Virus record (IMG/VR): IMGVR_UViG_3300034095_000312
Coordinates: 1-37,034 of that record
DNA length: 37,034 nucleotides
DNA from: a virus
Strand: one strand, 5' to 3'
Shown: positions 1-37,034 of the stretch, piece by piece
Position numbering within the stretch: the first letter of the stretch is position 1
Layout of the letters: each line of letters opens with the position of its first letter
Notes under the pieces: model-generated
What the model was told of the DNA's origin: nothing
The model's database searches: none
Seen by the model: only the letters and a program-made list of their open reading frames with translations
Made by a program: the position numbers and the translations under genes

Positions 1-19
1 TTTGTATTTTATTTGCCAT
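1..19 (-). CDS. Start of a truncated gene at the window edge, probably a fibre or structural protein
   Basis: The complement of bases 17-19 is an ATG whose A is shared with the TAA stop of the upstream gene (TAATG overlap). It opens with M-A-N-K-I-Q before leaving the window. Many phage fibre proteins begin with a similar MANKIQ/IKR stretch, and the 903-residue fibre in this window begins MASSKIRIKR, so a structural protein is plausible. Only six residues are visible, so the product is an inference from the start and the operon position. Confidence 0.4.
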
Positions 20-378
20 TATGCGGCTCCTCCGTTGATTAGCATATCTGTAAATGATGATGTAGCAGAATTGCCACCGTCAAAAATTAGATCCTCAAAC
101 ACTGTAGATGCATATCCGTTATCTACATTTGCAGATGTATTATATAAATCTAGTGCATTATTTGGGTCGTCATAAGTAGCAGTTAAACCAAACAGAGTAC
201 CGTTGGCTATCATTTCTGCTATTGTATCTTGTATAAGTTCTTTGAGATTGGCAGTTGTACCGCCGGTGATAGAATACAATTCTGTAAAGTTAGCATTAAC
301 TTTATTAAAAGCAGCGAATAAGCTATCGCCAGTTTTATCGTTTGGAACTGTACCTGTTTTAATTATTAATCGTGACAT
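19..378 (-). CDS. Small fibre-associated structural protein with NDKTGDSLFAAFNKVNANFTELY motif
   Basis: This 119-residue protein carries near its N-terminus the motif NDKTGDSLFAAFNKVNANF. That motif recurs at the start of many T4-like phage fibre and neck proteins, where it usually reads as GTGDxLRxAFxKVNxNFTELY. The rest is acidic and low in charge clusters and ends in NGGAA. Other fibres here end in a similar DGG-type tail (DGGTF, DGGEF). The start is supported by a GAGG ribosome-binding site 7 nt before the ATG, and that site lies inside the right arm of an 11-bp inverted repeat. Function beyond virion association is not visible. No enzyme motif or signal peptide is present. Confidence 0.6.
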   Translation of the reverse strand: MSRLIIKTGTVPNDKTGDSLFAAFNKVNANFTELYSITGGTTANLKELIQDTIAEMIANGTLFGLTATYDDPNNALDLYNTSANVDNGYASTVFEDLIFDGGNSATSSFTDMLINGGAA

Positions 379-381
379 AAT

Positions 382-419
382 TGATCCTCATTCTAATATT
401 TAGCGTAAAATGAGGATCA
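382..419 (-). promoter_or_regulatory. Inverted repeat sequestering the ribosome-binding site of the 119-residue gene
   Basis: TGATCCTCATT at 382-392 and AATGAGGATCA at 409-419 are perfect 11-bp inverted arms around a 16-nt loop. In the minus-strand transcript the downstream arm contains the GAGG that precedes the ATG at 378, so the hairpin would hide it. The loop contains GCTAAATA (complement of 397-404), which matches the T4 late box TATAAATA at 6 of 8 positions. The rest of the 379-509 gap is AT-rich, with one weak imperfect hairpin near 483-502. Confidence 0.6.
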
Positions 420-509
420 TTAAGGTTACATTATTAAATATGTCTAAATAATGCATTGCAAAATTGTTTAAAACTGATAGTTAAAGGTATTACTACCCTT
501 TTAAATTTG

Positions 510-785
510 TTATACTTCTGTAATAGGTTCTTCTACTACTGCATTAGATTCTTCACTAGCGGTTTTTTGTGCTAGTAATTCTGCTGCTGCTAGTAATTCT
601 TCCTCTGTGGGAACAATTTGTTTTTTTTGTAAAACGTTAATTTCCATATTAGTTCCAATATATTTTATACCATCAAATTCTGTTGCATACATAGCACATG
701 GAATTTTTTCTAATTCTTTTGTTGTTACATCTGCATAGATAAATGGCGAGTCTGAAAGAAATTCTTTTAATTGTGTATAGTTCAT
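510..785 (-). CDS. Unrecognised small acidic protein
   Basis: This 91-residue protein begins MNYTQLKEFLSDSPFIYADV and ends in a Glu/Ala-rich tail (EEELLAAAELLAQKTASEESNAVVEEPITEV) that is likely helical. It has one cysteine, no signal peptide and no membrane segment. It lies one base below the stop of the repeat protein gene upstream and is the last gene before a 131-bp gap, so it probably belongs to the same late transcript. I do not recognise the family. Its place among fibre genes suggests an accessory or assembly role, which is a guess from position only. Confidence 0.5.
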   Translation of the reverse strand: MNYTQLKEFLSDSPFIYADVTTKELEKIPCAMYATEFDGIKYIGTNMEINVLQKKQIVPTEEELLAAAELLAQKTASEESNAVVEEPITEV

Positions 786-786
786 A

Positions 787-1293
787 TTAAGTCCATGAAA
801 AAGTTAATGTAGCACCTTTTGAAGATGATGTGCTACTAGGTAATCCAGCGTAAGTAGCTGCTAGGGTAATATAAACAGGTCTACTAATAGATAGACTAGG
901 TATGCTTGCAGGGATACTTACAGCTGTAGCGTTTACGGTATCATAAGTGCCTAGGCGAGTATTATTACTGTTAATACCAGCATAAGTAGCTGTTATATCA
1001 GTATAAACAGGTCTACTAATAGATAGACTAGGTATGCTTGCAGGGATACTTACAGCTGTAGCGTTTACGGTATCATAAGTGCCTAGGCGAGTATTATTAC
1101 TGTTAATACCAGCGTAAGTAGCTTCTAGGGTAATATAAACAGGTCTACTAATCGATAGACTAGATATGCTAGTAGGGATACTTACAGCTGTAGCGTTTAC
1201 GGTATCATAAGTGCCTAGACGAGTATTATTACTGTTAATACCAGCGTAAGTAGCTACAATAGCTATGCCAGTGTAATCTGCTGTGACTGTCAT
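787..1293 (-). CDS. Tandem-repeat structural protein (three 44-residue repeats)
   Basis: This 168-residue protein is almost entirely repeats. Units at residues 14-57, 58-101 and 102-145 each start ATYAGINSNNTRLGTYDTV and end SRPVY plus four variable residues. A partial unit starting ATYAG at 146 leads to a different C-terminus (SSSKGATLTFSWT). The units differ at only a few positions. The gene overlaps the upstream 792-residue fibre gene by 4 bases (ATGA), so the two are probably translationally coupled, and that protein begins with a similar SATYIGQ stretch. A beta-rich fibre shaft or decoration is plausible. There is no catalytic motif. Confidence 0.55.
   Translation of the reverse strand: MTVTADYTGIAIVATYAGINSNNTRLGTYDTVNATAVSIPTSISSLSISRPVYITLEATYAGINSNNTRLGTYDTVNATAVSIPASIPSLSISRPVYTDITATYAGINSNNTRLGTYDTVNATAVSIPASIPSLSISRPVYITLAATYAGLPSSTSSSKGATLTFSWT
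859..1254 (-). repeat. Three 132-bp in-frame tandem repeats
   Basis: The units are 1254-1123, 1122-991 and 990-859. The string TCATAAGTGCCTAG recurs at 941, 1073 and (as TCATAAGTGCCTAGA) 1205, giving a period of exactly 132 bp (44 codons). Base identity between units is very high, including synonymous sites, which points to recent duplication or gene conversion. There are no spacers, so this is not a CRISPR array. Confidence 0.9.
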
Positions 1294-3668
1294 ACAGGTA
1301 GTGCAAATTGTGCGTAAGTGGCTGCACTGTGCATCTGGCCACCGATTTTATTAGAGGAACCAACGCCTCTAATTACTTTCATACGATCTCCGCCCCATGC
1401 GATAATTCTACTACCATCCATCATGGCTCCCTGGTAATTAGCGAGTTCCCAAATATAGTTTACACCATAATTTGTACTGCCACTTACTGGCCAACAGTTA
1501 GGTACAGATGTCTTAAAGCTAAGTAAATTAATTGATAAAAAATAAGAGTTACCACCAGCGCCTTTATTCCACATATGGAATCCGCCAGCATACTTCATAA
1601 ACCCTGCTCTATTAACATAAGGGACTTCGGATACATTATTATAACTCCAGTTGTTAGGTATGCCAAAACCAGTAATATTGTTCGCTGTGTTGTCTGATAT
1701 AAGAGTATTACCACCACCGTTCGTCTTGTAGAGATAAGGACTGGGAGACTGAAACCAGGTAGACGCTGTCACACCAGCAGACGAAGAAAGTGCATAAGCA
1801 TAGTCTTTATCTACTTGTCCCCAGCCATAGATATTACCAGAGCCTGCCAGATTAGTGCCAGCTGACGGACCTGTTACTACTCCCCATGTATTTCCATTAT
1901 CTTTGTAGAGTGGCATGCTGGTGGCGAAAAGAGTACTGCTATTATGGATTGGCACTACTACAAAGTTACCCTCAAAGGTAACTTCAATACAACCTGGATG
2001 CCCCGTAGTAGAGGTGCCGATAGTCTGCGTAGTAAGTGTGGTCCATGTAGCAGTAGTAAAAGAACTTGTTGTTAGTGGTAAGGTATAACAGATAGTACTA
2101 ATTCCACCTACCTGGGTACCTACCATTAATGTCTTATTATTGATATTCATACAGAAAATAGATTGTGCCAGTGTAATACTTCCAGGGTATGCTAGACTAC
2201 TGAGTATTGAGTCATCTGCAATATCTAAACGCTGAATGGTACTCTGTCTAGCAATATACACATAACGCTCCCCATCATATTTAATATCTGCAATACGGTT
2301 ACTACCACTAGCTAAAATTAGTGTTCTAACAAAAGTTCTTAAGTCAACACGGGACAAAATATGCAGGTTATCTGCGATATATGCGTAAGTACCTATCACA
2401 ACACAGTGAATAATAGTAGTAGCACCGGTAGATAGCAGACCAGCACCTAATTTACTAACAAAATTAGCTGGATAGCTTTGGACATACGACCATAACTGTT
2501 GGTTATCTAAATAAACATTATTAAGTAGCCAATGTGAGCTGGCAGTACCTGTTTTAGATGCATTACCAACACTATCAACAGCTACAGTTATCTTGTTCAT
2601 TTGATAGCCGATTGGATATAGCATTTTAAGACCGTATGCACCGCCATAACTGATAGGTAGAGTACTCTGAGCGTTTAATATAGGCTTGAAAGGTAGAGTC
2701 TGGGCTATAGAATTATTCCAGCCATTATATCTGAAAATACCGCCAGTACTTCCTAGCCGCTCTACTACAGGATTCGCACTATCTACAAAGGGGCTCATAT
2801 ATGTGCAAATACCTAGATCAAATCCCCAAGTTTGTGTCAGTGCACCTTTGCCTGTTGCACCATTCTTAAGTCTAGGGAAAGAGCCTACTTGGTGGTAGTT
2901 GCCACCGCCTGGCTTAGTATTGTATCCACCTTGAGGTCCAGTCTCAATGGATGCCCTAACTCCTGCCATTAATGAGTAGCTACATAGCCAGACAAAACAT
3001 GGAAAATTAGCCGCTGCAGTATCATAGACATCTTCACGTTCTAACTCAAAGACTCCTGACCATGGACCTGGATCGCCATCAATAAACGAAGTAAGGCATA
3101 ACCAACGTGGGTTTACCATTACTATAATATCAGCACAGCAATTATTAAACCCAATAGGTGAACAATCATGGAAATTCCAAGACTCATTAGTAGGTTGATG
3201 AGTAGTTGTATTCCAAGTTTCACATGTAGAAGTATTCAATACCTGAGTTTGTTTATTATATCTAATAATAAAGTACTTATAGGTAACCCCATCTGCATTT
3301 AAAGATCTGAATACTTGAGTGAACATTATAGAACGTGCATCAGGTGTATTGGCAACTACTGCATAAGCTATATCACCGCCCCAGAAAGTATCATAAAGAG
3401 ACCATCCAGAACTTGCCTGCGCAGTAATGCCAGCTGCCTGAGCGAATGTAGTAGCTACCGAAGGCTGTAAACCAGAACTGGCAATATAGGCTGTCTGTGC
3501 GCTAGCTACAGTAGTGCCTGCAACGCTGGGTTGAGTGCCGATAATAGCGTCTGCAATAGTGTCTACAATAGTTGCAAAAGAAGTCAGTGTTGCTGCACCT
3601 TCTGCAGGTGTGTAAGATGATGTAATTTGGACAGTACTCTGTCCTATGTAAGTAGCTGATATTGTCAT
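1290..3668 (-). CDS. Large putative receptor-binding fibre protein, beta-propeller-like
   Basis: This 792-residue protein begins MTISATYIGQSTVQITSSYTP. A Thr/Ala/Ser-rich N-terminal linker of about 90 residues is followed by a globular region rich in aromatics, Gly and Cys. Around residues 400-560 there are repeated short blocks such as YAYIADNLHILSRVDL and YVYIARQSTIQRLDI, which look like blades of a beta-propeller. The tight overlap with the repeat gene downstream and the fibre gene 1 bp upstream place it in the tail-fibre operon. A large, unique, globular tip-like protein here would fit receptor recognition. That is inference, since no family was recognised with certainty. Confidence 0.5.
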   Translation of the reverse strand: MTISATYIGQSTVQITSSYTPAEGAATLTSFATIVDTIADAIIGTQPSVAGTTVASAQTAYIASSGLQPSVATTFAQAAGITAQASSGWSLYDTFWGGDIAYAVVANTPDARSIMFTQVFRSLNADGVTYKYFIIRYNKQTQVLNTSTCETWNTTTHQPTNESWNFHDCSPIGFNNCCADIIVMVNPRWLCLTSFIDGDPGPWSGVFELEREDVYDTAAANFPCFVWLCSYSLMAGVRASIETGPQGGYNTKPGGGNYHQVGSFPRLKNGATGKGALTQTWGFDLGICTYMSPFVDSANPVVERLGSTGGIFRYNGWNNSIAQTLPFKPILNAQSTLPISYGGAYGLKMLYPIGYQMNKITVAVDSVGNASKTGTASSHWLLNNVYLDNQQLWSYVQSYPANFVSKLGAGLLSTGATTIIHCVVIGTYAYIADNLHILSRVDLRTFVRTLILASGSNRIADIKYDGERYVYIARQSTIQRLDIADDSILSSLAYPGSITLAQSIFCMNINNKTLMVGTQVGGISTICYTLPLTTSSFTTATWTTLTTQTIGTSTTGHPGCIEVTFEGNFVVVPIHNSSTLFATSMPLYKDNGNTWGVVTGPSAGTNLAGSGNIYGWGQVDKDYAYALSSSAGVTASTWFQSPSPYLYKTNGGGNTLISDNTANNITGFGIPNNWSYNNVSEVPYVNRAGFMKYAGGFHMWNKGAGGNSYFLSINLLSFKTSVPNCWPVSGSTNYGVNYIWELANYQGAMMDGSRIIAWGGDRMKVIRGVGSSNKIGGQMHSAATYAQFALPV

Positions 3669-3669
3669 A

Positions 3670-4380
3670 TTATCCGTGTGTAAATGTTAGTGAAAGATCT
3701 TTGCCAGTTGTTAAATTACAAGTGACAGTTAAAAACTCGGTAGTACTTAACGATAGGATTAACGGGATATTTGCAATCCTAGTAACACCTGCGTCTATTG
3801 GTATAGTTAACACAGGAGTAGCGTTTTTATTTACTACAACTGTACTTGCAATAGTCGGTGCTACACCTACGTCAACTGATACACTAGTTATTCCTATATT
3901 ATTTGCCGGATAATATTTTATGTTACTACTCATAATCTCCAATAGCCCTGAAAAATTTGCCCTAAAACTTGAGTTAACTGTTTTATTTATCCATTTGCTA
4001 GTAGTACTATCATAGCGTAAAAAGTCAGAATTTAACGGAGTAGTTAATGTTACATCTGTTAAGTTAGCAATAGAAGAATTACCACTAATTGTTGAAATAA
4101 CACCATTGATTATGCTTATTGAAGTGCCATCTACTCGTACACCGCCTAACGCAGTTGTTGATGCAGTTGGTAAAACATAATTATTAGCAGCGATAGTAAT
4201 ATCACCCGTTCCTAAAATTGAAGAACCGTTAATTGTTTTAATATTAGTATTTGAAATTAATGTAGGTTGCGCGCCTAATGCCGTTAATGCATCTGCAGCA
4301 GATGCAGCGCCGGTGCCACCGTTTGCTAACGGCAAGGTTCCGTAGTTCGTGCCCCTTAAAATTGAAGATAAATTTTTCAT
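3670..4380 (-). CDS. Tail fibre protein (SILRGTNYGTLPLANGGTG type)
   Basis: The 236-residue product starts MKNLSSILRGTNYGTLPLANGGTG, an N-terminal pattern shared with the 597-residue fibre in this window and common in phage tail fibres. It is followed by ALTALGAQ and by KTINGSSILGTGDI and TTALGGVRVDGTSISI, which are fibre shaft motifs. The C-terminal half is a Thr/Val-rich beta domain ending in DLSLTFTHG. The start has an AAAGGA site about 11 nt upstream, and a TATAAATA late box lies further upstream. It is the first gene after the glycosyltransferase cassette, so it probably has its own promoter. Confidence 0.75.
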   Translation of the reverse strand: MKNLSSILRGTNYGTLPLANGGTGAASAADALTALGAQPTLISNTNIKTINGSSILGTGDITIAANNYVLPTASTTALGGVRVDGTSISIINGVISTISGNSSIANLTDVTLTTPLNSDFLRYDSTTSKWINKTVNSSFRANFSGLLEIMSSNIKYYPANNIGITSVSVDVGVAPTIASTVVVNKNATPVLTIPIDAGVTRIANIPLILSLSTTEFLTVTCNLTTGKDLSLTFTHG

Positions 4381-4406
4381 TATTACAAAAATCCTTTATT
4401 ATATTT

Positions 4407-4414
4407 TATTTATA
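4407..4414 (-). promoter_or_regulatory. T4-type late promoter box
   Basis: The complement reads TATAAATA, the exact T4 late consensus. It lies about 27 bases upstream of the ATG at 4380, with an AAAGGA ribosome-binding site in between. The 58-bp gap holds nothing else. It is one of several similar boxes found only in intergenic gaps of this window. Confidence 0.7.
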
Positions 4415-4438
4415 TTAATTAACTCATGCTTGATTACA

Positions 4439-5098
4439 TTACTTATATAAATGTTCAATGGGGTATGATGTGTCTAAATAACATTCAAACCCATGCACTG
4501 CTGCTCTAACAAAAAATGCTCTGTCTTCCCAAGTAGTACATGATAAATTGTAAATTGGATTATAGTTTACACCAGCTAATAATACGTTTCTTTTAATTAA
4601 ATAACACCCGCCAATCATACCAACTTTGTACAATCCGGGTGTTCTAAATAGTCCTATAGGAAAATTACCAAACTCATAAAAATCAGACATCCATGCATTT
4701 GGCATCTCTTCTTCACTAGATTTCCATTTAGTCCAAATTACTTCGCCAACAATGTCTTTATCTAATGATAGTAGATGCTGTAGCATATCAGGGTGGGCAA
4801 TCTGATCACTATCAAATGTTAAAAAATAATCGTAGTTATTAACTTTTGCGTAATTTAATAACATATTACGCATAATTCCAACTTCTTTTAAATTCTTAGG
4901 ATTCCATATATGCGGTTTATATAGTGTGCTAGTGTTAAACTCTATATACTCGTTATCATTTAACAATGGTTTTAAATGCGGAGAATTATGTAGTATAAAG
5001 AATAAATCAAAATCACCTTCCATTTCTCGTAATGCTGTAATATACTGTTCAAAAATTTCAGTAGTTTGATTCACTGGTGCGCCGACTAATATTTTCAT
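4439..5098 (-). CDS. GT-A glycosyltransferase-like protein
   Basis: This 219-residue protein opens with a beta strand (MKILVGAPVNQTTEIFEQYI) and carries YDYFLTFDSDQIAHPDML. D96-S97-D98 is a DxD metal/nucleotide-sugar motif preceded by a hydrophobic strand, as in GT2-like GT-A enzymes. Further blocks are GMIGGCYLIKRNVLL and CTTWEDRAFFVRA (an acidic pair followed by a helix), and the protein ends EHLYK. No membrane segment is present. It overlaps the next glycosyltransferase gene by 4 bases (ATGA) and sits between fibre genes. It could transfer sugar to virion adhesins or modify host glycans. Donor and acceptor cannot be read from the sequence. Confidence 0.75.
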   Translation of the reverse strand: MKILVGAPVNQTTEIFEQYITALREMEGDFDLFFILHNSPHLKPLLNDNEYIEFNTSTLYKPHIWNPKNLKEVGIMRNMLLNYAKVNNYDYFLTFDSDQIAHPDMLQHLLSLDKDIVGEVIWTKWKSSEEEMPNAWMSDFYEFGNFPIGLFRTPGLYKVGMIGGCYLIKRNVLLAGVNYNPIYNLSCTTWEDRAFFVRAAVHGFECYLDTSYPIEHLYK

Positions 5099-5667
5099 AA
5101 ATTAACCAACGAATACAAATCAAACCCACCCTTGTAGTGGTGTAATGCAGAATTCCAAATTACATACGCTGGGATATTATATGTTTGCGTCAATGTAAAT
5201 GCAAATAAGATATCTTCAGATGTAATATTATTGTTAGATTCACGCCATATATTCTTAGGTAACTTTTCAACTAATCTTCTATGTAGCAATATACCAGAAC
5301 CACCAAATATATTAGTTTGTTTTAACTCATACTTTCCACTTGGTGTATACTCTGTTAACTCTAATAGTTCAGTTGTATCTAGCGACATGTTCCATTTTAG
5401 TTTATTAGTAATACCAGGAACAAATAAACAATCAACAGTTTGTTGTTCTACAAATTTAAATAGATTAGGAGTTGCTGGATGCATATCAGAATCAAGATAG
5501 AATAACCACTCGGCAGTTGATTCATTTAAGAATCTTTCCATAAGTTGATTACGACCTTTACACACAGAATAACTTTTTTGCAAAAATGGTTTATGATTAT
5601 TATCAGTTAGCCATTCTACTAAATTTGCATCTATTTCGCCAGTATGTGGAATACAAATTTGAATCAT
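5095..5667 (-). CDS. GT-A glycosyltransferase-like protein, second copy type
   Basis: This 190-residue protein has the order expected of a small GT-A enzyme: an N-terminal strand (MIQICIPHTG), SVCKGRNQLMERFL, a hydrophobic strand leading to D59-S60-D61 in WLFYLDSDMHP, GGSGILLHRRLVEKLP, an acidic pair E151-D152 in SEDILFAF, and a late His pair (H176-H177). It overlaps the neighbours on both sides by ATGA, so the three genes form one translationally coupled cassette. It is clearly different in sequence from the 219-residue enzyme, which suggests successive sugar additions or different acceptors. This last point is inference. Confidence 0.75.
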   Translation of the reverse strand: MIQICIPHTGEIDANLVEWLTDNNHKPFLQKSYSVCKGRNQLMERFLNESTAEWLFYLDSDMHPATPNLFKFVEQQTVDCLFVPGITNKLKWNMSLDTTELLELTEYTPSGKYELKQTNIFGGSGILLHRRLVEKLPKNIWRESNNNITSEDILFAFTLTQTYNIPAYVIWNSALHHYKGGFDLYSLVNL

Positions 5668-6221
5668 ATTAAATCCAGCAAATTTATAATAGTGTTGGTA
5701 TCTTTGGTTAGTATTTCACCATTACCTATTATACACGATTGTAGAATATTCCAATTACGTTCATCTAATGGAGTATCTACAAAAGTTGTATAACCAACTA
5801 AACTAGCATCAACGGAGCAATTTGATATTTGTTTAATAGATGGTTTACTACATCTATTATACCAGTCTAATTTTTCTAGGTATATACCATTAGTAAAGGT
5901 CTCAAACAACGGACATTGTTGTTCTTGATATTTTGAATTAGTAAAACATGGAACTAAAACTTGTGATGTATCAATTTGTAAAGTGCGTAAAAATTGTACT
6001 TCCCAAAACTTAGGTAGGTAGCAATCATTTGTTATTACTAATACAACACGGTTTTCTATAGCTAATTCAGGCTTATCAGTAACGGTAATTTTTACACTAG
6101 GTTCAGTATTTGTATTATTAAATGGTGTTATAATATGAAATGAATTTGAATCAGCTTTCAATGTTTGATCTAATACATGGTTTACCATTTTAGAACTAGA
6201 CAGTACTATAATATCAAACAT
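5664..6221 (-). CDS. Unrecognised protein of the glycosyltransferase cassette, possible degenerate GT-A fold
   Basis: This 185-residue protein begins MFDIIVLSSSKMVNHVLDQTL and contains VVLVITNDCYLPKFWEVQFL. That resembles the strand-plus-acidic loop of GT2-like proteins, but only one Asp (in NDC) is present where a DxD would be. A later block, SLVGYTTFVDTPLDERNW, is also reminiscent of that fold. It overlaps the downstream glycosyltransferase by 4 bases and follows the half-Hint ORF with only two bases between. No Shine-Dalgarno site is evident before its ATG, so it may rely on reinitiation. A partner or inactive homologue of the two transferases is a reasonable but weak guess. Confidence 0.5.
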   Translation of the reverse strand: MFDIIVLSSSKMVNHVLDQTLKADSNSFHIITPFNNTNTEPSVKITVTDKPELAIENRVVLVITNDCYLPKFWEVQFLRTLQIDTSQVLVPCFTNSKYQEQQCPLFETFTNGIYLEKLDWYNRCSKPSIKQISNCSVDASLVGYTTFVDTPLDERNWNILQSCIIGNGEILTKDTNTIINLLDLI

Positions 6222-6223
6222 GA

Positions 6224-6469
6224 TTACGTGTTATGCATTAATAGACGTTCTGCAAAATATACTTTTGCGTTTGCAACTGATATATTACCAACATCGATAC
6301 CGTTAGGGTAATGAATTGGTTCAACTGAAAGTACTCTCACATATTCTAAGTTTTCAGATAATAATTCATCACCTACTTGAACATCTTTAGCTTCACACCA
6401 AAACGTAATGCCATCTCTTCGTATCCAAACTTCGTGTTCTGGGGTTGATTCAAGTACAATATGAGTCAT
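6224..6469 (-). CDS. Stand-alone C-terminal half of a Hint (intein-like) domain
   Basis: This 81-residue ORF aligns without gaps to residues 227-301 of the upstream Hint protein, with about 55 of 75 positions identical and the last 22 residues identical. It keeps block B (T9-P-E-H12) and the C-terminal H79-N80-T81, but lacks the N-terminal half with the catalytic Cys. It is in the same frame as the upstream gene, separated only by TAA and one AAT codon. Its own ATG has a CAGG site 7 nt upstream, so it may be translated separately. It is a partial tandem duplication: either a relic, a trans-acting half domain, or a source for gene conversion. Confidence 0.7.
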   Translation of the reverse strand: MTHIVLESTPEHEVWIRRDGITFWCEAKDVQVGDELLSENLEYVRVLSVEPIHYPNGIDVGNISVANAKVYFAERLLMHNT

Positions 6470-6472
6470 TAT

Positions 6473-7381
6473 TTAGCCTGTGTTATGCATTAATAATCTT
6501 TCTGCAAAATAAACTTTTGCATTTGCAACAGATATATTACCAACTTGAACGCCGTCATCGCAATGAATAGGGTCCACCGAGGTTACACCAGTATATGATA
6601 GATCTGCTGATAAAAGCTCATCATCAACTAATACATCTTTTGATTCTACCCACATAGTAACACCGTTTCTACGTATCCATACTTCATGCTCTGGTGTTGG
6701 CTCTACTATAGAATTATTTGCGCAGGTTATTCGTATTAAGTTATATGATGTATTGGTGTCTAAAACAAAAGTTACTTTTTCGTTAGACATTTCATGAGTA
6801 TGTGGATCAATTGCTTTTACGGTATCACCAACTTTGATTTCACCCATTGGTTTTTGTGTATTATCAGACATAGTAATTAATGTTTTTAACGGTAAACACA
6901 TCCACGTAACATTTATGTATCCCGCTATTCCGTTCCCTGCGACTGCTTTAATATATCCGGTACCACTACCTACATTGCCTGTAGTAGTAGATAGTTTTAC
7001 ATTCGCAGCTGTAACTACTAATGGTTTAAATCCAACAACAACAGTGGTACCTGTATTAAACGTCCCAGTATACTGCCCCCATGTTAATAGTGTACAATCA
7101 GTGCTTGTTGAACCGTTTGTGTACGTAATTAGTACGGTCCACGCTACTGTTGTATAATTTGTCCATGTGTAGGTTCCTGTAAAACCAGATACAACGACAG
7201 ATGTAACGGTAGGTGCGTTACTCTTACCGTGCCCATCACTCATTGCAATAGTACCACTAGGTTTTACAAACAAAGTACGGACAGTTGTTTGATTCATTTG
7301 AATAGAAGTAGTACCAGTTAACGCAAGTTCTACATTAACTTGATTTAAGGATATTGCTGATCCTGCTGTGGGTAATGCCAT
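6473..7381 (-). CDS. Virion structural protein with C-terminal Hint (intein-like) domain
   Basis: The 302-residue protein starts MALPTAGSAISLNQVNVEL, with TVRTLFVKPSGTIAMSDGHGKSN, an N-terminal module common in marine phage structural proteins. A beta-rich, Thr/Val-rich domain follows (about 55-160). Residues 162-302 form a Hint domain: C162-L-P at the splice-type start, EIKVGDTVKA, block B T229-P-E-H232, DVLVDDELLS, and the end H299-N300-T301-G302. The key Cys, TxxH and HN residues are all present, so autocleavage or splicing is chemically possible. Only Thr-Gly would be left as C-extein, so N-terminal cleavage or cross-linking of the structural part is more meaningful than classical splicing. 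The outcome is inference. Confidence 0.8.
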   Translation of the reverse strand: MALPTAGSAISLNQVNVELALTGTTSIQMNQTTVRTLFVKPSGTIAMSDGHGKSNAPTVTSVVVSGFTGTYTWTNYTTVAWTVLITYTNGSTSTDCTLLTWGQYTGTFNTGTTVVVGFKPLVVTAANVKLSTTTGNVGSGTGYIKAVAGNGIAGYINVTWMCLPLKTLITMSDNTQKPMGEIKVGDTVKAIDPHTHEMSNEKVTFVLDTNTSYNLIRITCANNSIVEPTPEHEVWIRRNGVTMWVESKDVLVDDELLSADLSYTGVTSVDPIHCDDGVQVGNISVANAKVYFAERLLMHNTG

Positions 7382-7382
7382 A

Positions 7383-8369
7383 TTATATCTCTATTTGTTT
7401 TAGTTGACTAATAGTGGTGCAGCTATCAATTTCTACAATTTTTGGAATTTCTTGATCTAATAACGAATCAATATAATCATCTACAGCGATTAACATGATC
7501 ATCAATTGATCTTTTGTTACAGAAACTTTAACTTTATTATTATACCAACCACAACTTTCACCATCTGCTAATCGTAGAAGTTTAGTCATAATAAACAATC
7601 GCCCCCAATTAGTCGCTGAAATAGTAAATGTAACTCCGTCTATATCAACCTCAATTGGAGTCATCTCCAATGCATCTAATTTATTTCTATGATTTTGTTT
7701 AAGTGTTGTCTTAATATGTTCAATTGAAAGTTGAGTAGGAGTGTATGTACCAATTGCTTTACCTGAGGTTAAATCCCAAGATATATCAGTTCCATTAAAC
7801 AATATATTATCAAATCCGGTATCGTTAATAATTTCTCCAACTTGATATATTTTTAGTGTATCGGATATTACTAATGGATTATTTATAGGCACCACACCGT
7901 GTTTGTATGCTAACATATCTGAACTTAACATATCATTAGAACCGTGTTGATTTAATACTTTATTAAATTCGCTGCTGCTCCAATTCAATGGACCTAAAAT
8001 TATATCATTATTTAATGTAAGCACAAACTGTTCAGTTCCTGCGTATCCTATAGTTTGATCCCATGGTATTTCTTTTTCAACAATGACTGGAGTTTTTACT
8101 AATAACAATTTTTCATCTAATTCTAGTTTAACTTTGTTAATATCTTCAACTTGTTCAATCCAGCTAAACACAGTTTCAGCAGTTAAACTATTATAATCAA
8201 TAAAGTTATGCGGATCTACTGAATTAAAATAAGTTTCTTTATAAACATCAGCAACATAGGTTGTTTCTTTAACTTGATATCGCCATGTAACTCGTTTAAC
8301 TACACTAGATAAGTTATCAACTGATGGAGTTGTATATAACGATAATATTTCCCAAGAATAATCTTTCAT
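7383..8369 (-). CDS. DUF7936/DUF4376-like tail-fibre-associated protein
   Basis: This 328-residue protein has an N-terminal block (about 1-85: SWEILSLYTTP, VTWRYQVKETTY, FIDYNSLTAETVFSWIEQ) that resembles the DUF7936 family seen beside phage fibre genes. A second block near 225-312 (IEVDIDGVTFTISATNWGRL, TKLLRLADGES, VTKDQLMIMLIAVDDYIDSLL) has the layout of DUF4376, often fused to or next to fibre-assembly proteins. The middle contains QTIGYAGTEQFVLTLNN. It shares one base with the S74-type gene upstream (TAATG) and lies 1 bp above the Hint gene. A fibre assembly or chaperone-like role is inferred. Family assignment is from motif memory. Confidence 0.6.
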   Translation of the reverse strand: MKDYSWEILSLYTTPSVDNLSSVVKRVTWRYQVKETTYVADVYKETYFNSVDPHNFIDYNSLTAETVFSWIEQVEDINKVKLELDEKLLLVKTPVIVEKEIPWDQTIGYAGTEQFVLTLNNDIILGPLNWSSSEFNKVLNQHGSNDMLSSDMLAYKHGVVPINNPLVISDTLKIYQVGEIINDTGFDNILFNGTDISWDLTSGKAIGTYTPTQLSIEHIKTTLKQNHRNKLDALEMTPIEVDIDGVTFTISATNWGRLFIMTKLLRLADGESCGWYNNKVKVSVTKDQLMIMLIAVDDYIDSLLDQEIPKIVEIDSCTTISQLKQIEI

Positions 8370-8854
8370 TAGTTGATACCTTTTAATTTGTTAACTTCAA
8401 TCGTCAGTTCTTTAATTGCTTCAATTAACAACGGTACTAGTTTTTCGTATTGTACAGTTTTATAATTTTCACCACTAATTGAATATTCAGTGCCATCGTC
8501 ATGTTTGCCAATATCAAACGGAGCAGGCACAACAATCTGAGGCAATACTGCTTCAATTTCTTGTGCAATTACACCAACTTGATCATCTCGATTAATATAA
8601 CCAAAGCTAGCAGCAACGTCATTTGCATTAAATGTTACTCCGCTTATTTTTAAAACTTTATCTAATGCATTTGGTATTACTTTAATATTTGTTTTTAATC
8701 GGTTATCTGAATAATATGCTGTAATATTGTTGGTGGCTCTAATCTCACCACCTGTACCAGACGCGCTTGTTCCCACACCAATTGATGTTATTTGGATTCC
8801 AACTCCGGAAGCAGATGCGATTGTATCAGTAGCATGATTTAATAAAATTGCCAT
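8369..8854 (-). CDS. S74-type intramolecular chaperone / self-cleaving fibre tip
   Basis: The 161-residue protein has a short shaft-like N-terminus (Ala/Ser/Thr/Gly-rich, 1-45). It is followed by S49-D50-N51-R52-L53-K54, the SDxRLK signature of peptidase S74 chaperone domains, where the Ser is the cleavage site and the Lys five residues later assists. Downstream are VGVIAQEIEAVLPQIV, KTVQYEKLVPLLIEAIKEL and a terminal coiled coil (EVNKLKGIN), all canonical. Such domains normally form the C-terminus of a large fibre and help trimerise it. Here only about 48 residues precede the cleavage site, so the mature product would be very short. It may act in trans or trim a tiny tip. That part is inference. 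Confidence 0.85.
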   Translation of the reverse strand: MAILLNHATDTIASASGVGIQITSIGVGTSASGTGGEIRATNNITAYYSDNRLKTNIKVIPNALDKVLKISGVTFNANDVAASFGYINRDDQVGVIAQEIEAVLPQIVVPAPFDIGKHDDGTEYSISGENYKTVQYEKLVPLLIEAIKELTIEVNKLKGIN

Positions 8855-8856
8855 TT

Positions 8857-9150
8857 TTAAACTCCAGTAGAGCCTGTCATGTCGTCTTGAGCTGCTACCC
8901 AGTTATAAACTTTTTCTAAAAATGCAGTGCCATCTTGAGATTCTACTTGATCTAAAGGTGCATGATATCTACGAAAATCAATGTCTTTTGTATCGTCATT
9001 TGTTGGTTTAGTAGCATATCCAACTACGTCAATCATTACTGAAAATAATGCGCTGCGTTGACGTGAAATTGATGCAGTTACTACTCTAAAATATGCACCT
9101 TCAAATGGTACACCGTAGTTTGATGTTGCTAAATCTAATTGTATTGCCAT
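8857..9150 (-). CDS. Conserved-looking small phage structural protein (MAIQLDLATS type)
   Basis: This 97-residue protein begins MAIQLDLATSNYGVPFEGAYFRVV and looks like a compact beta protein (ISRQRSALFSVMIDVVGY) with a charged middle. It has an AAGGA site 7 nt before the ATG, and a CATAAATA late-type box about 22 bases upstream. It ends AAQDDMTGSTGV. Proteins with this opening occur in fibre regions of marine T4-like phages, to my recollection, but no function is known to me. It is followed 2 bases later by the S74-type gene, which may share its transcript. Confidence 0.6.
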   Translation of the reverse strand: MAIQLDLATSNYGVPFEGAYFRVVTASISRQRSALFSVMIDVVGYATKPTNDDTKDIDFRRYHAPLDQVESQDGTAFLEKVYNWVAAQDDMTGSTGV

Positions 9151-9171
9151 GTTATATTCCTTATTGTATTT

Positions 9172-9179
9172 TATTTATG
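9172..9179 (-). promoter_or_regulatory. T4-type late promoter box (7 of 8)
   Basis: The complement reads CATAAATA, one mismatch from TATAAATA. It overlaps the last codons and stop of the upstream fibre gene and lies 21 bases before the ATG at 9150, leaving room for a start site and the AAGGA ribosome-binding site. Partial overlap with coding sequence lowers certainty. Confidence 0.5.
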
Positions 9180-11775
9180 CGTAAGTTACTTCAACAGAAT
9201 CTAAATTACAGACCCATCTAATATTTGTTGTTGCTTTTGCACCACTGGTTACAGTAAGTGCTTTATTAGTTGCGTCAACTGTAAACGTAGGTTGTGTTGT
9301 TAAACCTATAGTGTCAACTATTGTTTCAATAGCTATACTAGAGATACTCACAGTACCTGCGTTATTAACGATTGACCCTTTAATTAGATAACTTGCCATA
9401 TTAGCAGATGCAGATTGCTTGGCAATTAGAGTGCCAAAGAATGTCATAGCTTGGTTTGTTGCTACGATAAGTTGATTACTAGTACTAATAGCGGGCGTAG
9501 CAGAGGAATATTTATCCGAAACTAATGGTACTGCTGTCGTAGTAGTTGTTTCTGCACTTAGAACTAGTTTTCCAAATTGAGCATCGCCTTGATTTGCAAA
9601 TTTTGTTGCTGTAAATGCAAATTTTCCGGTTTGATTAGCTAATCCTCCAGATATTGCGACAGAGCATGGGCTATTTGCAGTTGCATTAGCACTTACTGAA
9701 CTACCTGCGCCTCCTAAGGCTATTGCGCCATTACCTGAAGCACTAGCGCCTTGCCCTATTGCAATCGCGCTAAGACCAGAACAATTTGCTTGATAGCCTA
9801 ACGCAATTGATGAGTAGTAACTAGCTATTGAACCATTACCCATTGCAATGGCCCAAGTAGACGTTGCTTTAGCTGATGGCCCAAACGCAAAGCTATTGGG
9901 CCCTGTAGCCCCATACGAACTCGTATTATTGACTATACCTGCTGCGAAACTATCTGCACCAGAAGCGTAAGAACCGCCAAGTGCCATTGCTCCTGCGCCT
10001 GTTACAGTTTTTGAGCCTTGCTGTGTTGAATTTTCACCAATTGCTGTTGAAAAGTTTGAAGCGGCATTAGCCCGTGTACCAATTGCTAATGCCTCTTGTC
10101 CAGATGCATTTGCACCATACCCAAATGCATAAGATTCTAAACCAGATGATGACGATGCTTCACCTATTGCTATTGCTCCATTACCTGAACAGACTGGTCT
10201 AGCCCAATAGACACTTAGATTCTCAGCATACATGCGCATTGGCTTTTTATTATCTACTTGCCAGCCAGTTCCATCGCACACAATGTCTAAACCTTCACCT
10301 CGTTGCAATGTAAGCGTGGCAATACTATCAATTGTTTCAGCTAAGTTAGGGTCAATCGTAATAACATCAGTATAGGTATTAGACGTATTCCAAATCGTAC
10401 AAGTAAACCCAGCACCTAGTGTTGCAGCAGCAGTTAAGCTGACGGTAAATGTATTGCTAGTGCAGTTAATTATTTTCCCTAAGTCCCCAGCTATAACTGT
10501 ATAAGCGGCTGTTTTATTTGCAATTGTTTTGGTAGAGCTGCCACCTCCGCTAATAACTAAATCACCACTACCTAGTAATGTTGTGCCATTGACAGTTTTA
10601 ATATTAGTTGCAGATACTAGAGCAGCTTGCTTAGAGTTAAATGTATTCCAGTCTGTAGAAGTTAATATACCACTTACTGATGTACTAGCATTTGATAACG
10701 CAGCTTGCGCACCTAATGCAGTTAGCGCAGCTGATGCTGATGTTGCACCAGTACCACCACTTGCTATTGCTAGTGTAGCACTAAGTCCAGCTGCAGTACC
10801 AGTTGTGTTTTGATTTAACGTTGGGAATGTACAATTTGTAAGTGTGCCACTCGTTGGTGTACCTAATGCACCACCGGATATTACATACGTGTTACTATCA
10901 AATGATGCTACGCCGTTTGTAAATTTAATTAATCCAGTAGTTGCAGTTGACAATCCTGCAACTGCAGTTAAGTTTGCATGTTTTGCTTGATAGTTAGTTG
11001 CAATGTCTGTAATATCACTAACTGTTAACGTAGTTGACCCAGTAATTAAGCCTTTTGCGTTATATGTTACTTTAGTACCAGTAGCAGCAGTTACAACACT
11101 TGCTAACGTTATAGCTGCGGTTGCATTAGCAGACCCGTCAAAACTAACAGTCCATGTTGCGTCACCGGTAGTTGAAATACTTCTAGCAGTTGCCAACTTG
11201 GTAGCAGTATCTGAATTACCAACTGTTGGACTAATCTCAATATACGCAGATCCAGACCAGCGATAAATTTTATTTGTATCTAATGCAACATAAATTTTAG
11301 CAGTTTCGCCAGTACCTGGAAACCCTGCTAAGTTTGCATACTCTAATACATCATCAACATAACTAGGTAAGTAAGTAGATGCAATTTTTGAATCACTGCC
11401 TAATGGTGCAATACCAGATGCTGCTCCAATTGTTGAAGATAAAATAGCATCAGTAATGCCATATCCGGATAATGTAGTTGGTTTAGATGCAATGTTTGTA
11501 AATGTGTAACCTGTACAATTTGTAAGTGTACCACTTGTTGGCGTACCTAAGATAGGTGTAACTAATGATGGACTTGTTGATAATACAACATTTCCAGTAC
11601 CGGTTGAAGTTGTAACACCAGTTCCGCCTTGCGCTACACTTAATGCAGTAGTTAACCCAGTTAACGAGGTAATATCACTGTTAGCACCGGATTCAGCTTG
11701 ACCTGCTAAGGTGTCGCCGATTTGTAATTCTTGAAATGTTGCACCGTTAAGTACTACGGGATATCTTGCTGTCAT
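9175..11775 (-). CDS. Long tail fibre with YadA-head-like repeats
   Basis: This 866-residue fibre has a shaft rich in GGTG, GTPTSGTLTNCT and SKPTTLSGYGITDAI motifs (about 40-400). A block follows (about 420-525) with AYTVIAGDLGKIINCTS. Residues about 530-705 hold repeats such as GAIAIGEASSSSG, EALAIGTRANAAS, SSIALGYQANCSG and SAIAIGQGASASG, spaced 14-20 residues apart. This is the left-handed parallel beta-roll pattern of trimeric autotransporter (YadA) heads, also used in some phage fibres. The C-terminal 150 residues are a beta-rich cap ending in WVCNLDSVEVTYA. Residues about 58-255 are nearly duplicated in the 597-residue fibre. Host adhesion is the likely role. The gene shares one base with the upstream fibre gene. 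Confidence 0.85.
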   Translation of the reverse strand: MTARYPVVLNGATFQELQIGDTLAGQAESGANSDITSLTGLTTALSVAQGGTGVTTSTGTGNVVLSTSPSLVTPILGTPTSGTLTNCTGYTFTNIASKPTTLSGYGITDAILSSTIGAASGIAPLGSDSKIASTYLPSYVDDVLEYANLAGFPGTGETAKIYVALDTNKIYRWSGSAYIEISPTVGNSDTATKLATARSISTTGDATWTVSFDGSANATAAITLASVVTAATGTKVTYNAKGLITGSTTLTVSDITDIATNYQAKHANLTAVAGLSTATTGLIKFTNGVASFDSNTYVISGGALGTPTSGTLTNCTFPTLNQNTTGTAAGLSATLAIASGGTGATSASAALTALGAQAALSNASTSVSGILTSTDWNTFNSKQAALVSATNIKTVNGTTLLGSGDLVISGGGSSTKTIANKTAAYTVIAGDLGKIINCTSNTFTVSLTAAATLGAGFTCTIWNTSNTYTDVITIDPNLAETIDSIATLTLQRGEGLDIVCDGTGWQVDNKKPMRMYAENLSVYWARPVCSGNGAIAIGEASSSSGLESYAFGYGANASGQEALAIGTRANAASNFSTAIGENSTQQGSKTVTGAGAMALGGSYASGADSFAAGIVNNTSSYGATGPNSFAFGPSAKATSTWAIAMGNGSIASYYSSIALGYQANCSGLSAIAIGQGASASGNGAIALGGAGSSVSANATANSPCSVAISGGLANQTGKFAFTATKFANQGDAQFGKLVLSAETTTTTAVPLVSDKYSSATPAISTSNQLIVATNQAMTFFGTLIAKQSASANMASYLIKGSIVNNAGTVSISSIAIETIVDTIGLTTQPTFTVDATNKALTVTSGAKATTNIRWVCNLDSVEVTYA
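11009..11600 (-). repeat. Dispersed direct repeat, copy 1
   Basis: This stretch of about 590 bp inside the 866-residue fibre matches 22499-23090 in the 597-residue fibre at a constant offset of 11,490 bases. The blocks checked at both ends stay in register. Differences are scattered and mostly synonymous. It encodes the segment from near TPILGTPTSGTLTN to VTYNAKGLITGSTTLTVSDI. Confidence 0.85.
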
Positions 11776-12779
11776 TAAGTTATACTCACTTGAATTGATA
11801 TGTTGGAACGTGATAATACTGCTACATAATTAATAGTTACTGCAATATTAGAAAGCGTTGTACCGTTTCTTGTTAACACAGAAACAGTTTTTGGTATGGT
11901 CGTCCAAGATGCAGTAGTTCCGTCTGTTGTTAGGTACTTACCTAAATTACCAGTTTGACTTGGCAATGATATAGGCGCAGCTTGTGACACCCATGCAGAT
12001 CCGTTACTAGTTAACACATTACCGGATGCACCAACTACAGTTAACCCAGTGCCACCGTTTGCTACAGTCAATGCAGTAGATAATGTGATTGATGTAGCAG
12101 ATGCTGTACCTAAAATAGGTGTAACTAATGTCGGACTTGTCGAAAGTACAACATTACCTGATCCAGTAAACCCGTTCCAAAATGCAGACGACGTGCCTGA
12201 TGGTGTTTCTAACAACTTCCAATTTGCTGTAGACGTTGTGTACATAAACGACACATACGTACCACTCACATCTAACATAAATCCAACACTGTCATCTTCA
12301 ATAGTATTACCGTTTGCTAATAATGTAATTGCATTATTAGCAAACGTATTATTAATGTCAATTATACCAATAATAGCACCATCATTTGGAGATGCAGGGA
12401 ATGTTATATTAAACGCACTTGAAATAGTATTACATCTTACTAATTCATTTGCACTTGCAGTATAGGATGCAGTTTTGATTGCAGTTGCAACCAAACCGGA
12501 ACTAATTGTACTCCAAAGTGCAGTAGTTCCGTCTGTTGTTAGGTACTTACCTGAATTACTAGTTTGTGTTGGCAATGAGACAGGTGCAGTTTGTGATACC
12601 CATGTAGTACCATCACTTGTTAACACATTATTAGCAGTACCTGGTAGCACGGATTTCAGTCCGTTAGTACCGTTACCTAATATTACACTATTTAATGGGA
12701 ATGTACTTACACCAGTTCCACCATTCGATACTGTATTAATTGTATCAGGTCTTAATGATGATGATAATTTTTTAGCCAT
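11775..12779 (-). CDS. Tail fibre protein with repeated GKYLTTDGT motifs
   Basis: The 334-residue protein begins MAKKLSSSLRPDTINTVSNGGTG and contains two copies of a shaft unit with NVLTSDG/NVLTSNG, SLPTQTSN/SLPSQTGN and GKYLTTDGTTA.W (near residues 52-92 and 250-295). Between them, about residues 100-195, is a compact module (ANELVRCNTISSAFNITFPASP, GAIIGIIDINNTF, FMLDVSGTYVSFMY, NWKLLETPS). The same module recurs near the C-termini of the 597- and 387-residue fibres. The end is a short beta strand region (SRSNISIQVSIT). A late box and an AAAGGAG site precede the ATG. A structural fibre is well supported. Its receptor is unknown. Confidence 0.8.
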   Translation of the reverse strand: MAKKLSSSLRPDTINTVSNGGTGVSTFPLNSVILGNGTNGLKSVLPGTANNVLTSDGTTWVSQTAPVSLPTQTSNSGKYLTTDGTTALWSTISSGLVATAIKTASYTASANELVRCNTISSAFNITFPASPNDGAIIGIIDINNTFANNAITLLANGNTIEDDSVGFMLDVSGTYVSFMYTTSTANWKLLETPSGTSSAFWNGFTGSGNVVLSTSPTLVTPILGTASATSITLSTALTVANGGTGLTVVGASGNVLTSNGSAWVSQAAPISLPSQTGNLGKYLTTDGTTASWTTIPKTVSVLTRNGTTLSNIAVTINYVAVLSRSNISIQVSIT

Positions 12780-12794
12780 TAATACTCCTTTACA

Positions 12795-12804
12795 GTATTT
12801 ATTA
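12795..12804 (-). promoter_or_regulatory. Late-promoter-like box TAATAAATAC
   Basis: The complement of 12795-12804 reads TAATAAATAC and lies 15 bases upstream of the ATG at 12779, with AAAGGAG in between. A second similar box, TAATAAATAA, is the complement of 12809-12818. The same 9-mer AATAAATAC is found in other gaps (23343, 31858, 35236 and on the plus strand at 33407), so it appears to be the local form of the late box. Confidence 0.65.
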
Positions 12805-12834
12805 AAGTTTATTTATTAAGTAAGTATTTTTATA

Positions 12835-13953
12835 TTACACGTCACCTGTATTTGTTGAGGGGAATGATCTACCAGATCCCCATATTATTCGTACTGCTCC
12901 ACTACCACCAGCACCCGACACGCCACCGCCACCGCCATACGCACCGCCTCCACCGGGAGTAGAGTTTGCGCCACCACTGCCGCCTCCGCCATTTATTCCA
13001 TCGCTTCCCTGCCCTAAAATACCAACACCTGCTCCACAATAGTCATAAGAACCCCCCGCACCTGCGCCACCTGTACCATTACCTCTACTTGGGCTAGGGT
13101 AGCTTCCCCCTAATCCACCAGTGCCGGCATAGCCTCCAGCACCGCCTCCCCCTCCGTTTGTCCCATAATCCCCCTGTACCCCTCCGGCACCACCGCTACC
13201 TCCCGTACCAGCACCAACGGTTCCGCCAGCGCCACCGTAGTTATAGCCGCCCATTCCGCCACCGTTGGCAATACATGAATTCGTATTAAATGAACTGGCT
13301 CCACCGGCACCTCCTTGCTTTGACTTGCCGGCACCCACTACTACGGTGTAGGAATTTCCGGGAATGACAGTCATGTTATTGATGTAGGAAAGTGCTCCAC
13401 CGCCACCGCCATTAACGTCTGCAGTTGTTGGGTGTGTTTGATCGTATGCTGCTCCACCACCACCGACTGCAACAACAGAAACTGAAGTTACACCGGCTGG
13501 CGTAATCCAAGTATAAGTACCTGCAGTAGTATATGCTTGCTGACCTGCAGCTAATGTTGACATGCTATTACTTGCTGCACTAGCAGCACTATTACCACAA
13601 TTACTATTAGCAACAACTGTAAATGTGTAGCTAGTACCGGCTGTTAATCCGGTAACTACTACTGGACTACTTGCACCACTTGCAGTTTGTCCACCTGAAC
13701 TAGTTACTGTATATCCGGTAATTGTAGAGCCGTTTAATGAACTAGGAGCAGTGAACGTAATTGATGCTTGACTAGTACTAAAATTGTATGTTGCAGTTCC
13801 GATAGTTGGTGCAACTGGAGCAGACAGTGGTGCTGCCCACAATCCACTTGATTTAAACCGGACTTGTTCATTTAATGAAAACAGTCCGTCTGCTCTACCG
13901 GTATACGCAGTGCCACTTGGACTAGCTGCTTTTATTGAATGATTATATGGCAT
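12835..13953 (-). CDS. Modular adhesin: SGTAYTG anchor, Fn3, glycine-rich tip
   Basis: The 372-residue protein starts MPYNHSIKAASPSGTAYTGR, nearly identical to the DUF1566 adhesin over 40 residues. A fibronectin type III domain follows (about 46-137; TFTAPSSLNGSTITGYTVTSS, GLTAGTSYTFTVVAN). Next is YTTAGTYTWITPAGVTSVSVVAVGGGG and then a glycine-rich domain (about 165-360), ending GAVRIIWGSGRSFPSTNTGDV. The glycine-rich type resembles polyglycine-II-like adhesin tips known in T4-like phages, though that fold is inferred here. An AAGGA site precedes the ATG. The end is almost identical to that of the 405-residue adhesin, so these are recent paralogues. Confidence 0.8.
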   Translation of the reverse strand: MPYNHSIKAASPSGTAYTGRADGLFSLNEQVRFKSSGLWAAPLSAPVAPTIGTATYNFSTSQASITFTAPSSLNGSTITGYTVTSSGGQTASGASSPVVVTGLTAGTSYTFTVVANSNCGNSAASAASNSMSTLAAGQQAYTTAGTYTWITPAGVTSVSVVAVGGGGAAYDQTHPTTADVNGGGGGALSYINNMTVIPGNSYTVVVGAGKSKQGGAGGASSFNTNSCIANGGGMGGYNYGGAGGTVGAGTGGSGGAGGVQGDYGTNGGGGGAGGYAGTGGLGGSYPSPSRGNGTGGAGAGGSYDYCGAGVGILGQGSDGINGGGGSGGANSTPGGGGAYGGGGGVSGAGGSGAVRIIWGSGRSFPSTNTGDV

Positions 13954-13963
13954 TTGTTTTCCT

Positions 13964-16201
13964 TTATGCGATTGTTAAAAATATGTAAGTTGCACTCGTA
14001 ACATTAATATTAGTTGTTGCATTTTGTTTTACAATAAATCCTGAATTAGCTGGATCAATTGAGTCATCAATTGTTACTTCGGCTGAAGTTTTATTAAGTG
14101 ACAAATGCGGATCATTTGCAGCTGCAGTAATACCTCTAACAGAATCCCATATATACCAATCGCCGGTTGAATTAGCTCGTTTAATTAATATAAATCTAGC
14201 ACCGGTGGTAAACCCACAATTTATTGTTTGTGAACTGCCATTGCCTGTATATGACCCGACGTTTGAAACACCTGCTAGTGTAGCAAAGAGGTAAGCGACA
14301 TATTTACCGCCACTGGTATTAAAAGTGCCGTTTTGTGTATTAAACCCTGTTAATGTTGGGAAAGTAGCAAAGTCGGAGGTTTGTGCAAAGAAATTATCAG
14401 TTGTATTTAATGCTGCTATTAATGAGTTCCCGTTAAACGTACCGCCATTTTTATGATATACCATCCAATAACTTGCTGCATCTCTACGTTTAAAAATAAT
14501 AAATTCAGGAACCGCACCTAGATTATGGGTAAATGATGTATTTACATTGCCGTCACCTGTATAACAAACCACATCAAAGAATCCGGGGGCGCGTTTGAAA
14601 CAGTAATTTATAGGGTCACTCCATAATGTCTGAATAGCAGTATTATTAGCCCTATCCCAATTGCCCATACCTTGCTCTCCGTCTGTGTATGCTGAATACA
14701 TATATCCAGAAGTTAATCTACTTGCGATAAAGCTAGGGTTGCCATCAGCCCGTCCGTCGCAAATGAACATATCTGTAGCAAATCCAGTAGCGATTGAAGC
14801 ATATGGTACGTCTGTGCCTATATACAGAACTTGCGTCCCCGTTGTCGGCGGTTTGTTAGGTCTGCGGATTGCCATATAGATGTAAGTCCCACCAGACGCG
14901 GTAACGCCAGAGCCATTTACGACTGTAAATCCTGTTGCATTTGGATAAATTATCGGTGCAGATAACCCCATTGTCGCGTCTGCTGTATTTGCACTTAATA
15001 CTGAACCGTAACCAGAAAGCGGCATACCTTGCATTATGTCTTGAATATACCAATTACCAGCAGCATCAGTTCTTTTAATTAACAAATATTGAATTTCAAA
15101 ACCAATATTTACATCTAGTGTTGTGCTTGGCCCTGTAAACGACCCACACTTTATCATGCTAGTAGCCGAAGTATCATGTGCAAATAAGTATGCCACAAAC
15201 TGATGACCGGAGAATTGAACAGCACTAAACCCACCTACAGTAAATTGTGTAGAGGTTGGTTCATTTATCCAAGGGTTACCTGATGCGTAAGCTGGTGTTG
15301 ATGTCCCGTCTAGAAATATATAATTCAGCGATGGTATACTATTATGCCATGTATATCGATTGTAGGTACTTGATAAGTTAATTACTATTATCATACCTGG
15401 TTTAACACCTAAATTGTGAGATAACGTCTGCTGATTGCCTGTACCGGTATACGTAACAATATCAAAAAACTTTGGTGCTTTGCGGAATGTCCATGATACA
15501 TAGCTACCCATATTAGCATTAACGTCATTACCGTTACCTACGGTAAATCCAGTGCTACCAAAACTATTAACAAATCCGGTACCGGTATTAACTTCTGCTG
15601 TTGCACTATTTGTGACTACACGGTTACCAACTGGACGATCTGTTGTAGACAGGATGTGGTCAGCTCCTACTGTCCGACGTTTAACCCAAACCAACCCACC
15701 CTTACCAGCTAAGTCGATGCCATTGTTAATAGTTTGCGTTGCACCGTTGCCGGTATATAAATAAGTGCTAAACACTTCATCTGAATATGTTATTGCAACT
15801 ATTGTTATACTACTACTTGATGAACTAGAAAGACTAGCACCTGACGCAGTGTTAGCAACTACTGTAAATGTATAACTAGAATTAACAGTTAACCCAGATA
15901 CTGTAATTGGACTGCTTGCCCCAGTTGCAGTAACACCGCCAGGTGAACTAGTAACTGTATAACTAGTAATAGTTTCGCCATTTAATGAACTTGGTGTAGT
16001 AAATGCCACTGTTGCTTGTAAAATACCAGCAGTTGCACTAGCAGCAGTTGGTGCACTTGGCTTAGATATAGCCGTTGGCCATGCACCTGCTTGTTTTAAT
16101 TTAGCTTGGTCATTTGTTGAAAATATCCCATTAGCTCTACCAGTATACGCAGTGCCACTTGTTGACACTGCTGCTACTGATACTAGTCTTCTATTTGACA
16201 T
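13964..16201 (-). CDS. Modular adhesin: SGTAYTG anchor, Fn3, five DUF7483-like repeats
   Basis: The 745-residue protein starts MSNRRLVSVAAVSTSGTAYTGR, the anchor shared with two glycine-rich adhesins. One Fn3 domain follows (about 48-137). The remaining 600 residues contain five related units, each opening with YTGNGxxQTINxGF or a variant, then a strand such as GLVWVKRR, GMIIVINLS, YLLIKRTDAAGNWYIQD, EFIIFKRRDAASYWMVYHK or FILIKRANSTGDWYIWD, and often a closing VAYLFA. This matches DUF7483-type repeats of phage structural proteins as I know them. A beta-sandwich array for glycan binding is possible. An AGGAAAATAC ribosome-binding region precedes the ATG. The cupin gene lies just upstream. Confidence 0.75.
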   Translation of the reverse strand: MSNRRLVSVAAVSTSGTAYTGRANGIFSTNDQAKLKQAGAWPTAISKPSAPTAASATAGILQATVAFTTPSSLNGETITSYTVTSSPGGVTATGASSPITVSGLTVNSSYTFTVVANTASGASLSSSSSSSITIVAITYSDEVFSTYLYTGNGATQTINNGIDLAGKGGLVWVKRRTVGADHILSTTDRPVGNRVVTNSATAEVNTGTGFVNSFGSTGFTVGNGNDVNANMGSYVSWTFRKAPKFFDIVTYTGTGNQQTLSHNLGVKPGMIIVINLSSTYNRYTWHNSIPSLNYIFLDGTSTPAYASGNPWINEPTSTQFTVGGFSAVQFSGHQFVAYLFAHDTSATSMIKCGSFTGPSTTLDVNIGFEIQYLLIKRTDAAGNWYIQDIMQGMPLSGYGSVLSANTADATMGLSAPIIYPNATGFTVVNGSGVTASGGTYIYMAIRRPNKPPTTGTQVLYIGTDVPYASIATGFATDMFICDGRADGNPSFIASRLTSGYMYSAYTDGEQGMGNWDRANNTAIQTLWSDPINYCFKRAPGFFDVVCYTGDGNVNTSFTHNLGAVPEFIIFKRRDAASYWMVYHKNGGTFNGNSLIAALNTTDNFFAQTSDFATFPTLTGFNTQNGTFNTSGGKYVAYLFATLAGVSNVGSYTGNGSSQTINCGFTTGARFILIKRANSTGDWYIWDSVRGITAAANDPHLSLNKTSAEVTIDDSIDPANSGFIVKQNATTNINVTSATYIFLTIA

Positions 16202-16209
16202 GTATTTTC

Positions 16210-16584
16210 CTATTTGTTAATTTTGTTAACACTATCCCAATATCCGTCATTACGTGCGCTTGCAGATTCAGGATCATGTTGTTCACCATAAATGTCTTCA
16301 ATAACTTCACCATCCATGTTACGTAGTGCATATACACAGTAATACACTGTACCATCTTCTATTGCAGTAATTTTGTGTTGGTGTTCTTTACGAATAACTA
16401 TAAAGGTAGGTGCAGTAAACTCTTTAGGATCGTGACCTTCAATTTCAACCTGAACTTTACCTGATACAAGTAATGTAACATGGTCAAACTTATGTTCGTG
16501 CCCGCCGTATGATTCACCGGCTAATTCTAAAACGTTTTGCTTTACCCAGATATTACCAAAATAGCCTAGTTCAAATGTTTTCAT
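16210..16584 (-). CDS. Small single-domain cupin
   Basis: This 124-residue protein has the cupin layout: G28-H29-E30-H31-KFDH35 with LLVSGKVQVEIEG (motif 1), then APTFIVIRKEH68-Q-H70-KI (motif 2). The histidines could bind a divalent metal. The C-terminal tail (ESASARNDGYWDSVNKINK) lies outside the fold. It overlaps the upstream YPSW gene by ATGA. Metal-dependent oxidation, isomerisation or simple ligand binding are all possible, and the substrate is not readable. A cupin inside a fibre operon suggests a sugar-modifying or structural role. A decayed remnant of the same C-terminus exists at 18031-18072. Confidence 0.8.
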   Translation of the reverse strand: MKTFELGYFGNIWVKQNVLELAGESYGGHEHKFDHVTLLVSGKVQVEIEGHDPKEFTAPTFIVIRKEHQHKITAIEDGTVYYCVYALRNMDGEVIEDIYGEQHDPESASARNDGYWDSVNKINK

Positions 16585-17006
16585 GGAAGTTCTACTACTG
16601 GAGTTTGCTCAACCCAACTTACAGTTGGTTCGTCCCAATAGTAGCGGTTGTTATCATCTGGATATGCAACTGGTGGATTCCACGTCATTGTATTAATATC
16701 ACTAATCCAAGATGGGTAGGGTTGTCTTGCAGTTAACTCTGCTTGTTTATCATCATTAAATTCTTCTTCAGTTAACACTTTTACAATACCAGTTAACGAA
16801 GTGTCTGCATCGTCGTCGCATGTACCGTAATACAATGGAGTTTCGGCATATGAACCATCAGCATTAGTGCTAATAGGGTAAGTAGATTCATTTGCAAAAA
16901 CAAACTGGAATCCCTTAACATCCGGTAGTGCCGGTCCAGTACGCATTGGCTCTGAAGTACATAATATTTTTGTGTGTGCATCTATGTTTGTTATTTGAAT
17001 ATACAT
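16581..17006 (-). CDS. YPSW-type accessory protein of the adhesin modules, copy A
   Basis: The 141-residue protein starts MYIQITNIDAHTKILC and ends with a Trp-rich segment: QPYPSWISDINTMTWNPPVAYPDD, YYWDEPTVSWVEQTP. The same segment type closes the 145-residue paralogue at 19472. Such a YPSW...W.PP..YPDD...W.E...W tail is recurrent in fibre clusters of marine phages as I recall, and may cap or tether an adhesin. The N-terminal parts of the two paralogues differ, apart from short blocks before the tail. It has AAAGGA before the ATG and overlaps the cupin gene by 4 bases. Confidence 0.65.
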   Translation of the reverse strand: MYIQITNIDAHTKILCTSEPMRTGPALPDVKGFQFVFANESTYPISTNADGSYAETPLYYGTCDDDADTSLTGIVKVLTEEEFNDDKQAELTARQPYPSWISDINTMTWNPPVAYPDDNNRYYWDEPTVSWVEQTPVVELP

Positions 17007-17032
17007 GTTTATTTTCCTTTTTTTATTGTTTA

Positions 17033-18022
17033 CTATACTAAAACTCTGCGAACAGCTCTGTAGTAGGCACCAGTAAATTGCTTATTGTTGGCGATCTGAT
17101 TGCCATCTATAAAGTCATGAAACCATGCGCTGGAATAACTGCTCTCAGTAGAAGACCAATAGTAGTACAAGTTAAACGCATTCGTTTCACCAGCTCTAAA
17201 GCCGATACCTGCACTAGTTTGAGCAGGTGAACCACTAGTATGGTTTGTGCTAATTGGCTCTGGTGATACTGCGTTGGCATTTGACCCAACAGAAGTAATA
17301 TTTGCAGTTGTTGAAGGCTTTAAGAAATAATACAAAACTTCTAATTCATTTATAGCTGGTAAATACCAATCACTATAACCACCTATAGTTAACCCCTCAC
17401 AGACCGTAGCTACTTGATTATTAAAATTAAGTGCTGCTAATGACGCGCTGTTTGTTGGGCCATTGATAGCTGACGTAATTCCAAAGTCTGTCCATGTAGA
17501 TGGATTCCATGCTATACCACCGCCTTCTCCAGATGCTTTAGGGGCAACAATTAGATAATATTGCGTACCAGAAACATTAATCTTACCTCCATAAAATCCG
17601 CCGCCATATGCTTGTCCAATAGATAGTGTTATTAGATAACTAGATGATGTTGCACTTGCGATACTATTACCATTGGTGCTATTGGCAACTACTGTAAATG
17701 TATAACTAGTACCGGCTGTTAAATTAGTAACTACTATTGGACTACTTGCACTACTTGCAGTTTGCCCACCTGAACTGGTTACTATATATCCAGTAATAGT
17801 AGAGCCGTTTAGTGCGCTAGGTGCAGTAAACGCAACCGATACCTGTGTTCCACTAACCGTAACTGATGTTATCGTAGGTGCACTTGGTGCTGCAATAGCA
17901 ATTGCCCACAATCCACTTGATTTAAAACGGACTTGTTCATTTAATGAAAACAGTCCGTCGGCTCTACCGGTATACGCAGTGCCACTTGGACTAGCTGCTT
18001 TTATTGAATGATTATATGGCAT
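17033..18022 (-). CDS. Modular adhesin: SGTAYTG anchor, Fn3, DUF1566 (C-type-lectin-like) tip
   Basis: This 329-residue protein shares its first 40 residues with the 372-residue adhesin. One Fn3 domain spans about 48-130. Residues about 135-329 match the DUF1566 pattern: GGIAWNPSTW, GYSDWYLPAINELEVLY (D218-W-Y-L-P), YYYWSSTESSYSSAWFHDF (287-305) and a final YYRAVRRVLV. DUF1566 relates to C-type-lectin-like folds used as binding tips and is one of the domains known as targets of diversity-generating retroelements. No reverse transcriptase or template copy is present in this window. Host-surface binding is likely. The glycan or protein target is unknown. Confidence 0.8.
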   Translation of the reverse strand: MPYNHSIKAASPSGTAYTGRADGLFSLNEQVRFKSSGLWAIAIAAPSAPTITSVTVSGTQVSVAFTAPSALNGSTITGYIVTSSGGQTASSASSPIVVTNLTAGTSYTFTVVANSTNGNSIASATSSSYLITLSIGQAYGGGFYGGKINVSGTQYYLIVAPKASGEGGGIAWNPSTWTDFGITSAINGPTNSASLAALNFNNQVATVCEGLTIGGYSDWYLPAINELEVLYYFLKPSTTANITSVGSNANAVSPEPISTNHTSGSPAQTSAGIGFRAGETNAFNLYYYWSSTESSYSSAWFHDFIDGNQIANNKQFTGAYYRAVRRVLV

Positions 18023-18030
18023 TTATTTTC

Positions 18031-18072
18031 CTATTTGTCAATCTTGTTAACACTATCCTAATATCCGTTATT
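18031..18072 (-). pseudogene. Footprint of a lost cupin gene (last 13 codons)
   Basis: In the 71-bp gap between two adhesin genes the minus strand reads N-N-G-Y-stop-D-S-V-N-K-I-D-K-stop. This aligns with the cupin C-terminus N-D-G-Y-W-D-S-V-N-K-I-N-K-stop at 16210-16250, with TGG changed to TAG. The similarity continues through the ribosome-binding region (AGGAAAATA) into the next start codon. A cupin gene or its end therefore once lay here and was deleted down to this tail. Confidence 0.75.
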
Positions 18073-18093
18073 TTATTCTTACTAGCTGTATCA

Positions 18094-19467
18094 TCATGAT
18101 GGCCAATTAATTTTTAAGTATCCTACACCGCCAGTTCCGCCGCCCCAGTTGCCTGATCCACCACCACCACCGTGATCCCCACCTGTTCCACCATTGTTAT
18201 AACCGTCCGTTCTACCGTTAGTCCCGCTGGTACCACCGTAATATCCGGTCCCACCCGCTCCTCCGTCCCACCCATGTGAAGATCCACCACCACCACCGGA
18301 TGGAACAGTATAGGTATCTCCGGTGCCTGCAGCACCCCCACCGCCGCCGTCTCCAGGTACACTAGTACCTCCAAATCCCCCAGATCCATTTCCCCGTGCT
18401 CCGTTAGCTCCGCCTGGAGAACCGCCTGCACCTCCAGTATATGCCACTATGTTTCCACTTGCACTACCTCCACTACCACCCGGCGCGCCACTGCCGTATC
18501 CAGTTGGTGGGTACCCACCGTACCCAGCACCTCCGGCAGAGAAAGAAGTAGTCCCGCCATTTGAGTATGCCGAACCTCCTGCTCCGACTATTACAGTATA
18601 ACTACTACCGGGCGTAACAGAAAGAACACTCATAAACGCGCCGCCACCGCCGCCACCGCCCCTATAGCCACTGTCACCACCTGCACCGCCACCGATACCT
18701 CTAACCCGCACAGAAGTTACGCCTGCTGGCGCAACCCAAGTGTAAGAACCAGCACTAGTGTATGTGCTATCACCAGGTGGTAACGCAAGTGTTGTAATAC
18801 TACTTGATGAACTTGGTGTACTTACACCTTGTGAGTTAGTAGCAGTAACAGTAAATGTATACGCGGTTGACGGAAGTAAGCCACTAACTGTAATAGTTCC
18901 TGAACCTGCTTGAGTTAACGTACCGGTAATTCCTCCGGGATTTGATGTAGCAGTGTAAGATGTAATCGTTGCACCGCCATTACTTGTAGGAGCAGTATAT
19001 GTAACTGTCGCAGTGTCAAATGCTGTTGCAGTTGCTGTCACACCAGTAGGCGCAGCCGGCACACTTACTATTAATACAGATGCCGATGAACTAGCAATAC
19101 TAGAACCAGATGCACTATTAGCAACAACAGTAAATGTATAGGTGATACCATTAGTTAACCCAGTGATTACTATTGGACTACTTGCACCAGTTGCAGTAAC
19201 ACCGCCGGGTGAACTAGTAACTGTATAACTAGTAATAGTTTCGCCATTTAATGAACTTGGTGTAGTAAATGACACTGATGCTTGTGCGGTTCCAGCTGTT
19301 GCAGTTCCAATAGTAGGTGCAGCTGGTGCTGCAATAGCAGTTGGCCATGCACCTGCTTGTTTTAGTTTAGCTTGATCGTTTGTTGAAAACAGTCCGTCTG
19401 CTCTACCAGTATACGCAGTGCCACTTGTTGCTACTGCTGCTACTGAAACTATTCTTCTATTTGACAT
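18094..19467 (-). CDS. Modular adhesin: SGTAYTG anchor, two Fn3, glycine-rich tip
   Basis: The 457-residue protein starts MSNRRIVSVAAVATSGTAYTGR. It has two Fn3 domains (about 48-135 and 136-232; the second with TYTAPTSNGGATITSYTATSNPGG and LLPSTAYTFTVTATNSQG). YTSAGSYTWVAPAGVTSVRVRGIGGG then leads to a glycine-rich region (about 255-450) and the end GVGYLKINWPS. The C-terminus differs from the other two glycine-rich adhesins (AVRIIWG), so the tips have diverged. The second Fn3 resembles that of the LamG adhesin. The stop TGA is followed by the cupin footprint. Adhesion is the likely role. Confidence 0.8.
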   Translation of the reverse strand: MSNRRIVSVAAVATSGTAYTGRADGLFSTNDQAKLKQAGAWPTAIAAPAAPTIGTATAGTAQASVSFTTPSSLNGETITSYTVTSSPGGVTATGASSPIVITGLTNGITYTFTVVANSASGSSIASSSASVLIVSVPAAPTGVTATATAFDTATVTYTAPTSNGGATITSYTATSNPGGITGTLTQAGSGTITVSGLLPSTAYTFTVTATNSQGVSTPSSSSSITTLALPPGDSTYTSAGSYTWVAPAGVTSVRVRGIGGGAGGDSGYRGGGGGGGAFMSVLSVTPGSSYTVIVGAGGSAYSNGGTTSFSAGGAGYGGYPPTGYGSGAPGGSGGSASGNIVAYTGGAGGSPGGANGARGNGSGGFGGTSVPGDGGGGGAAGTGDTYTVPSGGGGGSSHGWDGGAGGTGYYGGTSGTNGRTDGYNNGGTGGDHGGGGGSGNWGGGTGGVGYLKINWPS

Positions 19468-19471
19468 TTGA

Positions 19472-19909
19472 TTATTCCGTAGGTATATCTAATGGTTGCT
19501 CTGGAGCTAAGTTCCACGTTTGATCAGTTTCATTCCAGGTATATAAACTACCGTCATCTGGATATTCAACTGGCGGAATAAATGCACATGTAGCGTCATC
19601 AAACACCCACGAAGGGTATGTGTTGTTCCATTGTTCTTTTGCAATATTTTGTAATGCTAATTTTTCTTCATCTGTAACCTGTTCGATTGTATGTACATCT
19701 GTGTACACTCCGTCTACAAGTTCATAACTATTACCTTTGTATATGTCATATGGTCCTAATTTAGGAGCTGGACATCTCGTAAATTTAGCATAATTACTTG
19801 GTAAATTATTTGTATCAATATCCGGGAATGCTTGTCGAAAGTTATCACCTAATATTGGATGATTGATAGCTACACCGTTTTCTATTTCTATATAAAGTTC
19901 TAATTCCAT
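19472..19909 (-). CDS. YPSW-type accessory protein of the adhesin modules, copy B
   Basis: This 145-residue protein begins MELELYIEIENGVAINHPILG and ends NTYPSWVFDDATCAFIPPVEYPDDGSLYTWNETDQTWNL, the same tail as the 141-residue copy A. The N-terminal two thirds contain FRQAFPDIDTNNLPSNYAKF and TRCPAPKLGPYDIYKG, which are not shared with copy A. It shares one base with the upstream glycine-rich adhesin (TAATG) and lies 4 bases before the next adhesin, so it is again coupled to an adhesin. A chaperone or cap is possible but not shown. Confidence 0.65.
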   Translation of the reverse strand: MELELYIEIENGVAINHPILGDNFRQAFPDIDTNNLPSNYAKFTRCPAPKLGPYDIYKGNSYELVDGVYTDVHTIEQVTDEEKLALQNIAKEQWNNTYPSWVFDDATCAFIPPVEYPDDGSLYTWNETDQTWNLAPEQPLDIPTE

Positions 19910-21126
19910 TACATGTCACCTGTATTTGTTGAAGGGAATGCTCTATTGGTTCCCCAGATTATTCTAACTGCTCCATTACCGCCAGCGACTGACCCCCTAT
20001 AACCTCCCCCATTATTAACAGAAGCACCACCACCGCCGCCACCAAAAGTGTTACTGCTCCCACCGGAGCCTGGGTTCCCATCATGTTCAGTATTGTTACT
20101 AACAATATGATTATAGCATATTCCACTAGCTCCTTCTCCTAATATACCTACACCACCGCCATAACCTCCTCTATAGCCAAAGGAAACAGAGGGATAATAG
20201 TCAGCGCCCCCAATACCTCCACTACCGCCTCCACCATTGCCGTTATATTGTGCATTAGCATTAGCATTTACATATTGTGAACTAGCTGTAGAGTCACTAC
20301 CATTACCGCCCTTACCAGAGTAACCACCAGCACCGCCTCCTCCACCGCCACCAAGACTTACAGAAGCTCCGCCATTACCGCCATTACCTTTTGTACCAGT
20401 ACCTCCAAGAGAACCATTACCACCGTTAGCGATAAGTCCGTTAAAAGAAGAACTACCTCCAGAAACTGGAGCTGATTCAGAAGTTGGTGTGCCAGCTGCC
20501 CCAACTACAACAGTGTAAGATTGACCAGAGACTACAGCTAAACTTGCTGACCATGACAGACCACCACCGCCACCACCGCCACGTTTAGCAGTAGCCGTTG
20601 ACGCAGATATGCCCGGACCAGAACCAGCTCCAACAGCTACTGCAGATACTGAAGTAATACCAGCTGGCGCAATCCATGTATACGTTCCAGGTGTAGTATA
20701 TGCTTGCTGACCTGGTGGAGGTGCAAGCGGTGTTACACTACTACTGGTTGAACTAGCCACACTATTTCCAGACGCACTATTAGCGACAACAGTAAAGGTA
20801 TAGTTAGTTCCAGGGGTTAATCCGGTAATCACTATCGGGCTAACAGCACCAGTAGCGGTTTCACCACTTGAACTGGTAACAGTATAGTTGGTGATGGTAG
20901 CCCCGTTTAACATATTAGGCGCAGAAAATGCAATTGATACTTGAAGCGTCCCTGCTGTTACGGTGTTGATAGTTGGAGCACCAGGTGCTGTAATAGCAAT
21001 AGGCCAATTTCCAGCTTGTTTTAATTTAGCTTGGTCATTTGTTGAAAAGATACCATTAGCTCTACCAGTATAAGCAGTACCACTTGTTGACACTGCTGCT
21101 ACTGATACTAGTCTTCTATTTGACAT
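19909..21126 (-). CDS. Modular adhesin: SGTAYTG anchor, Fn3, glycine-rich tip (405 residues)
   Basis: The N-terminus MSNRRLVSVAAVSTSGTAYTGR is the same as that of the 745-residue adhesin. One Fn3 domain (about 48-138; SFSAPN-like IAFSAPNMLNGATITNYTVTS) is followed by GQQAYTTPGTYTWIAPAGITSVSAVAVG and a glycine-rich domain (about 170-385) containing several GGGGGG runs. It ends GAVRIIWGTNRAFPSTNTGDM, almost the same as the 372-residue adhesin. An AAGGA site precedes the ATG. This recombinant pattern, with the N-terminus of one paralogue and the C-terminus of another, supports module shuffling. Confidence 0.8.
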   Translation of the reverse strand: MSNRRLVSVAAVSTSGTAYTGRANGIFSTNDQAKLKQAGNWPIAITAPGAPTINTVTAGTLQVSIAFSAPNMLNGATITNYTVTSSSGETATGAVSPIVITGLTPGTNYTFTVVANSASGNSVASSTSSSVTPLAPPPGQQAYTTPGTYTWIAPAGITSVSAVAVGAGSGPGISASTATAKRGGGGGGGLSWSASLAVVSGQSYTVVVGAAGTPTSESAPVSGGSSSFNGLIANGGNGSLGGTGTKGNGGNGGASVSLGGGGGGGAGGYSGKGGNGSDSTASSQYVNANANAQYNGNGGGGSGGIGGADYYPSVSFGYRGGYGGGVGILGEGASGICYNHIVSNNTEHDGNPGSGGSSNTFGGGGGGASVNNGGGYRGSVAGGNGAVRIIWGTNRAFPSTNTGDM

Positions 21127-21136
21127 GATCTAGTCC

Positions 21137-21526
21137 TTATGAAATAGCTTCGTAGGATACTGTATATGTTATTTTGCTAGCTGTTCCAGAAGTTACTACT
21201 AATGATACGTTTTCTTCTAAGTAGATAGTTTTATCTAAAATAGAGATTGTAGAGCCGGCTGGAATTGAAACTTGATATATAATTGGATATGCAGTTCCGC
21301 CAGTAGGAGCAGATCCTTGTGCAACTGATCCGTTTGTATATAGAGCAACTGTAGCTGAAATAGCTGAAGTTCCATCTACGTTTGCTACTAAGATATTGTT
21401 TACTTTAATACTATTAGCAGAACCAGTAGCATTTGCTAATAATACAACATTTGTTGTTACTGCTGGGGTTAAAAAAGTAGTTTTACCATAAATTGATAAG
21501 ACGTTAACTATATTCGGGTTTGCCAT
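21137..21526 (-). CDS. MANPNI-type 129-residue accessory structural protein, copy A
   Basis: This 129-residue protein (MANPNIVNVLSIYGKTTFLTP) is all-beta in appearance, with ATVALYTNGSVAQGSAPTGG, YQVSIPAGSTISILDKTIYL and VTSGTASKITYTVSYEAIS. It has no Cys or charged active-site cluster. A paralogue of equal length lies at 24690. Its ribosome-binding site GGAGGAATATA is built into the last codons (FGGI) of the upstream fibre gene and the start is a TAATG overlap, so the two are coupled. A small fibre-fibre connector or decoration is a reasonable guess. Confidence 0.7.
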   Translation of the reverse strand: MANPNIVNVLSIYGKTTFLTPAVTTNVVLLANATGSANSIKVNNILVANVDGTSAISATVALYTNGSVAQGSAPTGGTAYPIIYQVSIPAGSTISILDKTIYLEENVSLVVTSGTASKITYTVSYEAIS

Positions 21527-23319
21527 TATATTCCTCCAAAGATTATAGACAGTGCCATTGATTTGCTAACAGTGGCTTGGCTTGTTCCAGCTGCTGATGG
21601 TGTTGGTGTTACTAGTAATCGCCAGTTTGTAGTTGACACGTTATAGATAAACGATACATAAGTGCCGGTAATATCTAATACATAGCCATTAGCGTCACCT
21701 TCGATATATGCGTTAGTTGGTATTATTGTTATGTTGTTTGTTCCAAATGTTTCATTTATATCAATAACACCTATAATTGTACCATCTGCCGGAGTTCCCG
21801 GAAATACTATATTAAATACGCCAGCAGTAGAATTACATCTAACTAAGTCATTAGCAACTGCAGTATAATTTGCAGTTTTTACAGGAGTAGCTGTTAAACC
21901 TACAGCTGACCATGATGCATTAGTACCGTCAGTAGTTAAATATTTCCCACCATTACTAGTTTGGGTTGGTAGACCGTTAATAGCCTGCCATGTTGCTGTA
22001 GTTGAACTAGTAGCTGTAAGTACTTGTCCAGAAGCTGGTGCAGATGCTGCACTTATACTAACGATTGTACTAGCTGATTTTAATGAGTACGCTGTTGCGT
22101 TTGTACAATTAGTTAAATCACCACTAGTTGGTGTACCTAAAATAGGAGTAACTAATGTTGGGCTATTTGATAATACAACATTACCGGTACCAGTACTGGT
22201 AGTAACACCAGTACCACCACTAGTTACTGCTAGTGTAGCACTAAGTCCAGCTGCAGTACCGGATGTGTTTTGGTTCCAAGTAGGAACTGTGCCAGTTAAC
22301 CCACTATATGGTAACCCTGCGCAATTAGTTAATGTACCACTTGCAGGTGTACCTAATGCACCACCGGATACTAAGTGTGTTGAAGTATCTAACGATGCAA
22401 CTCCGTTAGTTAATACAATTAAACCGGTAGTTGCAGTTGATAATGCAGAAATACTAGTTAAGTTTGCATTTTTTGCTTGGTAAGAAGTTGCGATATCAGT
22501 AATATCACTAACAGTTAATGTAGTTGACCCAGTAATTAAACCTTTTGCATTATATGTTACTTTAGTACCAGTACCTGCAGATACTATGCTAGCTAATGTA
22601 ATAGCTGCAGTTACGTTAGCAGATCCATCAAAACTAACAGTCCAAGTTGCATCACCTGATGCTGCAATACTTCTAGCAGTTGCTAATTTAGTTGCAGTAT
22701 CTGAATTACCAACTGTTGGACTAACCTCAATATATGCAGATCCAGACCAACGATAGATTTTATTAGTGTCAATTGCTACGTAAATTTTACCAGTTTCACC
22801 AGTACCTGGAAGACCTGCTAAGTTTGCGTATTCTAAAATATCATCAACATAACTTGGAAGGTACGTTGCTGCAATCTTTGAATCACTACCTAATGGAGCA
22901 ATACCAGATACTGCACCAATCAGTGATGAATTAATTGCATCAGTAATTCCATATCCAGATAACGTAGTTGGTTTAGATGCAATGTTTGTAAATGTATAGC
23001 CTGTACAGTTAGTTAACGTGCCACTAGTTGGTGTACCTAAAATAGGTGTAACTAATGTCGGACTTGTTGATAAAACTAATGTTCCAGTACCGGTACCTGC
23101 AGCCCAACTTGCAGAAGTACCATCGGTTGTTAAATACTTACCACCGTTGGCAGTTTGTGTTGGTAACGAAATAGGTGCAGGTAAACTAACCCATACAAAC
23201 CCGTTACTAGTTAATAAATTTCCAGAGGTACCGACTGCGGTTATTCCTGTACCGCCATTCTCTACTGGTAATGTACCGTAGTTTGAACCTCTAAGAGACG
23301 TGGATAATAATTTAGACAT
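21526..23319 (-). CDS. Long tail fibre protein (SLRGSNYGTLPVENGGTG type)
   Basis: The 597-residue protein starts MSKLLSTSLRGSNYGTLPVENGGTG. Its shaft has repeated GGTG, GKYLTTDGTSASW, GTPTSGTLTNCTGY, SKPTTLSGYGITDAI and KIYRWSGSAYIEVSPTVG. Residues about 77-275 are nearly the same as residues 58-255 of the 866-residue fibre. Near the C-terminus (about 480-575) is the compact module LVRCNSTAGVFNIVFPGTP...GVIDINETF...SFIYNVSTTNWRLL, shared with two other fibres. It ends SKSMALSIIFGGI. A late box and an AAGGAAC site precede the ATG. A structural, host-contacting role is well supported by motifs. Confidence 0.85.
   Translation of the reverse strand: MSKLLSTSLRGSNYGTLPVENGGTGITAVGTSGNLLTSNGFVWVSLPAPISLPTQTANGGKYLTTDGTSASWAAGTGTGTLVLSTSPTLVTPILGTPTSGTLTNCTGYTFTNIASKPTTLSGYGITDAINSSLIGAVSGIAPLGSDSKIAATYLPSYVDDILEYANLAGLPGTGETGKIYVAIDTNKIYRWSGSAYIEVSPTVGNSDTATKLATARSIAASGDATWTVSFDGSANVTAAITLASIVSAGTGTKVTYNAKGLITGSTTLTVSDITDIATSYQAKNANLTSISALSTATTGLIVLTNGVASLDTSTHLVSGGALGTPASGTLTNCAGLPYSGLTGTVPTWNQNTSGTAAGLSATLAVTSGGTGVTTSTGTGNVVLSNSPTLVTPILGTPTSGDLTNCTNATAYSLKSASTIVSISAASAPASGQVLTATSSTTATWQAINGLPTQTSNGGKYLTTDGTNASWSAVGLTATPVKTANYTAVANDLVRCNSTAGVFNIVFPGTPADGTIIGVIDINETFGTNNITIIPTNAYIEGDANGYVLDITGTYVSFIYNVSTTNWRLLVTPTPSAAGTSQATVSKSMALSIIFGGI
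22499..23090 (-). repeat. Dispersed direct repeat, copy 2
   Basis: This is the partner of 11009-11600 at a constant offset of 11,490 bases. It encodes the corresponding shaft section of the 597-residue fibre. Recombination between the copies would remove about 11.5 kb, including most of the adhesin modules. Confidence 0.85.
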
Positions 23320-23342
23320 ATATGTTCCTTCACTTATATTAT

Positions 23343-23352
23343 GTATTTATTA
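23343..23352 (-). promoter_or_regulatory. Late-promoter-like box TAATAAATAC
   Basis: The complement reads TAATAAATAC and lies 23 bases before the ATG at 23319, with an AAGGAAC ribosome-binding site between them. It sits in the 42-bp gap after the LamG adhesin gene, one of the few gaps in this part of the operon. Confidence 0.65.
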
Positions 23353-23361
23353 AAAATTAGT

Positions 23362-24678
23362 TTACTGCGTTGGTGATGCAGTAGTAGATGGAGTAAAATT
23401 ACTAGTGTATCTTGCTACGCCGTTAGTAATACGGAAGTCATCGAGATAACCTTGCATTTCTTCCCCATCGGAACTTAATTGTGTATATGTAAATGGGAAA
23501 CTAGTCGTACCATTCCAAGATGCAACAGATGTACCATTCAAATACATGTTAGTTGTGCTACCTGAGCGAACTATAGCAAAATGATTCCACGTATTAGCTG
23601 TAAACGTTCCATATCCTGTTAGTGACGCTGAATCCACATTGTATGTAACAATTCCAGTACCATTGTAATAACAGTAGAAATATTTTCCACCTTCATACTC
23701 ATTATTAAAGAATCTATGATAACCAGTTAACGCAGTGACATTAAACCAAAATTCAACTGTAAAGTCTGCAGATAATGTCATGTTAGTTGCACACCGTAAA
23801 TAGTCGCCCACACCGTCAAAGTATATCGATCCAGTACCAAACTTCTTAACACCGGTGCTAACTTGTGTATTACCTACTGTAGTAACAGTTCTTGAGCCAA
23901 TACTTAAATCAGTAAAGTTGTTTACTCCATTTGCACCGTCACCGCTTAATAATAAGCTAACTGAACTAAAATATGGATCAATTGCAGGCATTGATATACT
24001 TCCTGTTGCAGTTGAACTACTACTGTTACCTACAGAATTAGTAGCATATACCGTAAATGTATAAGTTGTTAATTGTGCTAATCCGTTAACTGTAATAGTA
24101 CCAGATCCTGCTTGAGATAAGGTTCCGGTAATGCCTCCGGGAGAGCTAACTGCAGTATAACTGGTAATAACTGTACCACCGTTTGATGCCGGTGCTGTGA
24201 ACGTAATCATAGCAGATGACGCACTAGAAATTGTTGCTGTTCCAATAGTAGGAATGCCAGGCACTGTGAATGATGTAGGAGTAGCTGAAACAGTTGCACT
24301 AGCTATACTAGAACCGGATGCACTGTTTGCAACAACAGTAAACGTGTAACTTGTTCCATTAGTTAACCCAGTTATAACAATAGGACTAGACGATCCGCTT
24401 GCAGTCTGCCCACCAGAAGATGTAACAGTATAACTAGTAATAGTAGAGCCATTTAACGTGCTAGGTGCAGTAAATATAATTGATATTTGCGTGTTGCCAA
24501 TCGTAGCTGTAGTAATAGCAGGAGCAGATGGAGGAGTAATCCCTAATGCCCATAGACCTGCTTGTTTAAGTTGTCCTACGATATCACATGACCAGATACC
24601 ATTTGCTTTACCGGTATACGCAGTTCCGCTAGTAGCTTGAGGATTAAAACTAATTATATTCCCTTTCCATTTAGCCAC
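23362..24678 (-). CDS. Modular adhesin: SGTAYTG anchor, two Fn3, LamG tip
   Basis: This 438-residue protein starts at a GTG codon (complement of 24676-24678) with AAGGA upstream. The anchor (1-46) carries ATSGTAYTGKANGIWS. Two Fn3 domains span about 50-135 and 140-228. Residues about 236-432 are a concanavalin A/LamG-type domain: VSLLLSGDGANG, FGTGSIYFDGVGDYLRC, FTVEFWFNVTAL, WNHFAIVRSGSTTNMYLNG and GYLDDFRITNGVARYTSNF are the usual landmarks. LamG domains often bind glycans, so the tip may recognise a host polysaccharide. It is the most divergent anchor of the six adhesins. Confidence 0.85.
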   Translation of the reverse strand: MAKWKGNIISFNPQATSGTAYTGKANGIWSCDIVGQLKQAGLWALGITPPSAPAITTATIGNTQISIIFTAPSTLNGSTITSYTVTSSGGQTASGSSSPIVITGLTNGTSYTFTVVANSASGSSIASATVSATPTSFTVPGIPTIGTATISSASSAMITFTAPASNGGTVITSYTAVSSPGGITGTLSQAGSGTITVNGLAQLTTYTFTVYATNSVGNSSSSTATGSISMPAIDPYFSSVSLLLSGDGANGVNNFTDLSIGSRTVTTVGNTQVSTGVKKFGTGSIYFDGVGDYLRCATNMTLSADFTVEFWFNVTALTGYHRFFNNEYEGGKYFYCYYNGTGIVTYNVDSASLTGYGTFTANTWNHFAIVRSGSTTNMYLNGTSVASWNGTTSFPFTYTQLSSDGEEMQGYLDDFRITNGVARYTSNFTPSTTASPTQ

Positions 24679-24689
24679 AGGTTATATCC

Positions 24690-25079
24690 TTATGATAATT
24701 CTTCGTATGAAACTGCATAACTAATTTTGCTAGCAGTTCCGGATGTAACTACAATTGATTGATTTTCTGTTAAGTAGATTGATTTATCTATAATAGTTAA
24801 TGCAGCTCCGGCTGGTATAGATAATGCATAAATTAGCGGAAATGCAGTTCCACCGCTAGGTGCCGATCCTTGTGCAACTGAGCCGTTTGAATATATTGAA
24901 ACAGTTGTATTAACAGCTACTGAACTATCAATGTTAGTAGCCATGATGTTATTTATTTTTAAAATTTTTCCGCTCGATAGAGGATTAGCTATGAATACTA
25001 CTGATGTAGCTACTTGCGGAATTAAACAGATTGTATTACCATACATTCCAGTAATACCAATTATATTTGGGTTTGCCAT
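24690..25079 (-). CDS. MANPNI-type 129-residue accessory structural protein, copy B
   Basis: This protein (MANPNIIGITGMYGNTICLIP) has the same length as copy A at 21137. The two share the blocks YSNGSVAQGSAP (YTNGSVAQGSAP in copy A), SIPAG, IYLTENQSIVVTSGTASKIS and the end SYEELS. As with copy A, its GGAGGT site lies in the last codons (YGG) of the upstream fibre gene. The same arrangement, a long fibre followed by this small protein and then an Fn3 adhesin, therefore occurs twice. That suggests duplication of a multi-gene block and a fixed partner role. No enzymatic motif is visible. Confidence 0.7.
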   Translation of the reverse strand: MANPNIIGITGMYGNTICLIPQVATSVVFIANPLSSGKILKINNIMATNIDSSVAVNTTVSIYSNGSVAQGSAPSGGTAFPLIYALSIPAGAALTIIDKSIYLTENQSIVVTSGTASKISYAVSYEELS

Positions 25080-25085
25080 ATATCA

Positions 25086-26249
25086 TTAACCTCCGTACGC
25101 TATTAACATAGCAATTGTATTGGCTGAAGATGCAGGAGATGCAGATGCAGTTGCTGGAGCACTTGGTGTTTCTAGTAGTTGCCAATTAGAAGTTGCTGAA
25201 TTATAGATAAATGTTACGTATGCACTACTTATGTCTAAAATATACGATGTTGAATCTCGTTCAATAGTTTTTCCAACAGATGGATATATAATCAAATTAT
25301 TAGTACCAGCGATATTATTTATATCAACAATTCCTATCACAGTGCCATCTGTGGGTGATGCAGGCATTGTAATATGTATTGCGCCGGCAGCCGAATCACA
25401 TCTAACTAAATCGTTAATACCTGCTGTATAATCTGAAGTTATAGTAGCAGTAGGTACTAAGTTAGTAACTGGTATCCAGCTAGCATTTGTACCGTTTGTA
25501 GTTAAAAATTTACCAGTATTGGATGTTTGTGTTGGCAATGCAACTGAAGCAGCAGATTGTGATGTCCAGGTAGTCCCGTCTGATGTTAATACATTACCAG
25601 ATATTCCAGGAGCAACTGATTGTACTGCACTCAGGCCATTACCTAAAATTACACTGTTAGCCACAAGTGACGTAGCACCAGTACCGCCTTTAGTTACTGA
25701 CAATGTTGCACTAAGTCCGGCTGCAGTACCTGTTGTGTTCTGATTAAAAGTAGGCCATGTAAATGTACCGGTACTAAAGTTACCGCTTACAGGTGTGCCT
25801 AATGCGGGTGTGGTATTAAACAACACACTAGCACCAGATTGATTAACAATATCTCCACCGGGTGGTAATGTAATCTTACCACTATTATTAAACGCCCAAG
25901 TGTAGCCGTTATTTGTAACTGATAAACCACCACCAACTTGTAATGCGCCACCAATGCCGACCCCACCGGATACGGTTAATGCACCAGTAGACGGAGAAGT
26001 CGAACTAGTTGCAGCAGTAACTGATAAATTCGTAAATGCAGGACTTGCAGATGTTTGCAAGTCCTGAGGAGTATTAATTAAATCACTATAGTTATTACTA
26101 AGTGTGGCAATTGATTGGACACCACTAGCTGTTTTTTTAATAAACAGTCGTCCATCATATGTATTAATTGATATTTCACCATCTAATAAATCAGTAACCA
26201 ACGGTACCTTTGCAGATACCGAACTTCGTTTATGTAAGATGTGTGCCAT
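25086..26249 (-). CDS. Tail fibre protein (MAHILHKRSSVSAKVP type)
   Basis: The 387-residue protein opens MAHILHKRSSVSAKVPLVTD with GEISINTYDGRLFIKK. This is a widespread phage fibre N-terminus that normally reads HKRSSxxGKxPxxxxLxxGEIAINxxDGxLxxK. A shaft with VSGGVGIGGALQVGGGLSV, NQNTTGTAAGLSATL, GGTGATSL and NVLTSDG follows. The C-terminal module (about 270-365: LVRCDSAAGAIHITMPASP, GIVDINN, YVTFIYNSATSNWQLLETPS) is shared with the 334- and 597-residue fibres. It ends SANTIAMLIAYGG. No strong ribosome-binding site is seen before the ATG. A structural fibre is well supported. Confidence 0.8.
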   Translation of the reverse strand: MAHILHKRSSVSAKVPLVTDLLDGEISINTYDGRLFIKKTASGVQSIATLSNNYSDLINTPQDLQTSASPAFTNLSVTAATSSTSPSTGALTVSGGVGIGGALQVGGGLSVTNNGYTWAFNNSGKITLPPGGDIVNQSGASVLFNTTPALGTPVSGNFSTGTFTWPTFNQNTTGTAAGLSATLSVTKGGTGATSLVANSVILGNGLSAVQSVAPGISGNVLTSDGTTWTSQSAASVALPTQTSNTGKFLTTNGTNASWIPVTNLVPTATITSDYTAGINDLVRCDSAAGAIHITMPASPTDGTVIGIVDINNIAGTNNLIIYPSVGKTIERDSTSYILDISSAYVTFIYNSATSNWQLLETPSAPATASASPASSANTIAMLIAYGG

Positions 26250-26258
26250 ATTAAGTTT

Positions 26259-28970
26259 TTAGAAAGTACCACCGTCTATGTCAGACCATGTAGGTAAGCC
26301 ACCACTTAGCATTAAGACTTGACCATCGGTCGCCTTTGCTAATTTTGATAATGTGTTAGTTGCAGATGCATATAGAATGTCCCCTGCAGCATATGAAGTA
26401 ATACCAGTACCGCCATATGTAGCACCAATTGCAGTACCGTTCCAAGTACCAGTTCCAACTGTACCTAATGTTGTAATACTAGTTTGACCAACGTATGTAC
26501 TTGCGATATCAATGCTTGTACCAGATGATGTAATTCTATTTGCAGTACCGCCAACTGTTAATACACCTGATGCATATGATAAACCGTTACCAGCAACTGA
26601 TGATGCAAGTTGTACATTTCCGCCACTTATTGTAATACCGTTAGCAGTGTTGACACTAAACGTATTACCGGTTAATGATAGTCCTGCACCTGCTTGCCAC
26701 GATCCTTGTCCAGCAAACTGTGTAAATTTAACATTAGAAGAACCAAAAATTACACCTTCGGTTGTTTGTACATAACCATATCCGCTGTCAGACACATAAA
26801 AATAGTCACCACCACCGAAGTTACCATAACCGGCTGCAATGTTAATTGCACCTGCAGTAGCATGGTTAACTGTTAATGTAATTTGGGTAGAACTATTAAT
26901 ACTTAAAATACGTGCATTTGAACCTAAAATACCAGTTCCACCAACTTTAAATACAGGCATACCTTCTGACAATGCTGAAGTATTACCAGATGTTAATGTT
27001 ACAACTGCAGTTAGTGTTGATAATGTAGCTGACAGACTGTTAACTGCATATGATGAATCGGCGTCAATTGCACGAACAAATGTAGTAGCAGTTGCCCACA
27101 CATAAACACCATTTTGTTTAGCATCAGTTTGACCAATAACTAATACACGGCATTGACTATGATTAGTAAATGTTGCAACTTCGCTGCCGCCATCCCAACT
27201 ATATGTAAATTGCGGAGTAGTTGCAAATGTTAAGTAAGAACCAGGTCCTACGTCTCCTAAGTTTGGAGCAGTACCGGCACCTGGAGTATATGATGCAGCA
27301 CCTACGTCAGTTGATGTTACAAAATCTACAGTGTCACGTATACGTAAACCCTGTGCTAACGTGTCAACATAATTTTTAGTTGCAGCGTCTTGTGCAACAA
27401 CTGGATCTGCTAATCCGGTAATTTTGTAGCCACCCATTGCTACAGTATCGCCAAATGTAGTAGCACCTGTTACACTTAATGTACCAGCAACTGCAGTATT
27501 ACCTGTTGCAGACGCAACTGTAAATTTATCAGTAGCAACAGATAAGTTACCTGAGAATGAACCAGTTGACGCACTTAATGTACCTAATGTAGAGTTACCA
27601 GCATTTAATGTACCAGCAATCGTAGTGTTACCTGATGATGCAACTACTTGAAATTTATTTGTATTAACGTTAAAGTTACCAGTAACATCAGCTTGTCCAG
27701 TAACACTTAATGTACCAGCAACTGCAGTATTACCTGTTGCAGAAGCAACTGTGAATTTATTAGTAGCGACAGATAAGTCACCTGTTGCATTTAATGTACC
27801 AGCAACTGCAGTATTACCTGTTGCAGAAGCAACTGTGAATTTATTAGTAGCGACAGATAAGTCACCTGTTGCATTTAAAGAAGATACCGTAGTACTACCA
27901 GTTACACCTAATGTACCAGCAATTACAGTGTTACCTGTTGCAGCAGCAATTGTAAATTTATTAGTAGCAACTGCAACATCACCTGAGAATGAACCAGTTG
28001 TTGCACTTAAAGTACTAAGTGTAGTATTACCTGCGCTCAACGTGCCTGATATAGTTGTATTGCCAGATGTTGTATCTACTAAGAATTTAGTAGCCGAACT
28101 ATCAGTAATTCTAAAATATTCAGAAGCAGCAGTTGTGTTACCGGAAATTGTAACACCGTTATTAAATGTAGCAGTATCAGTGAATGTCGAAACACCGGTA
28201 GTCGTTAACGCACCGCCAATCCATAAATTGCCCCCAATACCTGCACCACCTGCAACTTGTAACGCACCTGAAGTAGCATTGCCTGCATTTGCAGTAGATT
28301 GTAGTAATTTTAATCCGGTAGTATCTAATTTTGAAACTTCAACTGCAGATGTGCCATTGCTTGCATAAAAATGTAATATATCATCACTTTCGCCTGGTGC
28401 TGATTCTGCAATAATGTAAGTAAGACCGTCAACTGATCTAACACCGCCTAACGATGCCCAGTTGCCGCTTCCGCTAGTTCCGGTATACCCTTCAAATGTT
28501 GAACGTTCTGAATTATAACGAACCGCGCCGGCTAATGCAGGACTTTGTTGAGCAGTAGTACCTGATGGTAGTACTAATGCGTTGGTTCCTTCAATAATAA
28601 CATAACCAGCGCCATTTGGTTTAAGTTTAATATTACCGTCAGTATTTGTTGAACTAATAACACTTGTGCTACCAGTAATTGTGATATTACCAATGTTAAT
28701 TGCATCAATTTTACTATTAGCATCAACAAGAATTGTTGAACTTGCAGTTAATGTACCAGGAACATGACTCATCATGTCTGTAAAATATTTACCACCTAAT
28801 AGTACCGGAGTAGTTGTTGCGTCAGCTGCACCTATCCCAATATATAATCTGTCGCCAGTATTTGACTGGGTACCTGCTAACGATGAATATCCTAATTCAC
28901 CAATTGCAAGTGTACCAGTAGTTATTGCACTGGTACTGGTTCTTTTAATTCTGATTTTTGAGCTTGCCAT
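26259..28970 (-). CDS. Long repeat-rich tail fibre (903 residues)
   Basis: The N-terminus MASSKIRIKRTSTSAITTGT with LAIGELGYSS and GDRLYIGIG is a phage fibre attachment module. Residues about 270-510 are short repeats of LSVATNKFTVASATGNTAVAGTL type. Then come GGYKITGLADPVVAQDAATKNYVD (a classic fibre motif) and a domain with RVLVIGQTDAKQNGVYVWATATTF (about 515-650). The C-terminal part has GTGTWNGTAIGATYGGTG and ends PTWSDIDGGTF. An AAGG site precedes the ATG. It is the largest gene here and probably forms a long distal or side fibre. Two repeat units are almost identical at the DNA level. Confidence 0.85.
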   Translation of the reverse strand: MASSKIRIKRTSTSAITTGTLAIGELGYSSLAGTQSNTGDRLYIGIGAADATTTPVLLGGKYFTDMMSHVPGTLTASSTILVDANSKIDAINIGNITITGSTSVISSTNTDGNIKLKPNGAGYVIIEGTNALVLPSGTTAQQSPALAGAVRYNSERSTFEGYTGTSGSGNWASLGGVRSVDGLTYIIAESAPGESDDILHFYASNGTSAVEVSKLDTTGLKLLQSTANAGNATSGALQVAGGAGIGGNLWIGGALTTTGVSTFTDTATFNNGVTISGNTTAASEYFRITDSSATKFLVDTTSGNTTISGTLSAGNTTLSTLSATTGSFSGDVAVATNKFTIAAATGNTVIAGTLGVTGSTTVSSLNATGDLSVATNKFTVASATGNTAVAGTLNATGDLSVATNKFTVASATGNTAVAGTLSVTGQADVTGNFNVNTNKFQVVASSGNTTIAGTLNAGNSTLGTLSASTGSFSGNLSVATDKFTVASATGNTAVAGTLSVTGATTFGDTVAMGGYKITGLADPVVAQDAATKNYVDTLAQGLRIRDTVDFVTSTDVGAASYTPGAGTAPNLGDVGPGSYLTFATTPQFTYSWDGGSEVATFTNHSQCRVLVIGQTDAKQNGVYVWATATTFVRAIDADSSYAVNSLSATLSTLTAVVTLTSGNTSALSEGMPVFKVGGTGILGSNARILSINSSTQITLTVNHATAGAINIAAGYGNFGGGDYFYVSDSGYGYVQTTEGVIFGSSNVKFTQFAGQGSWQAGAGLSLTGNTFSVNTANGITISGGNVQLASSVAGNGLSYASGVLTVGGTANRITSSGTSIDIASTYVGQTSITTLGTVGTGTWNGTAIGATYGGTGITSYAAGDILYASATNTLSKLAKATDGQVLMLSGGLPTWSDIDGGTF
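27715..27882 (-). repeat. Two 84-bp tandem repeats within the 903-residue fibre gene
   Basis: ACTGCAGTATTACCTGTTGC occurs at 27721 and again at 27805, a period of 84 bp (28 codons: LSVATNKFTVASATGNTAVA plus GTLNATGD). More diverged copies flank them from about 27480 to 28080. Near identity of the two central units suggests a recent duplication. Confidence 0.85.
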
Positions 28971-28984
28971 TTAATTACCCTTAT

Positions 28985-29761
28985 TTAAAATTCGCCACCG
29001 TCCATGTTTTGATTTAACAGTGAAGCTTGCACGTCCCATTGACTTGTTGTTTCGTTGTATACTAATAATGAGCCGTCTAATAACCCTGTGTTGTTCACGT
29101 CAGGAATGTCTATAACTTTATTTATCTGGTTCCCGGGAATACCTTGATCCCCTTTCTCACCCGATACATATGGAAGATCATTCCAATGTAATATGCCATC
29201 TCCAAGTTTGAATGTATTTGTATCTATTTCAAATGCTAATTCACCGTCACCTAATATTGGATTTACATCTGTCCATAATTGTGCAGTTGCTCTGCGAATT
29301 GGCGCACTTGTAGTAGTGCCGGTAACATTTATTATACCATTATTGATTTCTAAACCGGCGCCAATCTTAACACCACCTAATGTGGTACTAGATGCAACTG
29401 GTAATGTATAGGTTGACCCCGATGATCCTGATGATCCAAATGTAACTTCGCTCCAATTTATTTCAGCATTAGGAACTGCACCTGTAGAAGTACTTCTAAC
29501 TTCTCCGCTTTGTAATTTGTATGTATAGTACCGATCACCTGTTCTAGTATATGATCCAGATACGTACTCGTTTTTAATATACACTAACATACCTTCTTGT
29601 ATGCGTTGTCCAGGTATATTAGTTAGTTGATCATTAGGTAATCCAGTAATACTTTGTAGTGTACCACGAAGTTCTGTATCTAATGCAATCGGCGCATTAG
29701 TAGCAGGACTCCACGTACCTGGCCAAGTGTTTCTTGTTAACCCGTCATAGTTAGCTGCCAT
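28985..29761 (-). CDS. Fibre protein with Mtd/hyaluronidase-type repeat and collagen-like stub
   Basis: This 258-residue protein contains TYTLPVASSTTLGGVKIGAGLEI, a shaft motif. It also has RRATAQLWTDVNPILGDGELAFEIDTNTFKLGDGILHWNDLPY (about 158-200), the phage repeat common at fibre and hyaluronidase N-termini. A short collagen-like stretch GEKGDQGIPGNQ follows. The end, LNQNMDGGEF, has the DGG-type tail seen in other fibres here. It shares one base with the upstream collagen-like fibre (TAATG). Its domain order suggests a short connecting fibre. Confidence 0.75.
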   Translation of the reverse strand: MAANYDGLTRNTWPGTWSPATNAPIALDTELRGTLQSITGLPNDQLTNIPGQRIQEGMLVYIKNEYVSGSYTRTGDRYYTYKLQSGEVRSTSTGAVPNAEINWSEVTFGSSGSSGSTYTLPVASSTTLGGVKIGAGLEINNGIINVTGTTTSAPIRRATAQLWTDVNPILGDGELAFEIDTNTFKLGDGILHWNDLPYVSGEKGDQGIPGNQINKVIDIPDVNNTGLLDGSLLVYNETTSQWDVQASLLNQNMDGGEF

Positions 29762-31854
29762 TATGAAATGCTCACGTAAGTTGCACCCGATTGTAAAGTA
29801 ATTCCGTACAATTGATAATTTTCAGAAACATAATCAGATAATGGTGCATCGGGTGCGAGTGCAACAGTACTGCCATTGGTGTATGATACGTCACTTAATA
29901 ATCCAGCACTTGCCCCTGTTTTAAATGTAGTTGGTTGAGGTGCTGAACTTCTTACTGCAAACCAAAACGCCCGTGGATTTGCATTTGAATTTGTAATTGA
30001 TTGTGTTGCTAATGTTTTAACTTGATCACCTAATACAGTAACTCCAACTTCAACACTAGTATTATTAATTATGTCAGCTCTAGTTGGAACTGATAGTACA
30101 CTGGCTGTCCATAACCAATAAGTTGGATATGTAAAACTAGCAGCTGCTGCAACATCAGACGAATTTGCAGGACCAAGCGTAACATTATACGCAGTGCCTG
30201 TTACTGTAACAGGTCTAGATGCAGTAGTTGTTAATGTCACATATCTAGCAGTAGATTTGTTACTGTGATTAATTGGAGCAGTAAATGTCATAGTACCACT
30301 TGCAGTAGTTGACGATACTGTTCCGTTTGTACCGCTAATTAAAAATGTTCTGTTACCTGCTGATATAGCTGATGCAGTTGGTGTGTAAGTAGTTGAAGTA
30401 TACGCATCAAGGAATGTTTTTCCAGTTAATGCAGTAATTGCAATTGAATGCGATACTGTATTCCAGTTAACTGAAAATGTTGTAGTTGTACTCCAACTAG
30501 CTGTTGTTGTACCGTTATAATAATTAAACGCAACTACTCCACTTGCTGTACCACCAGTTGCAGAAGTTGAAGTGGATCTAATGTACGATGTAGAATTGTT
30601 AGTAGTAAAACTTTGATTCCAATCTACGCCTCCAGCAGGTGTAACACTATACGCTCCTGCAGTATAATTTCCAAGTGTTGTAGAAATTGATCCAGTTGAT
30701 TGTGTAATTGTTGCAACACTATTAATATATTGAGTAGGTACGTCAGCTGGATTATCAACAGTAACAGTAAATCCAGTTGCAGGAATATCCCAATTTAATG
30801 TTGAGCCTGCAGATGACACTGCACTTACGGTTGGTGTAAACGTTGCTAATGTTAATCGTAATGTACTACCTGAAAATTCTGCAACCCTAACTGTGTTAGT
30901 GACATCATTTTCTTTATAACCGGTAAGTGTGCGATAATTGCCGTTAGTTGACCAAACTAATGATTCACTTGCAGCAATAGATAACCCTATCGGTCCTTGT
31001 GGTCCAGTGTCACCTGTATCGCCTTTTAGTCCTTGTGGTCCTGTGTCACCTGTTAGTCCAGTATCACCTTTGATGCCTTGTGGACCTTGTGTACCTCGAG
31101 GACCGGCGATAGTACCAACATCGGTCCATTGTGTTAAATCAATTGGGTTGTCAGTATTACACACCCACAAATGGCCTAACACCATGTACCCATCACCGAT
31201 AATTGCAGTGGTTAACAATTCTAGTTCAGAGGTTGAGGGTTTTTCACCTTTAAGTTTAATAGTACCAGGATTTATGCCGCCAATAAGTGTTGCTGCTGGT
31301 AATGAAATGCCACCATCGGCTGTACCTGTTATAGCTCCTTGACCAAGATAAATGGTGTTTGTTGCAAAATACCCGGTTAATGCATGTATTGATGCAAACC
31401 GAGCATCTGGACTACCAAGGTTTATAGTTCCGTCAACATCTGGATATATGCTTGATGCAAGTAACCCGCCTACTGTATAGTCAATACTAATTGTTCCGTC
31501 AGCACTAAGAGTAATGCCGCTTCCAATTTTAACAGCACCTAGTTGAGTAGCAGTTGCTGCTGATGACGACGATACAGGATTCCATGAATTGTCATATCTA
31601 AGGTATAATCTATGTTCAGCAGTGTTCCACCAAAATGTTCCACTACTTTCAGAAGTTGGAGGAGTATTACTTGATATTACTGATGCAGGATTACCAGTGG
31701 TACCAAGAGTGATAGGGATACCTCCAAGAGTAACCCCGTCGGATAGTCTTAGATCGCCAATTTCTTGATTGTAAAATATAATTCCAATTTCACCAACATA
31801 CTGGTCGGCATCAATGGATGTAACACGTCCTGATTTAATCTTTTGAATAGTCAT
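29761..31854 (-). CDS. Long tail fibre with collagen-like segment
   Basis: The likely product has 697 residues and starts [20 protein letters not shown]. An upstream in-frame ATG at 31887 would place a late-promoter-like box inside the gene, so I prefer 31854. [20 protein letters not shown] is a phage fibre N-terminal repeat. [20 protein letters not shown] follows, then a collagen-like G-x-y run (about 251-290, beginning [16 protein letters not shown]) and a Thr/Ser-rich region of about 400 residues with several beta-sandwich-like repeats, ending [14 protein letters not shown]. No Shine-Dalgarno site precedes the ATG, and the box AATAAATAC ends 3 nt before it. Confidence 0.8.
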
Positions 31855-31857
31855 ACT

Positions 31858-31867
31858 GTATTTATTG
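31858..31867 (-). promoter_or_regulatory. Late-promoter-like box fused to a start codon
   Basis: The complement reads CAATAAATAC, followed by AGT and then the ATG at 31854. If it acts like a T4 late box, transcription would start at or inside the start codon, giving a leaderless message. The same geometry occurs at 35236. Confidence 0.5.
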
Positions 31868-31902
31868 TATGCTAAACAAAAGATCAATCAGTAGTTATGT
31901 GA

Positions 31903-32148
31903 TTAGTACATGCGTTTACGATTTGCAGATACTGGATTTGCTTCTTTTTCAAGTTTTTTACGATATCTAGCTTTAGCTGAACCTGCTTCTCTTTTTCGTT
32001 TAGAAGTTGGTTTTTCGTAAAATTCTTTTTTTCTTAAAGTTTCTAGTTTACCCGAATCTTCTACTTTACGCTTAAATCTGCGCAATGCTTGTGTAATGTT
32101 TTCGTTCTCGCGTAATGTTACTTTAGCTTTATTCTGTAGGGTTATCAT
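31903..32148 (-). CDS. rpsU: Phage-encoded ribosomal protein bS21
   Basis: The product (81 residues from the second ATG) carries the bS21 signature in order: VTLRENENITQALRRFKRKVEDSG, LRKKEFYEKPTSKRKRE and ARYRKKLEKE. It has the strongly basic helical make-up of the family, and E. coli S21 has 71 residues. Two adjacent ATGs exist (32151 and 32148). The GAGG site lies 3 nt from the first and 6 nt from the second, so the second is preferred. bS21 sits near the mRNA exit/anti-Shine-Dalgarno site of the 30S subunit and is the ribosomal protein most often reported in phages. It may bias host ribosomes to phage messages. It overlaps the upstream gene. Confidence 0.95.
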   Translation of the reverse strand: MITLQNKAKVTLRENENITQALRRFKRKVEDSGKLETLRKKEFYEKPTSKRKREAGSAKARYRKKLEKEANPVSANRKRMY

Positions 32149-32539
32149 CATTATCCTCGTTGTTAAGTTGTTCTACAATCCAATCTAAATTAAATATTCT
32201 GTTTTTAGAGATTAAATTGTAAGGGGTTAGTTCGTCATTAGTTATATAGTATGCATTCGGATGTGTAAGCATAAATGCGACAAACGATTTAGTAATCGGA
32301 TCACAATTATCAACATCAATAATTACTACTGCTACTTGGTGTGTAACACTTAGTAACCAATCGATGTCTGCTTCATCGGTATCATAAATGAAGATATTAA
32401 TATCTTCGTCACTTTCACCAATAATAGCATGAAACTGTTCTAGTACATGCGTTGATGGTTTTACTAATAAATAACCAACATCTAAATTAAAAAACTTATC
32501 CGGAGGTGTAATAACCGTAATTTTTCCTAATGGATTCAT
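32129..32539 (-). CDS. Unrecognised protein between bS21 and the RlpA-like gene
   Basis: This 136-residue protein begins MNPLGKITVITPPDKFFNLD. It has a hydrophobic strand/acidic turn pattern (VAVVIIDVDNCDPITKSFVAFML), then NAYYITNDELTPYNLISKNRIFNLDWI and a very acidic tail (NNEDNDDNPTE). It could have an alpha/beta fold of the receiver or Toprim sort, but no decisive motif is seen. An AGAAGG site precedes the ATG, and its end overlaps the bS21 start by about 20 bases, so the two are translationally coupled. I recall similar proteins in marine T4-like phages without known function. Confidence 0.6.
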   Translation of the reverse strand: MNPLGKITVITPPDKFFNLDVGYLLVKPSTHVLEQFHAIIGESDEDINIFIYDTDEADIDWLLSVTHQVAVVIIDVDNCDPITKSFVAFMLTHPNAYYITNDELTPYNLISKNRIFNLDWIVEQLNNEDNDDNPTE

Positions 32540-32547
32540 GTGGCCTT

Positions 32548-33054
32548 CTATGTGGTAATTAATCTTGCTTTGTATTTATCAGAGAAGGATTTGACGGCTA
32601 ACGATACTTTTTGAATACCTTTAATGCCAATTGCGTTAGCTGCAGCTCTTGATAGATCAATAACTCTACCTTTAACGAACGGACCTCTGTCATTAATTCT
32701 AACTAACACTGTTTCATTATTGGCTAAATTAGTTACTTCTACAACAGTGCCAAACGGTAACGACTTATGTGCTGCAGTTAGTTCTTTAGGACTAAAATAT
32801 TCACCACTTGCAGTTTTTGGTCTGCGTCGATATCTAGGTCCTGATTCATAACCGTACCAGCTAGCAATACCTTGCATTTCATTAGATGCATGTGCTACCT
32901 TAAGTCTGTGCTTGTAGTGTTTATGTTTAGCTTTTTTGTGTATAACGTGTTGTATAGATTGTTTGTCAGTTGAGTGTTTAGTAGCTGCATCTACTGAAGC
33001 TACGGTGGTAATTATTGAGAGGGCAAGCAGCCCTGTTATTAGTGAATTTTTCAT
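32548..33054 (-). CDS. rlpA: Secreted RlpA-like double-psi beta-barrel protein
   Basis: The start at 33054 is chosen over an upstream ATG because it has AGGAG 6 nt before it and begins a signal peptide ([23 protein letters not shown]). A basic His/Lys-rich linker (about 38-56) precedes the RlpA domain: [32 protein letters not shown]96[12 protein letters not shown]122[22 protein letters not shown]96 and D122 are 26 residues apart, the spacing of the catalytic pair H131/D157 in E. coli RlpA. No SPOR domain is present. It would act on denuded glycan strands in the periplasm, perhaps helping lysis or DNA entry. Cargo acquired from a host is possible. Confidence 0.85.
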
Positions 33055-33096
33055 TTTTTCTCCTTTCACTTGGTGTACATTAAAGTAACTGTACAT

Positions 33097-33300
33097 TACA
33101 TTAAGGGAGTAAACTGCACGAGGTTCTTTGAACCCATTTTGTTCGTGACGTCTTCTCCATCAGCCACAACATAAACTGCATGTTGCACCTTTGGCAAGCC
33201 TGGCTTCCCGAATTTCGCGGGTTTCTACTTTGGCCAAGACTCGCAGGATTGATTACATCTCTCAATCCAACTATCTTAGTTTCTCTTGAAACATATAATA
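33097..33300 (-). promoter_or_regulatory. Hairpin-rich leader upstream of rlpA, candidate structured RNA
   Basis: This gene-free stretch is richer in G and C than its surroundings. On the minus strand it contains successive hairpins: GTTTC-AAGA-GAAAC, GGATTGA-9 nt-TCAATCC, an outer TTGGC...GCCAA enclosing CCCG-CGAAATT-CGGG, CAACAT-8 nt-ATGTTG, and GGTTC-AAA-GAACC. TGCAGTTTA occurs twice. AT-rich sequence that could hold a sigma70-type promoter (TTTTGT and TTATAT, spacing 16) lies just upstream around 33290-33320. A long regulatory 5' leader or small RNA is the inference. I could not match it to a known riboswitch class. The plus strand of 33300-33449 holds the promoter of the next gene. Confidence 0.45.
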
Positions 33301-33406
33301 TATAGCATTGTACTACAAAATCCCATTTAAAATATGGATTTTTGCATAGTTAACTTGTACTATTTTAATATTATACATTCTTTAACATTGTTTGTCAAGC
33401 ACAAAC

Positions 33407-33416
33407 TAATAAATAC
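33407..33416 (+). promoter_or_regulatory. Late-promoter-like box TAATAAATAC on the plus strand
   Basis: The box TAATAAATAC is the same 10-mer found upstream of minus-strand fibre genes. It lies 33 bases before the ATG at 33450, with a weak GAG site close to the start. It is the only plus-strand copy found in an intergenic position and fits the only plus-strand gene. Confidence 0.6.
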
Positions 33417-33449
33417 ACTATAATAAACTTTTAACATGAGAAATAAATA

Positions 33450-34322
33450 ATGAAAATATACGAATTACTAGAAAGTGCAGGTATTGATGAAGTTGATCAA
33501 TTAACATGGAATATACACCATCTTATTCCGTTATATCGTGCAACACTACCTGCTATTTTAAAGGAATATGATTTAATGGTTAGCGATCCTTCTGACAGTG
33601 TTGAACTTGAACTTGTTAAAAAACATTTAGCAGCATGTTCTCTTAGATTAGCATCAGTTAGATCAAAATGGTTTACTGATAATTTTATGTCAGTATCTAA
33701 ACGTAGATTTGATACTTCTGATCAAATGTCAAGATCGGGATTACAGACACCACTTCAACGATTAGCAAAAATGCCGCAGTTTCAACGGGTTGACGGATTA
33801 CACGGTTTGGCTAATTTATCATTAAACATGAGTGCTAAAGTAAGAGAAAAAGAAAAAACTACATACGGTAAGCTTATGTTAGAAATTGAAGATAATTTAC
33901 CCACGGTAGCACTACGTATTGCTAAAGTAACTAACGATACTGATTTAGCGCAAGCTGCTACTGATTTAAAACGGTATATTGCTCAATGGGAATCAATGAA
34001 AGCTGCTGCTACTAATATCACTAAAGATATGAATTCTGGTATTAGTTTGAAAAAGCAAGGCGATGCGTATATTTCTTCGCCAAATAAAGATTACCATAGA
34101 AATAGCGATATGGTTAAATCTGCTCCAAAACCGGTCGATAACAGTGGTCAGCAAAATGCACAAGTTCAAGACCTTATTCAAACCGTTCTATCACAAATTG
34201 AACCAAGCATTGCTAAAATAGTTGGACCTAAAATTAATAAAGTACCTATTGAAGGACGGTTAGCTGCTTTAAGAGCAGAGTTGGCAAAACATGGTAAACA
34301 AATGGAATCAATGTTTAAATAA
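33450..34322 (+). CDS. Unrecognised 290-residue helical protein, only plus-strand gene
   Basis: The protein begins MKIYELLESAGIDEVDQLTW and is predicted by eye to be mostly helical and charged (for example SAKVREKEKTTYGKLMLEIEDNL). It has a Gln/Asn/Pro-rich linker (about 205-235: SSPNKDYHRNSDMVKSAPKPV, SGQQNAQVQ) and a helical C-terminus (GRLAALRAELAKHGKQMESMF). MKxxELLES-type starts occur on several T4-like phage virion proteins, which makes a packaged or internal head protein conceivable. There is no signal peptide or enzyme motif. It is divergent from the rlpA operon, has a late-type box upstream and ends at a strong hairpin terminator. Function unknown. Confidence 0.7.
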   Translation: MKIYELLESAGIDEVDQLTWNIHHLIPLYRATLPAILKEYDLMVSDPSDSVELELVKKHLAACSLRLASVRSKWFTDNFMSVSKRRFDTSDQMSRSGLQTPLQRLAKMPQFQRVDGLHGLANLSLNMSAKVREKEKTTYGKLMLEIEDNLPTVALRIAKVTNDTDLAQAATDLKRYIAQWESMKAAATNITKDMNSGISLKKQGDAYISSPNKDYHRNSDMVKSAPKPVDNSGQQNAQVQDLIQTVLSQIEPSIAKIVGPKINKVPIEGRLAALRAELAKHGKQMESMFK

Positions 34323-34330
34323 CTAATCAT

Positions 34331-34357
34331 AAGAAAAGGGCAATTAGCCCTTTTCTT
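34331..34357. terminator. Bidirectional hairpin terminator
   Basis: AAGAAAAGGGC (34331-34341) and GCCCTTTTCTT (34347-34357) form an 11-bp perfect stem with a 5-nt loop AATTA and T-rich flanks on both strands. It sits 9 bases after the plus-strand gene's stop and directly after the PAAR gene's stop on the other strand, so it can end convergent transcripts. Confidence 0.9.
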
Positions 34358-34648
34358 TTATCCCCCTACAAATACAGTTCCGCTGCCCTGGGCAACTGTC
34401 GAACCGCACGCAACCGGATCGCCGATCCTTCCACACTGTTTATTATTTACAAATACCGTACTGCTACCTTTTGATAGCGCCGAGTCGTGACACACCGGAG
34501 TTGGATCACAATGTGTTACCCAATGATCACCTTGTCGATGAATACCTTTGTTATTTGCAAATACCGTTCCGCTAGCTTGATCATTTACACGGGCAGGCCA
34601 ACCGCCGTGTCCTGTACATTTATCACCTAATCTGGCTACTCCTGGCAT
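34358..34648 (-). CDS. PAAR-domain tail spike tip protein
   Basis: The 96-residue protein begins MPGVARLGDKCTGHGGWPAR and has the PAAR layout: short beta hairpins with repeated GTVF/STVFVNN/GTVFVGG blocks, and His/Cys residues (H14, H37, H42, H46, C47, C53, H54, C72, C81), some of which should bind the Zn that sharpens the cone tip. Length matches single-domain PAAR proteins that sit on the end of the central spike (gp5-type) of contractile tails. A strong GGAGG site precedes the ATG, which shares its A with the stop of the upstream gene. This supports a myovirus. Confidence 0.9.
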   Translation of the reverse strand: MPGVARLGDKCTGHGGWPARVNDQASGTVFANNKGIHRQGDHWVTHCDPTPVCHDSALSKGSSTVFVNNKQCGRIGDPVACGSTVAQGSGTVFVGG

Positions 34649-35232
34649 TAACTACCTCCTCTTGATATTACATTATTTAATTGACCTTTAAATATATCCC
34701 AATTATTACAAACTTTATGACTAATTGTATACGTGTGATACTCATATGTATAATACGTATATGCAGGTGTTCCAGGTGTTCCTGGGGTACCAGGACTTGT
34801 GTCAGTAGCCGGAGTTCCGGGGATCCCCGGAACTTCCGGAACATAGTGTGGTATAGTTTCTAATGTATTAACAATATACGTTATCGGATATGATATTGTT
34901 GGATTATGAGTACCACTAAGCAATGCAAATATTGTAGCTGGTATTTCAGATAAAGTAGCAGCTGTAGATCGAGTTGATATGCTAACTGACGACGGTAGAG
35001 GATCTTTCTCACGATCATACCTAGGAATGTATTCCCAATAAGATTCAGGAAATACTTTTCGAAATGTTCCACCTACTGTAAATGTACCACCCGACCACGA
35101 TAGGTAAACACCTTGATTTGAAAATGATGTACTAGCAGATGTAACTACTTCACGCGGACCACAGGATGCAGACCTAGAAAATGCAATCTCATCATAAGAA
35201 AATTCAAAAGTTGTTGGTGATAGTGAGCCCAT
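34648..35232 (-). CDS. Unrecognised tail-associated protein with Pro-Gly-Thr repeats
   Basis: This 194-residue protein has a beta-rich N-terminal part (TFEFSYDEIAFSRSASCGPREVV, VYLSWSGGTFTVGG). A low-complexity stretch (about 133-157: PEVPGIPGTPATDTSPGTPG and following) resembles an imperfect collagen/PGT linker, and a Tyr/His-rich C-terminus (YTYYTYEYHTYTISHKVCNNW) ends NVISRGGS. It lies between the Sm-like and PAAR genes, with TAATG coupling to the latter, so it may be a baseplate or spike partner. No Shine-Dalgarno site is seen. AATAAATAC ends 3 bases before its ATG, as for the collagen-like fibre. Confidence 0.6.
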   Translation of the reverse strand: MGSLSPTTFEFSYDEIAFSRSASCGPREVVTSASTSFSNQGVYLSWSGGTFTVGGTFRKVFPESYWEYIPRYDREKDPLPSSVSISTRSTAATLSEIPATIFALLSGTHNPTISYPITYIVNTLETIPHYVPEVPGIPGTPATDTSPGTPGTPGTPAYTYYTYEYHTYTISHKVCNNWDIFKGQLNNVISRGGS

Positions 35233-35235
35233 GTT

Positions 35236-35245
35236 GTATTTATTA
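35236..35245 (-). promoter_or_regulatory. Late-promoter-like box fused to a start codon
   Basis: The complement reads TAATAAATAC, followed by AAC and the ATG at 35232. It also overlaps the TAA stop of the Sm-like gene. The spacing to the ATG (3 nt) equals that at 31858. Confidence 0.5.
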
Positions 35246-35530
35246 CGTAATGATACTTGTAGTTGCTTTAGTATATGACGATGCCGAATCTTTGTCAGTT
35301 GGTTCTAAAATCACTACAGTTGCAATTGCAATTTTTACAGTTTTATCTGGATCAACTGTAAATAAGTATGGTGCTAACCCAATACCACCTTGTGATGATG
35401 TTAGTACACGCGGTCTTGAAACTTTAATATAATTTGCATGTTCTTCTACTAACGAAGCAACTAATTCTTCACCTGAAGTAAGTTTAATTGTAACTACTTC
35501 GCCTACTGATACGCCTTTATCTATAATCAT
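35243..35530 (-). CDS. Small Sm/LSm-like phage protein
   Basis: The 95-residue protein carries VGEVVTIKLTSGEELVASLVEEHANYIKVSRPRVL, a strand-turn pattern of the Sm/Hfq-like SH3 barrel (compare the LSm hydrophobic strand, G-E and acidic turn). GIGLAPYLFTVDPDKTVKIAIATVVILEP and a Ser/Thr-rich tail follow. Similar small proteins are conserved in marine T4-like phages as I recall. RNA binding is possible but unproven. The gene overlaps the glutaredoxin end by 14 bases, with an AAGG site 6 nt before its ATG. Confidence 0.6.
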   Translation of the reverse strand: MIIDKGVSVGEVVTIKLTSGEELVASLVEEHANYIKVSRPRVLTSSQGGIGLAPYLFTVDPDKTVKIAIATVVILEPTDKDSASSYTKATTSIIT

Positions 35531-35759
35531 GATTTGCCTTTATGTATTGTTGTAATTCTGAAAATCCACCGATGTAATTTCCGTCAATTTTAATCTGTGG
35601 TAGTGTTCTTGCTGTTGGTACTTCTTCTAATAGTTGTTCTTTAGTCCATCCACCATTTGAAATGTTTCGTTCTTCAAAGTTGATGTTTTTCATTTGTAAC
35701 AAGCTCTTAGCTTGCACACAGTAACTGCACTGGTCCTTCGACCATAAAATCACATTCAT
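35517..35759 (-). CDS. Glutaredoxin
   Basis: From the ATG at 35759 (AAGGA 9 nt upstream) the product has 80 residues, the usual size of a small glutaredoxin. C11-S-Y-C14 is the redox pair (CPYC in E. coli Grx1). TLPQI carries the cis-proline, and IGGFSELQQYI is the glutathione-binding G-G-x-x-[DE]L region. A longer reading would begin at a TTG at 35789 with no ribosome-binding site and is unlikely. It probably supplies electrons to the ribonucleotide reductase whose beta subunit is encoded just upstream. It overlaps the 53-residue ORF by ATGA. Confidence 0.93.
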   Translation of the reverse strand: MNVILWSKDQCSYCVQAKSLLQMKNINFEERNISNGGWTKEQLLEEVPTARTLPQIKIDGNYIGGFSELQQYIKANHDYR

Positions 35760-35917
35760 ATAATAAAATCCTTGTACGGGTTTGACCAATCAATTTTTGC
35801 TATATTGGCCATTATAGCTTTTACTCTCGCTGGTGAATTTAGTGCTATTGCTTGATTTGCATTTCCTGCAGCGCCGTTACCCTTGCGAGATTTTTTTAAA
35901 TATCTGTCTGCTCTCAT
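35756..35917 (-). CDS. 53-residue basic protein between nrdB and glutaredoxin
   Basis: This small ORF reads MRADRYLKKSRKGNGAAGNA and continues to a Trp/Tyr-containing end (IDWSNPYKDFII). Its start overlaps the nrdB stop and its stop overlaps the glutaredoxin start, both as ATGA. This double coupling argues strongly that it is translated. It is rich in Lys and Arg at the N-terminus. I do not recognise it. Its place suggests a link with nucleotide metabolism, or simply a conserved spacer gene. Confidence 0.7.
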   Translation of the reverse strand: MRADRYLKKSRKGNGAAGNANQAIALNSPARVKAIMANIAKIDWSNPYKDFII

Positions 35918-37008
35918 AAGTCCGGTAATTCGTCATAATCCAATTCGTCACTCATTACACCAATCACATAATTAACACTTTCAGATTCTTGTAATGCAGT
36001 TTGCTTTTTACTTGGATCAGCGTGTTTGTTAAACCATGGAATAGGAGTTGATTTAGGTGCTTGTTCACGATACTTAATACCTACTTCTTTCAAAGCATGT
36101 ACTGCAGTATAATCAACAAATTCTTTTAAGATGTTAGCATTAAGGCCAATCACTGGACCTTTTAAAAATAGGTAATCTGCCCATTCTTTTTCTTCGCGAA
36201 TCACATCTAAGTACATATTATACACGATTTCGTCACACTCTGCTTTAATTTCGGCAAAACGCGGATCATCTTTTATTACTTGATTAATCATATACGCAGT
36301 CCACTCTTTGTGTAACAGCTCGTCTTGTAAAATTAATGCAATAATATTACCGTTACCAATAAACAGCCTGTTTTCGACCATTGCTAAACTAGTAGCAAAC
36401 GAAACCATAAAGCGGAATGCTTCTAATGCATAACTTGCGTGTAGTGCAAGCCAAATAGCTTTAATGTGGTCTCTTTCAAGAACTTCAATTCCAAGTTCTT
36501 TTTGACAATTAAATTTATGCAATCTATTGTAGTATTTGCCAACACTACTTGCCATATCTACAATTTCTTTAGTATCATGAATTGTATTAAATATTTCTTT
36601 TGGAATATTGTAAATATTACGAATAATATGGCTATAACTGCGACTATGAATATTTGACTCATAGAATCCCCAGTTAATCATTAGTAGTTCTGCTTCGGGT
36701 ACACTTACTACAGGTGTAAACACTTGTGTAGGACCACGGCCTTGCAAACTATCTAATGCAGTTTGTCTTAGTAAGTTACTAGTGAATATATGCTTAACTG
36801 CATCACTTGCATCTTTAAAATCGTTAGCATCTTTACTTAATGATATTTCTTCTGGAGTCCAAAAGAAACCTCTAGCAGTTGCTTCAAACTTTTGAATACG
36901 CGGATACCGTACTTCTTCAAATCTTTGAATTGTAACTGTTCCGTCTAGAAACAGTTTTCTAGACAAGTAGTTAGTTTGTTCACCTAAGTTATACTGTTCA
37001 TCACTCAT
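35914..37008 (-). CDS. nrdB: Ribonucleoside-diphosphate reductase class I beta subunit (NrdB)
   Basis: The 364-residue protein carries the di-iron set in order: D86 (ALDSLQG), E117 and H121 (YESNIHSRSY), E196 (ALEAFRF), E230 and H233 (DELLHKEW). The radical tyrosine is Y125 in HSRSYSHIIRN (Y122 in E. coli). The acidic C-terminus (DELDYDELPDL) is the docking tail for NrdA. The subunit generates the radical for dNTP synthesis during phage replication. Start ATG at 37008 has AAGGA upstream. One oddity is that the first Glu and His ligands are four residues apart here, while E. coli has three (ETIH). It heads the coupled nrdB-ORF53-glutaredoxin set. Confidence 0.97.
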   Translation of the reverse strand: MSDEQYNLGEQTNYLSRKLFLDGTVTIQRFEEVRYPRIQKFEATARGFFWTPEEISLSKDANDFKDASDAVKHIFTSNLLRQTALDSLQGRGPTQVFTPVVSVPEAELLMINWGFYESNIHSRSYSHIIRNIYNIPKEIFNTIHDTKEIVDMASSVGKYYNRLHKFNCQKELGIEVLERDHIKAIWLALHASYALEAFRFMVSFATSLAMVENRLFIGNGNIIALILQDELLHKEWTAYMINQVIKDDPRFAEIKAECDEIVYNMYLDVIREEKEWADYLFLKGPVIGLNANILKEFVDYTAVHALKEVGIKYREQAPKSTPIPWFNKHADPSKKQTALQESESVNYVIGVMSDELDYDELPDL

Positions 37009-37034
37009 CGTCTTTAATCCTTATTGTGCTTTTT

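What the first reader, a model, noticed from the sequence alone, without database searches (positions are those of the whole stretch)
6224..7381. Hint (intein-like) domain followed in frame by a second, N-truncated half-Hint ORF
A structural protein ends in a complete Hint domain (C162, TPEH, HNTG). Directly after its TAA and one AAT codon, in the same frame, an 81-residue ORF repeats the C-terminal half of that domain (about 55 of 75 residues identical, last 22 identical) with its own ATG and CAGG site. Readthrough would make one longer protein with two HN ends, and separate expression would give a half domain able to pair in trans. Options are a split-intein-like partner, a dominant decoy, a gene-conversion donor or a relic. 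Conservation of TPEH and HNT in the fragment argues against simple decay. I know of no described phage system using a duplicated half-Hint in this way.
Basis: partly seen in the sequence, partly recalled or inferred. Interest (0 to 1): 0.82.

Follow-up and report, generated by a model that had tools for sequence, protein, structure and literature searches.

The report
Displaced half-intein behind phage adhesin gene
A phage gene for a variable virion (probably tail-fibre) protein ending in a self-processing intein-like domain is followed by a broken-off copy of the second half of another version of that domain, most likely left by gene shuffling and then carried between related phages, and not a working split protein.

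Summary
Gene 6473-7381 (-) ends in a complete intein-type Hint domain (C162, T229/H232, H299-N300, T301). After TAA and one ATA codon, in frame, an 81-aa ORF (6224-6469) carries the second half of a different Hint allele (55/78 identical, last 22 identical). Four independent contigs besides the window hold the same junction; four others (three distinct sequences) lack the half-copy.

It is not a recent duplicate. Its body forms its own lineage, about 70% identical to every full-length allele. Its last 22 codons and the intergenic start match resident Hint genes of fragment-free phages (window versus L008: 1 difference in 66 nt, same TAATCATG). The block from the main Hint C-half into the fragment is ~98.5-100% identical between phages whose flanks are ~75-90% identical. 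The Ig-like passenger is swapped between near-identical backbones.

Best reading: an orphan 3' end displaced when another Hint allele replaced the resident one. It now rides in a homologous-recombination cassette and supplies the right-hand crossover arm, comparable with Rhs/CDI/MafB orphan modules. A split intein is unlikely: no C-extein, no partner N-half, weak ribosome site. Low-level expression or a decoy role is not excluded. Selection on the half-copy could not be tested with power.

The parts
7211..7381 (-). N-terminal virion domain (residues 1-57) of the Hint protein; left conserved arm
   Evidence: phrog_26817/26746 hits; the same domain heads many unrelated C-termini in L018-L071, one with a Pfam Gly_rich_2 C-terminus
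6899..7210 (-). Variable Ig-like-looking passenger (residues 58-161)
   Evidence: 60% nt identity to L005 although the upstream gene is 98.9% and the downstream glycosyltransferase-like gene 100% identical; beta-rich, fold not confirmed
6473..6898 (-). Complete intein-type Hint domain: C162, T229/H232, H299-N300, T301 G302 stop
   Evidence: Pfam Hint 7.5e-6, Intein_splicing 9.3e-6, both below the curated cut-off; motif residues invariant in A1; PDB profile hits to BIL domains 6tmm, 6y75, 2lwy
6470..6472 (-). Single ATA codon between TAA and the fragment's ATG
6224..6469 (-). Orphan half-Hint ORF (81 aa): blocks B to G, no block A Cys
   Evidence: present complete in L001, L003, L004, cut off at the contig end in L002
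6293..6469 (-). Fragment body: separate allele lineage shared by all fragment-bearing phages
   Evidence: 0-4 nt differences among fragments, 53-61 per 168 nt to any full-length allele; own clade, support 0.971
6224..6292 (-). Fragment tail: resident-type 3' end, crossover zone
   Evidence: 1 nt difference to the L008 resident tail, 9-13 to the L004/L003 fragment tails; body and tail trees disagree
6300..6700 (-). Recently exchanged block spanning the main Hint C-half and the fragment body
   Evidence: 5 and 6 differences in 401 nt to L003 and L004 versus about 20% upstream; Fisher P about 2e-28 and 2e-30
5664..6221 (-). Next gene (185 aa, unknown), starts TAATCATG directly after the fragment
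   Evidence: follows a Hint gene without the fragment in L005, L008 and L010

Best explanation
The 81-aa ORF is the displaced 3' end (orphan half-Hint module) of an earlier or foreign Hint allele. A different full Hint gene came to lie upstream of it by a non-homologous crossover just after its stop codon. The arrangement then spread among related phages by homologous recombination in conserved stretches: the left crossover in or before the Hint domain, the right one in the ~66-nt conserved tail of the fragment. The recombination scar therefore falls in the orphan half, and the functional Hint upstream keeps its own 3' end. The main gene is a variable virion protein, probably a tail adhesin, whose complete Hint domain probably cleaves or splices itself at C162/N300, leaving at most Thr-Gly behind. 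Shown: fragment belongs to another allele lineage, resident tails, shared block, passenger swapping, presence/absence. Inferred: order of events, autoprocessing, and that the half-copy has no protein function of its own.
For: (1) The fragment body is equally far from every full-length allele (53-61 nt per 168; own clade), so it is not a recent copy of its neighbour. (2) The fragment tail plus TAATCATG matches the 3' end of the single Hint gene in L008 (1 nt of 66), and tails differ between phages while bodies do not (Fisher P 2.5e-5, 5.8e-5, 6e-3). (3) Block 6300-6700 is about 98.5-99% identical to L003/L004 while flanks are about 75-90%. (4) L005 has the same Hint C-half without the fragment and with a differing tail, the expected clean exchange. 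(5) The passenger is swapped between nearly identical backbones (W versus L005), and W and L001 differ almost only in the Hint N-half. (6) Known analogues: Rhs orphan fragments (PMC3967940) and MafB-CT cassettes beginning with a truncated BIL (PMC4287609).
Against: No full-length donor allele with the fragment's body was found. The reading frame and all motif residues are intact in all three other complete copies, and the fragment is not accelerated, as expected if it were still useful or simply young. It has an ATG and a weak possible coupling site. Only nine contigs, possibly from few sites, support the comparison.
Confidence: 0.72

Rival explanations
1. Expressed half-Hint: the fragment is translated by reinitiation after the TAA and binds the N-half of nascent Hint domains, slowing, blocking or replacing the C-half (decoy or regulator of processing).
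For: In-frame ATG 3 nt past the stop, weak AGG upstream, intact T/H, HN and T+1 residues, three other complete copies all open, no acceleration.
Against: Predicted ribosome pairing weak (-1.9 kcal/mol against -3 to -9 for most neighbours); four contigs with a full Hint gene (three distinct sequences) live without it; the only amino-acid changes among copies (P to S, V to I) hit residues invariant in the full-length alleles; the split lies before block B, not between B and F as in natural split inteins (PMC4031507).
Confidence: 0.14
2. True split intein: the fragment is a C-intein that trans-splices.
For: Carries blocks B, F and G with HN|T.
Against: Stop codon directly after Thr+1, so nothing to ligate; no unpaired N-intein among ORFs of the held loci and only two Hint matches in the whole window record.
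Confidence: 0.02
3. Recent local duplication of the main Hint C-half followed by divergence.
For: Tandem, same frame, identical last 22 residues.
Against: The fragment body differs from the main C-half by about 60 of 168 nt, as far as from any allele, while the fragment is nearly constant across phages.
Confidence: 0.06
4. Assembly chimera of two strain variants.
For: Contig L002 breaks 28 nt into the fragment region and another contig begins in the next gene, so the locus is hard to assemble.
Against: The identical 28-nt junction is in four other contigs, and L003 and L004 have about 80% identical flanks and different passengers.
Confidence: 0.04

Closest known systems
Orphan rhs-CT / CdiA-CT modules (Salmonella rhs, PMC3967940)
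   Same: Displaced 3' fragment of a modular gene lying downstream of a full-length 'main' gene, usually without its own start signals, recombining through shared sequence
   Different: The orphan here is half an autoprocessing domain with no toxin or immunity gene, in a phage virion gene, and it has an in-frame ATG
mafB-CT cassettes of Neisseria (PMC4287609)
   Same: Downstream cassettes start with an N-truncated intein-like (BIL) domain
   Different: MafB cassettes lack only about 7 residues of the BIL and go on into a variable toxin; here about 65 residues are missing and nothing follows the domain
Class 1 mini-inteins / A-type BIL domains (PMC4031507)
   Same: Cys1, TxxH, HN; about 140 residues, no endonuclease
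   Different: C-extein is only Thr or Thr-Gly; F:4 is Asn and F:13 is Lys in my own by-eye alignment to block F, where Asp and His are commonest
Hint domains in other phage structural-type proteins (phage NCTB 'large intein domain protein'; contigs L084-L094)
   Same: Similar N-terminal domain + Hint in L084-L094; protein ending shortly after VHN in NCTB
   Different: L084-L094 have a C-terminal fn3-like extein after THN-K; none of the 12 loci has a downstream half-Hint

Membership tests
Class 1 intein (main gene) | Cys/Ser1, Thr B:7 and His B:10, His-Asn at the end, Cys/Ser/Thr +1 | tested here: met
   C162, T229, H232, H299, N300, T301 invariant in 6 alleles; motif definition from PMC4031507
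Class 1 intein (main gene) | Interrupts a host protein with N- and C-exteins that are ligated | tested here: not met
   C-extein is 1-2 residues; ligation itself untested
A-type BIL | HN end but no +1 nucleophile | tested here: not met
   Thr at +1 in all alleles and fragments; Thr as +1 nucleophile and BIL definition from PMC4031507
Hint superfamily | Profile match and fold | tested here: inconclusive
   Pfam Hint 7.5e-6 and Intein_splicing 9.3e-6, below curated cut-offs; PDB BIL chains 7e-4 to 2.5e-3; AlphaFold models unusable
Natural split intein (fragment) | Complementary N-intein encoded elsewhere and a C-extein to ligate | tested here: not met
   No C-extein; no unpaired N-half in held loci or the window record
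Orphan C-terminal module (Rhs/CDI/Maf type) | Displaced 3' fragment of another allele downstream of a full-length gene | tested here: met
Orphan C-terminal module (Rhs/CDI/Maf type) | Encodes a toxin with linked immunity gene | tested here: not met
   Fragment holds only Hint; the next gene has no Pfam or PHROG hit and follows fragment-free alleles too
Orphan C-terminal module (Rhs/CDI/Maf type) | Recombination with the main gene restores expression | not testable with these tools
   No full-length gene carrying the fragment's body was found

The most novel reading that the evidence does not exclude
The half-Hint is kept because it works: either as a sacrificial homology arm that lets adhesin alleles move between phages without disturbing the active Hint, or as a translated half-domain that modulates autoprocessing of the virion protein in trans.
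Probability: 0.15. Interest if true: 0.65.

Novelty: new variant of a known kind. Interest (0 to 1): 0.4.

Why it matters
It shows a likely adhesin locus of environmental phages caught in the act of module exchange, with an intein-type domain as the conserved recombination platform and an orphan half-domain as the scar. It links phage tail diversification to the orphan-module logic known from bacterial polymorphic toxins, and it points to a little-studied class of phage virion proteins that end in a self-processing domain.

Tried and rejected
AlphaFold models of the main protein (pLDDT 37) and of the fragment (47) were too poor to use. The genome-contig scan gave no relative. Megablast of window 1-25000 against known phages gave no match; tblastn against phages found only helicase, terminase and similar inteins, tail-protein N-termini, and NCTB. 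Relatives could not be drawn for a virus record. No held paper was found on half-Hint genes in phages; the paper I recalled on fractured genes and split inteins is not held. dN/dS on the fragment has too few post-displacement changes to decide.

Full report
OBSERVATION. All coordinates are on the minus strand of a 37,034-base IMG/VR virus record. The gene 6473-7381 encodes 302 residues. Residues 1-57 are a virion N-terminal domain, about 58-161 a variable beta-rich passenger, and 162-302 an intein-type Hint domain. After HNTG-TAA comes one ATA codon, then ATG and an 81-residue ORF (6224-6469) in the same frame, ending HNT-TAA; the next gene starts TCATG. The half-copy has 55 of 78 residues in common with the main C-half, including the last 22.

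WHAT THE DOMAIN IS. Pfam Hint and Intein_splicing match below their cut-offs at about 1e-5, and an A1 profile finds BIL structures 6tmm, 6y75 and 2lwy (that 6tmm and 6y75 are BIL domains is my own reading of the entries). Cys162, Thr229, His232, His299, Asn300 and Thr301 are invariant in six alleles. By the definitions in PMC4031507 the +1 Thr makes it class 1 intein-like and not an A-type BIL, but the C-extein is only Thr or Thr-Gly. Autoprocessing is therefore likely but inferred. The window carries many tail-fibre and virion structural families, and the N-terminal domain heads many other C-termini, one of them with a Pfam Gly_rich_2 domain, so a virion adhesin is the likely setting (inference).

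RELATIVES. Profile and pattern scans of 2.9 million viral contigs found eight contigs with this Hint family besides the window. The fragment is complete in L001, L003 and L004, cut by the contig end in L002, and absent in L005, L008, L009 (its Hint protein is identical to that of L008) and L010. The exact junction is found in four other contigs, so it is no assembly error of one sample. Twelve loci with more distant phage Hint proteins (NCTB, L084-L094) have no half-copy downstream.

ORIGIN. The fragment is not a recent copy of its neighbour. Its first 56 aligned codons differ from any full-length allele by 53-61 of 168 nt, yet by 0-4 nt between phages, and form their own clade. Its last 22 codons behave differently: in the window they match the L008 resident gene (1 of 66 nt), including TAATCATG of the next gene, while L003 and L004 have other tails (13 and 9 nt away; Fisher P 2.5e-5 and 5.8e-5). 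The trees of body and tail disagree.

EXCHANGE. In 90-nt steps the window versus L003 or L004 is mostly 55-97% identical on both sides, but 5 and 6 differences in 401 nt separate them across 6300-6700 (P about 2e-28 and 2e-30 against the upstream side). L005 shares a nearly identical backbone with the window (98.9% in the gene upstream, 100% in the glycosyltransferase-like gene downstream) but only 60% in the passenger; W and L001 are nearly identical over 3.9 kb except 20 differences in the Hint N-half. The locus is a recombination hotspot. In the fragment-bearing phages the active gene keeps its own tail (W, L001, L002, L003 identical; L004 2 differences), and the crossover scar lies in the fragment. 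In L005, without a fragment, the tail of the active gene differs (7 of 66 nt).

FUNCTION OF THE HALF-COPY. Translation is possible by reinitiation but the ribosome pairing is weak, and the CAGG is coding sequence of the main gene that also occurs in fragment-free L005. The fragment is not accelerated compared with full-length alleles, but its post-displacement history holds only four substitutions in the body, so neither selection nor neutrality can be claimed. A split-intein role has no C-extein to serve and no N-half partner.

COMPARISON. The closest known arrangement is the orphan 3' module of Rhs (PMC3967940) and, closest in anatomy, the mafB-CT cassettes that start with a truncated BIL (PMC4287609). 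The arrangement works like these; full membership is not claimed because there is no toxin or immunity gene. To my knowledge, and in the held papers searched, an orphan half-Hint behind a phage virion gene is not described.

Noticed in passing
window 6473-7381 versus L001, L005: Near-identical phage backbones carry different passenger domains or Hint N-halves in this one gene: a hypervariable, recombining adhesin-like locus.
   Followed up: yes
window 8369-8854: A short S74 endosialidase-chaperone ORF (161 aa) here and in L001, L005, L008 is fused to a longer fibre-type protein in L003, L004, L010: possibly another displaced C-terminal module.
   Followed up: no
L010:3230-3260: The Hint gene's last codons are followed by an inverted copy of themselves (ATAACACTGGC TAAAG GCCAGTGTTAT), a perfect 11-bp stem around the stop codon.
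   Followed up: no
L003:4150-4180: The fragment's end looks like a 7-nt tandem duplication (TAATACA) that shortens HNTGL-stop to HNT-stop.
   Followed up: partly
L084-L094: Contigs with a gene that reads as a tail sheath carry upstream a protein with a similar N-terminal domain, a BIL ending THN-K, and a C-terminal fn3-like domain.
   Followed up: partly
window 4439-6221: Three overlapping genes after the Hint locus: an unknown 185-aa protein and two with weak glycosyltransferase-like matches; contig IMGVR_UViG_3300046011_003041 starts inside the first, as if assembly broke at the variable locus.
   Followed up: no
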